Position numbers and translations under genes: made by a program. From Mycolicibacterium goodii (GTDB lineage Bacteria; Actinomycetota; Actinomycetes; Mycobacteriales; Mycobacteriaceae), in contig NZ_CP012150.1 in NCBI RefSeq assembly GCF_001187505.1, forward strand, positions 372,001 to 436,000: 64,000 nt of DNA. The letters run 5' to 3'. Positions 1 through 64,000 of this stretch are shown here, one piece after another. How positions within the stretch are numbered: the first letter of the stretch is position 1; each line of letters begins with the position of its first letter. The notes beneath the pieces were generated by a model. The model had not been told where the DNA came from. It saw nothing but the letters and a program-made list of their open reading frames with translations, and did not search any database.

Positions 1-275
1 GTGACCCGACGCTGTGGGAGGATCCGCTGCGGTTCGATCCCGAGCGGTTCACCCCGGAGAAGATGAAGGCTCGGGACCGGTGGCAGTACGTGCCGTTCGG
101 CGGCGGGCCCCGGTCGTGCATCGGTGATCACTTCGCCATGTTGGAGGCGACGCTGGCGCTGGCGTCGATCATTCGGCGCGTGCGGCTGTCCTCGCTGGAG
201 GACGATTTCCCGTTGGCCGTGCCGTTCACGATGGTGCCGGGTGGTCCGATCCCGGCACGGGTGGCGCTGCGCTGA
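1..275 (+). CDS. Cytochrome P450, C-terminal fragment (cut by window start)
   Basis: The reading frame is open from the first bases and ends at 275, so only the last ~90 residues of a P450 are present. The heme-binding loop [10 protein letters not shown] is intact, with the axial cysteine that ligates heme iron, preceded by the meander DPERF and followed by the L helix ([17 protein letters not shown]). P450s of this type are soluble monooxygenases fed by ferredoxin/ferredoxin reductase. The convergent TetR-type gene ends 12 bp downstream. Substrate cannot be inferred from this piece. Confidence 0.9.
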
Positions 276-286
276 TCCCGGTGCCG

Positions 287-931
287 TCAATCTCGGTCGG
301 TTTCGGCCCTGAACTGGCCGTGGCGGATCATCGCCGTGACGGCGGCATCCCAGCGCTGCAGCTCGGCGGGTTTGCAAAGCGCGCCTTCGATGTGGCGGGC
401 GATGTGTGCGCGCAGCATGATGGGGCCCAGGCGCAGCATCAACGGGTTGAGTGCGGCCCAGTCATGGTCGAGGTCTGGCCTGGTGAGTCCCGCTTCGGCG
501 AAGTTGTCACGCTGGCGGACGCTGATCTTGAGGAGTCCGTCGAAGATCACGGCGCCGATGTTGTTGCCTTCGATGAGCGCGCGGCCCACGTAGTCGACGG
601 CGTCGGGATGGTCATGGACGAGCTTGGAGAATCGCCCGCCGAGTGAGTTGAAATCGTCCATCGGAGTTGCCGGCACCGGCAGAGGGTTTGATTCGAGGGC
701 TTCACCGAACACACGCAGGACGTAGTTGTCGACAGCGGCGATCAGGCCGGCTTTGTTGCCGAAATGGTGTTGTACCAGCCCGTGTGACACTCCAGCTGCT
801 TCGGCGATGGTGCGCATGGTGGTCGCGCTGATGCCGTGCGCCGCAAAACAACGGATTGCGGCGGCGCGTATCCGTTCGGCGTTGGACAACTCGACCGGGG
901 CCAGTTGCTGAAAGAACACGGAGCCTTCCAT
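287..931 (-). CDS. TetR/AcrR family transcriptional regulator
   Basis: The protein has a TetR DNA-binding domain near its N-terminus (ERIRAAAIRCFAAHG, then TMRTIAEAAGVSHGLVQHHFGNK, the helix-turn-helix), followed by a ~150-residue helical ligand-binding domain without obvious family-specific motifs. About 214 residues is normal for the family. I chose the ATG at 931; in-frame starts at 973 (ATG) and 991 (TTG) would add 14-20 residues and none has a strong ribosome site. It is divergent from the dienelactone hydrolase across an AT-richer gap, so self-regulation and control of that gene are plausible but not shown. Confidence 0.85.
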   Translation of the reverse strand: MEGSVFFQQLAPVELSNAERIRAAAIRCFAAHGISATTMRTIAEAAGVSHGLVQHHFGNKAGLIAAVDNYVLRVFGEALESNPLPVPATPMDDFNSLGGRFSKLVHDHPDAVDYVGRALIEGNNIGAVIFDGLLKISVRQRDNFAEAGLTRPDLDHDWAALNPLMLRLGPIMLRAHIARHIEGALCKPAELQRWDAAVTAMIRHGQFRAETDRD

Positions 932-1153
932 AGCGATCGACAATACAGCGCACTTGGATCGCCATTCAGTCATAATGCTGCCCAATATCAACCCACTGCG
1001 GAACCATCCATTTGGGCAACCAACCTATACAATTGGATTGATCTGCTATACGCTCGCACCGTCCATGCGCGCTGAGGTGTGACTGCAGGCGAAACCTATG
1101 GACGCGGGTCGACCGCCCGTCGGCGGACCCGAATTTCAGTCGAGATCCGAGGC

Positions 1154-1939
1154 ATGCATCGAGTAGACGGGGATGGCGCCTTGCCGAACATCGCGTATCC
1201 AGCACCCGCGGGGGCTCTGCCCGGGTACCTGGCAACGCCAACAACCGATGGCCCCTGGCCGGGCGTGGTGGTCGTCCAGGACGTGCGGGGGATGACAACG
1301 GATCTGCGCCGCATCAGCGATCGCCTCGCAGGCGAGGGGTATCTCGCCCTGGCTCCCGATCTCTACGGGCGAGGATTCAAGCCCAAGTGCATGATCGCCA
1401 CCATTCGGGCGCACTTCGCCGACACCGGCGACGCCTACGACGACATCACTGCCGCACGCAACCACCTGGCCGGTGACCCGCGGTGCACCGGCCGGATCGG
1501 GTTGATGGGATTCTGCATGGGCGCCGGTTTCGTCCTCCAGTTGTCGCCACGAGGCCTCTTCGATGTGGCCGCGGCCCACTACGGACTGGCCCCCAAAAGC
1601 CTTGATGCGCTCGCGCGTTCGTGTCCGGTTGTCGCGAGTTACGGAGCCAAGGACCGCGTCGTCAAACCGGGAGCGGCCGGCACGTTGGAGTCCAGCCTCA
1701 CCAGGGGCTCGGTGGATCGCGACATCAAGGAGTACCCGGACGTCGGGCACAGCTTCATGAACAAGTCAGGCATTCCGGCGCCGTTCACCATCATCGAAAG
1801 ACTGGCCGGATTTGCCTATTCGGAGCCAGAAGCCGAGGACGCATGGGAGCGGACGTTCGCCTTCTTCGAGAAGTATCTGCAGACGCCTCCCCCGGAGTTT
1901 CCCGGGCAGGACGGTATCGACGATGCGCGAACCAGCTGA
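1154..1939 (+). CDS. Dienelactone hydrolase family protein
   Basis: Alpha/beta hydrolase of the dienelactone hydrolase family. The nucleophile motif GFCMGAG carries the Cys used by this family instead of Ser, followed by the acid residue in SYGAKDRV and the base in DVGHSF, so the triad order Cys-Asp-His is complete. Family members hydrolyse dienelactones and related cyclic esters in the cytoplasm. The start used is ATG 1154, where family similarity begins; GTG 1079 is an alternative adding 25 Arg-rich residues. It is divergently placed from the TetR gene. Actual substrate is unknown. Confidence 0.85.
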   Translation: MHRVDGDGALPNIAYPAPAGALPGYLATPTTDGPWPGVVVVQDVRGMTTDLRRISDRLAGEGYLALAPDLYGRGFKPKCMIATIRAHFADTGDAYDDITAARNHLAGDPRCTGRIGLMGFCMGAGFVLQLSPRGLFDVAAAHYGLAPKSLDALARSCPVVASYGAKDRVVKPGAAGTLESSLTRGSVDRDIKEYPDVGHSFMNKSGIPAPFTIIERLAGFAYSEPEAEDAWERTFAFFEKYLQTPPPEFPGQDGIDDARTS

Positions 1940-1951
1940 GCCATCGGGGCG

Positions 1952-2266
1952 GTGACGCTCATGTCACGACCGAAGACCCCATCCGTAGCTGATGAATCGT
2001 CTCGTGCCTCACAAGGACGATCGTTCTCCAGTTGGGTGAGCGTGGCGCCACCCGGTGACTACCTGCGCAACATCGCGGAATCGACAATCGGGAAAAGCTA
2101 CAAAGCCTCTGTGACGTCGCTGCTCCGAGATCGCACAAAGCGCGGTGGTCGTCGACCTCGGATGCGGTGCAGGGTGCTCGACCGGGTCTTACCCGCCGAG
2201 CGCACTCGAGACTGGGTCGACGGCCTCATGACGGGCCGATGGGGAGACCTCAACGGTGTTGTCTGA
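1952..2266 (+). pseudogene. Probable remnant of a SAM-dependent methyltransferase N-terminus
   Basis: A 104-codon frame begins like a class I methyltransferase N-terminus (PPGDYLRNIAESTIGKSYKA). At about 2110-2150 the expected motif I appears in a different frame (VVVDLGCGAG, encoded around 2145-2175), after which that frame stops near 2230. This looks like a frameshifted, C-terminally truncated methyltransferase whose end has been replaced by the next gene. It overlaps the metalloprotease gene by 11 bp. The alternative is a genuine small hypothetical protein; the split motif argues against that. Confidence 0.45.
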
Positions 2267-2978
2267 CACGAACATGCTCGGTCTGGTGCGCACACTCCCG
2301 ATCCCGGTCCCCTGGAGTGCGGACGCCTTTGTGCGGGGCATCGCCGACATGCGCGGCAGGCCCATCACGCTGATCGCAACCGAACCAGAGTTTCTGTCGG
2401 GCAGCCTGTGCAGCCCGTGGTTGGCGCGAGAGGACGACGACGTGATCGTCTACGAGCGGGGCGCCACGGACTTCCGCATCCATCAGGTCATCTGCCATCA
2501 GATCGGGCACATGATCCTGGGGCACCACCGCGGCGAGGGGGGACCGGTCCGCGACCCGCTTACCGAACCAGCATCGCATCCTGCATTGCCCGACCACGCA
2601 GCAGAATCGGCGAGCACCGCCGAGAGCGGCACAGGTTATGGTGACGAACAGGAGTACGAGGCTGACCTGTTCGCCTTGTTGTTGATGAACGGCGCTGACT
2701 GGCAACAGCATTCGATACGCCGCAGGTCGGCAAACAGATCCACGGCCGCAAGGAGTCAGCAGCGGGCCCGCTCGTGCGGCCCACCGCCCACCGCGTACTC
2801 CGACCTGACCTTGGTGCGCGGATATGCCCGCAACGTGGAGATCGCGTGCGATTTCCTGCACGACGAGCCGTTCAGTCCGCAGGCGCGCGCGAACCTGCTC
2901 CGGCTGATCCTGCACGACAGCAGGAGCGCGGACGCGGCCAACAAACGACTGCGGGACGGGTTCGCGCGCGGACAGTGA
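2256..2978 (+). CDS. ImmA/IrrE-type metallo-endopeptidase-like protein
   Basis: 240 residues. The central motif HQIGHMILGHH has the HxxxH zinc-binding arrangement of ImmA/IrrE proteases, with Gln where the catalytic Glu normally stands, followed ~50 residues later by an acidic segment DEQEYEADLFA that resembles the third zinc ligand region (ExxAD). Such proteins usually cleave a partner repressor and are coded beside an Xre-type regulator; no such regulator is visible here, only a degraded methyltransferase upstream. The Glu-to-Gln change suggests reduced or lost protease activity. Function is inferred from family only. Confidence 0.7.
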   Translation: MLSDTNMLGLVRTLPIPVPWSADAFVRGIADMRGRPITLIATEPEFLSGSLCSPWLAREDDDVIVYERGATDFRIHQVICHQIGHMILGHHRGEGGPVRDPLTEPASHPALPDHAAESASTAESGTGYGDEQEYEADLFALLLMNGADWQQHSIRRRSANRSTAARSQQRARSCGPPPTAYSDLTLVRGYARNVEIACDFLHDEPFSPQARANLLRLILHDSRSADAANKRLRDGFARGQ

Positions 2979-3006
2979 GGCCACAGCGCGAGCACGTCCG
3001 CGCCGC

Positions 3007-3903
3007 CTACGACGGCGCCGGCCGCTCGTGCCGTGATCTACTGCGGGGTATCGCGGCTGCGGCGTCGACGCAGGCGATGTCGGTGCAGTGCCAATGTCGT
3101 GCGGGAATTTCATTCCTCGGCAATGACATCAGAGACTGAGGCCGTCGGGGCGAGAATGCGCTTGGAGACGTTCCGAGTGCACGACGGAACATCGTGGAAA
3201 AGGCGGCGGGACTCGAGTAACCCAGCTCGGAGGCCACCGCGGACACGGCGACACCTTGGGTTAGCTGTCGAAGAGCGTGAAGTGCACAGGCCCGGCGTTG
3301 CCACTCGGCGACTGTCATCGACAACTCCTTGCGAAACAACCGTGCGACGGTGCGTTCGCTGACGTGGAGCGCGTTCGCCCACCACCCGGTCGTGGTGTCG
3401 ATCCTGGGCGCAGCAAGAAACCGTCGGCATTGCCCGCTCAACGCACCCTGTTGCGGCAGTGGGAGATCCAAAGGTAAGGAAGTACAGCCGGCGACCTCGT
3501 GCAGTGTCAACGCGAACAGGGCCGCATCGCGTGCATCAGGCGGATGGTCCATGGGCACGGCGACCGCGGCGACGAGCAACTCCCGCAGAAGCGTCGACAC
3601 GTCAACAACCGTGCATCGTGTGGGAAACCACGGCACCGCATCAGGTTCGATGTACAAGCTGCGGGTAGATACACCCCACATGGTGACTGCGTGCTGGGTC
3701 TGTGGGGGTATCAGCACGGCGCGTTCGGTAGGCACAAGCCAAGAGCCGTGTTCTGTCCTGACGTCCATGGTTCCGCCGACACCGTAGAGGAATTGAGCGC
3801 GGCGGTGCCGATGCGGCGCGAGGACTTCACCATAGAAGTAGTCGGTGGCGATCGCCAGCACGTCACGAGCGAGGTTGTCGTGCGTTTCCACCGTCGTGCG
3901 CAC
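3007..3903 (-). CDS. AraC family transcriptional regulator
   Basis: 298 residues. An N-terminal cupin-like sensor domain (PHRHRRAQFLYG, then PTERAVLIPPQTQHAV) is followed by a C-terminal AraC DNA-binding region with two helix-turn-helix units (WANALHVSERTVARLFRKE and SAVASELGYSSPAAFSTMFRR, GTSPSAF). The last ~45 residues are Arg-rich and unusual for the family. It is divergent from the TSUP transporter gene 50 bp away, the usual layout for a regulator and its target. The effector is unknown. Confidence 0.88.
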   Translation of the reverse strand: MRTTVETHDNLARDVLAIATDYFYGEVLAPHRHRRAQFLYGVGGTMDVRTEHGSWLVPTERAVLIPPQTQHAVTMWGVSTRSLYIEPDAVPWFPTRCTVVDVSTLLRELLVAAVAVPMDHPPDARDAALFALTLHEVAGCTSLPLDLPLPQQGALSGQCRRFLAAPRIDTTTGWWANALHVSERTVARLFRKELSMTVAEWQRRACALHALRQLTQGVAVSAVASELGYSSPAAFSTMFRRALGTSPSAFSPRRPQSLMSLPRNEIPARHWHCTDIACVDAAAAIPRSRSRHERPAPS

Positions 3904-3952
3904 GGACAGAGACTATTCGAGAAGATGTCCGACACGCGAATGAACATGGCCG

Positions 3953-4777
3953 ATGGTCAATTTTCCGACAGTCGCGCGTCGCATAGCGTCGAGTCACGTG
4001 AACAACATCGTCCTGCTGCTCCTGTTCGGTGTATTCATCGGTTTGACCACGGTGTTCTTCGGTTTCGGCGGCGGTTTCGTCGTTGTGCCCGTGCTCTACG
4101 GCCTGCACGCGGGTCATCCTGACGCCATGCACATCGCGGTCGCGACCTCCACAGCCGTCATGGTCGTCAACGCCTCCATCGCCACGTTCACCAGCCGTTC
4201 CACCGGGCTGATCAGACGCGATTACCTGATGCCGCTGGTGGTGTTCATCGCCGGTGGCGCCGCGATCGGCGCACTCGTCGCGACCCGCACACCAGACTCG
4301 CTCGTCCATGCACTGTTCGTTGCCTACCTGCTGATCACCATCATCGACGCGGTTGCCCGTCGGGGCTTCCTCGAGCGGTCCGGTGATCCTCAACCCCTCG
4401 GCAAGGCAGCTTCGACAGTCGGAGGCCTCGGTATCGGGGCAGTGGCCGCCTTCCTCGGAGTGGGCGGCAGCGTCATGACGGTTCCCCTGCTACGACGCCG
4501 GCAGGTGTCCATGGCGGCGGCGACGGCGATGGCAAACCCGCTCAGCATCCCGGTCGCGGTCGTCGGAACTGTCATGTACTCGATACCTCGTGAACCCCTC
4601 GCCTGGCTGGGAGTCGTGGGATATGTCGACGTCCTTGCCTGCGGATGCCTCTTGGCGGTTTCGCTACCGACGATCGCGCTCGGTCGCAAATTCGTTCGCC
4701 ATGTGCCTGACCGCATCCACGCGATCGCCTACGTTGCGCTCTTGGTGGTCGCGCTGGTCGCGATGCTCACCGTCTGA
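3953..4777 (+). CDS. TSUP family (TauE/SafE-like) membrane transporter
   Basis: 274 residues with about eight hydrophobic segments and the Gly-rich motifs of the TauE/SafE family (VFFGFGGGFVVVPVLYG in the first half and AAFLGVGGSVMTVPLL in the second), reflecting its internal duplication. Members export sulfite, sulfonates or other organic anions across the inner membrane. The start is either ATG 3953 or GTG 3998, the latter directly before the first membrane helix. The divergent AraC regulator probably controls it. Substrate cannot be read from sequence. Confidence 0.85.
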   Translation: MVNFPTVARRIASSHVNNIVLLLLFGVFIGLTTVFFGFGGGFVVVPVLYGLHAGHPDAMHIAVATSTAVMVVNASIATFTSRSTGLIRRDYLMPLVVFIAGGAAIGALVATRTPDSLVHALFVAYLLITIIDAVARRGFLERSGDPQPLGKAASTVGGLGIGAVAAFLGVGGSVMTVPLLRRRQVSMAAATAMANPLSIPVAVVGTVMYSIPREPLAWLGVVGYVDVLACGCLLAVSLPTIALGRKFVRHVPDRIHAIAYVALLVVALVAMLTV

Positions 4778-4884
4778 GTCCCGCCCTCGTCTGACCGGTT
4801 CGAGAGCCATGGAGCTGACACGTGAGTTCGGTCGGCGGGTTCCGCTCCGGCCTCAGGTTGCACTCATGTCGTCACGTTAGAAAT

Positions 4885-4913
4885 AACATAAGACATGTGG
4901 AATATGTGATGTT
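4885..4913. promoter_or_regulatory. Candidate operator/promoter of the polyol operon
   Basis: An unusually AT-rich stretch in GC-rich DNA, 50 bp before the DeoR start. It holds an imperfect inverted repeat: AACATAAGACAT (4885-4896) facing ATGTGATGTT (4904-4913). DeoR-type repressors bind such repeats next to their own operon, so autorepression is a reasonable inference. Confidence 0.45.
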
Positions 4914-4962
4914 TCGTGTGATACGGTCGGCCGCACCATGACGTGGTTCACAGGAGGTGGCC

Positions 4963-5808
4963 GTGCCAGCACAGTTGCGCCGCACCAGCAATCACTCACA
5001 CCGGCGTTCGGAGATCGTTGAGTTCGTCCGGGCCCGCGGCTGGGTCCGCATCGACGAACTGGCCGACCAGTTCAGCGTGAGCACCATGACGATCCACCGC
5101 GATCTCGACCACCTGCACGCCCAGGGCATGCTGCGCAAGGTGCGCTCGGGAGCCGAGGCGCCGACCAGCGAGGCCTTCGAACGCAACATCGACTTACGCA
5201 AGGCGCTCAACCTGGCCGAGAAACGGGCGGTCGCCAATGCCGGATTCGACTGGGCGGCAAGCCGAATCGAGATGCAGGCCGTCGCGATGGACGACAGCAC
5301 GACCGCGCTGCACGTGCTGCCGCGACTGTCGGAGCGCGTGCCGCTGACCGTGGTGACCAACTTCCTGCCCGCGATCAACGAGCTCTCCACGGACCCGCGG
5401 GTGCGGCTGAATGCCATCGGCGGCGATTACGTTCCCGAGTTCTCCTCGTTCGTCGGCTCACAGTCGGTGCGGGCGCTGCGCGACATGCACTACGACGTGC
5501 TGTTCATGTCCGTCACGGCCGTCTCCCGCGGCATGTGTTTTCACCCATCCAGCACCGCGGCCGAGCTCAAGCGGGCCTTCATGGAAAGCGCCGAGCTGCG
5601 CGTGCTGCTCATCGATCACACCAAGCTGGCCCGCCGAGCCATCCACCGCATCTGCGCACTCGAAGATTTCGACGCGGTCGTCGTCGATGCGGGCGTCGGC
5701 GCCGATGATCTGGAGCAGATGGCCGCGACAGGCGCGAACATCATTGTCGCACAATCGGATCCGAGCACCGACCCGGAGCCGGCACTCAGCGGGGCAACGC
5801 CGCGATGA
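4963..5808 (+). CDS. DeoR family transcriptional regulator
   Basis: 281 residues. An N-terminal DeoR winged-helix domain (RRSEIVEFVRARGWVRIDEL, then FSVSTMTIHRDLDHLHAQGM) is followed by the DeoR C-terminal sensor domain, which normally binds a sugar phosphate (DDSTTALHVLPRL, then LNAIGGDYVPEFSSFVG, and IDHTKLARRAIHRI near the end). GTG 4963 is chosen because AGGAGG at 4952-4957 lies 5 nt upstream; GTG 4957 overlaps that site. Its stop overlaps the kinase start (ATGA), so regulator and catabolic genes are co-transcribed, and a phosphorylated pathway intermediate is the likely inducer. Confidence 0.9.
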   Translation: MPAQLRRTSNHSHRRSEIVEFVRARGWVRIDELADQFSVSTMTIHRDLDHLHAQGMLRKVRSGAEAPTSEAFERNIDLRKALNLAEKRAVANAGFDWAASRIEMQAVAMDDSTTALHVLPRLSERVPLTVVTNFLPAINELSTDPRVRLNAIGGDYVPEFSSFVGSQSVRALRDMHYDVLFMSVTAVSRGMCFHPSSTAAELKRAFMESAELRVLLIDHTKLARRAIHRICALEDFDAVVVDAGVGADDLEQMAATGANIIVAQSDPSTDPEPALSGATPR

Positions 5809-7331
5809 GAACCCCACTGGTGCTCGCGGTCGACTGCTCGACCACCGCGGCCAAGGCCATCATCGTCGACGCCAAGGGTGACCTGGTGGGAACCGGCGCA
5901 CACCCGCTCGCGACCCGGACCCCTGCGCCGCACTGGTTCGAGCAGGAAGCGCCGGACTGGTGGACGGCCACCGACGAGGCCGTCCGTCAGGCACTCGGCG
6001 AGATCGACGACCGCGGCGCCGTGGCCGCCATCTGTGTCACGCACCAACGCGAGACCTTCGTCTGCCTCGACGCCGACGACGTGCCGATCAGGCCGGCGAT
6101 CCTGTGGATGGACGGCCGCGCGGACGCCGAAACCCGAAGCTACGGAACGCAACGCGTCGAGCTGTTGTCGGGCAAGCCCGCCGACATCACGCCGGGCCTG
6201 TACAAGCTGTTGTGGCTGCGCGATCACGAACCCGACACGATGGCGCGCTGTCATCGCATTGCCGACGTGCACACCTACCTGGCCCACGCCATGACCGGGC
6301 GGTGGGTGTCGAGCACCGCGTCGGTGGACCCGCTGGCACTGATCGACCAGGCCGCCGGTGACTACAGCGATGAGCTTCTCGAGCTCGCCGGGCTGAGCCG
6401 TCATCAGCTGCCCGATCTGGTGCCCACGGGCAGCTCACTCGGGCCGTTGCGCCCCGAGATCGCCGAGGCGTGGGGGCTGCACCCCGACGTCGTGGTGGTT
6501 GCGGGGACCGGCGACGGTCAGGCCGCCGGTCTGGGCCTCGGTGTGACCGATCCCGGTGTGGCGTATCTGGTGCTCGGCACCGCTGTGGTGATCGGCGCCG
6601 AGATGACGTCGTATCTGCCGTCGCGCGCCTACCGGTCGATGATCTCGGCGATGCCCGGCCAGACCACCGCGGAGACGTTCAGCTCGTCGGGAACCTACCT
6701 GCCCACGTGGTTTCGCACCGAGTTCGGCGACCCGGAACTGGGTGGCGCCCCCGACCCGCGTCTCGAACGCGACGCCGCCGCGCTGCCGGTGGGCAGCGAG
6801 GGGCTGTTGACCCTGCCCTACTGGAACGGCGCGCAGACTCCGCACTGGGACAGCCGCGCCACCGGCGTGACCCTCGGCTGGCGTGGTTGCCATACCAAGG
6901 CCCACATGTACCGTTCCCTGCTCGAAGGCATCGCCTTCGAGCTCCGGATGCAACTCGACGGGCTGGAAGCCGCCCGCGGTGAACGCGTCGAGGTACTGCG
7001 CGCGATGGGCGGCGGCGCGCGCAGCGTGTTGTGGACACAGATCCTCGCCGACGTGTTCGGCAGGCCGCTGGAAGTCTGCGCCTCCGGGGAGGTCAGCGCG
7101 CTCGGTGCGGCCGCGGTCGCATTGACCGCGATCGGCCGGTTCGGCTCGATCCCCGAGGCCGCGGCCACGGTCGCCCGCACCGATGCCGTGATCGAACCCC
7201 GCCCCGACGCCGCGGCCCGCTACGCCGAGCTGCGGGCCCTGTACCAACGCATGTTCACCGAGACCCGAGGCCTGCTGAACAGCCTGCACGACGTGGGCCA
7301 GCACCACCAAACACAAGGAGATCGACGATGA
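5805..7331 (+). CDS. FGGY family carbohydrate kinase (xylulokinase-like)
   Basis: 508 residues, full FGGY length. The first actin-like domain opens with the phosphate loop VDCSTTAAKAIIVD; the second contains GTGDGQAAGLGLGVTDPG, with the catalytic Asp in GDGQ, and a C-terminal nucleotide segment MGGGARSVLWTQILAD. Family members phosphorylate ketoses or polyols with ATP. The gene overlaps deoR-like upstream and the dehydrogenase downstream by 4 bp each. Together with a dehydrogenase and an aldolase, it likely phosphorylates the ketose made by the dehydrogenase. The exact sugar is unknown. Confidence 0.9.
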   Translation: MRTPLVLAVDCSTTAAKAIIVDAKGDLVGTGAHPLATRTPAPHWFEQEAPDWWTATDEAVRQALGEIDDRGAVAAICVTHQRETFVCLDADDVPIRPAILWMDGRADAETRSYGTQRVELLSGKPADITPGLYKLLWLRDHEPDTMARCHRIADVHTYLAHAMTGRWVSSTASVDPLALIDQAAGDYSDELLELAGLSRHQLPDLVPTGSSLGPLRPEIAEAWGLHPDVVVVAGTGDGQAAGLGLGVTDPGVAYLVLGTAVVIGAEMTSYLPSRAYRSMISAMPGQTTAETFSSSGTYLPTWFRTEFGDPELGGAPDPRLERDAAALPVGSEGLLTLPYWNGAQTPHWDSRATGVTLGWRGCHTKAHMYRSLLEGIAFELRMQLDGLEAARGERVEVLRAMGGGARSVLWTQILADVFGRPLEVCASGEVSALGAAAVALTAIGRFGSIPEAAATVARTDAVIEPRPDAAARYAELRALYQRMFTETRGLLNSLHDVGQHHQTQGDRR

Positions 7332-8365
7332 GAGCGGCCATGTTCTACGGGCCGGGAGACCTGCGGCTGGAAGACGTCGCGGCCACCGAACCCGGACCAG
7401 GCGAGGTGCTGGTGGATGTGAAGGCCGCCGCGACCTGCGGCACCGACCTGAAGTCCTACCGCCGCGGCCACCCCAAGCTCTTCCCGACGCTGCCGTCCCG
7501 ATTCGGCCATGAGTTCGCAGGCGTGGTGTCGGCCGTCGGCGACGGCGTGGACAAGTTCGCCGTCGGCGACCGGGTGGTCGCGGCCAACACGGCGCCGTGC
7601 GGGCACTGCTGGGCGTGTACACGCGGACGTCAAAGCCTCTGCGAGAACCTCGAATTCCTCAACGGGGCGTTCGCCGAGCAGGTGATCATCCCGGCCGCGA
7701 TCGTCGAGCGCAACACCTACCTGTTGCCCGACGATCTCGACTTCGCCTCCGCGGCACCGTTGGAGCCGCTGGCCACCGTCGTGCACGGCATGGACGAAAC
7801 CGGAATTCAGCTCGGGGACACCGTCGTCGTCCACGGCGCGGGACCGATCGGGCTGATGTTCGTGCGGCTCGCGACACTGCGCGGCGCCAACGTGATCTCG
7901 GTCGACCAGTCACCGTGGCGGTTGCAACAGGCCAGCCAGGCCGGCGCGGTGGATACCGTTGACCTGTCCGAGGTTTCGGATTTCGAAGACCGCGTCGCGA
8001 TGATCAGGGCGCGCACACCGCACGGGCGGGGCGCCGACGTCGCCATCGAGGCGGTCGGGCTGCCGCAGGTGTGGGAGCAGACCGTGCGGACCCTGCGGCC
8101 CGGCGCGACGGCCGTGCTGTTCGGCGGGACACCCAAGGGTGCACCGTTCTCCGTCGACTCCTCCGCGATGCATTACGAGGAATACACGCTCAAAGGCGTC
8201 TTCCACCACACCCCGAACTACGTCCGGATCGCGGTGGAACTGTTGGCCGCCAAGAAGGTCGACGGGTCGATGCTGGTGACGGAGCGCAGGCCGCTCGAAG
8301 CGCTGCTGCCGAGCCTGGAGGACATGGCCGCGGGCCGCGGATCGAAGTACGTGTTGGAACCGTGA
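7328..8365 (+). CDS. Zinc-dependent medium-chain alcohol/polyol dehydrogenase
   Basis: 345 residues. Catalytic zinc ligands are visible as Cys in AATCGTDLKSY and His-Glu in FGHEFAG; the structural zinc site is the four-Cys loop CGHCWACTRGRQSLC. The nucleotide-binding fold contains HGAGPIGLM. ATG 7328 is set by AAGGAG at 7315-7320 and by the ATGA overlap with the kinase stop. Related enzymes (sorbitol or galactitol-1-phosphate dehydrogenase types) oxidise polyols to ketoses with NAD(P). In this operon it supplies or modifies the kinase substrate. Confidence 0.9.
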   Translation: MRAAMFYGPGDLRLEDVAATEPGPGEVLVDVKAAATCGTDLKSYRRGHPKLFPTLPSRFGHEFAGVVSAVGDGVDKFAVGDRVVAANTAPCGHCWACTRGRQSLCENLEFLNGAFAEQVIIPAAIVERNTYLLPDDLDFASAAPLEPLATVVHGMDETGIQLGDTVVVHGAGPIGLMFVRLATLRGANVISVDQSPWRLQQASQAGAVDTVDLSEVSDFEDRVAMIRARTPHGRGADVAIEAVGLPQVWEQTVRTLRPGATAVLFGGTPKGAPFSVDSSAMHYEEYTLKGVFHHTPNYVRIAVELLAAKKVDGSMLVTERRPLEALLPSLEDMAAGRGSKYVLEP

Positions 8366-9054
8366 GCGCGTCGATGCAGCTCGGTGACGAGCGCAGGCAG
8401 GTCGTCGAGGCGTGTCAGTTCCTCAGCCGCTCCGGACTCGTGGTCGGGACCGCGGGCAATGTGTCGATCCGGGCCGGTGACCTCGTGGTGATCTCGCCGA
8501 GCGGCGTTGACTACGAGGCCATGTCGGCACGCGACGTCGGGATCCACGACCTCGACGGCAATGCCGTCGACGCGGCGCTGGCACCGTCGAGCGAGCTTGC
8601 GCTGCACCTCGCGGTGTACCACCGGACCGAGCACACCGCCGTTGTGCACACCCACGGTCCGGCCTCCACCGCGTTGTCGACCGTCGTCGACGAGGTCCCC
8701 GCGTCGCACTACTATTCGGCGCTGTTCGGCGGTGCCGTGCGGGTCGCGCCGTACGCCACGTTCGGCACCCAGGAGTTGGCCGACAACGTGACCACCGCGC
8801 TGCGCGGTCGCACCGCGGCCCTGATGGGCAACCACGGTGCCGTCCTCGTCGGTCAGGCGCTCCCGAAGGTGCTCAGCCTCGTGCCCTATCTCGAGTACAT
8901 CTGCGACGTACAACTGCGGGCGATGGCCAGCGGCGCGCCTGTGCGCGTGCTCGACGACGACGAGATCGCCGAAGTCGGCCGTCGGCTCGCGGGCTACGGT
9001 CAACAGGCGACGGTCAACAGGCGACGCGGAACTGAGCCGCAGAACGCCGGGTGA
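8362..9054 (+). CDS. Class II aldolase (L-fuculose-phosphate aldolase family)
   Basis: 230 residues. It has the class II aldolase/adducin fold with GTAGNVSIR near the N-terminus, the catalytic Glu in SSELALHLAVY, the HTHGP zinc pair and a third His in MGNHGAVL. These zinc enzymes split ketose 1-phosphates into DHAP and an aldehyde. GTG 8362 overlaps the dehydrogenase stop as GTGA; ATG 8374 is an alternative. It is the last gene of the operon and ends 2 bp from the convergent hspR. Confidence 0.88.
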   Translation: MSASMQLGDERRQVVEACQFLSRSGLVVGTAGNVSIRAGDLVVISPSGVDYEAMSARDVGIHDLDGNAVDAALAPSSELALHLAVYHRTEHTAVVHTHGPASTALSTVVDEVPASHYYSALFGGAVRVAPYATFGTQELADNVTTALRGRTAALMGNHGAVLVGQALPKVLSLVPYLEYICDVQLRAMASGAPVRVLDDDEIAEVGRRLAGYGQQATVNRRRGTEPQNAG

Positions 9055-9056
9055 GC

Positions 9057-9422
9057 TCAGGGTCGCTTGTTGCGGGTGCCTCTCGGCTGCCACAGCACCA
9101 GGGCGGTGCTCGGCTTGCGCAACCGTTCCACTTCGGCGGTCAGCTCGGCGACGCGCCGCTGCAGCGCGTCGACCTGATTGGTCAGTTCGATGATGCGCTT
9201 GATACCGGCGAGGTTCACGCCCTCGTCCTGGGACAGCCGCTGGACCTCCCGCAACAGGTCGACGTCGCGTTCGGAATAACGCCGCCCGCCACCGGATGTG
9301 CGCTGCGGGGTGACCAAGCCCAACCGGTCATAGGTGCGCAGGGTCTGCGCATGCATGCCGGCGAGCTCGGCCGCCACCGAGATCAGAAACGTGCGGGCTT
9401 CGTCCTTGCGCTTGCCGCTCAT
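9057..9422 (-). CDS. hspR: Heat shock repressor HspR (MerR family)
   Basis: 121 residues. A MerR-type winged helix-turn-helix (LISVAAELAGMHAQTLRTYDRLGL, RRYSERDVDLLREVQRL) is followed by a coiled coil (VDALQRRVAELTAEVERL) and a basic tail. HspR represses the dnaK operon by binding HAIR inverted repeats, using DnaK as co-repressor, which links repression to free chaperone. It is the promoter-distal gene, 28 bp after dnaJ, so it represses its own operon. Matching HAIR sites are present upstream of dnaK at 13187-13262. Confidence 0.96.
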   Translation of the reverse strand: MSGKRKDEARTFLISVAAELAGMHAQTLRTYDRLGLVTPQRTSGGGRRYSERDVDLLREVQRLSQDEGVNLAGIKRIIELTNQVDALQRRVAELTAEVERLRKPSTALVLWQPRGTRNKRP

Positions 9423-9450
9423 CGCCGATCATTCCTCGCACGAGCGTTCG

Positions 9451-10623
9451 TCATACATTCCCCGCCCATCCGGCACGCGGATCGAATCCGCTGGCACGCT
9501 CGGCTTTCGCATAAGCCTCCAGCGCCTCTGCCGCTTCGCCTTCGAGGTTCGGTGGCACCGCGACCTTCACGGTGACCAACAGGTCCCCGTGACCACCCGA
9601 GCGCTTGGGCACGCCACGCCCGCGGACCCGCAGGATCCGGCCGTCCGAGGTGCCCTTGGGCACCCGGACCCCGACCTTGCCGTCCAGCGTGGGCACCGAA
9701 AGTGTTGTCCCGAGCGCCAACTCGTGGAAACTGACGGGAACGGTGACGGTCAGGTCGTCGCCGTCGCGTCCGAACACCTTGTCCGGGCGCACATGCACGG
9801 TGACGTAGAGGTCGCCGGAAGGCGCACCACGCAGGCCCGCCTCGCCCTGCCCGGCCAGCCGGATGCGCTGACCGTCCTCGACACCGGCGGGGATCCGCAC
9901 GTTGATGGTGCGGGTCCGGGTGGTGACGCCGGTGCCCCGGCATTCCTGGCAGGGATGCTCGATGATCGAGCCGCTACCACGGCATTCGGTGCAGGGTTCG
10001 GAGAAGCCGAAAGCACCCTGGTTGCGGCTGATCACACCGGAGCCGTTGCAGTTCGGGCACACCTTCGGGCTGGTGCCGGGCCGTGCACCGCTGCCGTGGC
10101 AGTTGGTGCACGGCGCCGGACTGGTCAGCCGCAGGGGCATGGCCACGCCCTTGGTGGCCTCCAGGAACGACAGCTCGGTCTCGGTCTCCAGGTCGTTCCC
10201 GCGGCGCGGACGGCTCGGCCGCGGCTGGGCGCCGCGGCCGAACAGCCCGCCGAAGAGGTCGCCGATGTTCGCGCCACCGCTCTGGCCGGCAGCGTCGAAC
10301 AGGTCACCGAGGTTGAATTCGACACCGTCGGAACCGAATCCGCCTCCGAAGTTGCCTCCCGTGTTGAACCGGCGTCCACCGAATCCGCCGGCGAACAGCC
10401 GGCGGGTCTCGTCATACTCCTTGCGCTTAGCGGGGTCCGACAAAACACTGTTCGCCTCGGACACCGCCTTGAACCGCTCCGCGGCTCCAGGATCGGAGTT
10501 CCGGTCCGGGTGCAGCTCGGCGGCCAGTTTCCGGTAGGCCTTCTTGATCTCGTCGGCGCTGGCGTCAGAGGAGACGCCGAGTTCTTTGTAGAAATCCTTC
10601 TCGACCCACTCGCGTTGGGCCAT
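9451..10623 (-). CDS. dnaJ: Chaperone protein DnaJ (Hsp40)
   Basis: 390 residues, type I DnaJ. The J domain (residues ~10-75) carries HPD at 38-40, which triggers DnaK ATP hydrolysis. A Gly/Phe-rich linker follows, then a zinc domain with four CxxCxGxG modules ([32 protein letters not shown]) and the C-terminal substrate-binding domains. AAGGAGG precedes ATG 10623. The gene lies between grpE and hspR in the stress operon; it corresponds to DnaJ1 of M. tuberculosis by context. Confidence 0.97.
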
Positions 10624-10664
10624 GCTGCGCCACCTCCTTACCTCTTCTCTCTGGTCGGATCTGT

Positions 10665-11293
10665 CTAATTGTCTGATTCTGCGGTCTGTTGCGCCGCGGC
10701 GTCGGGTTTATCCGCCGCCTCGACCTCGGCACCGTCATCGGTGTCCGAAACGGTGTCGACAACGCCGACCATGGCGTGCCGGATGACCTGCTCGCCCACG
10801 CGGTAACCGCGACGCATAACGGTTCCGACCACGGGATGGGTGCCGTCGCCCTCGTGCTGCACGGCCTCGTGCAGCTGCGGGTCGAACTCCTCCCCCTCTT
10901 CGCCGAACGCAGAAAGGCCCAGGCCCTCAAGGGCGCTGACGAGCTTGTCGGCAACGGCCTTGAGCGGGCCGGATTCCAGGTCGCCGTGGCTGCGGGCGCG
11001 GTCGAGGTCGTCGATTACGCCCAAAAGCTGGCTGACCACGTTGGCCTTCGTCCGCTCGGCGATGAGCTGCTGGTCACGCAGCGCCCGCTTGCGGTAGTTG
11101 TCGTACTCGGCCTTGACCCGCTGCAGCGTGGCCTTCAGCTCGGTGACCTCGTCGCTGTCGCTGCCCGTTTCCGGTGCGGCCGAGGCCGGCGCCGACCCCG
11201 CGGGGGTCGCCGCCGGCTCACGGACCTGGCCGGTCTCGGGGTCGATGCGCCGCTTGTCGGTGATGGTCACCGGCTCGTGCGAATCGTCCTGAG

Positions 11294-11297
<4 letters not shown>
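10665..11297 (-). CDS. grpE: Nucleotide exchange factor GrpE
   Basis: 210 residues. A disordered acidic/Ala-rich N-terminus precedes the long GrpE coiled coil ([20 protein letters not shown]) and the beta domain that contacts DnaK ([32 protein letters not shown]). It releases ADP from DnaK. The start is GTG at 11297, overlapping the dnaK stop as GTGA, so translational coupling fits the need for matched amounts. Confidence 0.96.
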
Positions 11298-13159
<1,862 letters not shown>

Positions 13160-13186
13160 GTTGATGCCTCCTGATAGATATAGGGG

Positions 13187-13207
13187 TCTGAGCGGACTGC
13201 GCTCAAG
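13187..13207. promoter_or_regulatory. Degenerate HAIR-like operator upstream of dnaK
   Basis: TCTGAGC-N7-GCTCAAG has the spacing of the HspR consensus CTTGAGT-N7-ACTCAAG with several mismatches. It lies 27 bp before the dnaK start codon, between the better HAIR and the ribosome site, where bound HspR could strengthen repression. Confidence 0.5.
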
Positions 13208-13241
13208 TCTGCTCCGCCCCACTACCGGCTGTCAACTCAGA

Positions 13242-13262
13242 CTTGAGTCTATGTCACTCAAC
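13242..13262. promoter_or_regulatory. HAIR operator for HspR upstream of dnaK
   Basis: CTTGAGT-N7-ACTCAAC matches the HAIR consensus CTTGAGT-N7-ACTCAAG at 13 of 14 defined positions. It lies 83 bp before the dnaK start. TTGACA, a candidate -35 element for dnaK, is found on the minus strand at 13230-13235, next to this site. Confidence 0.85.
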
Positions 13263-13414
13263 TTGTTGTTCGACTCCGTCAACGGGTGCAGGTCGCGTTT
13301 TGTTCCCGCGACGTACGTCACACCGCGCGGCGCCGTCCGCCGCACCGACGCAGATGCCGTGACACCGGCGCGCCGACGACATTTTCGTCGGTCTCGCGGG
13401 GGAAAATTCGGGTA

Positions 13415-13954
13415 ATGAGAGCGCGGTTGCTGTTCGGGTGCCTGCTGTGCGCGGGCGGCCTGCTGGCCGGGTGCCATTCCACCATCGAGGGCACACCGGT
13501 GACCAAGGCGATCGAGCCGATCGAGCCGGATTTCCCGACCGCCCGCCCGACCAGGTCCAGCCCCGCCCCGAGCTCGACCGTTGCGGCGCCGCCGAGCGCA
13601 CGGCAACCGACCGGCGCGACCCCGCTGGAGCCGCAGGACGGCTACGTGTTCATCGAGACGAAATCCGGCAGGACCCGCTGCCAGCTGTCCGAGCAGGACG
13701 TCGGCTGCGAATCGGACTTCGCCAACGCCCCGCAGATCGACGGCCTGCCCGCCAACGGCGTGCGGGTGAGCGCCGGTGGGCAGATGCGGTGGATCCTCGG
13801 CAACCTCGGCGCCATTCCGGCCGTGACACTGGACTACAAGCGCTACACCGCACTGGGCTGGACAATCGACGCGAACAGCGACGGCACCCGGTTCACCAAC
13901 AACGACACCGGCCACGGGATGGTTGTCGCGGTCGAAGGGGTACAGGTCTTCTGA
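13415..13954 (+). CDS. Putative lipoprotein
   Basis: 179 residues. A short basic N-terminus and hydrophobic segment end in the lipobox LLAGC, so the protein should be lipid-anchored on the outer face of the membrane. A Pro/Ser/Ala-rich linker (~residues 30-70) precedes a globular domain of ~105 residues with two Cys (TRCQLSEQDVGCES) that could form a disulphide. The start ATG 13415 is the one giving a proper signal peptide. Several mycobacterial lipoproteins share this architecture (N-terminal tail plus small beta domain); LpqJ, coded near ini genes in M. tuberculosis, is a possible relative but I cannot confirm it. Confidence 0.8.
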   Translation: MRARLLFGCLLCAGGLLAGCHSTIEGTPVTKAIEPIEPDFPTARPTRSSPAPSSTVAAPPSARQPTGATPLEPQDGYVFIETKSGRTRCQLSEQDVGCESDFANAPQIDGLPANGVRVSAGGQMRWILGNLGAIPAVTLDYKRYTALGWTIDANSDGTRFTNNDTGHGMVVAVEGVQVF

Positions 13955-13988
13955 TCGGAGCAACCCGTCCGCGGGGGAGGTAGAGAAC

Positions 13989-14612
13989 ATGACCGTAGCT
14001 CAGCGGGAACGTGCCGCACTGGTCGAAGCCATGCGGGCCACCGGACCGGACGCCCCCACGCTGTGTGCGGGCTGGACCACCCGCGACCTGGCCGCGCATC
14101 TGGTGGTGCGCGAGCGCCGCCTCGACGCCGCCCCCGGAATCCTGGTGCCGCAGCTGGCCGGGTACACCGAGCGGGTGCAGCAGCAGGTGACGGATTCGAC
14201 GGACTGGACGACGCTGCTGGATCGCATCGCGTCGGGTCCCCCGCTGTTGTCACCGTTCAAGCTGCTGGACCCGCTGATCAACGTCGCCGAGATGTTCATC
14301 CACCACGAGGATGTGCGACGCGCCCAACCTGGTTGGGAGCCAAGGGATCTCGACGACGAGACCAGCAACGCCGTGGCCAGGCAGGTGGCGACGATGGCAC
14401 GGATGACGATGTCGAGGTCCCCGGCCCGGGTCGCGTTGACCACACCCGAGGGCAGGACGCTCGCCACCGCAGGGAAGGGTCCGGCCGTCACCGTGACCGG
14501 AGCACCCGGCGAGCTGCTGCTGTTCATCGCAGGCCGCGACCAGGCCAGGGTCGAGTTCACCGGCGACAAGAGCGCCGTCGCCGCGCTGCGATCTGCGCGC
14601 CGCGGCCTTTAG
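13989..14612 (+). CDS. TIGR03085-type maleylpyruvate isomerase-fold protein
   Basis: 207 residues. The N-terminus has the DinB/mycothiol-dependent maleylpyruvate isomerase four-helix domain (LCAGWTTRDLAAHLVVRERR), with further conserved His in NVAEMFIHHEDVRRA, and a C-terminal sterol-carrier-like half (GAPGELLLFIAGRDQARV). Such proteins bind a divalent metal through His and many act with mycothiol. GGGGGAGG upstream supports ATG 13989. It may be the counterpart of Rv0356c, which sits near hspR in M. tuberculosis; this is inferred from position. Substrate unknown. Confidence 0.8.
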   Translation: MTVAQRERAALVEAMRATGPDAPTLCAGWTTRDLAAHLVVRERRLDAAPGILVPQLAGYTERVQQQVTDSTDWTTLLDRIASGPPLLSPFKLLDPLINVAEMFIHHEDVRRAQPGWEPRDLDDETSNAVARQVATMARMTMSRSPARVALTTPEGRTLATAGKGPAVTVTGAPGELLLFIAGRDQARVEFTGDKSAVAALRSARRGL

Positions 14613-14629
14613 CTTCTAGGCTGGGGTCC

Positions 14630-15562
14630 GTGGATTTCCGTGTCTTCGTCGAACCCCAGCAAGGTGCTACCTACTCCGATCAGCTCGCCGTGGCGCAGGC
14701 CGCCGAACGGCTCGGCTATTCGGCGTTCTTCCGTTCCGACCATTACCTGAAGATGAGCGGCGACGGCCTGCCCGGCCCCACCGATTCCTGGGTGACGCTC
14801 GCCGGCATCGCGCGGGAGACCTCGACGATCCGCCTGGGCACCATGGTCACCTCGGCCACCTTCCGCTATCCGGGGCCGCTGGCCATCTCCGTGGCCCAGG
14901 TCGACGAGATGAGCGGCGGCCGTGTCGAACTCGGGCTCGGCGCCGGGTGGTTCGAAGAGGAGCATCTGGCCTACGCGATCCCGTTCCCGCCGCTGGGTGA
15001 GCGGTTCGACCGGCTCACCGAACAGCTGCAGATCCTCACCGGCATGTGGGAGACCCCGGTCGGCGAGACCTTCGACTTCACGGGCAAGCACTACACGGTC
15101 AAGGACTCCCCCGGCCTGCCTAAGCCGGTGCAGACGCCGTACCCGCCGATCATCATCGGCGGGCAGGGCGCCAAGCGCACCCCGGCGCTGGCCGCGCAGT
15201 TCGCCGCGGAGTTCAACATCCCGTTCGTGCCGCTCGACACGCTCAAGACCCAGTTCGAGCGGGTGGCGGCGGCGGTGGAGGGCGCCGGGCGGTCTGCGGA
15301 TTCGATGCTCTACTCCGCGGCGTTCGTGCTGTGCGCGGGTCGTGACGAGGCCCAGATCGCCGAGCGCGCCGGCGCGATCGGCCGCGAGGTCGACGAGTTG
15401 CGCGGCAATTCGCCGCTCGCGGGCACCCCGACCGAGATCGCCGACAAGCTCGGACCGTTCATCGAGGCGGGTGTGCAGCGCGTCTACCTGCAGGTGCTGG
15501 ACATGAGCGATCTCGATCACCTCGAGTTCTTCGCCGACGAAGTGGTACGCCAGTTCAGCTGA
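14630..15562 (+). CDS. F420-dependent LLM-class oxidoreductase
   Basis: 310 residues, a luciferase-like TIM barrel. Typical segments are AAERLGYSAFFRSDHY, TIRLGTMVTSATFRYPGPLA, GGRVELGLGAGWFEEEH and PPIIIGGQGAKRTPALAAQFA. Actinobacterial members of this class use reduced cofactor F420 rather than flavin for hydride transfer. GTG 14630 is the only start that keeps the first strand intact. It follows the maleylpyruvate isomerase-fold gene by 17 bp and may share its transcript. Substrate unknown. Confidence 0.88.
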   Translation: MDFRVFVEPQQGATYSDQLAVAQAAERLGYSAFFRSDHYLKMSGDGLPGPTDSWVTLAGIARETSTIRLGTMVTSATFRYPGPLAISVAQVDEMSGGRVELGLGAGWFEEEHLAYAIPFPPLGERFDRLTEQLQILTGMWETPVGETFDFTGKHYTVKDSPGLPKPVQTPYPPIIIGGQGAKRTPALAAQFAAEFNIPFVPLDTLKTQFERVAAAVEGAGRSADSMLYSAAFVLCAGRDEAQIAERAGAIGREVDELRGNSPLAGTPTEIADKLGPFIEAGVQRVYLQVLDMSDLDHLEFFADEVVRQFS

Positions 15563-15596
15563 GGCGCACCGGCCGCAGCACCCCGCACTAGTATCG

Positions 15597-16067
15597 GTGC
15601 GCGTGACCGCAGACCGAGAGGACGACGGGCGAGCACCCGAGGCGCCCTGGCATCACTCGACGCCTGCGGTGCTCGGCGCCAGCGTCGCCGCACTCGCGGT
15701 CATCGCACTGGTGGTGTGGGGTGTTGTGGCGTTGACGAGCAACGCCGACAACCCGCAGCAGGCCCCCATCGATTTCGTCGAGCCGAGTTTCGCGTCGACC
15801 ACGTCTCGCACCACGTCGTCCACGACGTCGACGATCACCAGCACCAGCCCACCGGAGACCACCGAGTTCGGTCTGCCGCCGGAGGGCACCGACCCGTCGG
15901 CCTCGTTGCCGCCCGAGGGCGAGGAGTCGACATCGGAGTCGACGGCACCAAGAACACCGCCTCGGACCAGGTCGGAAACCGATGACGAAGACGACGAGAC
16001 GCCGACGACCCGAAACCGGCCGCGCACCAACGTGACACGCACCCTGTATCCCGCACCCGGCAACTGA
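15597..16067 (+). CDS. Single-pass membrane protein with Ser/Thr-rich outer tail
   Basis: 156 residues: ~24 polar residues inside, one transmembrane helix (VLGASVAALAVIALVVWGVVAL), then a low-complexity tail rich in Ser, Thr, Pro, Glu and ending in a basic segment. No recognised domain. GTG 15597 or GTG 15603 are both possible. The next gene has the same architecture, and the two probably arose by duplication or serve the same envelope role. The tail looks unstructured and long enough to enter the cell wall. Confidence 0.7.
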   Translation: MRVTADREDDGRAPEAPWHHSTPAVLGASVAALAVIALVVWGVVALTSNADNPQQAPIDFVEPSFASTTSRTTSSTTSTITSTSPPETTEFGLPPEGTDPSASLPPEGEESTSESTAPRTPPRTRSETDDEDDETPTTRNRPRTNVTRTLYPAPGN

Positions 16068-16086
16068 ACCACCTACTATCGGCCGC

Positions 16087-16566
16087 GTGGCGAACTACTA
16101 CTCCGACGACGAGCCGACCCAGTACGCCAACGCGTACGGCGGTGACCACGGTGCCTACCCGCCGCCCGAACCCGTCCCCTGGTATCGCAAACCGGCCGCG
16201 CTGGTCGGCCTGGGGGCGCTCGGAGCGGTGATCGTCGCGCTGGTGGTCTACGCGGTGATCCAGTTGTTCTCGTCGGATTCGTCACCGACAACTCCGTCGT
16301 CGACAACCGTCACCACCACCTCGACGACGCCGGTCACCACCGCACAGGTGGCCCCGGTGGCCCCCGTACCCACGCGCACCGTCACCGAGACCTCGGCGCC
16401 GCAGCAGACCACCGTCACCGAGACGGCGACGACGACCCCGCCGACCACAACCACCACCCCGCCCACGACCTCGACGACGGTCGAGACCAGCACGTCGGTG
16501 GTGACGTCCACGGTCACGGAGACCACGACGGTCCCGGCCGAGGAGGGCGGCGAGCAGCAGCCCTGA
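16087..16566 (+). CDS. Single-pass membrane protein with Thr-rich outer tail
   Basis: 159 residues: a Tyr/Pro-rich cytoplasmic part (PPPEPVPWYRKPAAL), one transmembrane helix (LVGLGALGAVIVALVVYAVI) and a ~90-residue Thr/Val/Pro tail ending in Glu/Gln. The segment PWYRKPAAL before the helix resembles LAWYKRPPIL before the helix of the Hsp70-like protein at 25024-26826, so a shared membrane module is possible. GTG 16087 is the start. It ends 3 bp from the convergent Hsp70-like gene. Confidence 0.7.
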   Translation: MANYYSDDEPTQYANAYGGDHGAYPPPEPVPWYRKPAALVGLGALGAVIVALVVYAVIQLFSSDSSPTTPSSTTVTTTSTTPVTTAQVAPVAPVPTRTVTETSAPQQTTVTETATTTPPTTTTTPPTTSTTVETSTSVVTSTVTETTTVPAEEGGEQQP

Positions 16567-16569
16567 CCG

Positions 16570-18435
16570 CTACGGTGCGGGCGGTTCGGACGTCTCCGTC
16601 GCGGGTTGGGCGGGTGCGGGTTCCGACGTGGGTTCCGGCTGGGGCTCAGCGGTAACCGACGGCTCGGGCTCAGCGGTAACCGACGGCTCGGGCTCCGTGG
16701 TGGGCTCCGGCTGCTGAGTCGGATCAGGCTGGGGCTCGGCAGTGGGTGACGGTGTCGGCTCGGGCTCTGTGGTGGGCGCAGGCGTCGACGCCGGAGGGCC
16801 CGGGAACACGAACGTCGGAATCGGCAGCTGCGGCAGCACCGGCCATTGCGGCACGGGTGCGGCGGCAGGCGGCGGGCCGGGTTGCGGCGCGGGCGCCGCC
16901 GCTCGTGGCGCAGGCCGCGCAGGTGCGTTGGGCGCCGGCTGCCGGGCGACCTGGCCGCTCTGCACCAGGCGCGGCGCGGCCGCCGGGCGGGGTGCCGACC
17001 GCGCAGGTGCCGCCGGCTCCTGTACCACCACGGTGCGGGTCGGGGGTGCCGGCAGTGACTGCGCCAGAGGGGATTCCGCGGGTGCGGTCCGCGGTGTCAG
17101 CGGCGAGTCGACCGCCGCGGCGTCCAGACGGTCGGCGCGCACCGAGTAGATGAGGCCGACGGTTCCGACGACGGCCAGGAACAGCGCGGCGTAGAGCACC
17201 ACCCCGCCGCGCCGGTACCACCGGCGCGTGGGCTCCGGGTCGGTCGCGGGAGGCTCGGCGAAGACCAGGTCCGGTCGCGCCGCGCTCGCCGTGACGGCTT
17301 CTGCGCCGAGCTCGGCATCAACCTCGTCGCCTCGATCGCCGACCGCCGACCAGGCCAGTGGCGGCACCCACGTCGGTCCGGCGGTCGTTGTCGCGAAAGC
17401 TCCTGCGCTGGACGGCGATTGGGCAGCGGGCGGGGCGACGCGTCGGGTCACGGTCTGGTCTTCGCCGCGGTGCGCCAGCAGCGCCGCCCCGATCGCCGCG
17501 ATCACCTGCGACTGCACCACGGTGGTCACCGGCATCCGGAATTCTTCGGAAAGCCGTTGTGTCACAACGGGTATGCGCGCACCGCCACCGACAGTCACCA
17601 GCGCCGTGAGCTGGGCCGGGTGCACACCGCAGCGACGCAACAGGTCGTGTAGCGCATCGATCACCCCGCCGAGCGGTACTGCGACAACGGCTTCCACGTC
17701 GGCGCGGGTGAGCCGGCTGGTGCCCGCGGCGGGTCCGGTGAGCCCGGTGGCGCCTTGATAGCTCAGCCGTTCCTTCGCCAGCCGACACTCCTCACGCAGC
17801 GCCGTCAGCGCGGACACCGCCGAGGTGCCCGCCGGTTCGGCGTCCTGATCGGCCAGCACCCGCCGCAGCAGTTCCTGGTCGATCAGGGCGCCGGAGAAGT
17901 CCTCGTGGCGCACAGAACCCAGCGGCGCGAAGCCGGCCGCAGCGTCGGCCAGCGTGAGGGTGGTGCCGGTCGCGCCGAAGTCACACAGGGCGACGATGCC
18001 GCGGGCAGGCAGCCCGGGATGGGTCTGGATCGCGGTCAGCGCGGCCACCGCATCGGACACCACGCGCACGCCGGGTAGCGCGGTACGGACCGCGTCATAT
18101 GCGGCCGGTTGCCAGTGCGCGGGCACGGCCACCACCTGGTTCTCGGGGAGTGCGTCGGGTGCGGCCAGTCGGGTCATCGCTCGTACGGCCGCGGCCAGCA
18201 GCCGCTCGGCGCGGTGCGCGGATCCGTCGGCCGCGATCAGCGGCACCGGGTCACCGACCCGGGCGACGAATTCGGAGATGGTCAGACCGTCGCAGGCACG
18301 TCCGTCCGGTGGCGCACCGACCTCGGGTCCGCGATGTGGGTACAACGTCAGGGCCGCACGCCGGATGACCGGCGCCTGGTCGGTGACCGCCACCAGGTTC
18401 GTCGTCCCGACGGACAACCCCAGGCAATCACGCAT
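16570..18435 (-). CDS. Membrane-anchored Hsp70-like protein with Pro-rich C-terminus
   Basis: 621 residues. Residues ~1-330 form an Hsp70/actin-like domain (GLSVGTTNLVAV, ALCDFGATGTTLTLADA, VGGGARIPVVTQRL). The first loop has Ser where DnaK has the Mg-coordinating Asp, and the GGG of the second loop is altered, so ATP hydrolysis may be weak or lost. The substrate-binding domain is absent; instead there is a linker, one transmembrane helix (VVLYAALFLAVVGTVGLIYSV, ~residue 410) and a ~190-residue Pro/Ala/Glu tail predicted outside. It lies 43 bp upstream of iniC's end on the same strand. A paralogue lies at 25024-26826. Role inferred only: cytoplasmic sensing coupled to the wall. Confidence 0.8.
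   Translation of the reverse strand: MRDCLGLSVGTTNLVAVTDQAPVIRRAALTLYPHRGPEVGAPPDGRACDGLTISEFVARVGDPVPLIAADGSAHRAERLLAAAVRAMTRLAAPDALPENQVVAVPAHWQPAAYDAVRTALPGVRVVSDAVAALTAIQTHPGLPARGIVALCDFGATGTTLTLADAAAGFAPLGSVRHEDFSGALIDQELLRRVLADQDAEPAGTSAVSALTALREECRLAKERLSYQGATGLTGPAAGTSRLTRADVEAVVAVPLGGVIDALHDLLRRCGVHPAQLTALVTVGGGARIPVVTQRLSEEFRMPVTTVVQSQVIAAIGAALLAHRGEDQTVTRRVAPPAAQSPSSAGAFATTTAGPTWVPPLAWSAVGDRGDEVDAELGAEAVTASAARPDLVFAEPPATDPEPTRRWYRRGGVVLYAALFLAVVGTVGLIYSVRADRLDAAAVDSPLTPRTAPAESPLAQSLPAPPTRTVVVQEPAAPARSAPRPAAAPRLVQSGQVARQPAPNAPARPAPRAAAPAPQPGPPPAAAPVPQWPVLPQLPIPTFVFPGPPASTPAPTTEPEPTPSPTAEPQPDPTQQPEPTTEPEPSVTAEPEPSVTAEPQPEPTSEPAPAQPATETSEPPAP
16644..16691 (-). repeat. Perfect 24-bp tandem duplication in the Hsp70-like tail
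   Basis: Two exact 24-bp copies (16644-16667 and 16668-16691) encode EPEPSVTA repeats in the Pro/Glu-rich C-terminal tail. Exact identity suggests recent slippage; copy number may vary between strains. Confidence 0.85.
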
Positions 18436-18478
18436 ACCCGTATGTCGTCGCAGCGGGCGGATTCGTTAAGCCGAACCG

Positions 18479-19984
18479 TCAGGCCGGACCCGCTCGGTGA
18501 CCCGCGGCATACTCGGCCACCAGCGCTTCGGCGCTGCGTACCGCGGCCCGGCAGGCCCGGGTGGTGAACGGGTCGTTGAGCGGGTGCTCGGCACGCCGCC
18601 GCCACCGCTGTGCGGCGGCGAACGCGGCCCGCGGCCCGTCGTAGGGCGCTTCAGGGGTCAGGCCGAGCCGGCTCGCGGCATCGGTGCCCGAGCCGCCGAT
18701 GATGCGACGCAGCGAGGCCATCTCGTCCTCGTTGAGGGTGGTCGGCCGGGACCGCAACTGACTCAACAGGCGCAGTTCCTCGAACGCATGGGTGTCGGCG
18801 AGCAGCGGTTCGATGTCGGCGAGGATGTACGGCGTCGCATAGATGGGGTTGCGCTGCACCAGCTGCCGCAGCGACAGCAGCGCGGTGTGCGCCTTGAGCA
18901 ACTCCGACCGCTGCGCGAACTGCTGGTCGATGACGTCGCGCAACGCGATCAGCCCGCTGCGCTCCAGCAGTTCGTCGGCCAGCGCCACCGAATCGGACAC
19001 CCCGGCGCGCAGGACCGCGATCGAGATCCGGATGCCGAACATGCCGAACCGGTCCAGCAGCGCCGCCCGGGTCGCGGCATCCACCGGCAGGGCGCTGTCC
19101 TCGCGCACGAACCGGTCCACCGACAGCATGGCCTTGGCCAGCTCGGTCGGATCGACCGCGGCGAGCTTCTCCAGTGCGACGAACTCGCTCTGCCGCAGCG
19201 TCCGGGCGGTCACGGCCAGCAGGCCCGACACCGGGACGACGGCCTGGCAGATCCCGGTTCTGTCCATCTCGGCGGTGAATCGCTTGGCGACGTCCTTGGC
19301 CGACAACATCGCGTCGATGCGACCCGCGCCGATCTCGTCGGCACGCGATGCGACACCGATGACCCCGAGCGCGCCCGACGACCCGCCGACCAGTTCGCCG
19401 ATCTGCTTGAGCAGCGCGATGTCGGCGGCGTTGAGCGTGCGCAGCAGGAACACGACGGCGTCGACCCGGGGCACGCCGTCCTCGGGCACCAGCAGTCGGT
19501 AGGTGCGTTCGGAGACGTCCTGCGACAGCGACGACGTCCCCGGGGTGTCGATGATCGTGGTGTCGACGAGTTCGACGGCAGGCCACTCCACATCGAGGTC
19601 CACGATCTCGCCGGGGTCGAGGCCGTCGAACCTGAACGTCAGCCCGCGGTCGTGGGGATCGCGCACGATCGGCACGTTGGAACGTCGGCCGCCGCGATGA
19701 TTGGCGGTCACCTTCGGGGTGGGCCCGTGCCGAAACCACGTGACGATCCGGGTGGCCTCGGTGGCGTCGGTCGGTGCGATCTCTTCGCCGAGCAGCGCGT
19801 TGACCAGCGTCGACTTACCGGCTTTGAGGGTGCCGGCCAGCGCGATGCGGATCGGCTGGTTCAGCTGCCACCCGATGCGTTCGAGCTCGTTGTGCACGTC
19901 GGGGCGATGGCGATATGCCGGATCGCCACGATAGGCCTGGACGGTACCGCGCAGGATCGCGCGGACCTGATCCCCCGTGCTCAC
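18479..19984 (-). CDS. iniC: Isoniazid-inducible dynamin-like GTPase IniC
   Basis: 501 residues. GTPase motifs are P-loop GTLKAGKST (residues 51-59), switch Thr region EATRIVTW and IDTPGTSS (G3). The C-terminal half is helical, as expected for bacterial dynamin-like proteins. In M. tuberculosis IniC is the third gene of iniBAC, an operon switched on by cell-wall inhibitors. Here it is not contiguous with iniA: two plus-strand genes lie between (20161-20932), so it needs its own promoter in 19985-20160. It is followed by the Hsp70-like gene on the same strand. Confidence 0.92.
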   Translation of the reverse strand: MSTGDQVRAILRGTVQAYRGDPAYRHRPDVHNELERIGWQLNQPIRIALAGTLKAGKSTLVNALLGEEIAPTDATEATRIVTWFRHGPTPKVTANHRGGRRSNVPIVRDPHDRGLTFRFDGLDPGEIVDLDVEWPAVELVDTTIIDTPGTSSLSQDVSERTYRLLVPEDGVPRVDAVVFLLRTLNAADIALLKQIGELVGGSSGALGVIGVASRADEIGAGRIDAMLSAKDVAKRFTAEMDRTGICQAVVPVSGLLAVTARTLRQSEFVALEKLAAVDPTELAKAMLSVDRFVREDSALPVDAATRAALLDRFGMFGIRISIAVLRAGVSDSVALADELLERSGLIALRDVIDQQFAQRSELLKAHTALLSLRQLVQRNPIYATPYILADIEPLLADTHAFEELRLLSQLRSRPTTLNEDEMASLRRIIGGSGTDAASRLGLTPEAPYDGPRAAFAAAQRWRRRAEHPLNDPFTTRACRAAVRSAEALVAEYAAGHRAGPA

Positions 19985-20160
19985 GCTGCGAAGTCCAACC
20001 TTTCGAACGCCTTTTCAACCGGCGGCTGACGCTTCGAGCTTATGACGCGCCCGAATGCGCAACCGCCTGCCACCTGTTTGATCACCGGCAACGCCGGGAA
20101 GCCTGCCGGCAGTGCAGCGTAACGGCTGTTCGGGCGAGGCGAGACGAAGCGAGACGAGAG

Positions 20161-20574
20161 ATGCAACCCAAGACCACTGTCGACATGCCGATCGGTGAAC
20201 TGATGAGCCAGCTGGCGGCACAGACCTCGCGGCTGGTCCGCGACGAGATGCGGTTGGCGCAAAAGGAATTCACCGAGTCGGCCAAACATGCCGGGATCGG
20301 CGCCGGATTGTTCAGCGCAGCGGGCCTGATGGCGGTGTTCGGTCTGGCGGGCGTGGTGACCGCGGCGATCGCGGCGCTCGCACTGGTGCTGCCGGTGTGG
20401 GCGGCGGCGTTGATCGTCGCGGTGATCCTGTTCGCGATCGCCGGAGTCGCGGCGCTGATCAGCAAGAAACAGATCGATCAGGCGTCGCCGACCCCGCAGA
20501 TGACGGTCGCCAACGTCAAACAGGACATCCACGAGGTTCAGGACGACGTGAGGACGGGTCGCCATGGCCGGTGA
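20161..20574 (+). CDS. Actinobacterial holin-like (phage_holin_3_6/DUF1469 type) membrane protein
   Basis: 137 residues. An N-terminal amphipathic helical part (GELMSQLAAQTSRLVRDEMRLAQKE) is followed by two transmembrane helices (FSAAGLMAVFGLAGVVTAAIAAL and VWAAALIVAVILFAIAGVAALI) and a polar tail. This is the architecture of the putative actinobacterial holin superfamily, which is chromosomal and not evidence of a prophage. ATG 20161 begins at the conserved domain. It overlaps the DUF3618 gene by 11 bp, a common partnership, and together they interrupt iniA-iniC on the opposite strand. Confidence 0.8.
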   Translation: MQPKTTVDMPIGELMSQLAAQTSRLVRDEMRLAQKEFTESAKHAGIGAGLFSAAGLMAVFGLAGVVTAAIAALALVLPVWAAALIVAVILFAIAGVAALISKKQIDQASPTPQMTVANVKQDIHEVQDDVRTGRHGR

Positions 20575-20932
20575 CACCCCTGAAAACGCTGACAACGCTG
20601 ACAACGCTGACAGGCCCACGAAACTTGGACCCGAACCGGGTCCGGACGCCGGTGTGGCCGAGATCCAGGCCGACATCGCCAAGACCCGTGACGAACTCGG
20701 CCAGACTGTGGAAGCCCTCGCGGCGAAAACCGATGTCCGGGCCCGTGCCCATGACAAGGCGGTCGAGACCAGGCAACGCATCGCCGACAAGGCCCACGCC
20801 GCACAGGCCGCCACCCACGACGCGCTCACCGACGAACGGGGCGCGGTGAAGCCGGCGATCCCGGTCGGCGCGGTGGTCGCGGTGCTCGCCATCGTGGCCG
20901 CTGTGGTGCTGCTGCGGCGTCGACGCCGCTGA
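20564..20932 (+). CDS. DUF3618 domain membrane protein
   Basis: 122 residues. The DUF3618 core is visible (EIQADIAKTRDELGQTVEALAAK), followed by an Ala/His-rich helix and one C-terminal transmembrane helix (IPVGAVVAVLAIVAAVVLL) with a poly-Arg end. The N-terminus has a short tandem NAD repeat encoded by GACAACGCT units (20588-20612). DUF3618 proteins typically follow the holin-like gene and probably act with it at the membrane. It ends 2 bp from the convergent iniA. Confidence 0.8.
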   Translation: MAGDTPENADNADNADRPTKLGPEPGPDAGVAEIQADIAKTRDELGQTVEALAAKTDVRARAHDKAVETRQRIADKAHAAQAATHDALTDERGAVKPAIPVGAVVAVLAIVAAVVLLRRRRR

Positions 20933-20934
20933 AC

Positions 20935-22785
20935 TCAGGCCGGGCTGGGAGCCGGGTCCTGGGCGAGTTTGGTCGCGTGCTCGACGACCTGTTTGAGGAT
21001 GTTCTGCTGCCGCTGCAGTTCCCGGACGCGGGTATTGCGTTCGGTTTCCTCGATTTTCGCGGCCGCGATCGCGGCCTGTAACGATTCGTTGAGCGACCGG
21101 GTGGTCTGGTTGGCGATCTCGCGGTAGTGATCGCGCAGTTGCCGTTGGATGCCCTTGAGCCGGTCGCGGGATTCCTTGCCGACGACGAAAGCCACGTCGT
21201 CGACGAATTTGCGCACATTGGCCTTGGCCTCGTTGCGCACCCGCATCATGCGGTTCTCCATGTCCTCCTTGTAGGCCTTGCGCCCCAACACGAATCCCGC
21301 GCCGAGCGACAACGGGTTGAACATGCCAAGACCGGCGAACGAGGTCAGCATGCCGAACATCAGCACACCGCCGTAGGACCCCCGCATGCCGGTGACCACC
21401 TTGTGGCCGATCTTGATCGGCTTGGCCTCCAGGCGGGCCAGGGAGTTCAGCTCGCCGAAGCCCGCACCCATGTCGCGCGCGTCGATCTGGGGCATCTGCA
21501 CCGCATCCAGACCCGCCTCGGTGAACGTGCGCGCCACCTCGGCGGCCAGTGCCTCGGCGCGTTGGTAGGCCCACACGAAGTTGTCACCGACGGCGGTGGC
21601 GACCGCGTCCTCCAGTTCGGCGCCGATCTCGGCCCAGTGCAATGTGGGATCGCAACTGTCGATGACCTTTTCGGTGTGCGCGGTGATGCTGCGGAACCGG
21701 TGCCGCAGATCGTGGTCGACGTCGGCGGTGAGATCGGCGATGCCGTCGCCGAGCACCTGCTGCCACAACGCGGTCTGCTGCAACGCGTCCTGAGCCTCCT
21801 GCTTGCGCCGCTCCAATTCGGCGGTCAGGCGTTCCCGCTCCCCCGGATCGTTGAACGACGACAGCTCCGATTCCACCGAGAGCATCAGATGCTCTGCCGC
21901 CGAACGGATTTCGGACACGATCTGATCGCGGATGCGGTCATTCTCGCGGGACAGCACACGCTCGGAGAGGAACTTCACGATCGCCGGGAAGTTCGATTCC
22001 TCGTTGAGCTCCTTGTCGTTGAGCCCGATGGCGTGGCTGCGCAGCACCGACGACGCCGGGATCACCGGGACGTTCACCCCGGCTCGTTGCAGGTGCGCGA
22101 TGTTGGCGTCGACGATCTGGCGCCAGTGCGGATACAGGTCCGTCTTGGTCGCGACGATCGCTGCCACCGGACAGATCTCGAGGGCCTGCCGGATGAACTT
22201 CATCTCCGGCTCGGTGAATTCCTGGCTGGTGTCGCTGATCATCAGCATGGCGTCGGCGTCGGGCAGCAGACCCAGTGTGGCCGACAGGTGAGGTTGTCCG
22301 TGACCTCCGACGCCGGGGGTGTCGACGAACGCCAAGCCGCCCTTGAGCAGGGGGCTCGGTGCGGTGACCTCGACGCGCAGCACCTGTCGCCCGCCGGCCT
22401 GGGGCGCGCGCCGCAGATCGTTGGTGACCTCCGATGGCGGGATCTCGATCAGTTCCGGTTCGGCGCCGTCGGGGCGGGCCACCACGAGCCGGGCCGAGGC
22501 CTGTTCGCCGTAACACACCACGGTCGCGAGCACCGTGCTCTCGTCATCGCCGACCCGTGCCACCGGGATGTTGAGCAGCGAGTTGAGCAGGTGGCTCTTG
22601 CCCTGCTTGAGCTGCCCGGCGATGACCACGCGGATCTGCGGGTCACTGATCCTTTCCTTCGCGGCACGCAGCCGTTGCACCAGGTCACCGCGATCCTTGG
22701 CGGCGGCGATGGTGCTGAGGTGGTCGATGAGCTCGACGATCACCTTCACCGGTCTTACCTTGCCCGGATCACTGGGCTGCGTCAT
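20935..22785 (-). CDS. iniA: Isoniazid-inducible dynamin-like GTPase IniA
   Basis: 616 residues. GTPase motifs: P-loop GQLKQGKS (57-64), VDTPGVGGHG (G3), ATKTDLYP (G4). A helical neck/trunk follows and a hydrophobic hairpin (GGVLMFGMLTSFAGLGMF, then LGAGFVLGRKAYKED) that would insert in the membrane. IniA of mycobacteria is a bacterial dynamin-like protein shown to cause membrane fission, and it contributes to isoniazid tolerance. GGAGGG precedes ATG 22785. It lies 87 bp after iniB, with a large hairpin in between (22823-22866), and likely shares the iniB promoter. Confidence 0.95.
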   Translation of the reverse strand: MTQPSDPGKVRPVKVIVELIDHLSTIAAAKDRGDLVQRLRAAKERISDPQIRVVIAGQLKQGKSHLLNSLLNIPVARVGDDESTVLATVVCYGEQASARLVVARPDGAEPELIEIPPSEVTNDLRRAPQAGGRQVLRVEVTAPSPLLKGGLAFVDTPGVGGHGQPHLSATLGLLPDADAMLMISDTSQEFTEPEMKFIRQALEICPVAAIVATKTDLYPHWRQIVDANIAHLQRAGVNVPVIPASSVLRSHAIGLNDKELNEESNFPAIVKFLSERVLSRENDRIRDQIVSEIRSAAEHLMLSVESELSSFNDPGERERLTAELERRKQEAQDALQQTALWQQVLGDGIADLTADVDHDLRHRFRSITAHTEKVIDSCDPTLHWAEIGAELEDAVATAVGDNFVWAYQRAEALAAEVARTFTEAGLDAVQMPQIDARDMGAGFGELNSLARLEAKPIKIGHKVVTGMRGSYGGVLMFGMLTSFAGLGMFNPLSLGAGFVLGRKAYKEDMENRMMRVRNEAKANVRKFVDDVAFVVGKESRDRLKGIQRQLRDHYREIANQTTRSLNESLQAAIAAAKIEETERNTRVRELQRQQNILKQVVEHATKLAQDPAPSPA

Positions 22786-22822
22786 GGAAGTTCCCTCCTG
22801 CAGATCTCAACGGTAGGCATAC

Positions 22823-22866
22823 GCACCGAGCGGGGACCACCCAGTTGGGATGGTCCCCGCCGGTGC
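22823..22866 (-). terminator. Strong hairpin between iniB and iniA (possible attenuator)
   Basis: GCACCG / GCGGGGACCA / CCC pair with GGG / TGGTCCCCGC / CGGTGC around an AGTT loop, with single unpaired A residues. This gives ~19 GC-rich pairs. No U-run follows on the iniA strand, so it is more likely a partial terminator or an mRNA-stability element that lowers iniA relative to iniB. Confidence 0.6.
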
Positions 22867-22872
22867 GATCAC

Positions 22873-23964
22873 TCAGAACGCGTCGAGGTCGAGGCTCGGC
22901 GCGGCGACACCGGTGTCGATGTCGGTGCTGCCGTAGCTGTTGCCCGATGCCAGCGCGGTGTCGGTCTCGTTGCCGGAACCGAGCGCGGTCTCGTTGCCCG
23001 ACGCGATCGCGGTCTGGTTGCCCGAACCGATGCTCGACTCGTAGGTCGACGAGTTGTCCGTGTAGCTGGTGTGGGTGTCGTTCTGCACCGAGGTGTTCAC
23101 CGAGTTGTCCACGGTGTTGTCCTGGGTGTTGTCACTGCCGTAGTCGCCGTCGATCGAGGTCTGGTCGCCGCCGACGTACTGCGAGCTGGTGTCGGTCAGG
23201 ATGATCGACCCGCCGTTGCCCCCGTCGCCGCCGGACGCGCCGCCGCTGCCGATGCCGATCAGGCTGTCGCCGCCGCTGGCACCGCCGCCGTGGCCGCCGC
23301 TCATGTCGACGTCGCTGATGACCGGTCCGTCGTTGCCGGAGATCAGGTCACCGCCCGCGGTCTGCGACTTGTCCTCGATCTCGTTGTCCTCGCCCACCGC
23401 GACGTTGGACCCGGCGCCGGCGAGGATGTCGCCGTTGTTGGTGGTGTTGCCGTCCCCCAGGACCGCGCCGTCACCGCTGACGATGTCGCCGCCGTTGTCC
23501 CCGTCGACCACCACGCCGCCGTTGGCGGCGGTGTTCGTGGTCTTGTCGCCGAGGGTGATGTCGCCGAAGCCCAGGTTGAACGCGCCCTGCTGGGCGTTGG
23601 CACCCGCGTCCTGGTTGGGGCTCATGATCGGGGTGTTGTTGTGGCTGGCCAGGTCGGTGTCGTTGTGGCTGGCCACTTCCGGGGCGAACTGGGTCTGCGG
23701 CGAGAACGGCGAGGCGATCGGCGCCGCGAACTGAGCGGGGATGTTGTGGTGGTCGGCGACCGCCCGCTGCAGGCCCACCACCGGGTTGCCACCGCCGAGC
23801 AGCACACCGGCAGGCGCCGCGGTGGCCGCGACCGCGTGCAGCTGGGCCGCCGTGACGTTGGGCAGGCCCGCGTCGCGCAGGCTGCCGTCCGGGTCGGCGA
23901 TGAACGCCGCGGCCGAGGCGGGGCTGCGGAACAGGTCGAGGATGAAGTCGATCAGAGTGGTCAT
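22873..23964 (-). CDS. iniB: Isoniazid-inducible protein IniB (Gly/Asn/Asp-rich)
   Basis: 363 residues. A ~60-residue conserved N-terminal domain (TLIDFILDLFRSPASAAAF, DAGLPNVTAAQL) is followed by ~290 residues of low complexity rich in Gly, Asn, Asp, Ser and Thr (for example SGNETALGSGNET), resembling wall-associated glycine-rich proteins. It is the first gene of the ini operon, which is induced by inhibitors of the cell wall. Its function is not settled; an association with the envelope is inferred. The promoter region upstream holds three TAGGG repeats. A second protein with the same N-terminal domain is coded at 24236-24784. Confidence 0.93.
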   Translation of the reverse strand: MTTLIDFILDLFRSPASAAAFIADPDGSLRDAGLPNVTAAQLHAVAATAAPAGVLLGGGNPVVGLQRAVADHHNIPAQFAAPIASPFSPQTQFAPEVASHNDTDLASHNNTPIMSPNQDAGANAQQGAFNLGFGDITLGDKTTNTAANGGVVVDGDNGGDIVSGDGAVLGDGNTTNNGDILAGAGSNVAVGEDNEIEDKSQTAGGDLISGNDGPVISDVDMSGGHGGGASGGDSLIGIGSGGASGGDGGNGGSIILTDTSSQYVGGDQTSIDGDYGSDNTQDNTVDNSVNTSVQNDTHTSYTDNSSTYESSIGSGNQTAIASGNETALGSGNETDTALASGNSYGSTDIDTGVAAPSLDLDAF

Positions 23965-24133
23965 TGCTCCAACCTTTCAGGTGTTTCTGGGAGGTCCTCG
24001 TGAGGTTCTTGTGAGGTTTCCCGCCGGGCTCTCCGGCGATCTGGACACCACGTTATGGGCCCGCGCAGACGCCGAAAACGGGGCGCGATCCCCTCGTGCA
24101 CGAGGCCCACCCCGGGGTACGTCCGGCGCACCC

Positions 24134-24160
24134 ATTAGGGGATTAGGGGGACACTAGGGA
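24134..24160. promoter_or_regulatory. Triple TAGGG repeat upstream of iniB (candidate IniR site)
   Basis: Three direct copies, ATTAGGGGA (24134-24142), TTAGGGGGA (24143-24151) and ACTAGGGA (24153-24160), lie 170-196 bp before the iniB start. The same motif occurs three times at 24912-24952. CATAAC at 24052-24057 (minus strand) is a candidate iniB -10 element. Binding by the LuxR-type activator IniR is inferred from placement. Confidence 0.55.
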
Positions 24161-24187
24161 GTGTCGTCAGCAAATCGCCCAAAACAG

Positions 24188-24222
24188 AAAAGACGCATGA
24201 CCAGGCAGGTCATGCGTCTTTT
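24188..24222 (-). terminator. Intrinsic terminator after the Rv0340-like gene
   Basis: A perfect 15-bp inverted repeat (AAAAGACGCATGACC at 24188-24202 and its complement at 24208-24222) with a 5-nt loop. On the minus strand the stem ends in a T-rich stretch. It sits 14 bp after the stop at 24236 and separates that gene from the iniB promoter, so the two minus-strand IniB-type genes are independent units. Confidence 0.85.
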
Positions 24223-24235
24223 CAGTGAAATTGGA

Positions 24236-24784
24236 TCAGTCGAAGATGTCGAGCCCGGAGGCATCGTCCCCATAGTTTCCGGGATCCCCCGTATCGGAAT
24301 GCTCGGGGATGACGGGCTGCCCCCAATCGGTACCGAACACCGGGTCGTCGACCGGCGCCGGATCGGTGATCGGAGCGTCGACCGGAGCCGGTCCAGGACC
24401 CGATGCGAGGTCGTCCACCCCGAAAACGCCGGGGACGTCGGCCCCGGCCGGGCCGGGATCGTCCGGCACGCGGATCACCGACTCGTTCGTGTCGCCGCCG
24501 GTGTCGAACGGCATATGGTCGCCGAACGCGTCGAACGCCGCGGTGGCCGCGCCGGAGGCCCATACGTTGCCCGCCGGTTCGGCGCCGACGGCGTCGAGAC
24601 TTCCTGCGGTCGCGCCCATCGACAGGGATTCCGACACCACGGGAATCAGATTGTCGACATCGGCGCTGGTCACGTCGGGCAGATCGGCGTCGGCGATCGC
24701 CTGCGCCGGATCGGCCGCGTACCGGGCCGCGGCCTCGGGGTCACGCACCAGCGACATGACGAAGTCGAGCAGCGTATTGGCCAT
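24236..24784 (-). CDS. IniB N-terminal domain protein (Rv0340-like)
   Basis: 182 residues. The first ~60 residues are clearly related to IniB (TLLDFVMSLVRDPEAAARYA, DADLPDVTSADVDNLIPVV against the iniB protein). The rest is acidic, Pro/Asp/Gly-rich and of low complexity. ATG 24784 is preceded by GAGAGG and begins at the conserved domain. M. tuberculosis has an equivalent gene, Rv0340, directly before iniB. Function unknown; its terminator and its own TAGGGGA triplet suggest independent but parallel regulation with iniB. Confidence 0.85.
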   Translation of the reverse strand: MANTLLDFVMSLVRDPEAAARYAADPAQAIADADLPDVTSADVDNLIPVVSESLSMGATAGSLDAVGAEPAGNVWASGAATAAFDAFGDHMPFDTGGDTNESVIRVPDDPGPAGADVPGVFGVDDLASGPGPAPVDAPITDPAPVDDPVFGTDWGQPVIPEHSDTGDPGNYGDDASGLDIFD

Positions 24785-24911
24785 GACACCTCTCTTCGCT
24801 GGTCGGTTCCGGTTGGCCCGATGTCCGCGCCGGTCTGTTGGTATTGCTGACGATGCTATGCAGCAGAATCTCGGCGGGAATCGGTGCCGACCCCACCTCC
24901 CGATGACGGGC

Positions 24912-24952
24912 ATTAGGGGACGCGCCGTTAGGGGATCGACGCCACTAGGGGA
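24912..24952. promoter_or_regulatory. Triple TAGGGGA repeat in divergent ini promoter
   Basis: Three direct copies: ATTAGGGGA (24912-24920), GTTAGGGGA (24927-24935) and ACTAGGGGA (24944-24952), spaced 15 and 17 bp apart. They lie between the Rv0340-like gene (minus) and the Hsp70-like/iniR genes (plus). TAAGGT at 24983-24988 is a candidate -10 for the plus side. The arrangement could control both directions. Confidence 0.6.
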
Positions 24953-25023
24953 TCAATCGCGGGTGTCCCGGGTCCGAACCGCTAAGGTGAGCAACGGCCC
25001 AGACAACACAGGAGTGACGCCTG

Positions 25024-26826
25024 ATGACCGACTCACTGGGGTTGTCGATCGGGATAACCAATCTGGTGGCAGCCCGCGAAGGCCGTGCACCGGTGGTCCG
25101 CCGATCGATCCTCAACCTGTACCGCGACCGTGCCCCGGAGGTCGGCGAACTCGACGGTGACGGCCTTGCCGTGACCGGCTTCGTCGAGCGCACCGGGGAC
25201 CCGGTGCCGATCGTGGCCGCCGACGGCTCGCAGCATCGGGGCGAGTCGGCGCTTGCCGAGGCGCTCGACGCGATGGCCCGCACCGTCGGTGGCGGCACCC
25301 CGGTCGCGATCGCGACGCCGGCCTACTGGGGTCCCGCGGCGTTGGGTGCACTGCGCGGGGCGCTGCGGATCAAACCCGCGTTCGCCCCCGACGGTATTCC
25401 CGCCGCACTGGTTCCCGATTCCATGGCGGCCCTGGCCGCCCTGCGCGCCGATTCCGGTCTGCCCGGCGACGGGGTCGTGGTGTTGTGCGATTTCGGCGGC
25501 AGCGGCACGAGCGTGACACTTGCCGACGCCGCCGCTGACTACGCTGCCCTGGGCCAGACGCTGCGCCACCCCGAGTTCTCGGGTGACCAGATCGACCAGG
25601 CCCTGCTCGACCACGTCCTCACCGGTATCGCCGCGGCCCAGGACACCGATCCGGCGGGCACCGCCGCAGTCGGTTCGTTGGCCAGGTTGCGCAGCGACTG
25701 CCGAAATGCCAAGGAGGCGTTGTCCGCTGACACCGTCACGGCGATCCCGGTGGAACTGCCCGGCGTCAACTCCGATGTGCGGATCACCCGCCCCGAACTC
25801 GAGCAGCTGATATCGGGGCCACTCGACGGACTCCTCAATGCGGTCGAGGACACGTTGCAGCGCAACAACATCGCACTGTCCAGCGTGACGGCCGTCGCGA
25901 CGGTCGGCGGTGGGGCAGCGATTCCCTTTGTGACACAACGCCTTTCCGAGCGACTGCGGGCGCCCGTGGTGACCTCGCCGCAGCCGCAGCTGGTCGCGGC
26001 GACCGGGGCGGCACTGGTCGCCGAGCGCGCCGTCGACGCAGGCGCACCGACCGGCCTGGCTCCCGAGGTGGCCGCCGCGGACGCGCCGACCGGGCTGGGA
26101 CCCGCCGCCGCGATGGGCGCGGCAGGCGCCGCGGCAGCCAACGGCCCGGAATCCTCGACGTTCCGTGCGCTGGCCTGGTCCGAGGACGACGCGCCGCCCA
26201 ACGAACCGGTGCCCTATGCCGGGCCCGATTACGGCTACGAGTCCCCGACCGGGGCGACGGCCGCCCGCCCTCCGGTGGAGTTCAGCCACGAGGAGGAGAT
26301 GTACGACGCCGGGCCGGCCCCGCTGGCCTGGTACAAGCGGCCGCCGATCCTGTTCGGCGCGGCCGCGGCCGCGGCCCTGTTGGCGGCGGGCGGTCTTGCC
26401 GTCACGCTCACCAGCACGTCAAGCGACTCGACGCCGGTCACCGAGACCAGCACCACCTACTCGATGGGTCCGTCACCGCAGGGCCCCCCGCCCGAGCCGG
26501 TCACCACCGTGACGGTCGGCCCGGACGGGTTGCAGACCACCACGGTGGTGGTGCCGCCGCCACCGCCGCCGGAGTCCACGACGACGACGCAGCCGACGTC
26601 GACCACGAGTCCGACGACCACCACGACCACGACCACCACGACAACGACCGCCACGACAACGACCACCACCACGACCACTCCGACGACGACGCGGACCACC
26701 ACCACGGCGCCGACGACCACCACCCCGCCGACGACGACGCAACCACCGACGACGACCCAGCCGCCGGTCACGACAACGGTCGAAATTCCGGATGTGCCTG
26801 ACGTTCCCGACGACGGCGGCGCCTGA
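25024..26826 (+). CDS. Membrane-anchored Hsp70-like protein with poly-Thr tail
   Basis: 600 residues, paralogous to the protein at 16570-18435. Residues ~1-340 have the Hsp70/actin fold (GLSIGITNLVAAREG, VLCDFGGSGTSVTLADA, VGGGAAIPFVTQRLSERL). Ser replaces the DnaK Asp in loop 1, suggesting non-standard ATP use. A transmembrane helix follows (ILFGAAAAAALLAAGGLAVTL, ~residue 440), then a Pro/Thr tail with long Thr runs, expected outside and possibly O-glycosylated. The peptide-binding domain is missing. It ends 14 bp before iniR, so it is probably co-transcribed with the activator and may feed it a signal; that link is inferred. Confidence 0.82.
   Translation: MTDSLGLSIGITNLVAAREGRAPVVRRSILNLYRDRAPEVGELDGDGLAVTGFVERTGDPVPIVAADGSQHRGESALAEALDAMARTVGGGTPVAIATPAYWGPAALGALRGALRIKPAFAPDGIPAALVPDSMAALAALRADSGLPGDGVVVLCDFGGSGTSVTLADAAADYAALGQTLRHPEFSGDQIDQALLDHVLTGIAAAQDTDPAGTAAVGSLARLRSDCRNAKEALSADTVTAIPVELPGVNSDVRITRPELEQLISGPLDGLLNAVEDTLQRNNIALSSVTAVATVGGGAAIPFVTQRLSERLRAPVVTSPQPQLVAATGAALVAERAVDAGAPTGLAPEVAAADAPTGLGPAAAMGAAGAAAANGPESSTFRALAWSEDDAPPNEPVPYAGPDYGYESPTGATAARPPVEFSHEEEMYDAGPAPLAWYKRPPILFGAAAAAALLAAGGLAVTLTSTSSDSTPVTETSTTYSMGPSPQGPPPEPVTTVTVGPDGLQTTTVVVPPPPPPESTTTTQPTSTTSPTTTTTTTTTTTTATTTTTTTTTPTTTRTTTTAPTTTTPPTTTQPPTTTQPPVTTTVEIPDVPDVPDDGGA
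26579..26774 (+). repeat. ACN trinucleotide low-complexity tract (poly-Thr coding)
   Basis: Nearly uninterrupted ACC/ACG/ACA codons encode runs of up to 12 Thr broken by Pro, Ala, Ser, Arg and Gln. Mixed synonymous codons argue that selection keeps the Thr composition, not merely DNA slippage. Confidence 0.8.
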
Positions 26827-26840
26827 CCGGGCGGATCGTC

Positions 26841-29354
26841 ATGTCGAACCCGGCGCCGGAACGCGTGGTGGACCTGCCGCGGGCTGTCGAGGAGGTGCTC
26901 GCCGGGGCGGCGACCCAGGCCCCGAAGTTGTTGGTGTCCGGCGGGATCGGGACGGGAAAGAGCACCGTGCTCGCGGCGGTGCGGGCGAGGGTGCGCGACG
27001 CCGGGCATACCGTGCTCACCCGCCCGCCCAGGCGCGAGGACGATCCGGCGGCGGTGTTCGTCATCGACGATGCGCACCTTCTCGCCGACGTCGAGATCGA
27101 TTGCCTGACAGAGCGTTCCACTGATCCGTCGGCGTCGGTGGTGGTCGCCGCCGAGCCGCTGGCGCACCGACCCGCCCTGCGGGCACTGACGACCGCGCTG
27201 GAGCGGGAGAACCCGGTGGTGGCGCTCGGGCCGATGTCATCGTCGGACGTCGGACGCGTTCTGGCGGCCTCCCTTGGCTCGCCGCCGCCCGCGGACACGG
27301 TCCGCACGGTGCGAGCGGTCACCGGCGGGCTGCCTTTCCTGGTGCGGGCAGTGGTCGCCTCGGCGGCCGAACCCGCCGAGGCCGCCCGCTACGCGCTGAT
27401 CGAACGGTTGCGTCACCTCGACGAACAGACCCGCGACACGCTGTTGATCACGTCGCTGAGCCTGGATCTCGGGCCCGACGACGTGGCGGGCGCGTTGCGC
27501 ATCGGCGGTGGCGAGGCCTCGGCGCTGGTCGACCGTGCCCGCGCGAGCGGTCTGGTCGAACCCGCCCACGACAAGAGGTTCCTGCGTCTGGTGCACACGT
27601 GCGTCGCGCAGATCGCGGGCACGGCCCGGCACCACGACATCGAGGTCGCGCTGCTGCGCTCGCAGCTCGAAATGGCCACGCTGTCACCGGAACTCGCGAT
27701 GCGACTGGCCGAGCATGGTGTCCGTGACGATCGACTCGCCGAGGCGCTGACCGAGCACGCCGTGCAGGTGCGGGGCCAACCGGCCCGCGCGGCGCGGTTG
27801 TATCGCGCCGCGGCCCGTGCGGGCTCGGCCGCGCTCAACGCGCGGCTGGCCGATGCGCTGGCGTTGTCGGGCGACTGTGCCACGGCGGGCCGCATGACCG
27901 ACGACCTGCTCAGCTCCGAGGATCCGGCCGAGCGCGCGGCCGCGGTCCGGATCGCCGCGAGCATCGCGCTGCACGACGGCAGTGCCGCGCAGGCCGCCGA
28001 CCTGTTCCGCTGGCTGGGCCCGTACCCGGATGCGGCGGTCGGTTCGGCGGGCACGGTCGTGCTGCTCGCCGCGGGCGACGCCGCTGCCGCCCGCGCCGCG
28101 TTGCACACCGAACCGGCAGGCCCACCGACGTCGGCGGCCCGGACGGCGCGCAGCCTGGCCGAAGGCCTGGTGTCGTCGCTCGACCAACCGTTCGCGGTCA
28201 CCGTCGCGCGCCTCGGCCAGGCCGTCACCGCCGAGCCCTACCCCGACGGCGTCGCGCCGGACAGCCCCGCGGCGCTGGTGACGTTGGCGGCGCTGCACGG
28301 CGGCGACTCGGTCCGTGCCCGCAGCGTGATCGGGCGCGCGGTGCGCGGGGGCCCGCCGAACGGCGACCCCGGCGCGGCACCGTCGTCGACTCCGTTTTCT
28401 GCCGCCCGGCACCGGTTGCTGCTGGGCTGGGTCAAGATGCTCGACGGTCAGCTGGGCGCCGCGGGCGCCGACGTGTCGGCCGTCGAGTCCGGCCCGCCGT
28501 TGCACCGCCGCGACGCGTTGTGGGCCGCGGCGCTGCGCACCGCGGTCGCACGGCGCAGCGGGGACAGCGGCGCCATCCAGCGGCACTGGTTCACGGCGAT
28601 GGAGGTGCTCGCCGAGTACTCCGTCGACCTCTTCTCTCTGCTCCCGCTGGGTGAGTTGTGGGTCGCGGCGGCGCGCATGCGCCAGATCGACCGTCTCGAG
28701 CATCCGCTGTCGGAGGCGTTCGGGCTGCTCGATGCGCTGGGGAAACCGGTGCTGTGGTCCATGCCGCTGCACTGGGCCGGGGTGCACGCCGGGATCCTCG
28801 CCAACTCGCCGAGCGCGGTCGCGCCCCACGGTCAGGCGCTCACCGCGGCGGCCGGTCGCAGCCCGTTCGCCCATGCGCTGGCCGGTGCGGGCCGGACCTG
28901 GCTGCGGGTGCTGGCCAACCACGTCGATGTCGACGAGGTGGCGGCGGCGGCCCGCGGGTTGGCACAGTTCGGGCTGAGCTGGGACGCCACCCGGCTGGCG
29001 AGCCAGGCCGCGCTGCAGACCTCCGACGCCCGGGTCTCTCAGGCCATGCTGCAGTTGGCCCGCGATCTCAAGCAGTCCGGCGCGGCCGACGACGCGACGG
29101 CATCCGAGGCGACGCCCGCACCCCAGGCCGCCCCGGCCGGCGCCCCCGCGGGCTCCGCGCGCCTGTCCGACCGCGAGCGTGAGGTGGCCGAGTTGTTGCT
29201 GCTCGGCTTGCCGTACCGCGACATCGGCAACCAATTGTTCATTTCGGCAAAGACCGTCGAGCACCACGTGGCCCGGATCCGCAGGAGGCTGGGTGCCGAA
29301 TCGCGATCCGAGATGTTGTCGATGCTGCGGGCGATGCTGTCGGCGCCGAACTGA
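26841..29354 (+). CDS. iniR: AAA-LuxR transcriptional activator IniR
   Basis: 837 residues. An N-terminal STAND/AAA ATPase (Walker A GGIGTGKST at 34-42; Walker B VFVIDDAHL) is followed by a long helical-repeat sensor region and a C-terminal LuxR helix-turn-helix (LSDREREVAELLLLGLPYRD, then FISAKTVEHHVARIRRRLG). Length, domain order and position match Rv0339c, named IniR, the activator of iniBAC that responds to trehalose. ATG 26841 follows the Hsp70-like stop by 14 bp. The TAGGG triplets upstream of iniB and in the divergent promoter are the natural candidate targets. Confidence 0.88.
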   Translation: MSNPAPERVVDLPRAVEEVLAGAATQAPKLLVSGGIGTGKSTVLAAVRARVRDAGHTVLTRPPRREDDPAAVFVIDDAHLLADVEIDCLTERSTDPSASVVVAAEPLAHRPALRALTTALERENPVVALGPMSSSDVGRVLAASLGSPPPADTVRTVRAVTGGLPFLVRAVVASAAEPAEAARYALIERLRHLDEQTRDTLLITSLSLDLGPDDVAGALRIGGGEASALVDRARASGLVEPAHDKRFLRLVHTCVAQIAGTARHHDIEVALLRSQLEMATLSPELAMRLAEHGVRDDRLAEALTEHAVQVRGQPARAARLYRAAARAGSAALNARLADALALSGDCATAGRMTDDLLSSEDPAERAAAVRIAASIALHDGSAAQAADLFRWLGPYPDAAVGSAGTVVLLAAGDAAAARAALHTEPAGPPTSAARTARSLAEGLVSSLDQPFAVTVARLGQAVTAEPYPDGVAPDSPAALVTLAALHGGDSVRARSVIGRAVRGGPPNGDPGAAPSSTPFSAARHRLLLGWVKMLDGQLGAAGADVSAVESGPPLHRRDALWAAALRTAVARRSGDSGAIQRHWFTAMEVLAEYSVDLFSLLPLGELWVAAARMRQIDRLEHPLSEAFGLLDALGKPVLWSMPLHWAGVHAGILANSPSAVAPHGQALTAAAGRSPFAHALAGAGRTWLRVLANHVDVDEVAAAARGLAQFGLSWDATRLASQAALQTSDARVSQAMLQLARDLKQSGAADDATASEATPAPQAAPAGAPAGSARLSDREREVAELLLLGLPYRDIGNQLFISAKTVEHHVARIRRRLGAESRSEMLSMLRAMLSAPN

Positions 29355-29594
29355 AGCCGGCCGATTCGAGGTTTGCCGCCAGAGCGACGAAGATCACATT
29401 CGCCGTTCGACTGTCGGTCGGATGACCTTGCGCAAATGCGCGTGAAAAGGAACGGATGTCACTTCGGCACCGAACCGTCACGTCACGGTCCCGCGACGAA
29501 GCCACCGCCCTGCGGCACTCCCGCAGCCCGAGTTAGGACAGCCTTTGTAGCGGGCATTCGGCACGGGGTGCAACTATGAGCAGGCATCCAGCCT

Positions 29595-29637
29595 AAGTTA
29601 CTTCCGGGTAACATGGCTCAAGTTACCGGCGGGTAAC
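29595..29637. promoter_or_regulatory. Duplicated 18-bp operator upstream of etfD
   Basis: Two near-identical sites, AAGTTACTTCCGGGTAAC (29595-29612) and AAGTTACCGGCGGGTAAC (29620-29637), start 25 bp apart and end 21 bp before the etfD start codon. Each contains the dyad GTTAC...GTAAC typical of TetR-family operators. The position covers the likely promoter, so repression is probable. The rest of 29355-29594 shows no gene. Confidence 0.7.
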
Positions 29638-29658
29638 GAAAATATCGGGAGGCGCGCA

Positions 29659-32600
29659 GTGGCACACACCCTCGAAGTGAGCAGGCTCATCCTCGGGCTG
29701 CTCATGACGGCCATCGTCCTGGTGTTCGCCGCCAAGCGAGTGCTGTGGCTCACGAAACTGATTCGCTCGGGTCAGAAGACGCTCGACGAGGGCGGCCGCA
29801 AGAACGATCTGCAGAAGCGCATCACCACACAGATCACCGAGGTGTTCGGGCAAACGCGGCTGCTGCGTTGGTCGATTCCGGGTATCGCGCATTTCTTCAC
29901 GATGTGGGGCTTCTTCGTCCTCGCGTCGGTGTACCTGGAGGCCTACGGCGTCCTGTTCGATCCCGAATTCCACATCCCGTTCATCGGCCGGTGGCCGATC
30001 CTGGGCTTCCTGCAGGACTTCTTCGCGGTGGCCGTGCTGGCCGGCATCATCGTGTTCGCGATCATCCGCCTGACGCGGGAGCCCAAGAAGATCGGTCGCG
30101 AGTCGCGGTTCTACGGTTCGCACACCGGGGGCGCCTGGGAGATCCTCTTCATGATCTTCCTGGTCATCGCGACGTATGCGCTGTTCCGTGGTGCGGCGGT
30201 CAACACGCTCGGCGAGCGTTTCCCCTACCAGAGCGGCGCCTTCTTCTCCGACGCCATGGCCTGGCTGCTGCGCCCGCTCGGCGCGACCGCCAACATGTGG
30301 CTCGAGACCGTCGCCCTGATGGGCCACATCGGCGTCATGCTGGTGTTCCTGCTGATCGTGCTGCACTCCAAGCACCTGCACATCGGCCTGGCACCCATCA
30401 ACGTCACGTTCAAGCGGCTGCCCAACGGTCTGGGCCCGCTGCTGCCGATGGAGTACAAGGGCGAGTACATCGACTTCGAGGATCCCGCCGAGGACGCGGT
30501 GTTCGGCCGAGGCAAGATCGAGGACTTCACCTGGAAGGGCTACCTCGACTTCACGACCTGTACCGAGTGCGGCCGCTGCCAGTCGCAGTGCCCGGCGTGG
30601 AACACCGGCAAACCGCTGTCCCCCAAGCTCGTGATCATGAACCTGCGCGACCACATGTTCGCCAAGGCTCCTTACATCCTCGGCGAGAAGCCGTCGCCGC
30701 TGGAGAGCACACCCGAGGGCGGCCTGGGTGAGAAGGCCCGCGGCGAGATGCACGAACAGGAACACGCGCACGCCCACGTCCCCGAGTCCGGCTTCGAGCG
30801 GATCCTCGGCAGCGGACCCGAGCAGGCCCTGCGCCCGCTGGTCGGCACCGCCGAGCAGGGCGGCGTCATCGATCCCGACGTGCTGTGGTCCTGCACCAAC
30901 TGCGGTGCGTGCGTCGAGCAGTGCCCGGTGGACATCGAGCACATCGACCACATCGTCGACATGCGCCGCTACCAGGTGATGGTCGAGTCGGAGTTCCCCG
31001 GCGAGCTCGGTGTGCTGTTCAAGAACCTGGAGACCAAGGGCAACCCCTGGGGCCAGAACGCCAAGGACCGCACCAACTGGATCGACGAGGTCGACTTCGA
31101 CGTGCCGGTCTACGGCGAGGACGTCGACTCGTTCGACGGGTTCGAGTACCTGTTCTGGGTCGGCTGCGCCGGCGCCTACGAGGACCGCGCCAAGAAGACC
31201 ACCAAGGCCGTCGCCGAACTGCTCGCCACCGCGGGGGTGAAGTTCCTGGTGCTGGGCTCCGGGGAGACCTGCAACGGCGACTCCGCCCGCCGCTCCGGCA
31301 ACGAGTTCCTGTTCCAGCAGTTGGCCTCGCAGAACATCGAGACCATCAACGAACTGTTCGAAGGCGTCGAGACGGTCGACCGCAAGATCGTGGTGACCTG
31401 CCCGCACTGCTTCAACACGATCGGCCGCGAGTACCCGCAACTGGGTGCCAACTACAGCGTCGTGCACCACACGCAGCTGCTCAACCGGCTGGTCCGGGAC
31501 AAGAAGCTGGTGCCGGTCAAGTCGGTCAGCGCGCAGAACGGCCAGCCCGTCACCTACCACGACCCGTGCTTCCTCGGCCGCCACAACAAGGTGTACGAGG
31601 CTCCGCGTGAGCTGGTCGAGGCCTCCGGCGTGACGCTCAAGGAGATGCCCCGCCACGCCGACCGCGGCCTGTGCTGTGGCGCCGGCGGTGCCCGCATGTG
31701 GATGGAAGAGCACATCGGCAAGCGGGTCAACGTCGAACGCACCGAAGAGGCCATGGACACCGCCTCGACGATCGCGACCGGCTGCCCGTTCTGCCGCGTG
31801 ATGATCACCGACGGTGTCGACGACGTCGCGGCCAGCCGCGGCGTCGAGAAGGCCGAGGTGCTCGACGTTGCTCAGCTGCTGCTGAACTCGCTGGACACCA
31901 GCGGCGTGACGCTGCCCGAAAAGGGCACGGCGGCAAAGGAATCCGAGAAGCGCGCCGCTGCCCGCGCCGAGGCCGAGGTCACGGCCAAGGCCGAAGCTGC
32001 CCCGGTCGAGGAAGCCGCGCCGGCAGAACAGGCGCAGACCGCCCCGGCGGCCGGTGGCGCCGAGGCCAAGCCGGTCACGGGTCTGGGACTTGCGGGCGCC
32101 GCGAAGCGTCCCGGTGCCAAGAAGACCGCCGCACCCGCCGCACAGGCTTCTGCACCTGCGGCGGCACCGACACCGGCCAAGGGGCTCGGTCTGGCGGGCG
32201 GCGCCAAGCGTCCCGGCGCCAAGAAGACCGCCGCACCCGCCGCACAGGCTCCCGCCGCGGCACCCGCCGACGCCCCGGCACCGGCCCCGGTCAAGGGCCT
32301 GGGCCTCGCGGGCGGCGCCAAGCGCCCCGGCGCCAAGAAGACCGCGGCGGCCGCACCGGCCGACAAGCCCGCAGCGGCAGAGACTTCGGCGGTCCCTGCG
32401 CCCGCTGAGGCTCCGGCGGCGCCCGCAGCCCCGGTCAAGGGCCTCGGCCTTGCGGCCGGCGCGAAGCGACCGGGCGCCAAGAAGGCGGCTGCGCCCGCTG
32501 CGCAGGCGTCCGCTTCGGCACCTGCCGAGGCGCCGGCTGAGGCCGAAGCGGCCACCGCAGCCGCCGAGAAGCCGGCCGAGCCGGCCAAGCCCGAACCGCC

Positions 32601-32817
32601 TGTGGTGGGTCTCGGCATCGCCGCGGGCGCCCGTCGCCCCGGCGCCAAGAAGGCGCCGACCGCTCCGGCTGCTCCGGTCGAGGCCGCTGCGGCCGCCGAG
32701 AAGCCGGCCGCGGAAGCCGGCCCTGCGGCCGGGGAGCCGACCGAGCCCGCGAAGCCCGAACCGCCCGTGGTGGGCCTCGGCATCAAGCCGGGGGCCAAGC
32801 GGCCCGGTAAGCGCTGA
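29659..32817 (+). CDS. etfD: EtfD-like membrane Fe-S oxidoreductase with repetitive C-terminal extension
   Basis: 1052 residues. The N-terminus has about five to six membrane helices (cytochrome b/NarI-like). Two 4Fe-4S motifs follow: CTECGRCQSQCPAW from residue ~301 and CTNCGACVEQCPVD from ~412. Then come two cysteine-rich CCG-type modules (CPHCFNT, YHDPCFLG, LCCGAGGARMW). The last ~300 residues are Ala/Pro/Lys-rich with six copies of GLG-LI-xxGA-KR-RPG. Rv0338c, its apparent counterpart, is EtfD, which takes electrons from electron-transfer flavoprotein during beta-oxidation and reduces quinone. GGGAGG is 6 nt before GTG 29659. Confidence 0.9.
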   Translation: MAHTLEVSRLILGLLMTAIVLVFAAKRVLWLTKLIRSGQKTLDEGGRKNDLQKRITTQITEVFGQTRLLRWSIPGIAHFFTMWGFFVLASVYLEAYGVLFDPEFHIPFIGRWPILGFLQDFFAVAVLAGIIVFAIIRLTREPKKIGRESRFYGSHTGGAWEILFMIFLVIATYALFRGAAVNTLGERFPYQSGAFFSDAMAWLLRPLGATANMWLETVALMGHIGVMLVFLLIVLHSKHLHIGLAPINVTFKRLPNGLGPLLPMEYKGEYIDFEDPAEDAVFGRGKIEDFTWKGYLDFTTCTECGRCQSQCPAWNTGKPLSPKLVIMNLRDHMFAKAPYILGEKPSPLESTPEGGLGEKARGEMHEQEHAHAHVPESGFERILGSGPEQALRPLVGTAEQGGVIDPDVLWSCTNCGACVEQCPVDIEHIDHIVDMRRYQVMVESEFPGELGVLFKNLETKGNPWGQNAKDRTNWIDEVDFDVPVYGEDVDSFDGFEYLFWVGCAGAYEDRAKKTTKAVAELLATAGVKFLVLGSGETCNGDSARRSGNEFLFQQLASQNIETINELFEGVETVDRKIVVTCPHCFNTIGREYPQLGANYSVVHHTQLLNRLVRDKKLVPVKSVSAQNGQPVTYHDPCFLGRHNKVYEAPRELVEASGVTLKEMPRHADRGLCCGAGGARMWMEEHIGKRVNVERTEEAMDTASTIATGCPFCRVMITDGVDDVAASRGVEKAEVLDVAQLLLNSLDTSGVTLPEKGTAAKESEKRAAARAEAEVTAKAEAAPVEEAAPAEQAQTAPAAGGAEAKPVTGLGLAGAAKRPGAKKTAAPAAQASAPAAAPTPAKGLGLAGGAKRPGAKKTAAPAAQAPAAAPADAPAPAPVKGLGLAGGAKRPGAKKTAAAAPADKPAAAETSAVPAPAEAPAAPAAPVKGLGLAAGAKRPGAKKAAAPAAQASASAPAEAPAEAEAATAAAEKPAEPAKPEPPVVGLGIAAGARRPGAKKAPTAPAAPVEAAAAAEKPAAEAGPAAGEPTEPAKPEPPVVGLGIKPGAKRPGKR

Positions 32818-32855
32818 CCGGCGGAGATCGGATAAGTGATCGGATAGCAGTTGTC

Positions 32856-32895
32856 GAAGCGGCCCCCTCCTGTCACGGAGGGGGCCGCTTCTTTT
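32856..32895 (+). terminator. Rho-independent terminator after etfD
   Basis: A perfect 15-bp GC-rich stem (GAAGCGGCCCCCTCC at 32856-32870 with its complement at 32877-32891), a 6-nt loop and TTTT at 32892-32895, starting 38 bp after the etfD stop. Confidence 0.93.
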
Positions 32896-32912
32896 CGGTG
32901 AGGGAAACCGGC

Positions 32913-33152
32913 TCAGTTGGCGCCGTAGGGCGGCGCCTTGACCTCGGGCTTGGCGACGACGGGAGCGATGGTTCCCGGGGTGTAGGTGACCGTGGAGGTC
33001 TCCCCGACCTTCATGGCGCCGCCCGACGCGACGGACGGCTGGTCGGCACCGCCGCCCATGGCCGCCCCGATGATGCCCATCGCCACGGCAGCGGCGCCGC
33101 CGAGCAGCGCGGCTGCGGTGCTGAAACGGGTGATCTTCTTCACTTCTGTCAT
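32913..33152 (-). CDS. Small exported or membrane-anchored protein
   Basis: 79 residues: a charged start (MTEVKKITRF), one hydrophobic segment (STAAALLGGAAAVAMGIIGAAMGG) with a possible Ala-x-Ala type cleavage site, then a ~40-residue mature part ending KPEVKAPPYGAN. No Cys, so not a lipoprotein. Real coding is supported by the sensible signal sequence and by its placement between the etfD terminator and the aspC promoter region. Function unknown. Confidence 0.65.
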   Translation of the reverse strand: MTEVKKITRFSTAAALLGGAAAVAMGIIGAAMGGGADQPSVASGGAMKVGETSTVTYTPGTIAPVVAKPEVKAPPYGAN

Positions 33153-33381
33153 GGGTTTCCATTCATGTGTGTCGGTGTCCTCGTATCCCCTTACCTGGGG
33201 AAACTCGGGTCAGCTCGGTGATTCGGCAGCCATCGTGTCCTGACGGCGGCACCGCTGGTGAGCCGCTCAAGCAGATACACAGCGTGTTCGCAAGCTGGTG
33301 GCAGGTTGGATTCGTTACGGACAAGTGAGCGGTCGGCCCTCGTCCACGGTCTGCACGCTGCCGGCCGGCAAATTCAATTGA

Positions 33382-34674
33382 TTGGACAGCGATGAGACCA
33401 TGGAACGCGTGACCACCCATCAGTTGCCGTGGCAGAGCACCGGTGAGCACCGGAAGCCGCGCACGTTCACCCAGTCCACGAAGCTGCAGGACGTCCTGTA
33501 CGAGATCCGTGGACCGGTACACGAGCACGCCTCACGGCTGGAAGCTGAAGGGCATCGCATCCTCAAACTGAACATCGGCAACCCCGCGCCGTTCGGCTTC
33601 GAGGCTCCGGACGTGATCATGCGCGACATGATCCAGGCCCTGCCGACCGCGCAGGGCTATTCCGACTCCAAGGGAATTCTCAGCGCCCGCCGCGCGGTGT
33701 TCACCCGCTACGAGCTCGTCGAGGGCTTCCCCAAATTCGACGTCGACGACGTCTATCTGGGCAACGGCGTCTCCGAGCTGATCACCATGACCCTGCAGGC
33801 GCTGCTGGACAACGGCGATCAGGTGCTCATCCCGGCGCCGGACTACCCGCTGTGGACCGCCTCGACCTCGCTGGCCGGCGGCACCCCGGTGCACTACCTG
33901 TGCGACGAGACGCAGGGTTGGAACCCCGACGTCGCCGACATCGAAGCCAAGATCACCGAACGCACCAAGGCGATCGTGGTGATCAACCCGAACAACCCGA
34001 CCGGCGCGGTGTACAGCCGCGAGACGCTCGAGCAGATCGTCGACCTGGCGCGCCGGCATCAGCTGCTGCTGCTGGCCGACGAGATCTACGACAAGATCCT
34101 CTACGACGACGCCGAGCACATCTCGCTGGCCACGCTGGCGCCGGACCTGCTGTGCCTGACGTTCAACGGGCTGTCGAAGGCCTACCGGGTGGCCGGTTAC
34201 CGATCCGGGTGGCTGGTGATCACCGGCCCCAAGGAACACGCCACCAGCTTCATCGAGGGCATCAGCCTGCTGGCCAACATGCGGCTGTGCCCCAACGTCC
34301 CGGCCCAGCATGCGATCCAGGTGGCCCTCGGTGGCCATCAGAGCATCGAGCAGCTGGTGCTCCCGGGTGGGCGGCTGCTCGAACAGCGCGACGTGGCGTG
34401 GGAGAAGCTCAACGAGATCCCCGGGGTGTCGTGTGTGAAGCCGCGCGGCGCGTTGTACGCGTTCCCGCGGCTCGATCCCGAGGTGCACGAGATCCAGGAC
34501 GACGAGCAACTGGTGCTCGACCTGCTGTTGCAGGAGAAGATCCTGCTCACCCAGGGCACCGGGTTCAACTGGCCCACACCGGATCACCTGCGCATCGTGA
34601 CGCTGCCGTGGGCGCGAGACCTCGCCGCCGCGATCGAGCGGTTGGGGAACTTCCTGGCGAGCTACCGCCAGTAG
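33382..34674 (+). CDS. aspC: PLP-dependent aminotransferase AspC (aspartate/alanine type)
   Basis: 430 residues, fold-type I class I/II aminotransferase. The PLP lysine is in FNGLSKAYRVAGYRSGW; NPNNPTGAVYS and DEIYDKILYDD give the Asn and Asp/Tyr that hold the cofactor. N-terminal segment QDVLYEIRGPVHEHA matches the alanine-aminotransferase-like group, and Rv0337c in the same position is annotated aspC. The start may be TTG 33382, ATG 33400 or GTG 33409. It leads a plus-strand series with the YibE/F-like gene 19 bp downstream. Confidence 0.92.
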   Translation: MDSDETMERVTTHQLPWQSTGEHRKPRTFTQSTKLQDVLYEIRGPVHEHASRLEAEGHRILKLNIGNPAPFGFEAPDVIMRDMIQALPTAQGYSDSKGILSARRAVFTRYELVEGFPKFDVDDVYLGNGVSELITMTLQALLDNGDQVLIPAPDYPLWTASTSLAGGTPVHYLCDETQGWNPDVADIEAKITERTKAIVVINPNNPTGAVYSRETLEQIVDLARRHQLLLLADEIYDKILYDDAEHISLATLAPDLLCLTFNGLSKAYRVAGYRSGWLVITGPKEHATSFIEGISLLANMRLCPNVPAQHAIQVALGGHQSIEQLVLPGGRLLEQRDVAWEKLNEIPGVSCVKPRGALYAFPRLDPEVHEIQDDEQLVLDLLLQEKILLTQGTGFNWPTPDHLRIVTLPWARDLAAAIERLGNFLASYRQ

Positions 34675-34693
34675 ATCCCTCTACCCTGTCCCG

Positions 34694-35971
34694 GTGGCGC
34701 ATTCGCACTCCCACTCGCACTCACTGAGAGGTCCGTCCCCGCTGGGTCCGTTGGCGGCCCGGATCGTCGTCGGCCTGCTCGTCGCGATCGGTGTCGTCGT
34801 GCTCGCCGGCGCCGCGCTGCTGTGGCCCAGCCAGCAGAAGGTGGACATCCCGCTGCCGTACCAGAACGCCGCGGGTGGTGCGGTGACCACGGAGGCCGGG
34901 CACGTGCTGTCCAGCACGCTGGCCGGGTGCGGCAGTCCCTCGGCGGGCGCGGTGCTGACCTCCGACCCGGTGCCCGCACCCGGTGACGCCGGGCAGTGCG
35001 TGCTGAATCTGGTGGCCATCGATTCCGGCCCGAACAAGGGCGCCAGGACGCTGCTGGAGTTCAGCGGCGGCCCGGGCCAGCCGAACCTGGCGGCCGGTGA
35101 CGACGTGCGATTGAGCCGTCAGGTCGACGCGGCGGGCGCAACCAGTTACGCGTTCTACGACTATGAGCGGACGTGGCCGCTGACCGCCCTGGCCGCGGCG
35201 TTCGCGGTGGTGGTCGTCGCCGTCGCCCGCTGGCGCGGTCTGCGCGCGCTGATCGGCATCGTCGTGGCGTTCGGTGTGCTGGTGGTGTTCCTGCTGCCCG
35301 CGCTGCGTGACGGCGCCGCCGCGATCCCGGTGTCGCTCGTGGCCTCTGCCGTCATCCTGTACGCGGTGCTCTATCTGGCCCACGGGGTGAGCCTGCGGAC
35401 CAGCGCGGCCCTGCTGGGCACCCTCACCTCGTTGTTCCTGGCCGCCGTACTGTCTTGGGCGGCAATCGAATTGGCGCATCTCACCGGGTTGGCCGAGGAT
35501 CAGAACAACGAGGTCGCCGCGTACATGGGCAACGTGTCGATCACCGGTCTGCTGCTGGCCGGGTTCATCATCGGCTCACTGGGTGTCCTCAACGACGTGA
35601 CGGTCACGCAGGCCTCGGCGGTGTTCGAGCTCGCCGAGGCAGGCGGGACGCGGCGGTCGGTGTTCCTCGGCGCCATGCGGGTGGGCCGCGACCACATCGC
35701 GAGCACGGTCTACACCCTGGTGCTGGCCTACGCGGGCAGCGCGCTGCCGCTGCTGTTGTTGTTCAGCGTCGCCGACCGCTCATTGGGCGATGTGCTGACC
35801 AGTGAGAGCGTGGCGGTCGAGATCGCCCGGTCCGCGGTGGGCGGTATCGCGCTGGCCCTGTCGGTGCCGTTGACGACGGGGATCGCCGCCGTGCTGGCCA
35901 CGCCCCAGGCCTCCACCCGGGCCTCGGCGCAGCGTTTGGGGGCCGCCCGCCCGGGTACCCACGCCGGGTGA
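34694..35971 (+). CDS. YibE/F-like multipass membrane protein
   Basis: 425 residues. A His/Ser-rich N-terminus (AHSHSHSHS) precedes the first transmembrane helix; an outer domain of ~110 residues with two Cys follows, then about seven more helices with the YibE/F core (LVLAYAGSALPLLLLFSV near the end, FIIGSLGVLNDVTVTQASAV in the middle). The function of the family is not known; the His-rich start suggests metal contact but that is speculation. The start is GTG 34694. Its stop overlaps the 2Fe-2S subunit gene (GTGA), tying it to the molybdenum oxidase operon. Confidence 0.8.
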   Translation: MAHSHSHSHSLRGPSPLGPLAARIVVGLLVAIGVVVLAGAALLWPSQQKVDIPLPYQNAAGGAVTTEAGHVLSSTLAGCGSPSAGAVLTSDPVPAPGDAGQCVLNLVAIDSGPNKGARTLLEFSGGPGQPNLAAGDDVRLSRQVDAAGATSYAFYDYERTWPLTALAAAFAVVVVAVARWRGLRALIGIVVAFGVLVVFLLPALRDGAAAIPVSLVASAVILYAVLYLAHGVSLRTSAALLGTLTSLFLAAVLSWAAIELAHLTGLAEDQNNEVAAYMGNVSITGLLLAGFIIGSLGVLNDVTVTQASAVFELAEAGGTRRSVFLGAMRVGRDHIASTVYTLVLAYAGSALPLLLLFSVADRSLGDVLTSESVAVEIARSAVGGIALALSVPLTTGIAAVLATPQASTRASAQRLGAARPGTHAG

Positions 35972-36489
35972 GCCAGCCCGATCACACCTCCCACGTCACT
36001 CTCGAGGTCGACGGTGCGCGCCGTGAACTGACCCTCGACAACCGGGTGACGTTGCTCGACGCGCTACGTGAACATCTGCACGTCACGGCTCCGAAGAAAG
36101 GTTGCGACCACGGCCAGTGCGGATCGTGCACGGTTCTGGTCGACGGCCGCCGTGTCACGACGTGCCTGACGTTCGCCGTCGCGGCCGACGGCACCCGCAT
36201 CACCACCGCCGCCGGTCTCGGCCAGGACGGCGAACTGCACCCCGTCGCGCAGGCCTTCTGCGACGAGGACGCGTTCCAGTGCGGCTACTGCACACCCGGC
36301 CAGATCTGTTCGGCCGTCGGCATGCTCGACGAGGTCAAGGGCGGCGCACCCAGTTTCGTCTCCGATGATCTCGACGCTCCCCCGGTGCTCACCGAGGAGG
36401 AGATCCGCGAACGCATGAGCGGCAACCTGTGCCGCTGCGCGGCGTACCCGAACATCGTCGCGGCGATCGAACGGGCGGCCAACCGATGA
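35968..36489 (+). CDS. Molybdenum aldehyde/xanthine oxidase family, 2Fe-2S subunit
   Basis: 173 residues. A plant-type 2Fe-2S domain ([21 protein letters not shown]) is followed by the helical 2Fe-2S domain ([12 protein letters not shown] and [11 protein letters not shown]). It passes electrons from the molybdenum centre to FAD. Unlike E. coli PaoA there is no twin-arginine signal, so the complex is cytoplasmic. It overlaps both neighbours by 4 bp, giving three subunits in the order small, medium, large. Confidence 0.92.
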
Positions 36490-37478
36490 AGGCCTTCGAC
36501 TATCACCTCGCCACGAGCCCCGCCGACGCGGTGGCGACGGTGGCGGCCCACCCGGGCGCGGCCTATCTGGCCGGCGGCACCAACCTGGTGGACCACATGA
36601 AACTCGGTGTGGCCGAACCGGATCTGCTGGTCGACGTGAGCCGCCTGCAGCTCGACCAGGTCGCGGTGAGCGACGACGGCGTGCGCATCGGCGCGAACGT
36701 GCGCAACAGCGACCTCGCGGCCGAACCGGTGATCCGCTCGCACTACCCGATGTTGGCGCGCGCATTGCTCTCCGGTGCGTCCGGGCAGCTGCGCAACGCG
36801 GCCACCACGGCGGGAAATCTGTTGCAGCGCACCCGATGTGTGTACTTCCAGGACGTCACCACACCGTGCAACAAGCGCGACCCGGGCAGCGGCTGCTCGG
36901 CGCTCGGCGGTTACCTGCGCTACCACGCCATCCTGGGCGCGTCGCCGCACTGTGTCGCGGTGCATCCGTCGGACATGGCGGTCGCGATGAGCGCCCTGGA
37001 CGCGGTGGTCGTCGTGCAGGGACCCGACGGCGAACGACGCCTGCCCGTCGACGACTTCTACCGCCTCCCCGGCGACGAACCCCACCGCGACACCACGCTG
37101 GCACACGCCGAACTCATCACCGCGGTCGAGCTGCCGAAACCGCCGGCACACGCGGTCTCGGACTACCGCAAGGTGCGCGACCGGGCGTCGTACGCGTTCG
37201 CCCTGGTGTCGGTGGCCGCCGAGCTGGCGTTCACCGTCACCCACCAGATCGGCTCGGCGCGAATCGCTCTGGGCGGGGTGGCGCACAAACCGTGGCGCGC
37301 CCGCCTCGCCGAGCGCATGCTGACCGGGGACCAACCCTCCGATGAGACGTTCCTCGCCGCGGCCGACGCCGAACTCAGCGCCGCCGAACCATTGCCCGGC
37401 AACGAGTTCAAGGTCGAGTTGGCGCGGCGCACGCTCGTCGCCCAGTTGCGCATGCTCACCGCACGGAGGCAGCGATGA
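36486..37478 (+). CDS. Molybdenum aldehyde/xanthine oxidase family, FAD subunit (PaoB-like)
   Basis: 330 residues. The FAD-binding domain has [13 protein letters not shown] near residue 35 and [21 protein letters not shown] around 100. Just after it, [20 protein letters not shown] and a further Cys match the insertion that carries an extra 4Fe-4S cluster in E. coli PaoB. That cluster is unusual in this enzyme family. ATG 36486 overlaps the upstream stop as ATGA. Confidence 0.9.
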
Positions 37479-39598
37479 CCCTGCTGGAACCCCGCGTCAT
37501 CGGCAGTCCCGTCGTCCGCAAGGAGAGCCGAGCCAAGGTCACCGGCACCGCGCCGTACGCGTTCGAGCATGTCGTCGACGACGCGCTCTACCTCCATCCG
37601 GTGCAGGCCACCATCGCGCGGGGGCGGGTGGTGACGATGGACGTCGCCGCGGCCCGCGCACTCGGCGGGGTGCGCGACGTGCTCACCGTGTTCGATGCCC
37701 CGAAGTTGGCGGACACCTCCGACGGTGAGTTCACGATCCTGCAGGACGACCGGGTGCATTTCCGCGGGCAGATAATCGGCGGCGTGGTCGCCGATTCGGC
37801 CGAGATCGCCAGGGAGGCAGCCGCTCTGGTTCGCGTCGAGTACCTCGAGGAACCTCACGACGTCGAGTTGCGCGTCGACCATCCCGGGCTGTACGTTCCC
37901 GAACAGGTCAACAGCGGGTACCCGCCGCAGACCGAGGTGGGTGATGTGGACGCCGCTCTCGCGCGGGCCGCGGTGCGGATCGACCAGACCTACCGGACCC
38001 CGATCGAGCACAACAACCCGATGGAACCGCACGCCTGCATCGCGCAGTGGACCCGTGACGCGACCGGTGATGACGGCGAACCGGTTGTACTGCTGTACGA
38101 CTCGACGCAGGGCGTGCACGCGGTGCGCAAGGCGCTGGCACCGGTCTTCGGGCTGCAACCCGAGCAGATCCGGGTGGTCGCGCCGCACGTGGGCGGCGGG
38201 TTCGGGTCCAAGGGCGCCCCGCACGCGCACAACGTCCTGGCGGTGCTGGCGGCGCAGCGCAGCGGCGGGCGGCCGGTGAAACTCGCGCTGACCCGTCAGC
38301 AGATGTTCTCCCTGGTCGGCTATCGCACGCCCACCATCCAGCGGGTCCGGTTGGGCGCCGATGCCGATGGCCGGATCACCGCGCTGGCCCACGACGTCGT
38401 CGAACAGACTTCGGCGGTCAAGGAATTCGCCGAGCAGACCGCGGTCACGTCGCGCAAGATGTACGCCGCCGCCAACCGTCGCACGTCCCACCGGCTCGCG
38501 GCGCTCGATGTCGCCGTACCGTTCTGGATGCGCGCGCCCGGCGAGTGCCCCGGCACGTACGCCGCCGAGGTCGCGATGGACGAACTCGCGGTGGTCTGCG
38601 GCCTCGATCCGATCGAACTGCGGGTGCGCAACGATCCCGCGGTGGACCCGGAATCGGGTAAGCCGTGGTCGGGCAGACATCTCGTGGACTGTCTGCGACT
38701 CGGCGCGGACCGTTTCGGGTGGGCGTCGCGCGATCCGCGACCGGCGGTGCGCCGCGACGGGGAATGGCTGATCGGGACCGGCGTCGCGGCGGCAACCTAC
38801 CCGGGTAAGGCGATGCCGGGCAATTCGGCCCGGATGACCTACCGCGCCGAGGGCCGCTACACCGTGCAGATCGGCGCGGCCGACATCGGCACCGGGACGT
38901 GGACCACGTTGTCGCAGATCGCCGCCGACGCGTTGGGCTGCGAACTCGCGGCGGTGGACCTGCAGATCGGCGACACCGACCTTCCCGAGGCGTCGGTGGC
39001 CGGCGGCTCGTCGGGCATCACGTCGTGGGGTTCGGCGATCGTCGCCGCGGCGCGGCAGTTCCGCGCCGATCATGGGGTTCCGCCCGCGGTGGGTGCGACG
39101 ACTTTGGCGCGGTCGCCGAAGAACCCCGACGCCGACGATGTCACGGTGCAGTCGTTCGGCGCGCATTTCGTCGAGGCGCACGTCAACGGCGACACCGGCG
39201 AGATCCGGGTGCCGCGGATGCTCGGGGTGTTCTCGGTCGGCCGCGTCATCAATGCCCGCACACTGCGTTCGCAGTTGATCGGCGGCATGACAATGGGATT
39301 GTCCATGGCGTTGCACGAGGAGAGCGTGCGGGATCCGCGGTTCGGTCACGTCGTCACGCAGGACCTCGCGACGTACCACATCAGCGCGCACGCGGACGTC
39401 GCCGACATCGACGCCATCTGGCTCGACGAGGCCGACGAGTACCTCAACCCGATGGGGTCACGCGGGGCCGGGGAGATCGGCATCGTGGGGTCGGCCGCGG
39501 CGGTGGTGAACGCGGTGTATCACGCGACCGGGGTGCGGGTGCGCGATCTGCCGGTCACCGTCGACAAGGTGCTGGCGGGTCTGCCCAAACTGGTGTGA
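37475..39598 (+). CDS. Molybdenum aldehyde/xanthine oxidase family, molybdopterin subunit
   Basis: 707 residues. Molybdenum cofactor segments are [13 protein letters not shown] at the N-terminus, [15 protein letters not shown] in the middle and [20 protein letters not shown] near the end, with the catalytic Glu in GAGEIG. Length and the PaoB-like partner point to a PaoABC-type aldehyde oxidase oxidising aromatic or aliphatic aldehydes to acids. No dedicated MCD/PaoD-type maturation chaperone is seen next to it. It ends the compact series that starts at aspC. Confidence 0.9.
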
Positions 39599-39610
39599 CC
39601 GCAACGCCGC

Positions 39611-39979
39611 TCAGCCGGCGAGATCGTCCTCGTCGAGGTCGGTGGCGGCCAGCGCAGAGGCCAGGTCGTCGTGGCGGAACACCGAGGTGACGTGGTCGTG
39701 CACCACCCGGAACGCCGACGCAGCGGCTGCGGTGCTGCCGTCGGCACGGGTGATGGTCTGTTCGGCCACCACCACACCCTCGTGGACGTACATGCGGCCC
39801 GGGGTGGCGGTGACGCCTGCCGATTCGGCCCATCTGCGCAGCGCCGCATGGCCCTGCACGGCACCCGCGGCGTCGCCGACCTCGATGTCGTCGCTGGACA
39901 AGGAGACCAGGGTGTCGAAGTCCTTGTCGTTGAGCGCGTCGTGCCAGGCCAGAACCGTCGCGATCTCCGATGTGGTCAT
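39611..39979 (-). CDS. SnoaL-like / NTF2-fold protein
   Basis: 122 residues with the cone-like NTF2 fold pattern: an N-terminal helix (IATVLAWHDALNDKDFDTLVSL), SSDDIEVGD and a beta-sheet ending VVHDHVTSVFRHDDLASAL. Such proteins are often isomerases or hydrolases, or have no known role. ATG 39979 is taken as start; an upstream in-frame start at 39997 abuts the end of the next gene. Function unknown. Confidence 0.72.
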   Translation of the reverse strand: MTTSEIATVLAWHDALNDKDFDTLVSLSSDDIEVGDAAGAVQGHAALRRWAESAGVTATPGRMYVHEGVVVAEQTITRADGSTAAAASAFRVVHDHVTSVFRHDDLASALAATDLDEDDLAG

Positions 39980-39997
39980 GAAGGCAACGTACGCCAC

Positions 39998-40751
39998 TCA
40001 GAAGGGCGCGGCGGCCAGCATCTTGTCCCAGACCTCTGTGTCGCCGAACACCTCGAGACCCGCGTCGGGCGGGGCGCGGCGACCGGTGAGGGCGAGCAGC
40101 AGGTCCTTTGCGGGCCCGCGCAGCGCGACCGAACCCTTGCCGTGCTCGTGCGACCAGCCGACGCCGTCCTCGTCGTTGACCAGGGTCCACTCGCCCGTCG
40201 GCCCGAGCCCCTCGTCGGTGGCGTGCAGGTGCACGCTCTGGCCGAACGCCAGCGTGACGCGGTGGTATCGCTTGGCTTCCACGCATGTGCGCTCCAGCCA
40301 TTCGCTGATCGCGTCGCCGGCCAAGTTCGACCGGAAGGTCGTAGTCGGCGCCCAGCGCGATCGCGGCGTCGGCCCGGTGCACCGCGACCTCGTTGGCGCG
40401 GCGCCGGATCCACCAGCCCGCGGGGCGCGGCCCCAGAAATGTCCACACCCTGGCCTCGGAGCCAACTTGGTCGACGGCCTTGACGATCAGCGCCGCACCG
40501 GCGTTGAGCCATTCGATGGCGGCCTGAGGATCATCGGGAGGTTTACCGTCGCGCACCTGGCGCGGGTCCAGCTCTTGCGACAGTCGGTCACTGATTATCT
40601 GTGCGGCCCAACGGTTTCCACGTCCAACATGGCGGAAGAGCTGACGCAACGTCCAGTCCGGACAGGTGGGGACGGGCGTGGCGGGATCGCCGGAGGCGAT
40701 CAGCTCTCCGAAGGCGCGGGTCTGGTCGAGCAGCGCGGCTCGGAAATCCAC
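39998..40751 (-). pseudogene. Maleylpyruvate isomerase-fold (TIGR03083-type) gene split by a frameshift
   Basis: The N-terminal ~140 codons (MDFRAALLDQTRAFGELI, CPDWTLRQLFRHVGRGNRW) and C-terminal ~105 codons (RYHRVTLAFGQSVHLHATDE to DKMLAAAPF) are in different minus-strand frames. Joining them near 40325-40330 (DYDLPVEL then AGDAISEW) restores a normal ~250-residue protein; one extra T in GAACTTGGCC explains the break. The fold matches the protein at 13989-14612. It may be a true inactivation or a sequencing error. Confidence 0.8.
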
Positions 40752-40752
40752 A

Positions 40753-42072
40753 TCATGAACCTACCGCCGCGCGCGCCTTTCCGAGCGCAATCGGGAGAGT
40801 CGACCAACCGCGCAGCACGCGGGTGTCACGACGGACCGGGTCGCCGGCCAGTCGGGCCTCGGGGAAGCGCTCGAAGAACGCCCGCAGCCCCACCTCGCCC
40901 TCGGCGCGGGCCAGCGCCGCGCCCAGGCAGAAGTGCCGCCCGCCCGAGAACGACAGGTGCCGTCCGGCGTTGTCGCGTTCGATGTCGAAGCGGTGCGGGT
41001 CGTCGAACACCTTGGGATCGCGGTTGGCGCCGGCCAGGTGCAGCACGATCAACTCGCCCCGTCGCACCGCGGTCCCGGCGACGTCGACGTCGCGGGCGGC
41101 CGCGCGGGCGGTCATCTGTACCGGGGAGTCGAGTCGCAGGATCTCCTCGACCGCGTTGGGCCACACCTCGGGGCGCGCCGCGAGCGTCGCGAGATGTTCC
41201 GGGTGGTCCAGCAGCATCCGGATGCCGTTGCCCAGCAGGTTCACCGTGGTCTCGAAGCCCGCCGCGAGTACCAGGCCGGCCAGGGCCTTGAGTTCGCGGT
41301 CGGTCAGGGGATCGCCGGCCGCGCCGCTCTCGGAGGCCGTGATGATCTGGCTCAGCAGATCCTCACCCGGTTCGCGCCGCAGCGCGCGCAGATGCCGGTT
41401 GAGCCATGTCTCGAACCCGACGATGCCCTCGTTGACCTGCTGGTACTGAGTCCAGGACAGGCCGATGTCGAGGCTGGGGGCGCCCAGTTCGCCGTAGCGC
41501 AGGATGTTGGGCCGGTCGTGTTCGGGCACGCCGAGGATGTCGCCGATCACCGCGACGGGAAGCTGCGCGCAGTACCGCTCGACGACGTCGACGACACCGC
41601 CGGAATCCGCTTGGAGATCGTCGAGGAGGTCGTGTGCGGTACGCGCGACGAGTTCGCGCAGCGTGGCCACCGCGCGCGGGGTGAAGACCGACGACACGAG
41701 CTTGCGCATGCGGGTGTGGTCGGGTGGTTCGATCGACAGCAGCGACGGCGGTTCGATCGGGTGCAGCAGGCCCGGATTGGTCTTGTCGGCGATCCAGCGC
41801 AGCGGTGCGGGCAGGTTAGCGCCGAGTTGGCTGACCCGGAAGTCGTCGGAGCGCAGCAGGTTGAACGCCACGTCGTGATCGAAGGTCAGCAACACCACCC
41901 GACCGCGGATCACCGGGCCGTGCTTGCGCATCTCGTCGGCGAAGGTGGTGGGGTCCGCGCGCACCACGGGGTCGGCGATCAACCGGGCCTGCGGATCGCC
42001 GCGGCGCATCCCGACCACCGCCATACCGCGGACGAAGCCGTGCAACGCCATCCACCGGAGTCGTTCCCGCAT
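40753..42072 (-). CDS. Cytochrome P450
   Basis: 439 residues. The I-helix oxygen motif is AGFETT, the K-helix ExxR is EEILRL, and the heme loop is FSGGRHFCLG with the ligand Cys. The meander DPHRFDIERDNAGRH is normal. ATG 42072 is chosen because upstream codons overlap the udgA end and look non-coding. It starts 29 bp after udgA on the same strand and ends 1 bp from the split gene. Substrate unknown; electron transfer partners are not coded nearby. Confidence 0.9.
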   Translation of the reverse strand: MRERLRWMALHGFVRGMAVVGMRRGDPQARLIADPVVRADPTTFADEMRKHGPVIRGRVVLLTFDHDVAFNLLRSDDFRVSQLGANLPAPLRWIADKTNPGLLHPIEPPSLLSIEPPDHTRMRKLVSSVFTPRAVATLRELVARTAHDLLDDLQADSGGVVDVVERYCAQLPVAVIGDILGVPEHDRPNILRYGELGAPSLDIGLSWTQYQQVNEGIVGFETWLNRHLRALRREPGEDLLSQIITASESGAAGDPLTDRELKALAGLVLAAGFETTVNLLGNGIRMLLDHPEHLATLAARPEVWPNAVEEILRLDSPVQMTARAAARDVDVAGTAVRRGELIVLHLAGANRDPKVFDDPHRFDIERDNAGRHLSFSGGRHFCLGAALARAEGEVGLRAFFERFPEARLAGDPVRRDTRVLRGWSTLPIALGKARAAVGS

Positions 42073-42101
42073 GCCCCGAGCGTACGGACGGCTCGGTGGC
42101 G

Positions 42102-43448
42102 CTACAACTGCCGAGCTACGTCGTTGCCCGCGCGGCGACCGAGCGCGTGCACCCGCCAACCTGCCTGCCGCCACCGTGCGATGTCGAGGCAGTTACGGCC
42201 GTCCACAACGACTTTGGCGCGCACCGTGTCGGCCAGTGCGGCGGGGTCGAGGTCGACGAACTCGGCCCACTCGGTGAGCACCAGCACCGCGTCGGCCCGC
42301 TCGCACGCCTCGACCACCGACGTCGAGTAGTTGAGCGTCGGGAACAGCCGCTGCGAGTTCTCGATCGCCTTGGGGTCGTACACGTTCACGGTGGCGCCGT
42401 TGAGCTGCAGCATGCCCGCCACGTTGAGCGCGGGCGAATCCCGCACATCGTCGGATTCGGGTTTGAACGCCGCCCCCAGCACCGCGATGTTGGCGCCCAG
42501 CAGCGAGCCCCCGCACGCGCGGGCGGCCAACTCGACCATCGCGGTGCGTCTGCGCATGTTGATGCTGTCGACCTCGCGCAGGAACGTCAGCGCGTGGTTG
42601 GCGCCGAGCTCTCCGGCGCGGGCCATGAACGCGCGGATGTCCTTGGGCAGGCAGCCGCCGCCGAAGCCCAACCCGGCGTTGAGGAATCGCCGGCCGATGC
42701 GCGGGTCATAGCCCAGCGCATCGGCCAGCAGGGTCACGTCTGCGTCGGCGGCCTCACACACCTCCGAGATCGCGTTGATGAACGAGATCTTGGTCGCCAG
42801 AAACGCATTCGCCGAAACCTTGACCAGCTCGGCGGTCTGCAGGTCGGTGACCAGGAACGGCACACCGTCGGCGATCAGCGGCGCATACAGTTGCCGCACC
42901 GCGGCTTCGGCGCGCGTCGAGTTCGGTTGCACCCCGAGCACCACACGGTCGGGGTGCAGCGTGTCGTGCACCGCGAAACCCTCGCGCAGAAACTCGGGGT
43001 TCCAGGCGATCTCGACGTCGACGCCGGGCGGGGCGAGCAGCGCGGCGCGCTGCACGAGGTCGGCGGCGGTACCGACCGGGACGGTGGACTTGCCGACGAT
43101 CACCGCGGGCCGCCGCAACTGCGGCACGAGGGTGTCGATGACGGCGTGCACGTGCCGCAGATCGGCGCCGTACTCGCCCTTCTTCTGCGGGGTTCCGACA
43201 CCGAGGAAATGCACGTCGGCGAAGTCGGCGGCTTCGGCGTAGTCGGTGGTGAACCGCAACCGGCCCGCGGAAAGGTTGTCGTTCAACACTTTTCGCAGTC
43301 CGGGTTCGTAGAACGGGATGTCGCCGGAGGCCAGTTTGGCCACCTTGCCGGGGTCGATGTCGACCCCGATGACCTCATGGCCGAGTTCGGCCATTCCCGC
43401 CGCGTGGGTCGCGCCCAGATAGCCGGTGCCGAACACAGTGCATCGCAT
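42102..43448 (-). CDS. udgA: UDP-glucose 6-dehydrogenase
   Basis: 448 residues. The NAD-binding loop is FGTGYLGATHA at the start; the central helix region has VKVSANAFLATKISFINAI; the catalytic Cys is in GFGGGCLPKD; the C-terminal UDP-binding domain has FKPESDDVRDSPAL. It makes UDP-glucuronate from UDP-glucose with two NAD+ in the cytoplasm, for polysaccharide or glycolipid synthesis. In M. tuberculosis Rv0322 (udgA) is the neighbour of dcd, as it is here with one gene between. Confidence 0.95.
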   Translation of the reverse strand: MRCTVFGTGYLGATHAAGMAELGHEVIGVDIDPGKVAKLASGDIPFYEPGLRKVLNDNLSAGRLRFTTDYAEAADFADVHFLGVGTPQKKGEYGADLRHVHAVIDTLVPQLRRPAVIVGKSTVPVGTAADLVQRAALLAPPGVDVEIAWNPEFLREGFAVHDTLHPDRVVLGVQPNSTRAEAAVRQLYAPLIADGVPFLVTDLQTAELVKVSANAFLATKISFINAISEVCEAADADVTLLADALGYDPRIGRRFLNAGLGFGGGCLPKDIRAFMARAGELGANHALTFLREVDSINMRRRTAMVELAARACGGSLLGANIAVLGAAFKPESDDVRDSPALNVAGMLQLNGATVNVYDPKAIENSQRLFPTLNYSTSVVEACERADAVLVLTEWAEFVDLDPAALADTVRAKVVVDGRNCLDIARWRQAGWRVHALGRRAGNDVARQL

Positions 43449-43528
43449 ACTGCCTCTATAGGCAGCGGTGATGAGCTAACCGCTACGCGACACCGAGCAG
43501 CAGACCAACACCAAGTGAGGAGTTGGTG

Positions 43529-45241
43529 CTAGTGATTCCCGCCGAACGGGAACGGCCAGATCGGACCGCCACCCGAGCCGCCGCCGTTGTGACCGCCGCC
43601 GTTGTGGCCGCCGGAACCGCCGGGATTCCACCCGCCGTTACCGGAGTCACCGCGGCCGGACCCGCCCGAGCCGCGGCCCGGGTTCCAGTCGTCGTCACCG
43701 CCGCCACGACCGCCACCGCGGCCGGGGCCGTCATCGTCGCCGCGCCCAGAACCCGCACCCGGGTTCCAGCCGCCGGGGCCTGATCCGGGCCACTGCGGCT
43801 GCGGTGCCTGCTGCGGCGGATCCCACGGCGGGTTCCACGGATTCTGCTGCGGCGGGCGCTGCGGCTCCCACGGCGGTCGGAAGATCGACGGCAAGCGCGG
43901 CACCACCACGACCGGCGGGATGTATCCCGGCGGCTGGTAGACCGGCGCGGGCGCGGGAAGCACCGGAGCCGGGGCCACCGGGGCCGGAGCCGGCGGCGGC
44001 GCCTCGGGGGCCGGCGGCGGTGCGGCGGGAGCCGGGGCAGGTGCCTGCGGTTGTTCCACGTACACCGTGCGCGGCGGGGCCTGCGGCTGCGGGGCCTCCT
44101 GGACCACCGGAACCGGAGCCTTGATGGTCTCTGGTGGCGGCGCGGGCGGCGGCGCCTCCTGCACGGGCTTCGCCTCGGGCGCCGGAGCGGGCGCGGGGGC
44201 CTTGGCCGCGGGGGCGCTGGGCACCACCGCACCCTGCGCGGGTGCGGGTCGCTGATCGACCGTCGGCCGGATGCTCACCGCGAGCGAGATGACGAGCGCG
44301 ACGACACCGATGACGAACACCGAGGTCAGCGCGCTGCCGACGAGCAGGAACGGTTTGCGCTCCTCCTCGGCCGCGGCGGCCTCGTTGAACAGGGCGGGAT
44401 CGAGTTCGTCCACGCCACCGTCGGCGCCGCCGCCGACCAGGCTGCCGAGATCGGCGCCGGCGGGTGCGAGCTGGGTGTCGAGACCCGCGAGGGCGTAGGC
44501 GCTGCCCGCGGTCGGGCCGTCGGGGTCCTGCGAGTACGCCAGACCGACCGTGGACGCCTCGAACGCGGGCGCGTTGGCCGAGGCCAAAGCGGCACCGCGG
44601 GCCAGCGCCAGTTCGGGTTCGTCCGGGGCGTTCACGGGCATCGACACCAGGTGCTGCAGGTGCTCCTTGACCGAGCTGACGTCGACACCCGAACCCACGA
44701 TGAACATGCCGTCGGGCGGGATTTCCTGCGCGGCGACCGCGGCGGCCATGTCACCCAGGACCGCCATCGCGTCGGTGCTGTGCAGTGAGCTGCCGAGCAC
44801 CTTGACCACCGAGCCGTCCTCGGTCTGCACCACCGACAGCGTCGCGGTGTCCCGGTCGATGAACAGCAGTGCGGTGGTGTCGTAGCCGACGGCCCGGCCG
44901 ACCGCCTGTGCGAGGGCCGCCGCGGCGTGGCCTTCCGAGACCAACATGACGTCGGCGATGCCGTGCGCGGTGAGCGAGTCGCGCAGCGCGGACGCGTCGG
45001 AGTGATCACTCCACGTGACACCGATCGACTTGAGATGATGCCCGCCCGCTTCGGCGCTCTCCTGGGTTCCGAGGATTGCTGCGACGACCTGTTCGGCCGC
45101 GCTCATCGTTGCCGCATCTTCGACGGCAGTGACGTCGAAGACGTCGTGATCGACGGTGACCCCGTCGGCGTTCTCCCCCTCGACCAGCACCATGCGGACC
45201 GTCGTGGGTGTCATCGACACACCCAGTACGATGTCCACCAT
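43529..45241 (-). CDS. Actin-fold-like (DUF7159-type) membrane protein with Pro/Gly-rich tail
   Basis: 570 residues. The N-terminal ~270 residues look like a degenerate actin/Hsp70-like domain (DIVLGVSMTPTTVRMVLVEG, LLFIDRDTATLSVVQTEDG, MFIVGSGVDVSSVKEHL), as in a family common in mycobacteria. One transmembrane helix (LTSVFVIGVVALVISLAVSI) precedes a ~240-residue tail rich in Pro, Ala, then Gly, Asn, Trp (GRGSGGSGRGDSGNGG). ATG 45241 fits the conserved start. The same inside-TM-tail plan occurs in the two Hsp70-like proteins near ini genes. Function unknown. Bases 45242-45528 upstream hold no gene and presumably its promoter. Confidence 0.8.
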   Translation of the reverse strand: MVDIVLGVSMTPTTVRMVLVEGENADGVTVDHDVFDVTAVEDAATMSAAEQVVAAILGTQESAEAGGHHLKSIGVTWSDHSDASALRDSLTAHGIADVMLVSEGHAAAALAQAVGRAVGYDTTALLFIDRDTATLSVVQTEDGSVVKVLGSSLHSTDAMAVLGDMAAAVAAQEIPPDGMFIVGSGVDVSSVKEHLQHLVSMPVNAPDEPELALARGAALASANAPAFEASTVGLAYSQDPDGPTAGSAYALAGLDTQLAPAGADLGSLVGGGADGGVDELDPALFNEAAAAEEERKPFLLVGSALTSVFVIGVVALVISLAVSIRPTVDQRPAPAQGAVVPSAPAAKAPAPAPAPEAKPVQEAPPPAPPPETIKAPVPVVQEAPQPQAPPRTVYVEQPQAPAPAPAAPPPAPEAPPPAPAPVAPAPVLPAPAPVYQPPGYIPPVVVVPRLPSIFRPPWEPQRPPQQNPWNPPWDPPQQAPQPQWPGSGPGGWNPGAGSGRGDDDGPGRGGGRGGGDDDWNPGRGSGGSGRGDSGNGGWNPGGSGGHNGGGHNGGGSGGGPIWPFPFGGNH

Positions 45242-45528
45242 GCCCTCCAAAGTGTTTGCTACACTGCCTAGGTCGCCAAATTTGCGAGCTGTCCGCACAA
45301 GCCGACAACTAGAACCTTCATCGCCGCAGCCGCAGCATTCGTTACATCCGAATGCGTTAGCTGACGCGCCTCAGTCCCGGCCGGGCCCACGGCTGCTCAC
45401 CACCGACGTCGGTACTTGTCGACCCTACTCGGCTATACGACGCCCGGCGCGGATCGGTTCATCCACGTTGAGGGATATCCCACGTTCGCGAATTCACTTG
45501 CGTCACACCGTTCACACGTGAAGGCGCG

Positions 45529-46098
45529 TCAGGACTTGATGAAGTTGAGGTGACTGCGCGACGGTGTTGGCCCGCGCTGACCTTGATACTTCGACCCCAC
45601 CGCGGCGCTGCCATAGGGGTTCTCGGCCGGGCTGGTGAGCCGCAGCAGGCACAGCTGCCCGATCTTCATACCCGGCCACAACGTGATGGGCAGGTTCGCC
45701 ACGTTCGACAGCTCCAGGGTGATGTGCCCGGAGAAACCGGGATCGATGAAGCCCGCGGTGGAGTGCGTCAGCAGACCCAGCCGGCCCAGCGACGACTTAC
45801 CCTCCAACCGGCCCGCCAGATCGTCGGGCAACGTGCACAGCTCCAGCGTCGACCCCAGCACGAACTCACCCGGGTGCAGCACGAACGGCTCGCCCTCGGC
45901 CGGCTCGACCAGCGTGGTCAGCTCGTCCTGCTGCACCGCGGGGTCGATGTGGGTGTAACGGGTGTTGTTGAACACCCGGAACATGCGGTCGAGCCGCACA
46001 TCGATGCTGGACGGCTGCACCAGGGCATCGTCGAACGGCTCGAGGGCCAGGCGTTTCGCGGCGATCTCGGCCCGGATATCGCGATCGGAAAGCAGCAC
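45529..46098 (-). CDS. dcd: dCTP deaminase (bifunctional dCTP deaminase/dUTPase type)
   Basis: 189 residues, the normal length. Conserved motifs: SDRDIRAEI at the start, the nucleotide loop [20 protein letters not shown] containing the catalytic-site Arg, and the core ending [15 protein letters not shown] with MKIGQLCLL. It converts dCTP to dUTP; the M. tuberculosis enzyme also hydrolyses dUTP to dUMP. It starts 105 bp before the divergent tRNA-Gly gene. Confidence 0.96.
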
Positions 46099-46203
46099 CC
46101 GACGAGACTATCGGTCACCGCCCGTGCAGGAGCCCCCATCCATGTCCACACCCACCGCGCTACCCGCGGCGCCGACCGAGTTGCTATTCTTCGTCCGCAC
46201 CAT

Positions 46204-46277
46204 GCCGGTGTAGTTCAATGGCAGAACATCAGCTTCCCAAGCTGAATACGCGGGTTCGATTCCCGTCACCGGCTCCA
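46204..46277 (+). tRNA. tRNA-Gly (anticodon CCC)
   Basis: The acceptor arm GCCGGTG (46204-46210) pairs with CACCGGC (46267-46273), followed by discriminator T and an encoded CCA. The D arm is TAGTTCAATGGCAGAAC, the anticodon stem-loop TCAGC-TTCCCAA-GCTGA gives CCC at positions 34-36, and the T arm contains CGGGTTCGATTCCCG. It reads GGG Gly codons. An IS element and accessory genes follow within 80 bp, the usual sign of an integration hot spot. Confidence 0.97.
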
Positions 46278-46424
46278 CTGTTCTAGCAGGGCATTCAAAC
46301 CTGGGTTCGCACTCGGCTGGCGACTCGAAAACCCGCCCGTACCCCGGAAAACCCGGGTCTGCTGCACGAATAGGTGACATCTGAGTTGGCTTGCCCAGCG
46401 TGGGCAGGCTGGAAGGATGTCCCC

Positions 46425-46733
46425 ATGGCAAGGCCCTACCCCCGCGAGTTTCGCGACGATGTCGTGCGGGTCGCGCGCAACCGCGACGACGGCGTGACGA
46501 TCGAGCAGATCGCCACCGACTTCGGTGTGCACCCGATGACGTTGCACAAGTGGATGCGCCAGGCCGACATCGATGAGGGCAACAAGCCCGGCAGGAGCAC
46601 CACCGAGTCCGCTGAGCTGCGCGAGGCGCGGCGTCGGATCAAGCTGCTCGAGCAGGAGAACGAGGTCCTGCGCCGAGCCGCGGCCTATCTGTCACAGGCC
46701 AACCTTCCGGGAAAAGGCTCTACCCGCTCGTGA
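46425..46733 (+). CDS. IS3-family transposase OrfA
   Basis: 102 residues. An N-terminal helix-turn-helix (RDDGVTIEQIATDFGVHPMT, LHKWMRQADI) recognises the element ends, and a C-terminal leucine-zipper-like helix (ELREARRRIKLLEQENEVL) mediates multimerisation. The slippery site A-AAA-G (46712-46716) is in the correct phase to shift a fraction of ribosomes by -1 into orfB, yielding the full OrfAB transposase joined as LPGKRLYPLVKEL. Confidence 0.92.
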   Translation: MARPYPREFRDDVVRVARNRDDGVTIEQIATDFGVHPMTLHKWMRQADIDEGNKPGRSTTESAELREARRRIKLLEQENEVLRRAAAYLSQANLPGKGSTRS

Positions 46734-47587
46734 AAGAGCTCGCCGCCGACGGGATCCCCGTCGCGGTGACGTGCCGGGTACTCAAGCTCGCCCGCCAGCC
46801 CTACTATCGCTGGCTGGCCGAACCCATCACCGACGCCGAACTCGTCGAGGCCTACCGCGCCAACGCCCTGTTCGACGCCCACCGCGACGATCCGGAGTTC
46901 GGCTACCGCTACCTGGTCGAGGAGGCCCGCGATGCCGGCGAGCCGATGGCCGAGCGCACCGCCTGGCGAATCTGCTCGCAGAATCGCCTGTGGAGCGTGT
47001 TCGGCAAGAAGCGCGGCAAGAGTGGAAGGCCGGGCCCGCCGGTGCACGACGATCTGGTCGAGCGTGACTTCACCGCTGAAGCGCCGAATCAATTGTGGCT
47101 CAGTGACATCACTGAGCACCACACCGGAGAGGGCAAGCTCTACCTCTGTGCGATCAAGGACGCGTTCTCCAACCGGATCGTCGGCTACAGCATCGATGAC
47201 CGGATGAAGTCACAACTGGCCATCCGGGCACTACACAGCGCGGTGGCCCGACGCGGAGATGTCGCAGGGTGCATTCTGCACTCGGATCGCGGATCTCAGT
47301 TCCGGTCAAGGAAATTCGTACACGCGCTGAATCACCACGAGATGGTCGGCTCCATGGGCCGTGTCGGGGCCGCCGGCGACAACGCCGCCATGGAGAGCTT
47401 CTTTAGCCTGCTGCAGAAGAACGTGCTCGACCGCCGCCGCTGGGACACCCGTGAACAGCTGCGGATCGCGATCGTCACCTGGATCGAACGCACCTACCAT
47501 CGGCGCCGCCGACAGTCCGGTCTCGGGCGGTTGACCCCGATTGAATTCGAAGCAATCATGACCACACCGGCCAGTCAGGCCGCGTGA
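46730..47587 (+). CDS. IS3-family transposase OrfB (DDE domain)
   Basis: 285 residues. The N-terminal HTH_21 segment (GFG YRYLVEEARD region) is followed by an rve integrase core with all three acidic residues: D in LWLSDITEHH, D in ILHSDRGSQF and E in NAAMESFFSLL. GTG 46730 overlaps the orfA stop as GTGA, but the active product is expected by frameshift fusion with OrfA. The frame is intact to 47587, so the element may still move. Confidence 0.92.
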   Translation: MKELAADGIPVAVTCRVLKLARQPYYRWLAEPITDAELVEAYRANALFDAHRDDPEFGYRYLVEEARDAGEPMAERTAWRICSQNRLWSVFGKKRGKSGRPGPPVHDDLVERDFTAEAPNQLWLSDITEHHTGEGKLYLCAIKDAFSNRIVGYSIDDRMKSQLAIRALHSAVARRGDVAGCILHSDRGSQFRSRKFVHALNHHEMVGSMGRVGAAGDNAAMESFFSLLQKNVLDRRRWDTREQLRIAIVTWIERTYHRRRRQSGLGRLTPIEFEAIMTTPASQAA

Positions 47588-47707
47588 CCGAAACTGTCAC
47601 CTGATCGTGCAGCAGACCCATCAACGACGTGATTGCGTTCTGCGGCACGGTCCTCGACCAACTTGGCGGGGACCCGAACACCCACGTCAATGCTGTGCTT
47701 CGATCTC

Positions 47708-47745
47708 GTGATGGGTCCTTCCCCGTGAGGGGAAGGACCCATCAC
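47708..47745. terminator. Perfect 17-bp hairpin between IS element and PIN-like gene
   Basis: GTGATGGGTCCTTCCCC (47708-47724) is followed by a GTGA tetraloop and its exact complement (47729-47745). There is no T-run on either side. It lies 44 bp beyond the PIN-like gene stop and could act as a bidirectional transcription stop or as a structured remnant of mobile DNA. Confidence 0.65.
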
Positions 47746-47788
47746 GAAGGGCGAGGTACCACGGAGCAACGGGATACTTTCGTCTCCC

Positions 47789-48958
47789 TCATTGGCCTTC
47801 GTACTCACCATTGTCGTCCCGGGCTTCGGCGATCGCAGACTTGTGTGACTCTCGCAATACGTCTGCCAATTGCTTAATCAGCAAGAGGGCCGACTCTTCG
47901 GTGTTCCAGTCGCTATCTGGTGACATATTCTTGGCGATGTACTTCGCAAGAGACCTATCCACCTCGGATGCGGACGGCGTAGAACTCGCTGCTACGTGCC
48001 GTCTCGCCTTTACCCAATCTCGTACGAGGGATTCCGAGTCAGACGACTTCAAGATGATTGTGCGACGGTCCGGGTCTGGAGCTCTGTAAACCTCGATCCG
48101 CTGCACGGAATCGATGGTTTCGTCCTCGACCGACAAACCAAGATGTCGCTTGGCTAGTGTGAGGAACGAAGCCAGATTTGTTTGGTGGTAAGGGTGGTCG
48201 GGCAGCACGGTACCCATCTCGGCTACTAGTTCTGGCAGCGGGCCTAGCGATAGCCCCGATATTTTCGGCCTGTACCAGTCGCCCTTGGTGTCGTCGTTCG
48301 AGACGAATAGCAGAGGCCGAGCATGGTCACGCGCATAGTCGAGGAGTTCAGCCCAAATGAGGTAATCGCCAGTGGGATCTTCCTTGTCTTTGGCGTCGGC
48401 GAATCCGGGCGGCATTTTGTCGGTGATTCGTTGCATTGCGGTGGTCCGGCGTTCCTTGAGCACGTCGTCTTTGGGCCGCGCTCCTACGGTGCTGGCTTCT
48501 AGCAGGCTGTCGAGTTCGTCCAGGACTGGGTCAGACTTCTTCGCCACTTCAAGTGTCAGAGTGTGTTCGGTTCGCAGCGCGGTGAGTCCTTGTTTGAATC
48601 TATCCGATACCTCGTCGGACAGTTTCCTGACTTCCTTCTTCAGCCGGGGGTCTTTGATGCGATCCACTAGCTCCTGCTTTAGTGCGAACTCGCTCGCGAG
48701 CTTGTCATAGATGACGCCGGTATCTCTCACGACGTTTAATCGGTTTCGATGAAACTCCAGCGCGACTTGGTACGGGACGAAGAGGCGTTCACGAACCGCC
48801 TTGAGGACGCCGAGGATCTCCGTGCGTTGCGGCTTCCCGACTCGGTAGAGATCCAATAGCGCGTTGGTGTCGACGGCGATGGTTCCAGACTTGAGTATCT
48901 TGCGGAGAGTGTCGTCGTCGTGCGCGTACCACTCGGGCAAGACTGATTTCATCGACAC
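47789..48958 (-). CDS. PIN-like domain protein (DUF4935/PIN_8 type), putative nuclease
   Basis: 389 residues. The N-terminal ~240 residues have PIN-like acidic motifs: Asp in GTIAVDTNALLDLYR, Glu in QVALEFHRNRLNV, Asp in PTGDYLIWAELLDYA and the pair in LLFVSNDDTKGDWY. A long charged coiled coil lies between (ELVDRIKDPRLKKEVRKLSD). The C-terminal ~120 residues are helical and unassigned. GTG 48958 has AGGGGG 5 nt upstream; ATG 48952 is possible. Its composition is less GC-rich than neighbours and it sits in the tRNA-adjacent patch, which suggests transfer. Proteins of this type are often found among phage-defence genes; that role here is inferred. Confidence 0.75.
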   Translation of the reverse strand: MSMKSVLPEWYAHDDDTLRKILKSGTIAVDTNALLDLYRVGKPQRTEILGVLKAVRERLFVPYQVALEFHRNRLNVVRDTGVIYDKLASEFALKQELVDRIKDPRLKKEVRKLSDEVSDRFKQGLTALRTEHTLTLEVAKKSDPVLDELDSLLEASTVGARPKDDVLKERRTTAMQRITDKMPPGFADAKDKEDPTGDYLIWAELLDYARDHARPLLFVSNDDTKGDWYRPKISGLSLGPLPELVAEMGTVLPDHPYHQTNLASFLTLAKRHLGLSVEDETIDSVQRIEVYRAPDPDRRTIILKSSDSESLVRDWVKARRHVAASSTPSASEVDRSLAKYIAKNMSPDSDWNTEESALLLIKQLADVLRESHKSAIAEARDDNGEYEGQ

Positions 48959-49078
48959 GGTGGCCCCCTAAATCACTTTTGTGTGGCCGACAGCATAAGT
49001 GCCTGGACCGACCTCGGGGGAGATCGGAGGTAGGGAAACCGGATGTTGTCGCCCGCCGTCTAATAAACGTGAGGGGAA

Positions 49079-49942
49079 TCAAGAAAATCGACACCGAACT
49101 GCTCGACGAACGTCTCCAAGCGCGACCACTGTCGTGATGGAGGGCCCCAGGGCACACCCCTGCTCGCGCAAGCGGCCGAGGAAAGCCTGACCCCCCCTGG
49201 CCAGAGTCGAACGCCGACTCGGCCTGCTCACGCCCGTCCCGCTGCGCCGCATACCCATCCTCATCGGAGGCGGGGCGAACGGCGCACAATTCCGGCAGCC
49301 GCCCGGTACGCCGACATCTGGCACAGCTTCGAACCGATCGAGGAATTCCGCCGCAAGAACGAGCTGTTCAAGCGACATGCCGGTGAGGCCGGCCGCGATG
49401 AAGCCGCCATCGAACGTGCCATGGCCTGGCCCGGCCTCGCGGCGGCCGACGCGTTCGCCGACGAGGGGGTGAGTCTGTTCACCACCGAGAAACCCCTGGT
49501 CGAACTGATCCATTCTCGACCGGGTGGTGCCGTAGTCAAATCCGTACACGTCGAAGTCTTTTCGGTACCAGCCCGCGCCCAATCCGAGGATGAGCCTTCC
49601 GCCGCTGATGTGGTCGACCGTGCGTGCCATGTCGGCGAGTAGATCCGGATTCCGGTATTGGATACCGCTGACGAGCACACCGATTTCTGCCCGTGCGGTG
49701 ATCTCGCCCCACGAGGCCAGGGCAGTCCATGCCTCGAAGTTGTTGACATCGGGCTGTTCCGGCGCCAACTGAGGACGTCCGTCGATGATCTTCGCGAATG
49801 GCTTGTGGAAATGGTCATAGGTGAAGATGGCGTCCGCACCGAGGTCTTCGGCGCGCAGGACCGCGCTGCGCCAAGTCTGATAGTCGGGGGTGCCGCCGGG
49901 CTGCACCTGAACGCCGATCCGAACTGTCGTCGAGCCTGCCAT
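49079..49942 (-). pseudogene. F420-dependent LLM oxidoreductase broken by internal inversion
   Basis: The minus strand from 49942 to about 49505 encodes a normal N-terminal half (VRIGVQVQPGGTPDYQTWRS, GGRLILGLGAGWYRKDFDVY, RSRMDQFD). The rest of that frame is nonsense. The missing C-terminal half is on the plus strand at about 49200-49500: RRIPILIGGG, then TIPAAARYADIWHSFEPIEE, FRRKNELFKRHAGEAGRDEA and FADEGVSLFTTE, with one further frameshift inside the GGG run near 49267-49280. An inversion with an end point near 49500 explains this. The gene cannot make an active enzyme. Confidence 0.82.
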
Positions 49943-50053
49943 CGTTGCCTTTCATGTCGGGGACAAACTCATCGGGGATGCGACCGAGTCGGCGTGGCGA
50001 TTGCTTCCCGCACAGACCGCACAGAACAGATCGACGTGCCGTCGGAGCACCGC

Positions 50054-51307
50054 TCATGCGGCGAAGAGCAGGTACAGTCCGGCCCACGTGTAGCCGACCA
50101 TGAGCAGCACGCTCGGCAACTCGTTGGCGACGACGAGGGCCGGCGGCGCGCCCGGGTTGGCCCGTAGCGCCCGGTCATGCGTCACGAGCACCCCCAATAG
50201 GTGACCGATGAGAATGCACGCCACCTGAAAGATGGCGATCGCCATCGGGTTCGGGGTGAAGGTGGGGTCGATCGATTCCGCGAGGCCCCACTGGTGACCC
50301 AGCAGGACCACGCCGCGCGGTCCCTCCACGATGAGCAGCGACGCATAGTGCGCCAGCGTGTATCCCACCGCGATAGGAACCAGCGCCAGCGCGAAATGCT
50401 GATCGCGCGCCGTCCATCTCAGGCTGGCCGCTACCAGCAGGCACACGATGAGCAACCCGGCGGTGTTCACCAGCACCGGCATCCCGGTGGTCTGGACGGC
50501 ACCCGTCCACCACGGCGAGCCCGACGCGCTGTCGAAGATCGTGGAGCCCCACCACACTGCGACGAACGCCGCGGTGCCCCGCTCCGGCACGATGTCGGCC
50601 AGCCCTGCCAGGGGTGATCGGACAACGAAACGTGCATCGTCGTCGACACCCAGGATGCTTAGGCGCCCGGCAAGATCGGAGTACGCTTCGAAACCGTCAC
50701 CGCGTGCGAACCAGGCATTGCCGCGGACAACGGCGAAGCCAATTTGCACGACGCCGTATCCGACCAGCCAGGCCCCGACGACACGGGGATTGGTTCGGTC
50801 GGGTGCGATCAACTCGAACCACACGAACCCCAGCAGGGCGAGCGCCGCAGGCCATCGGCCCCATCCCGCCCCGCCCGGTTTGACACCGGTCACGGGCAGC
50901 CGAAACACCCTGCACACGGCGGCGTGAACCGTGCGCAGCGGATTGAGCACCCGCCACACCGGTCCGAGCAGGATGCTCGCCGGTACCAGGCCGACCCAGA
51001 GCCACACGAAGAGCGCATGCGCCGCGGGGTTGGATTCCACCGGGCCCAGCAGGGCATCGCCGACGATATAGGTCGCCAGCGCGAAAACGCTGACCCGCAA
51101 TATATTTCGCCACCAGTGCGCACGCAGGAACGCGTTCCACTTCTCGGGAACGTGCCACACCGCCACCGCAGGCGCCCGCCGCAAGGTAGCGACGAGGAAA
51201 GACAGCACGACCACGACAACACCGACTTGCAGCACCAGATCGAACGGCAACGGCAGATCCTGCGAGTTGCCGATGCCGTGCGCGAGCACTGACCCGGTGC
51301 GCGTCAC
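50054..51307 (-). CDS. Multipass membrane protein, unknown function
   Basis: 417 residues with about ten hydrophobic segments (for example LQVGVVVVVLSFLVATL, LVGYGVVQIGFAVV, ILIGHLLGVLVTHD). It contains several His and Trp in loops (PEKWNAFLRAHWWRN, HYASLLIVEGPRG). No family recognised with confidence. It is the last gene of a four-gene minus-strand cassette and overlaps the lipoprotein gene by 4 bp (GTG 51307 with TGA). A transport or redox role at the membrane is possible. Confidence 0.75.
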   Translation of the reverse strand: MTRTGSVLAHGIGNSQDLPLPFDLVLQVGVVVVVLSFLVATLRRAPAVAVWHVPEKWNAFLRAHWWRNILRVSVFALATYIVGDALLGPVESNPAAHALFVWLWVGLVPASILLGPVWRVLNPLRTVHAAVCRVFRLPVTGVKPGGAGWGRWPAALALLGFVWFELIAPDRTNPRVVGAWLVGYGVVQIGFAVVRGNAWFARGDGFEAYSDLAGRLSILGVDDDARFVVRSPLAGLADIVPERGTAAFVAVWWGSTIFDSASGSPWWTGAVQTTGMPVLVNTAGLLIVCLLVAASLRWTARDQHFALALVPIAVGYTLAHYASLLIVEGPRGVVLLGHQWGLAESIDPTFTPNPMAIAIFQVACILIGHLLGVLVTHDRALRANPGAPPALVVANELPSVLLMVGYTWAGLYLLFAA

Positions 51308-51699
51308 CGGACGGCGAGTTGCAGCAGCAGCGTATCCGGGTGCGCCTCGACGTCGAACACACCGGCCTTGTCGGCAATGAACTGCAACCGAGCCGTGTTT
51401 CCCGGCGCCGCCGTGCCGGTCAGGTCGTAGCCGTGAACGTGGATCTCGGTCTGCGAGTCCGCGACAACCTCAACGGTGACCTGCGCGCCCCGGGCGACGT
51501 CGACTCGACGGGGAAAAGGCTCCACCCTGCCGTCGCTCAACCGCACGTCGACCTCGACGGGCGCGGGTGCGGCGGCGGCCGTCGGCCGCCCCGTTGTCGA
51601 GAAGGCCTGCGAAGCCGTCGGATCGAGCGCGTCGGGCGTGGTCGTGGTGCAACCGGACAGCGCCACGACGGCGACGAGGCAGGCGTGGATCCTGCTCAT
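51304..51699 (-). CDS. Cupredoxin-like lipoprotein
   Basis: 131 residues. The signal peptide ends in the lipobox ALSGC at residue ~17, then a Thr/Pro/Ala linker and a ~90-residue beta domain (VEVDVRLSDGRVEPFP, RGAQVTVEVVADSQTEIHVH, GVFDVEAHPDTLLLQLAV). The pattern, including IHVHGYDL, resembles a cupredoxin fold, where His residues can bind copper; the full type 1 site with Cys is not present. ATG 51699 overlaps the upstream stop (ATGA) and the next gene is coupled by GTGA. Confidence 0.78.
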   Translation of the reverse strand: MSRIHACLVAVVALSGCTTTTPDALDPTASQAFSTTGRPTAAAAPAPVEVDVRLSDGRVEPFPRRVDVARGAQVTVEVVADSQTEIHVHGYDLTGTAAPGNTARLQFIADKAGVFDVEAHPDTLLLQLAVR

Positions 51700-52610
51700 G
51701 AGGTGCTCCTGTCTCCGGGTTCGGTGAGCTTGGACTGTTGACGCGCCGCGAGGGCACGCAACGCACCCGCACCCGCGGCGGCCGTCGCGCCACCCATCCC
51801 GAGGACCACGGCGACGAGCACCCTGGAGATCTCGACTGGCCCCGCGAACGGCACTATCGCGTAATGGAATTCGGTCACGTCGGGCAGGATGAAGGCGACG
51901 CTCAGCCCGGCGCCGACGCACACGCCGAGCACTCCCGCAGCGCGACCACGCAGGGCGGTCACGGCTGCCGCGACGACCAGTGGCCAGACCAACAACCCGA
52001 GGCCCATCGCGTCGAGGAAGGTCTGCCACAGAGGCGCGGATTCCACCGCGAATGTCGTGCCGACGACATGGAGGACCGATGCGAGCGCCGTGATGAGGCC
52101 CGTCGCCGCCAGCAACACGTTCGGTCGTCGGGCGCGCCGCGCCAGGACGGCCGTCGCGACGCCGAGCGCGATCGTGGCCGTCCACCACCCGTACGAGGCC
52201 GGGGGCGCCGCGGCGACGAACTCTCCGGTCACTATCACCGCCTGCGTGCCAGCCACCATGTGAATCGACCAGGGCAGCGGCGATTTCGAACTCAGGTCGC
52301 GGTCCAACGACGTCGCGCGCCGGTCGATCAGGGTGCGGGACTCTCCGGCGGGCACCACCACGTCGCCGGCTTGGACAGCGTCGGCGGGGATCTCGATCTC
52401 AACTGCGGTGGCGTTGCGGATGCGTAGGCGCGCGCCATCTTCGATGGCTTCGACGCTGAGCCCGGGAATCGGGGGCGATACTGCCAGCACGACGCTGCGC
52501 ACCCCGGTCGGGCTCAGTCCTCCGGCATGCGCCGAGGCTGCCGGCGAGGATGTCAGCGCCATCAAAGCCGCGAGGACCACCACCAGCCGCGCGGCGGTCA
52601 CCGTGCGCAC
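51696..52610 (-). CDS. Secreted/multipass membrane protein of the cupredoxin-lipoprotein cassette
   Basis: 304 residues. A signal peptide (ARLVVVLAALMALTSSPAAS, AHA) precedes an outer beta-rich domain of ~110 residues, then about five transmembrane helices (WWTATIALGVATAVLA, LLAATGLITALASVLHVVGT). GTG 52610 is the start that gives a proper signal sequence; it overlaps the preceding gene by 13 bp. The N-terminal mature HAGGLSP resembles the His start of CopC-type copper proteins, but other copper motifs are not obvious. Confidence 0.72.
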   Translation of the reverse strand: MRTVTAARLVVVLAALMALTSSPAASAHAGGLSPTGVRSVVLAVSPPIPGLSVEAIEDGARLRIRNATAVEIEIPADAVQAGDVVVPAGESRTLIDRRATSLDRDLSSKSPLPWSIHMVAGTQAVIVTGEFVAAAPPASYGWWTATIALGVATAVLARRARRPNVLLAATGLITALASVLHVVGTTFAVESAPLWQTFLDAMGLGLLVWPLVVAAAVTALRGRAAGVLGVCVGAGLSVAFILPDVTEFHYAIVPFAGPVEISRVLVAVVLGMGGATAAAGAGALRALAARQQSKLTEPGDRSTS

Positions 52611-53680
52611 GCAGGATTGCCCTCCGCCGGCTGGAGTCGGCGCAGCACGTAGGCAGTTCCGAGTCCGGAGAACGCGGCGAACGTCAGTACCCCGCTCATC
52701 ACGTGGGGACCCCAGCCCATTCCGTCCTTCACACTCGCGACCGCGAACACGCTGCCCCACAACACAATCGGGCTGAGCAGGCCGAGCAGGAGCCACCTGG
52801 TGTCCGCGCGCAGGCCCGCCATGCCGCGCAGCGACGCCCTGGCCAGCAGCTCGATGACCGCGGCTGTCAGCGCGACGGTGATCGGCAGCCAGCCTTCGCC
52901 GGTATCGGAGAACATCACCGACAGCAGCAGTGCGGGAAGGGCAACCAGCGCCGTGGGCATCCCGACCGGAAGCGGCCAGCGCCGTCCGATGAGCAGAATC
53001 GGTAGTAGCAACAGCACCGTGCTGCCGAAGTAGCCGTGGAGCATCTGCCCGTCGAGTGAGAACGTCCGCATCGGATCATCGCCGGTGCCGAGCCTCGGGT
53101 GCGAAAGCGACGACGCGTGCTGTGTGTAGATGTGCAGCGGTAGCGAGGCGAGCACCGTGGAGGCGGTGACCACGACAGCGCTACTGGGTCGCAACGTCCG
53201 TGCCGGCGTCGTCGCCAACATCAGCGCCGGTCCCGCGGCCACCAGCACCATGCCGCCGATGATCAGATAATGGCTCGGGCTGGCGAAGATCTCGAGCCCC
53301 TTCTCGATGCCGAACAGGTTGTGCCACAGCGTGTCGATGCCACCGCCGACCAGCAGCATGCCCATCCCGATGACCGGAAGCCGCAACGCCGGTGGTGTAT
53401 GCGTCAGCACGCTGCGGTAGGTGATGACCTCCGGCAGCCGCGGACGCAGCAACCAGAGCAGGACGAAACCGCACGCCGCGATGCCGGCGTACAGAACGCC
53501 ATGCCAGGGTGTCCAGAACGTCTCCAGATCCGGAATGGTGGCATGCGCGTATGAGTCAAGCTGCAGCCCCGTCACCAGCCACAGCGCTGCGCCGAGCAAG
53601 ATCCACCACTCCCTGGGGCGAAACGACGTGACAGGGCTTGGCGGCTCCATCGTGGAGTCGGCGTGGGTGAGACTGGACAC
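52598..53680 (-). CDS. Multipass membrane protein, first gene of the cassette
   Basis: 360 residues with about ten hydrophobic segments and conserved-looking polar sites within or near helices (LQLDSYAHATIPDLETFWTP, WHGVLYAG, IDTLWHNLFGIEK, SPSHYLIIGGM). The repeated His/Trp pairs suggest a metal or heme environment, unproven. It starts the four-gene unit and is divergent from the sensor kinase across 146 bp, which includes a 7-bp hairpin GTCCCCC/GGGGGAC at 53768-53785. Confidence 0.75.
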   Translation of the reverse strand: MSSLTHADSTMEPPSPVTSFRPREWWILLGAALWLVTGLQLDSYAHATIPDLETFWTPWHGVLYAGIAACGFVLLWLLRPRLPEVITYRSVLTHTPPALRLPVIGMGMLLVGGGIDTLWHNLFGIEKGLEIFASPSHYLIIGGMVLVAAGPALMLATTPARTLRPSSAVVVTASTVLASLPLHIYTQHASSLSHPRLGTGDDPMRTFSLDGQMLHGYFGSTVLLLLPILLIGRRWPLPVGMPTALVALPALLLSVMFSDTGEGWLPITVALTAAVIELLARASLRGMAGLRADTRWLLLGLLSPIVLWGSVFAVASVKDGMGWGPHVMSGVLTFAAFSGLGTAYVLRRLQPAEGNPACAR

Positions 53681-53826
53681 GGGTTGCTCCCCTATCGACC
53701 GGAAATCAGCTGATCTGAACGCTAGGGGCGTTCTCGGCGGAAAGCGTCACCGTCGGCGGGGACCCGGGTCCCCCGTGCGGGGGACAAGGGTCGACACCGG
53801 CGTGACGCCGCCGGATCATCGTCGGT

Positions 53827-55029
53827 GTGCCCCCTGTTGCCACCCTCGCCCCAGCCCACACCGGAGCCGGTGACCTGACCCGCTCGTTGACCCGGCAGTC
53901 GCTGCTGGTGGCCGGCGTCTGTCTAGTGGCCGACGCCCTGGCTTTTGTGCTGTCTGGACCGGTCGCGGCGATCCGCCCGCAGGATTGGCTGATACTGGCC
54001 ATGCTGGTCGTCGTCGACGCCGCGTTGGCACTGCCTGCACGGTTTTCCGGCTGGGTTGCGCTGGCACATGCCGTCGTTCAGGTCGTCGCGGCGGTGCTGA
54101 CGGCCGGCACGAACTCGGCCGAAAGGCTCAGTGGCGCAGGTGCTCTGATAGCGGGCTATCGCGCAGGAGCCTGGTTGCGCGGCGTGCCCGCGGTGGCGGC
54201 ATTGGCCGCGTTGATGATCGGAACGCTGGCAGCCCAGGTGATCTCGGGGGTACAGGACCACAGTCCGCTGCTGGTATCGGTTCTCAAAGACGCCGTCTTG
54301 CCCTGGCTCGTCGGCCGGTACACGACTGCGCGTCGGGGCTACATCGCCGAGCTCGAACAACGCGCCGAGGACCAACGTCGTGATGCCGCGGCCGCCGTCG
54401 AGCACGCCATCGCCGAGGAACGCAGAACGATCGCCCGCGATCTGCACGACGTGATCTCGCATCACGTCAGCGCCGTCGGTGCGCATGCCGGTGCCGCGCG
54501 CCTGCGGCTGAACTCGCAGGGTGACCCAAGCGCGATCGCCGATTCGATGAGTGCCGTCGAAACAGCCAGCCGTGCCGCGCTTTTGGATCTACGAAGACTG
54601 CTGGAAGTCCTGCACGGCGGTCCCGCCGTCGGAAGCCAGCCCGGCCTCGATCAGATCGATGCCTTGGTCGAGGGCGTCCGCCGGATGGGATTGCCCACCC
54701 GCTTCAGCACCCACGGCAGCGTGCGTCCGCTGCCGGAGCCCCTGGAGATCGCGATGTACCGGATCGCGCAGGAGATGCTGACCAACGCTGCCCGCCATGG
54801 CGACGGCACGCTGATCGACATTGCCCTGCATTACAATGACTCGTCGGTGGGGATCAAGGCACGCAACGGGATCAGCGCCGGCTCGACGTCCGAGGGCGCA
54901 CTCTCGCGCGGGCTGGCGGGGATTCGCAAACGCGCCTCGGCGTTCGGCGGCACCGTGTCGTACGGTCCCGACCTTGACGGGATGCACTGGGAGACCATTG
55001 CCACGTTCCCTCTGGACAAAGCGGAGTGA
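53827..55029 (+). CDS. Sensor histidine kinase, NarL/DesK type
   Basis: 400 residues. About five N-terminal membrane helices (SLLVAGVCLVADALAFVL, DWLILAMLVVVDAALAL and others), a coiled coil (YIAELEQRAEDQRRDAAAAV) and a HisKA_3 dimerisation domain with the phospho-accepting His in IARDLHDVISHHVSAV. The HATPase_c domain has EMLTNAARHGDG (N box) and GLAGIRKRASAFGG (G box). It has no large outer loop, so it probably senses a membrane signal. It is coupled to the response regulator by GTGA and is divergent from the membrane cassette, its likely target. Confidence 0.92.
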   Translation: MPPVATLAPAHTGAGDLTRSLTRQSLLVAGVCLVADALAFVLSGPVAAIRPQDWLILAMLVVVDAALALPARFSGWVALAHAVVQVVAAVLTAGTNSAERLSGAGALIAGYRAGAWLRGVPAVAALAALMIGTLAAQVISGVQDHSPLLVSVLKDAVLPWLVGRYTTARRGYIAELEQRAEDQRRDAAAAVEHAIAEERRTIARDLHDVISHHVSAVGAHAGAARLRLNSQGDPSAIADSMSAVETASRAALLDLRRLLEVLHGGPAVGSQPGLDQIDALVEGVRRMGLPTRFSTHGSVRPLPEPLEIAMYRIAQEMLTNAARHGDGTLIDIALHYNDSSVGIKARNGISAGSTSEGALSRGLAGIRKRASAFGGTVSYGPDLDGMHWETIATFPLDKAE

Positions 55030-55685
55030 CCATCCGCATCGTGATCGCCGACGACCACGGGATGTTTCGCTCGGGTCTGCGCGCCATCATCGAGACACAG
55101 CCGGACTTCGCCTGCATCGCCGACGTCGCCGATGGCCGGGCCGCGGTCACCGAGATCGCACGACTGCGGCCCGACGTCGCGGTGCTCGACGTCCGAATGC
55201 CCAAGCTCGACGGCATCGCGGCCACCCAACAGGCACTCGCGGATCCGGCGAATCGGACCCGGGTGCTGGTGCTCACCACGTTCGACACCGATCAGTACGT
55301 GTACCGCGCACTCGCGGCCGGCGCCAGTGGATTTCTGCTCAAAAGCCTTCCGCCCGAGGAACTCGTCACCGCGATCCGTATCGCGGCACGCGGAGACGCA
55401 CTCGTCGACCCTTCGGTGACACGCAGGCTGGTCGCCCGTTTCACCGCGAGCCTGGCTCCCGCCGAAAGTTCGGCATCGACGGCGCTGTTGGCGAAGCTCA
55501 CGCCTCGCGAGCGCGAGGTCTTCACGCTGGTGGCCGCGGGCTTGAGCAACTCGGAGATCGCTCAACAGCTCTTCATCGGCGACGAGACGGTCAAGACGCA
55601 TGTGTCCCGGATACTGGTGAAACTCGACCTTCGAGATCGGGTACACGCGGTCGTCTTCGCTCATAGGCACGGTCTGGCGACCTGA
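55026..55685 (+). CDS. Response regulator, NarL/FixJ family
   Basis: 219 residues. The receiver domain has the acidic pair DDHG, the phospho-acceptor Asp in VAVLDVRMPKLDG and Lys in GFLLKSLPPEEL. The LuxR-type helix-turn-helix follows (LTPREREVFTLVAAGLSNSE, IAQQLFIGDETVKTHVSRIL). GTG 55026 overlaps the kinase stop. Partner of the kinase; controlled genes unknown. Confidence 0.94.
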   Translation: MTIRIVIADDHGMFRSGLRAIIETQPDFACIADVADGRAAVTEIARLRPDVAVLDVRMPKLDGIAATQQALADPANRTRVLVLTTFDTDQYVYRALAAGASGFLLKSLPPEELVTAIRIAARGDALVDPSVTRRLVARFTASLAPAESSASTALLAKLTPREREVFTLVAAGLSNSEIAQQLFIGDETVKTHVSRILVKLDLRDRVHAVVFAHRHGLAT

Positions 55686-55729
55686 CTGCGGACGATGAGT
55701 ACTGACGGGCGCGGGGCGCCGGCCGAGGA

Positions 55730-55858
55730 TCACCCGTGTCGCCCGGCCCGTTCGGCGAAATCGTCCAGGGCGTCCAGAATTTCAGGGGCACGCCAGGCAC
55801 GGTTGCGTGCCCGGTCGGTGAACTCGACGACGATGCCGGCCTCGGCGATGAAGGCGAG
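55730..55858 (-). pseudogene. C-terminal remnant of a Fic family protein
   Basis: A short minus-strand frame without a start encodes LAFIAEAGIVVEFTDRARNR, then AWRAPEILDALDDFAERAGR and a stop at 55730. This resembles the winged-helix C-terminus of Fic/DOC family proteins. Everything upstream, including the HxFx(D/E)GN catalytic motif, is missing. It is therefore a decayed gene end next to the PPOX gene. Confidence 0.55.
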
Positions 55859-56311
55859 TCATATCGGCGTACCAATTGACGTCTTTCGACCGGTGTGCCA
55901 GGGTCCGACACCGGAGACGCGCGTAATGTCAACGGTAATCAGGAGGTGACCGCCGTCGTCCTCCTCGAAATTCGGTCCACCGGTGTACTTGTAGAACAAC
56001 TGATCCAAAAACTCACGGCCGTGCTGGGGATCTTCGTCTATGGACGCGACGCCTTCAATGAGCAGGTGCCGCAGGAGTCCGTTGTCACCTTTCTGACTGT
56101 CCTGAATGGATAGTTGGCAATTCGGATCGTTTCTAAGATTTTTGCCTTTGACTCGCCACGGCGGTGTCGCGAATTGGATTTGGCCATCGTCGGTTACGTC
56201 GATCCAGATGAACGACACATGAGGACGTCCGTTTGGCCGCATGGTGACCAGATGGGCGCATGGCCGCGACTCGATCAGCGCGCGGGCATCTGGGTGAAGG
56301 TTGTAGCCCAT
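55859..56311 (-). CDS. PPOX-class F420-dependent enzyme
   Basis: 150 residues, a split beta-barrel of the pyridoxamine-phosphate-oxidase-like superfamily (CAHLVTMRPNGRPHVSFIWI, FATPPWRVKGKNLRNDPNC, DQLFYKYTGGPNFEEDDGG). In actinobacteria members of this group use F420 for reductions or bind it. GGAAGG lies 9 nt upstream of ATG 56311, which begins at the conserved domain; a longer frame to 56407 is unlikely. Substrate unknown. Confidence 0.82.
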   Translation of the reverse strand: MGYNLHPDARALIESRPCAHLVTMRPNGRPHVSFIWIDVTDDGQIQFATPPWRVKGKNLRNDPNCQLSIQDSQKGDNGLLRHLLIEGVASIDEDPQHGREFLDQLFYKYTGGPNFEEDDGGHLLITVDITRVSGVGPWHTGRKTSIGTPI

Positions 56312-56673
56312 GAAATTTAGCCTTCCATCTGTTCGCAGATTCTGAATGAGTCTCTCGCAGACGGTGATCGCCAGCTGTGGCGGTTCGCACCCCACCCAGC
56401 CGGGCACAGATCGCGATTAGGTGAGTGGAGAGCCGAGAGCCTCTGCCGAGACGCTACCGGCCATCAAACGCTTCAGCGCTGAGGCGTCGCCAGTGAACCA
56501 CGTGAGGCGGCGATGCGCCCAGCGCGATCGCCTCGTCCCAAGGATGCGCTGATCCGTGAAGGGCCGGGCGCACCGGATCAGGCTCGACGCCGGGGCGCAT
56601 AGCAGTTCTGCGCTGTCCGGGTGCGGACGATCCCGACCGCTGGCAGGAGTTGTCGTCTCTCGGAATTGCTCTG
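56312..56673. other. Intergenic region, no convincing gene
   Basis: Frames of up to ~115 codons exist on the minus strand but lack a plausible start site, conserved motifs or sensible hydrophobic pattern. No clear repeats or terminators were found. Confidence 0.5.
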
Positions 56674-57090
56674 TCAGTGCGCCTCGGTGAGGGTCAACAC
56701 CGGCACGCCCACGGCCGGTGCGAGGCGATTCTGCACGGCGACGATGGCCGGTAGCGGTCGCCACTGGACTGTCATCGCATCAATCTTGCCGTCGGCGTTC
56801 ACGTGCACGATGTCGACACCTTCAACCTCGGTGTCACCGGCGCGCAGTTTGAGTACTACCGCGAAGGTGTCGGGACCGCCGAACACATCCGTGTGATCGA
56901 AGTCGTCAACAGCCTTCAACAGATGGGTGATGACGGCGGTAGCAGGTCCGCGGCCGGTGAACGGGTCGGCGAAGATCGGGCTCTTGAGCACGATATCGTC
57001 GGCGAGGTGCTGGCTGGCGCGCTCGGCGTCGTGGTCGTGCAGTGCGTCCAGGAGGGCAGTCAGGCCGGCGGGTACAACATTCTCAGTCAT
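56674..57090 (-). CDS. NTF2-like / SnoaL-like protein
   Basis: 138 residues with the NTF2 fold pattern: an N-terminal helix (LTALLDALHDHDAERASQHLADD), LKSPIFADPFTGRGPAT, and a beta-sheet with GVDIVHVNADGKIDAMTVQW. AAGGAGAG precedes ATG 57090. Related proteins often act as small cyclases, isomerases or binding proteins. It lies divergent from the TetR gene across ~460 bp, so the regulator may control it. Confidence 0.78.
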   Translation of the reverse strand: MTENVVPAGLTALLDALHDHDAERASQHLADDIVLKSPIFADPFTGRGPATAVITHLLKAVDDFDHTDVFGGPDTFAVVLKLRAGDTEVEGVDIVHVNADGKIDAMTVQWRPLPAIVAVQNRLAPAVGVPVLTLTEAH

Positions 57091-57550
57091 TTCTCTCCTT
57101 CTCTAGCGCCGACGGCGTGCCAGTGCCGTGCCGACGACGATGGGTTCTACTTCGGGTCGCGAATTGAGTTGCGCTGGAACGGCTGGTTTTCGACCGAAGG
57201 GGCCACCGAACCGCGAAGTCTGGGTGAAGCTGCATGACGCGCTAGCAGCGACGTGCCGTTGAGTGCCCGTCCACTCCGTCGCAGCGGCGAAAATAGGTGT
57301 CCCATCAGTATTTGCCTTCCTCGGTCGTTTCGAGAGTCGGTCCCCTGTTGGCGATACTGACAGTATGCTCAATGAGACGCGGGGCTGATTAATTCCCTTA
57401 GGAAGTTCGTCCTGACACACCAACCGCCGGCCCAGTCCGATTGACCGTGCCCATCGCGGCGCGTCACCACACCGCGCCATCGCTAATATCGGTTGGCTGG
57501 TGGCGCCTACCGCCCGGTTCCGGCCGGTCGGAGATACTTAGGTCTTCTGA
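57091..57550. other. Intergenic region upstream of the TetR gene
   Basis: 460 bp with lower GC near 57350-57420. Only open frames without recognisable features are present, so I see no gene. It must contain the promoters for the divergent NTF2-like and TetR genes; no clear operator dyad was identified. Confidence 0.5.
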
Positions 57551-58219
57551 ATGAGAGGTCTGATGAATACCGAATCGGCCAAGAAGCATCCGTATCGGTC
57601 CGAACTGCGTGCCCAGCAGGCGGCGGCGACGCGTCAACTGGTGCTCGATGCCGCCACGGCGCTGTTCATCGAGCGCGGCTACGCCCCCACATCGATCGAT
57701 CTCATCGCCGAGACCGCCGGTGTCGGTCGCTCGACCGTCTTCTCCGCCGCAGGGGGTAAGCCCTGGCTGCTCAAGACTGCCTATGACAGGGCGATCGTCG
57801 GCGACGACGAACAGGTCCCCATGGTGCGGCGCCCCCAGATTCAGAGGCTGTTCGAACTCACCGATCCTGTGCAGATCGTCGAGGGGTACGCCGCAGCCCT
57901 CAGCGACGCCCAGCAACGGGTGTCGCGCATGTACGAAGTGGTGCGCTCGGCCGCCGGACTTGACGAGGAGGTGCATCAACTGTGGACCGACATCTCCGAT
58001 CAGCGCCTCGAAGGGGCGAACATCATCGCGACCCTGCTTAAGAAGAAGCGCGGTCTACGACCGGGCCTGACCGTGGCGGGTGCTCGCGATCTCATTTGGA
58101 TCTACAACGATCCCGGCATGCACTACGCGCTCGTCGAGGTCCGCGGCTGGAGTCAGCAGCGTTACCGCAAATGGCTCCTGGACACGTTCAGGCACCAACT
58201 GCTTGGCGAGACGCCATAG
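57551..58219 (+). CDS. TetR family transcriptional regulator
   Basis: 222 residues. The DNA-binding domain is AAATRQLVLDAATALFIERG, then TSIDLIAETAGVGRSTVFSA; the tail of the motif reads AAGGKPWLLKTAYDRA. The C-terminal ligand-binding domain is all-helical, without known signature. ATG 57563 is an equally good start, with GAGAGG 4 nt upstream; the ATG at 57551 adds four residues. Targets are likely the neighbouring redox genes. Confidence 0.85.
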   Translation: MRGLMNTESAKKHPYRSELRAQQAAATRQLVLDAATALFIERGYAPTSIDLIAETAGVGRSTVFSAAGGKPWLLKTAYDRAIVGDDEQVPMVRRPQIQRLFELTDPVQIVEGYAAALSDAQQRVSRMYEVVRSAAGLDEEVHQLWTDISDQRLEGANIIATLLKKKRGLRPGLTVAGARDLIWIYNDPGMHYALVEVRGWSQQRYRKWLLDTFRHQLLGETP

Positions 58220-58830
58220 CGACGAACTCTGATTGCAATTCTGCGTGTGCCGCTGCGCGACGGCCGCGATTCGACTGTCACGTCCAAAGCTCCCGGATCT
58301 GCTCCGCGCCTCAGTGGCCCGCACATTGACGGGTCGAGCAGCCTGCAGCCCATAGATTGCCGGCGGCCCGTAACCCCAAACGTCACGACCGCCCCCTGCT
58401 GTTGGATTGGCCCTGCCAAGCCATCAGGTTGAGAGGTTCGTGGGACTCAAGTCACGGGTTCGTGGGCAGGAGCAACGTGAATACCACGCAAATAGCAGCG
58501 TCAGGAACACGAGTATCCCGCAGCCTACTCGACGAGGCTTTGACGTCCGTCCTCGTGCGGCGGCAGGCCGACCATCCGCGCTTGAAAATAACCACCCGTT
58601 GTGCCAGCCACGCGTCTCGGAATCGTGACCACTCAGAAATTGATTTTCTGCACCGGGAATTTGTCGGACGTCGACTACATTGACCATACTGATGGTCTGA
58701 CGAACGGACGGCGAGCGCTCGGCGCTCTTCGGGAAAGGCTCCGAGGACCGCACGCCGCTTCACCTTGGCGTGACCCCCTGCGGAGACGTCCACACACGCG
58801 TCTCCGGCCCGAGCGAAAGGAAACCCACTG
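58220..58830. other. Intergenic region, no convincing gene
   Basis: About 610 bp. Several frames of 60-110 codons occur on both strands without domain motifs or ribosome sites. Such an empty gap in a compact genome suggests deleted or decayed genes. The last bases hold GAAAGGAAACC, the ribosome site of the next gene. Confidence 0.5.
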
Positions 58831-59505
58831 ATGCGCATTGGCGTGGTCAACGCAGGCAACATCGGACGTACATTGGCCCATGCCTGGATTGAGGCTGGCC
58901 ACGAACTCTTCCTCGCCAAGGACGGAAGCCAGGACAAACTCGACGCATTCGTCGAGGCCCACCCTCAGGTCGAGCGCGGCACGCCCGCCGAGGCTGCCGA
59001 TTTCGGCGAGGTCGTCCTGTTCTCGGTGTATTGGCCCCGACTCGATGCCATCCTCGAAGCAGTCGGACCGCTGTCGGGCAAGGTGGTCATTGAGACCATG
59101 AATCCTCTGCAGGTCAGCGCGGACTTCGAACACAGCCACGACAAGGCCTTCATGGCGCAGTCCTCGACGACCGAGGAGCTGCAACGCCGGCTCCCGGACG
59201 CGCGCGTAGTCAAGGCGTTCAACACCATGCCCTCGGATCTGCTCGACAAGCGCCGGTGGTCGAACTCACCGGTGACGCCCCCGGTGTTTCTCGCCGGCGC
59301 TGATGGTGCCGCCAAGAAGACTGTCGCTCAGTTGGCCCAGGACGCCGGATTCCCAACGATCGACGCCGGACCCTTGGTCGCGGCGCGCAGCATCGAGCAG
59401 CTAGGTGTGCTGATGCACTACGTCGGAGAGAACCACTTCGGCGGAGACATCGGCCGCATCGCGCCCGCCGTCCTGACCGTTCCAGGCGCCGCCGGCCGCG
59501 ACTGA
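58831..59505 (+). CDS. NADPH-dependent F420 reductase-like protein
   Basis: 224 residues. A Rossmann fold begins at the N-terminus; the dinucleotide loop is VNAGNIGRTLAHA, with Asn in place of the first Gly. Further segments are VVIETMNPLQVSADF and ARVVKAFNTMPSDLL, typical of the F420:NADP oxidoreductase/pyrroline-5-carboxylate-reductase-like superfamily. It is followed by a relative 69 bp downstream. F420 linkage is inferred from family; the altered loop leaves the cofactor uncertain. Confidence 0.8.
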   Translation: MRIGVVNAGNIGRTLAHAWIEAGHELFLAKDGSQDKLDAFVEAHPQVERGTPAEAADFGEVVLFSVYWPRLDAILEAVGPLSGKVVIETMNPLQVSADFEHSHDKAFMAQSSTTEELQRRLPDARVVKAFNTMPSDLLDKRRWSNSPVTPPVFLAGADGAAKKTVAQLAQDAGFPTIDAGPLVAARSIEQLGVLMHYVGENHFGGDIGRIAPAVLTVPGAAGRD

Positions 59506-59574
59506 ACCACACTCTCGATCCGCGCCGCTTCGACGGCACCGCACAACCACGAATCCTTTCAGAGAGGCCGACAC

Positions 59575-60240
59575 ATGAAGATCGGAATCATCGGGGCAGG
59601 CCAGATCGGCGGCACGCTGGCGCGTCGACTGCGCGAACTCGGCCACGACGTCGCCGTTTCCAATTCCCGTTCACCGGAGACACTTTCCGAATTCGCTGCA
59701 GAGACCGGGGCCCAGGCGGTGTGGGCCCGCGACGCCGCCACCGACGCCGATCTGGTCGTCGTGAGCATCCCGCAGAAGAACGTTCCCGATCTCGCCAAGG
59801 GCATCGTCGACAAGCGCAAGCCCGGCGCGCCGGTGATCGAGACCAACAACTACTACCCGCAGCAACGCGACGGATATATCGCCGCGATTGAAGACGGGCT
59901 CACCGAAAGCGAGTGGGTCGCCCAACAGATCGGCGCGCCGGTGTACAAGGTCTTCAACGGAATCTTCTGGAAGAAGCTGCTGGAGAACGGAACACCCTCC
60001 GGGACACCGAACCGCATCGCCCTTCCCATCGCCGGCGAGGACGGACCGGGCCGCCAACTGGTCCACGATATCGTCGATCAGCTCGGCTTCGATCCGGTCG
60101 ACGCCGGACCAATCACCGAGTCGTGGCGCATCGAGCCCGGCAAACCGGTCTACGCAAAGCATTTCGACGCCGAGAACACCCGCAAGGCCATCACCGAGGC
60201 GACGCGCGAACGCACCGCGGAGTGGCGCGCAAAGCCCTAA
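59575..60240 (+). CDS. NADPH-dependent F420 reductase-like protein (second copy)
   Basis: 221 residues. It begins with the canonical loop IIGAGQIGGTLARRL; VSNSRSPE provides the phosphate-binding Ser/Arg for NADPH. Conserved mid-part: VIETNNYYPQQRDGYIAAIE and VYKVFNGIFWKKLLENG. The C-terminus has DAGPITESWRIEPGKPVYA. It belongs to the same superfamily as the gene before it, but similarity is modest, so this is an old duplication or independent recruitment. Confidence 0.82.
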   Translation: MKIGIIGAGQIGGTLARRLRELGHDVAVSNSRSPETLSEFAAETGAQAVWARDAATDADLVVVSIPQKNVPDLAKGIVDKRKPGAPVIETNNYYPQQRDGYIAAIEDGLTESEWVAQQIGAPVYKVFNGIFWKKLLENGTPSGTPNRIALPIAGEDGPGRQLVHDIVDQLGFDPVDAGPITESWRIEPGKPVYAKHFDAENTRKAITEATRERTAEWRAKP

Positions 60241-60415
60241 GCGGATCGCGTTATCACGGTGTGCAGCGGCCCGAAGAATCGGCGCGACCTGACGTCGGTT
60301 AACCCCGACTACGGCCGAGATTACCAACACGGGGGATAGATGCCCGGGCCGCCGCTGAACCGCGTTCCCAGACCCGCAACCACCCCGAATTCCCCACCCA
60401 CAGAAGGAGTATCGA

Positions 60416-61183
60416 ATGTCATCATCGCTGACCGGTAAGACCGCGCTCGTCACTGGAGGCTCCCGAGGTATCGGTCGCGCCACCGCGGAACGGCTCGCGC
60501 AGGACGGGGCGATCGTCGCGCTCACCTACAACGAAAGTAAAGCGGGTGCGAACGAGGCGGTCGCGTCGATCGAGAAGGCCGGCGGCCGAGCGGTTGCGCT
60601 GCACGCCGACCTCTCGGACGCGGACACCATCCCTCATCTGTTCGAGCAACTCGACGCTGAACTCACCCGGCTCAACGGAAGCAACACTCTCGACCTGCTC
60701 GTCAACAACGCCGGCAACTCGGGGTGGGGCGGCTTGACCGACACGACACCGCAGAGCTGGGACACCATGTTCGCCGTGCACGTCCGGGCACCCTTTTTCG
60801 TCGTCCAGTCGGCGCTGACCCGTATCGCCGACGGCGGACGAATCATCAACCTCTCCTCAGCCGCTGCCACGCGCCCGATGCAGGCGGTGCCGGTCTACTC
60901 CATGGCCAAGGCCAGTATCAACAACCTGACCCACGCGCTTGCATTGGAACTCGGGCCGCGCCGTATCACCGTGAACGCAGTCGCCCCCGGTTGGACCCGA
61001 ACCGACATGAACGCCGCGGTCCGCGAGAACGCCGACATGGTGACCGCGATCGAGGCGGATACCGCCGTGGGCCGCTTCGGCGAGGCCAGCGAAATCGCTG
61101 CTCTTGTCGCCTTCTTGGCCTCCGATGAAGCCCAGTTCGTGACGGCGCAGGTCATCGAGGCCAGTGGCGGCTACAAGCTCTAA
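60416..61183 (+). CDS. SDR family NAD(P)-dependent oxidoreductase
   Basis: 255 residues, classical short-chain dehydrogenase. Cofactor loop TGGSRGIGRAT, then LLVNNAGNSG, catalytic Ser in INLSSAAA and YxxxK in YSMAK; PGWTRTDM follows. Length and motifs are complete. AGAAGGAG precedes ATG 60416. It is coded 175 bp after the F420-reductase-like pair on the same strand; substrate unknown. Confidence 0.92.
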   Translation: MSSSLTGKTALVTGGSRGIGRATAERLAQDGAIVALTYNESKAGANEAVASIEKAGGRAVALHADLSDADTIPHLFEQLDAELTRLNGSNTLDLLVNNAGNSGWGGLTDTTPQSWDTMFAVHVRAPFFVVQSALTRIADGGRIINLSSAAATRPMQAVPVYSMAKASINNLTHALALELGPRRITVNAVAPGWTRTDMNAAVRENADMVTAIEADTAVGRFGEASEIAALVAFLASDEAQFVTAQVIEASGGYKL

Positions 61184-61195
61184 GGGTCCTTACCC

Positions 61196-61429
61196 GTGGT
61201 CATCTCCGCGTCATCGGACGCTGGCCTAGTCTCCGGGGCGATCCGGTGTGTAGCACTCGGCGGACACCTGTCGAGCCTGTCGATATTCTTCGGCGATACA
61301 CCGCTGCCCATGTGGGACATGTATCAACGCGACATGGGCCTGTCGACGGGATCCGTCAGTGTCACACCCCATTTGGACACCATCCTCAAGCTTATCGACA
61401 CTGGATGCGTGCGACCTCTCAAGCCGTAG
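61196..61429 (+). pseudogene. C-terminal remnant of a zinc-type alcohol dehydrogenase
   Basis: The frame encodes DAGLVSGAIRCVALGGHLSS, then LSIFFGDTPLPMWDMYQRD and HLDTILKLIDTGCVRPLKP, which resembles the end of medium-chain dehydrogenases (Gly-rich turn, hydrophobic loop, and the final helix). The catalytic zinc and cofactor domains are absent. It is a leftover of a deleted dehydrogenase gene. Nothing else is recognised to 61652. Confidence 0.6.
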
Positions 61430-61652
61430 CCGTAGCCCGCGGGCTGCCATCTGCTCATTCCGAGGATGTAACCGCTGGTGCTTGAAACACTGACCAATGC
61501 AATCGATTCGGAGCAGTGCCGTTTGGGCGCTTTGAGGCAATCGACGATCAACACCTGCCTTTCAACCTTCCGCGCGACCGCGTGCCGGCACACGACTGCG
61601 ATCCGCCGCGCAACTGCACCAGGAGACGCGTCGTCAGGCATCCCGTTTGTGC

Positions 61653-62456
61653 CTACGTTCCGCGCAGTGTGCCGCCTCCTCGGGCGAACCTGAGTTCTTC
61701 ACCGGCCGCCGGCGTGGCGATCCTCAGCGGCCGACCGCGCGCTGCGGAGGCCAGCCGGCCGAGGGAATCAGACTGCTCCACGTATATCGGGGGTTGATGG
61801 ACTCCGAAGTGGATCGGAATCAGTGTTCCCGCGCCGAGGATGACCGCCGCCTCGACGGCCTGTTCGGGGGTCATCACCGCCGGAACCGAGCTGGGCGGCC
61901 GCAAATGCGGGGCCTGCACGATCGCACCGTTGATGGGCATCACTGCCACGTCGATAGGTCCGACCCGCTCCGCGATGAGCCACCAGTAGCCATGGAAGAT
62001 GGTGTCTCCGCCGTGGAAGAACCTCTGCCCGTCGGCTTCGACAACCCAGTTCACCTGCGGGTCACCCAGGCCGTCCACGGCGGGCACCGCTGTCACGAGG
62101 AACGGCGCGATGTCGATACGTTCCCATTCGGTGACTTCGCGCGCGGTCATCGACGTCGCCGCGAGTCTCTGCTCGGCGGGTTCGGTGAGGGGCCTCCCCC
62201 CTGCAACTGCCAGCGGCCGGAGAGGACGCAATACCAAGCCGTTGGGACCCACAGCGGATGCGATCGCGTCGATGTCCGTGTGGTCCTCGTGGAGATGGGT
62301 GACGAGAGCGGCGAGCGCCGGTTGCCTGGCCGGCGCGTAGGCGCCCTGCGGCTGGCTCGACGTGAGAAGGGGAAAGTCGGTGATGTAGTCGATCACCAGT
62401 GAGGAGCCGCCCGCCGTCAGTTCGATTCCGGCCCAACCGAGCCGCCGAATCATCAT
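61653..62456 (-). CDS. MBL-fold metallo-hydrolase
   Basis: 267 residues. The metal site motif THLHEDHTD (HxHxDH) is intact; further ligands are in FFHGGDTIFHG and PIHFGVHQPP. The pattern fits the UlaG/YycJ-like beta-lactamase-fold hydrolases that act on phosphoesters or lactones. ATG 62456 starts directly at the fold (MIRRLGWAGIEL). It is probably co-transcribed with the NmrA-like gene 73 bp upstream. Confidence 0.85.
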   Translation of the reverse strand: MMIRRLGWAGIELTAGGSSLVIDYITDFPLLTSSQPQGAYAPARQPALAALVTHLHEDHTDIDAIASAVGPNGLVLRPLRPLAVAGGRPLTEPAEQRLAATSMTAREVTEWERIDIAPFLVTAVPAVDGLGDPQVNWVVEADGQRFFHGGDTIFHGYWWLIAERVGPIDVAVMPINGAIVQAPHLRPPSSVPAVMTPEQAVEAAVILGAGTLIPIHFGVHQPPIYVEQSDSLGRLASAARGRPLRIATPAAGEELRFARGGGTLRGT

Positions 62457-62529
62457 TGCTGGGTTGGCCTTTCATAAGGGTCCCAGTCGGGTGCTGTGAC
62501 GTGCCAGACGGGGCGGTAGTCGACCGGTG

Positions 62530-63369
62530 TCACTGCACCACCGCCGACAGCGGTGTCGGCGGTCGGTGAGTCCAGTTCTCGACCACCTCCGTCACCGTAG
62601 CCAGATAGCCCCCGCGGATCGCCGCACCGAATGAGGTGAGAAGGGCCGCCACATGGTCTGGCATGCCGGCCTTCGTCAGCTCATCGAGAAACACCGCGTC
62701 GTCGACGTCGACGACCTCTACGGTGTCTCCGGCAAGTGCTGCGAGGCCGTGCGCTGACACCGCCTCGGGCCCGGTGACGTCGTAGCTGCCTCGTGCGTCG
62801 CGTCGGGTGGTCAATGCACTCGCGGCGACGGCGGCGCAGTCGCCGCGAGTCACGTACGCGGCCGCCCCAGCGCCGCTGTTGGAGATCAGCCGCCCGGTCG
62901 CTGCGGCCCGTTCGATCACTGTCCGTTGCAGATCCGCGTAGAGATTGTTGCGCAGCACGGCCCATTCGAGTCCACTGGCCTCCAGGGCCTCCTCGGTCGC
63001 GCGGTGGTCGGGAACCACCAGCGCAGGGTTCTCAGATATCGGTTGGGGGACCGAGGTGTAGACGATTCTGCGCACTCCGGCGCGCCTGGCAGCGCCGATA
63101 GCCCTCAAATGACCGTCAAGTCGGTCACCGACGCGATCAGTGGAGATGATGAGCAGGTCCTCGATACCGTCGAAGGCAGCGACGAGGGTTGATCGGTCGC
63201 TGAAGTCGGCCAGACGAACCGACGCGCCTCGGTCCGCGAACCCCTGCAGGAGCGGAGTCAACGCTCGCGAGGTCAACACGATGTGTGCAGGAGTCGCCTT
63301 TCGCATCAAGTTCTCGGCCACCATGCTGCCCAGCTGACCCGAGGCCCCTGTTACGCCGATCGTCCTCAT
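62530..63369 (-). CDS. NmrA-like / atypical SDR NAD(P)-binding protein
   Basis: 279 residues. The Rossmann loop is VTGASGQLGSMVAENL; then IVYTSVPQPISENPALVVPD and AVLRNNLYADLQRTVIERAA, typical of the quinone-reductase (QOR2)/NmrA-type SDRs. These have NAD(P) but a non-standard active site. ATG 63369 starts at the fold; a frame running to 63495 overlaps the operator and is excluded. It is divergent from the Rrf2 regulator over a dyad, as in redox-sensing pairs like QorR-QOR2. Confidence 0.85.
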   Translation of the reverse strand: MRTIGVTGASGQLGSMVAENLMRKATPAHIVLTSRALTPLLQGFADRGASVRLADFSDRSTLVAAFDGIEDLLIISTDRVGDRLDGHLRAIGAARRAGVRRIVYTSVPQPISENPALVVPDHRATEEALEASGLEWAVLRNNLYADLQRTVIERAAATGRLISNSGAGAAAYVTRGDCAAVAASALTTRRDARGSYDVTGPEAVSAHGLAALAGDTVEVVDVDDAVFLDELTKAGMPDHVAALLTSFGAAIRGGYLATVTEVVENWTHRPPTPLSAVVQ

Positions 63370-63387
63370 CTGAGATGACCCATCTGT

Positions 63388-63400
63388 AATCAGTGTGATT
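63388..63400. promoter_or_regulatory. Candidate operator between NmrA-like and Rrf2 genes
   Basis: A perfect palindrome, AATCA-GTG-TGATT, stands 19 bp before the NmrA-like start and 54 bp before the regulator start. A half-site related to it, ACTGATTGCGG, occurs at ~63426-63436. Binding by the Rrf2 protein is inferred. Confidence 0.55.
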
Positions 63401-63453
63401 GCGAATTTCTTCCGAACGTAACCAGACTGATTGCGGTGTGTCAAACTCGACCT

Positions 63454-63888
63454 GTGCCCACACCGACGAGTACGCAGTTTGCGGTCGCCGTTCACGTGCT
63501 GACGTATCTGGCCGGCGTTCGAGACAACCGGCCTGTCACCTCGCCCGAGCTTGCGGGCAGCGTGTGCACTAGTCCTGAGTACGTACGCCGGGTGATGATT
63601 CCGCTGCGGACGGCAGGGATAGTCAGCTCAACCCCAGGCGCCAACGGGGGTTGGAGATTGGCGCAGAGCGCCGAATCGATCACCTTGGCCGAGATATGGC
63701 ACTTGACCCGCGGGACGGAACCGTCGATTGCCATGCACGCCCCCGACCCCTCCTGCATGACGGGCCGCGGCGTGCAGACAGCATTGACCGATATCGAACA
63801 TGACGTCGCCGATGCCGTAACTCAACGTCTTCAACACTGGACGATCGCCGCACTCCTGGAGCGCGTCGCCCGCCAAGCGCGCCCGTAA
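63454..63888 (+). CDS. Rrf2 family transcriptional regulator
   Basis: 144 residues. The winged helix-turn-helix of Rrf2 is visible (TQFAVAVHVLTYLAGV, VTSPELAGSVCTSPEYVRRV, MIPLRTAGIVSSTPGANGGW). Three Cys (one in SVCTSP, one in DPSCMTG) could sense redox or bind a cluster, but the IscR pattern is not present. GTG 63454 is preferred to GTG 63436, which would overlap the operator half-site. It probably represses the divergent NmrA-like/MBL genes. Confidence 0.85.
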   Translation: MPTPTSTQFAVAVHVLTYLAGVRDNRPVTSPELAGSVCTSPEYVRRVMIPLRTAGIVSSTPGANGGWRLAQSAESITLAEIWHLTRGTEPSIAMHAPDPSCMTGRGVQTALTDIEHDVADAVTQRLQHWTIAALLERVARQARP

Positions 63889-64000
63889 TCGGATCGATCA
63901 CACATCGACGACGCCGACACCGGGGAGCGGACTTAGCCCGTTTATCGTTCGATGCCTTGGGTGGAGATGAGCGCAATGTGTTCGGGGATAGACTCATACG

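What the first reader, a model, noticed from the sequence alone, without database searches (positions are those of the whole stretch)
24134..24952. Matching triplets of a TAGGG repeat upstream of two IniB-type genes
Three direct copies of about ATTAGGGGA occur 170-196 bp before iniB, and three more (ATTAGGGGA, GTTAGGGGA, ACTAGGGGA) in the divergent promoter of the Rv0340-like and Hsp70-iniR units. The two sites are ~780 bp apart and I noticed no comparable cluster elsewhere in the window. They look like the operator of IniR, which would then also control its own operon.
Basis: partly seen in the sequence, partly recalled or inferred. Interest (0 to 1): 0.78.

Follow-up and report, generated by a model that had tools for sequence, protein, structure and literature searches.

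The report
IniR operator boxes in mycobacteria
Short TTAGGGG repeats at fixed distances before the genes that mycobacteria switch on when cell-wall drugs hit them look like the docking sites of the regulator IniR, and the same repeats also mark further, unlinked target genes in some relatives.

Summary
The repeats are real and far from chance: the window holds only three close TAGGGG pairs, all at these two sites.

In 70 usable relatives plus the window, the iniB site keeps an 8-bp pair in 66 of 68 and the iniB* site a 15/16-bp pair in 70 of 71. Orientation is 281:1, and the boxes lie at fixed distances from a -10 hexamer.

A strict box pair occurs in 39 of 39 same-genus genomes with IniR and in 1 of 13 without; those 13 also lack IniA and IniB. 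In some species the pair precedes unlinked iniB paralogs (9 of 12 remote sites fetched) or a second Hsp70 gene (12 of 15).

Best explanation: the direct-repeat operator of IniR, a MalT-like STAND activator. Binding to the boxes is inferred; in print, IniR ChIP-seq peaks in front of iniBAC in M. tuberculosis, with no motif in the passages seen.

Self-control of Hsp70-iniR is only partly supported: its promoter has a box 35-37 bp before a -10 in 47 of 52, but EMB/INH did not raise iniR in M. tuberculosis. Operator sequence, spacing rule and wider target set were not found in the papers searched.

The parts
24134..24142 (+). IniR box A1 (ATTAGGGGA), proximal strong box of the iniB promoter; core CCCCTA on the iniB strand, 86 bp upstream of the -10
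   Evidence: position conserved at 85-87 bp in 66 of 66 loci that have the 8-bp pair
24142..24150 (+). IniR box A2 (ATTAGGGGG), 8 bp from A1, 94 bp upstream of the -10
   Evidence: 8-bp pair in 66 of 68 loci
24153..24161 (+). weak outer box A3 (ACTAGGGAG), 11 bp from A2
   Evidence: TAGGG at +11 in 22 of 68 loci
24112..24117 (-). degenerate proximal box (CCCCGG) 62 bp upstream of the iniB -10, the place that box B1 occupies before iniB*
   Evidence: at least 5 of 6 match to CCCCTA at 62 bp in 22 of 66 loci; this species matches only 4 of 6
24050..24055 (-). predicted -10 hexamer TAACGT of the iniB promoter
   Evidence: fixed spacing
24912..24920 (+). IniR box B1 (ATTAGGGGA), 61 bp upstream of the iniB* -10
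   Evidence: 60-62 bp in 70 of 70 loci that have the pair
24927..24935 (+). IniR box B2 (GTTAGGGGA), 15 bp from B1
   Evidence: 15/16-bp pair in 70 of 71 loci
24944..24952 (+). IniR box B3 (ACTAGGGGA), 17 bp from B2; intact in 52 of 52 loci with Hsp70 before iniR, in 0 of 19 without
   Evidence: a 5-of-6 relic at the same place in 12 of 18 loci without Hsp70
24853..24858 (-). predicted -10 hexamer TAGCAT of the iniB* promoter
24983..24988 (+). predicted -10 hexamer TAAGGT of the Hsp70-iniR promoter, 37 bp from box B3
   Evidence: TANNNT at 35-37 bp in 47 of 52 loci
22873..23964 (-). iniB (IniB N-terminal domain NF038175)
20935..22785 (-). iniA (dynamin-like GTPase)
   Evidence: name from position and published synteny
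18479..19984 (-). iniC (dynamin-like GTPase)
   Evidence: name from position and published synteny
16570..18435 (-). Hsp70-like gene 43 bp after iniC, probably the end of the iniBAC operon
   Evidence: co-transcription inferred from the gap
24236..24784 (-). iniB* (Rv0340-family IniB-related protein, NF038176)
   Evidence: 193.9 bits, cut-off 100
25024..26826 (+). Hsp70-like gene, 14 bp before iniR
26841..29354 (+). iniR (NF038181, STAND-type ATPase with C-terminal LuxR/GerE helix-turn-helix 774-828)
   Evidence: 1382 bits, cut-off 750

Best explanation
The TTAGGGGA repeats are the operator of IniR, the MalT-like STAND activator encoded next door. IniR is inferred to assemble, in its ATP- and inducer-bound form, on two to four boxes that all point the same way, and to recruit RNA polymerase to a promoter whose -10 lies at a fixed distance. 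The box positions before the -10 are 61/62, 75-77 and 93/94 bp for iniB* and for second Hsp70 genes (the outermost often degenerate), and 62 (weak), 85/86, 93/94 and in part 105 bp for iniB. Thus one activator switches on iniB-iniA-iniC (with the Hsp70 gene behind iniC here) and iniB* together. The second array also lies just upstream of the Hsp70-iniR promoter, so it may tune the regulator's own operon. Shown by computation: sequence, spacing, conservation, co-occurrence, candidate targets. Shown by others: IniR is needed for iniBAC induction and its ChIP-seq peaks in front of iniBAC. Inferred: direct contact with the boxes, multimer assembly, the promoters themselves (-10 matches), and the sign of the effect on Hsp70-iniR.
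For: (1) TTAGGGG is, de novo, the 7-mer most often repeated in both regions (56 of 68 and 66 of 71 loci); density 8.36 per kb inside and 0.030 per kb outside; orientation 281:1. (2) Distance to a TANNNT -10 is fixed: iniB 85-87 bp in 66 of 66, iniB* 60-62 bp in 70 of 70 loci with the pair. (3) TAGGGGN{1,12}TTAGGGG occurs in 39 of 39 genomes with IniR and 1 of 13 without (Fisher 6e-11), while the same pattern read backwards occurs in 32 of 39 and 11 of 13. The 13 lack IniA and IniB too. (4) Box to gene: 9 of 12 remote 8-bp pairs lie about 140-165 bp before an unlinked iniB paralog, with the -10 at 85 or 86 bp in 9 of 9. Gene to box: 6 of 6 clear unlinked paralogs (E at most 2.1e-14) in 52 genomes carry the pair. 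(5) A second Hsp70 behind iniR has its own pair in 12 of 15 loci, against 0 of 61 loci without that gene. (6) In 200 genomes of the order, IniB-domain genes and long IniR relatives (E below 1e-20) occur in the same 61 and in none of the other 139. CCCCTA was found before 19 of 19 IniB-domain genes outside the genus, 38 copies in 8.0 kb on the gene strand and none in 51.8 kb elsewhere on that strand of the same loci. (7) Published: IniR ChIP-seq peak in front of iniBAC, loss of induction in mutants. (8) NCBIfam calls the protein IniR, 1382 bits against a cut-off of 750.
Against: No binding data at the boxes. Another factor co-inherited with the locus would leave the same trail: iniA and iniB are lost together with iniR, so the 39-against-1 contrast cannot separate them. 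A looser pair, TAGGGGN{2,12}TAGGGG, is not specific: it is in 356 of 396 genomes of the genus, and in 9 of the 12 IniR-less genomes that I find in that table. Boot et al. describe IniR as regulating only iniBAC in M. tuberculosis. Loci are related, so counts are not independent events. Two iniB sites (L033, L074) lack the 8-bp TAGGG pair and one iniB* site (L080) has a single box. Three of 12 remote pairs have no iniB paralog. Outside the genus the distance to a -10 is not fixed and 7 of 18 intergenic regions also hold a box on the other strand. Beyond the genus the IniR relatives score below NCBIfam's cut-off (15 of 200 genomes pass it).
Confidence: 0.87

Rival explanations
1. The boxes are the G-rich tracts of G-quadruplexes that control transcription, as Perrone et al. 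2017 proposed for the upstream sequence of Rv0339c.
For: PMC5515968 Table 2 lists the Rv0339c upstream sequence, which contains two TTAGGGG boxes, as a putative G4. 43 of 68 iniB arrays have four G3 runs with loops of at most 12.
Against: Only 14 of 71 iniB* arrays are G4-capable. What is conserved is TTA before the G run, the strand and near base-exact spacing to a -10, none of which a G4 needs. The Rv0339c sequence is not marked in that table as one chosen for further tests.
Confidence: 0.04
2. The boxes bind another regulator or nucleoid protein that acts on iniBAC (HpoR, Lsr2, InbR, MtrA are named in print), not IniR.
For: Such factors appear in passages and reference lists seen. Co-inheritance with the locus cannot separate IniR from an unknown neighbour.
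Against: HpoR is reported to need CAGACNNNNNNNTGTCTG, a different sequence. Global regulators would be expected to have many sites, yet the strict paired box is nearly private to ini genes. Presence of IniB-domain genes with boxes follows IniR relatives over an order. The motifs of the other factors were not tested here.
Confidence: 0.08
3. The second array serves only iniB*; Hsp70-iniR is not autoregulated.
For: The array keeps its distance to the iniB* -10 in loci with and without Hsp70. In M. tuberculosis iniR transcripts do not rise with EMB or INH. Orientation towards Hsp70-iniR is opposite to that at the other targets. In loci without Hsp70 a -10 at 33-37 bp from box 2 is seen in only 7 of 18.
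Against: A TANNNT -10 lies 35-37 bp from box 3 in 47 of 52 Hsp70 loci. Box 3 is intact in 52 of 52 loci with Hsp70 and 0 of 19 without, though the latter may be a single clade. The TSS used by Perrone et al. puts a box core at about -47 of Rv0339c (hand count).
Confidence: 0.5
4. Chance or sequence bias.
For: Single near-matches are at the expected number.
Against: Clustering, conservation, orientation, geometry and prediction of unlinked targets.
Confidence: 0.005

Closest known systems
MalT boxes of the maltose regulon (E. coli, K. pneumoniae; STAND activator MalT)
   Same: Repeated G-rich boxes read by a STAND ATPase of the same general build as IniR; multimerisation gives cooperative binding in MalT. 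GGGGA occurs in both.
   Different: The published MalT consensus is GGGGA(T/G)GAGG and its box overlaps the -35 (as quoted in PMC7567727). Here the core is TTAGGGG and the proximal strong box lies 61 or 86 bp before the -10 of iniB* or iniB.
iniBAC promoter and IniR (Boot et al. 2017, PMC5760070)
   Same: Same regulator, same operon; ChIP-seq peak directly in front of iniBAC.
   Different: No operator sequence in the sections read; in its main text 'binding site', 'direct repeat' and 'footprint' do not occur and 'motif' only in a reference. That paper gives IniR a single target operon; here iniB*, second Hsp70 genes and unlinked iniB paralogs carry the same boxes.
Putative G-quadruplex of Rv0339c (Perrone et al. 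2017, PMC5515968)
   Same: The listed M. tuberculosis sequence contains two TTAGGGG boxes, 16 bp apart (hand count).
   Different: Read there as a G4; the passages seen do not speak of an operator.
MalT of Actinoplanes (PMC7567727)
   Same: MalT-like LuxR regulator of an actinobacterium with a conserved motif at its targets.
   Different: Palindromic TCATCC-5nt-GGATGA overlapping the -35 region, not same-way repeats.

Membership tests
IniR regulon operator | a bona fide IniR is encoded in the genome | tested here: met
   NF038181 1382 bits, cut-off 750
IniR regulon operator | the site is present where IniR is and absent where it is not | tested here: met
   strict pair 39 of 39 against 1 of 13; confounded by loss of the target genes; a looser pair is not specific
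IniR regulon operator | the site precedes IniR targets | tested here: met
   iniB 66 of 68 pairs, iniB* 70 of 71; iniBAC is the published target
IniR regulon operator | IniR binds the boxes | not testable with these tools
   needs footprint, gel shift or the summits of the published ChIP-seq reads
MalT box | consensus GGGGA(T/G)GAGG (as quoted in PMC7567727) | tested here: not met
   boxes read TTAGGGG then A, G, T or C; only GGGGA is shared, in part of the boxes
MalT box | direct repeats, one orientation | tested here: met
   281 against 1
MalT box | proximal box overlaps the -35 region | tested here: not met
   proximal strong box 60-62 or 85-87 bp before the -10; only the Hsp70-iniR side is near, at 35-37 bp, in the opposite orientation
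MalT-like STAND activator (IniR) | NTPase module plus C-terminal LuxR-type helix-turn-helix | tested here: met
   GerE 774-828, E 4e-14; nSTAND_NTPase5 only below its cut-off; P-loop GGIGTGKST in the consensus; solved-structure hits only to LuxR/NarL-type helix-turn-helix proteins
MalT-like STAND activator (IniR) | inducer- and ATP-dependent multimerisation | not testable with these tools
   Boot et al. report multimers independent of trehalose (section heading, discussion)
G-quadruplex | four runs of at least three G with short loops | tested here: not met
   not as a conserved feature: iniB* arrays 14 of 71; iniB arrays 43 of 68

The most novel reading that the evidence does not exclude
IniR runs a dispersed regulon read by one spacing rule: boxes at about 61, 75 and 93 bp, or about 86 and 94 bp, before the -10. 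Besides iniBAC it holds iniB*, unlinked iniB paralogs and a set of dedicated Hsp70-like proteins. The Hsp70 co-transcribed with iniR is the regulator's own partner in a feedback loop, much as MalY holds MalT at rest; box 3 then exists to couple Hsp70-iniR supply to demand, and it decays where that Hsp70 is lost.
Probability: 0.35. Interest if true: 0.75.

Novelty: new variant of a known kind. Interest (0 to 1): 0.62.

Why it matters
[quoted passage not shown] not read). How its regulator finds it had no sequence-level answer in the papers found. A defined box and spacing rule makes IniR binding directly testable, predicts which bases of the promoter matter, offers another reading of bases that were listed as a G-quadruplex, and points to further target genes (unlinked IniB paralogs, dedicated Hsp70 genes) that a single-operon view of IniR would miss.

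Tried and rejected
Rejected: a chance cluster; G4 as the conserved feature; 'matching triplets' in the strict sense, since the two arrays differ in spacing and the third iniB box is weak.

Corrected on the way: the ungapped profile showed no conserved -10 on the Hsp70-iniR side. Allowing a one-base shift, one search found one in 47 of 52 loci (recounted), so my first reading (array serves iniB* only) was withdrawn. For loci without Hsp70 I first blamed cut stretches for the low count of 7 of 18; with uncut stretches it is still 7 of 18, so that excuse was dropped.

Not reached: M. tuberculosis or M. smegmatis loci by name (the one genome-contig scan returned 80 other records). Alland et al. 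2000, where I recall that a regulatory element upstream of the iniBAC start was reported, is not held and was not seen. Supplementary tables of Boot et al. (S2) could not be read. No structure prediction was run: it would not show DNA binding.

Dropped rows: 10 of the 80 loci have no iniB* in the fetched stretch; 3 more have no usable iniB region (L042, L051, L056); L115 and L117 are cut by contig ends. One search used the 76 of 80 loci with enough sequence after iniR. All rows (iniB, iniB*, second Hsp70, paralogs) were chosen because a -10 lay at the expected distance from a box, so its counts at those distances are not independent of that choice; the unselected counts are those (second Hsp70: -10 at 61/62 bp from the box measured in 9 of 12, at 75/76 bp in 3 of 12). 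One search used the 19 loci outside the genus of the 30 fetched; several of them are near relatives from one genus. The one remote pair in an IniR-less genome (G187) was not fetched. GlgC as the name of the ORF next to two remote pairs is recalled from its sequence, from no call.

Literature: absence of a described IniR operator rests in an open-licence PMC subset only. Seen: PMC5760070 abstract, sections 10, 11, 12, 17 and passages; PMC13413693, PMC7567727, PMC4381067 passages; PMC5515968 one passage and section 6; the rest only as listings.

Full report
WHAT IS THERE. The window is a stretch of a 7.1 Mb single-contig mycobacterial genome; its IniR is 87% identical to that of Mycolicibacterium goodii. 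Reading leftwards on the minus strand: iniB (22873-23964), iniA (20935-22785), iniC (18479-19984) and an Hsp70-like gene (16570-18435). To the right lie iniB* (the Rv0340-like gene, 24236-24784, minus), then, on the plus strand, an Hsp70-like gene (25024-26826) and iniR (26841-29354). The third iniB box is a weaker ACTAGGGAG.

MORE THAN CHANCE. Single near-matches are not enriched (17 against 14.4 expected). Close pairs are: 3 in the window, all at the two sites, against a simulated mean of 0.01 and maximum of 1. Genome-wide, TAGGGGN{5,12}TAGGGG occurs only here (2 matches; 5 for the pattern read backwards); a looser pattern gives 11 matches, 4 here, and 188 for the backward pattern.

CONSERVATION. 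An IniR alignment fetched 80 loci with record titles. In 70 of them iniB* could be placed; with the window that gives 71 iniB*-side regions and 68 iniB-side regions. Without any prior, the 7-mer most often repeated in both sets is TTAGGGG (56 of 68, 66 of 71). Density is 8.36 per kb inside and 0.030 per kb outside, and 281 point one way, 1 the other. The iniB site keeps two boxes 8 bp apart (66 of 68; misses L033, L074). The iniB* site keeps two boxes 15 or 16 bp apart (70 of 71; miss L080). A third box 17 or 18 bp further is present in 52 of 52 loci that have Hsp70 before iniR and in 0 of 19 that lack it; in 12 of 18 of the latter a 5-of-6 relic sits at the same place. The loci without Hsp70 that carry species names are, from recalled taxonomy, slow growers, so this may be one event.

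GEOMETRY. On the iniB* side a TANNNT -10 lies 60-62 bp from the proximal box in 70 of 70 loci with the pair; on the iniB side 85-87 bp in 66 of 66. Measured to the -10, the boxes of different promoters share places: 61/62 and 93/94 bp occur before iniB*, iniB (the first weakly, 22 of 66) and a second Hsp70 gene (the outer one mostly degenerate, 2 of 12 exact); iniB adds 85/86 bp and, in part, 105 bp; iniB* and the second Hsp70 use 75-77 bp (rows chosen by their -10). The 61-to-93 interval is close to three helical turns (inference). On the Hsp70-iniR side a TANNNT lies 35-37 bp from box 3 in 47 of 52 loci. In loci without Hsp70 one lies 33-37 bp from box 2 in only 7 of 18. For M. tuberculosis, the Rv0339c upstream sequence in Table 2 of PMC5515968 holds two TTAGGGG boxes 16 bp apart, the nearer core at about -47 of the TSS used there (hand count).

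THE BOXES PREDICT TARGETS. In 52 same-genus genomes, the strict pair TAGGGGN{1,12}TTAGGGG is in 39 of 39 with IniR and 1 of 13 without (Fisher 6e-11); the backward control pattern is in 32 of 39 and 11 of 13, so base composition does not explain it. A looser pair without the second T is not specific: 356 of 396 genomes of the genus, including 9 of the 12 IniR-less genomes that I find in that table. The 13 IniR-less genomes also lack IniA and any IniB N-terminal domain. Nine remote 8-bp pairs in the IniR-bearing genomes, and three more seen in the partial listing, were fetched. Nine of these 12 (6 of the 9 and 3 of the 3) lie about 140-165 bp before an iniB paralog far from the ini locus, with a -10 at 85 or 86 bp. 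Two lie just past the 3' end of a GlgC-like ORF and one near no iniB. Taken the other way, the six clear unlinked IniB paralogs found by protein search in these 52 genomes (E at most 2.1e-14) all carry the pair; one weak partial hit (G378, E 2.5e-4) does not. Promoter spacers of paralog and own iniB are 51-62% identical in three genomes, against 76-82% between own iniB promoters, so the boxes have outlasted much change, although the paralog promoters are probably old copies of the iniB promoter. Independently, 15 of 76 loci have a second Hsp70 gene behind iniR. In 12 of the 15 it has its own box pair on the matching strand, and in 0 of 61 others. L052, where that gene follows iniR by 46 bp and probably shares its operon, has none; L043 has one box and L058 two, 32 bp apart.

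BEYOND THE GENUS. Of 20 loci from other genera of the family, 18 reach the iniB-Hsp70 interval. In 17 of these the best iniB and iniB* matches fall on one gene, or only iniB matches, divergent from Hsp70-IniR; L114 has two such genes. All 18 have at least one TAGGG box in the right orientation, 13 have two or more, and 8 have an 18-bp spacing; 7 of 18 also have one on the other strand, and the distance to a -10 is not constant there. In 200 genomes of the order, 61 have an IniB N-terminal domain, and these 61 are exactly those with an IniR relative at E below 1e-20. All 200 show some match to the IniR model, as its helix-turn-helix is common (8 of 14 control genomes too), and only 15 genomes, all of this genus, pass its cut-off; in G891 the relative is found in pieces. 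Of the 19 IniB upstream stretches outside the genus that were fetched, 19 have CCCCTA on the gene strand, 4 of them as an exact 8-bp pair (L200, L201, L212, L223): 38 copies in 8.0 kb, 6 on the other strand, none on the gene strand in 51.8 kb elsewhere in those loci. The IniR-IniB-box module is thus probably old.

HOW IT MOST LIKELY WORKS. IniR has a P-loop near its N-terminus and a LuxR/GerE helix-turn-helix at 774-828. That C-terminal block is nearly invariant over 19 aligned sequences, which fits a constant box. MalT, the best-studied relative in kind, multimerises on inducer and ATP and then binds its boxes cooperatively. I infer the same here: a multimer on same-way boxes, fixed in phase to the promoter, recruiting RNA polymerase to iniB and iniB*. 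[quoted passage not shown] Direct contact with the boxes is not shown. For Hsp70-iniR the array is close to the -35 and faces the other way, so the effect could be activation, repression or none. Boot et al. saw no rise of iniR with EMB or INH in M. tuberculosis; the sequence printed by Perrone et al. shows two TTAGGGG boxes and no third one there.

KNOWN OR NEW. Regulator and operon are known. In the open library searched I found no paper that gives the IniR operator; Alland et al. 2000 could not be seen. The boxes are not MalT boxes by sequence or position. New here, as far as those searches go, are the operator sequence, the spacing rule, the wider target set and the link of box 3 to Hsp70.

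Noticed in passing
16570-18435: A second Hsp70-like gene follows iniC by 43 bp, so in this species the iniBAC operon probably ends in an Hsp70; another genome (L163) has the same arrangement, while others carry a second Hsp70 behind iniR with its own boxes.
   Followed up: partly
L056:4329-4413: No iniB was found in this locus, yet an 8-bp box pair lies directly before iniA, perhaps a relic of an iniB deletion.
   Followed up: no
L091:6777-6944: A 55-residue ORF between box 2 and iniR starts, by eye, like the Hsp70 before iniR and then stops: a possible remnant of the lost Hsp70 gene.
   Followed up: partly
L148, L149, L150, L152, L155, L158: Unlinked IniB paralogs in very long ORFs (907-1013 residues), of unknown role.
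   Followed up: no
L153:6034 and L156:7083: An 8-bp TAGGGG pair just past the 3' end of a GlgC-like ORF in two genomes (G197, G390); chance or another target.
   Followed up: no
L206 genome (G816) and G894: These genomes hold two IniB-domain genes, each near its own IniR relative, i.e. two copies of the module.
   Followed up: no
24188-24222: A strong inverted repeat (AAAAGACGCATGACC...GGTCATGCGTCTTTT) between the iniB* stop and the iniB promoter, probably a terminator of iniB* (read by eye).
   Followed up: no
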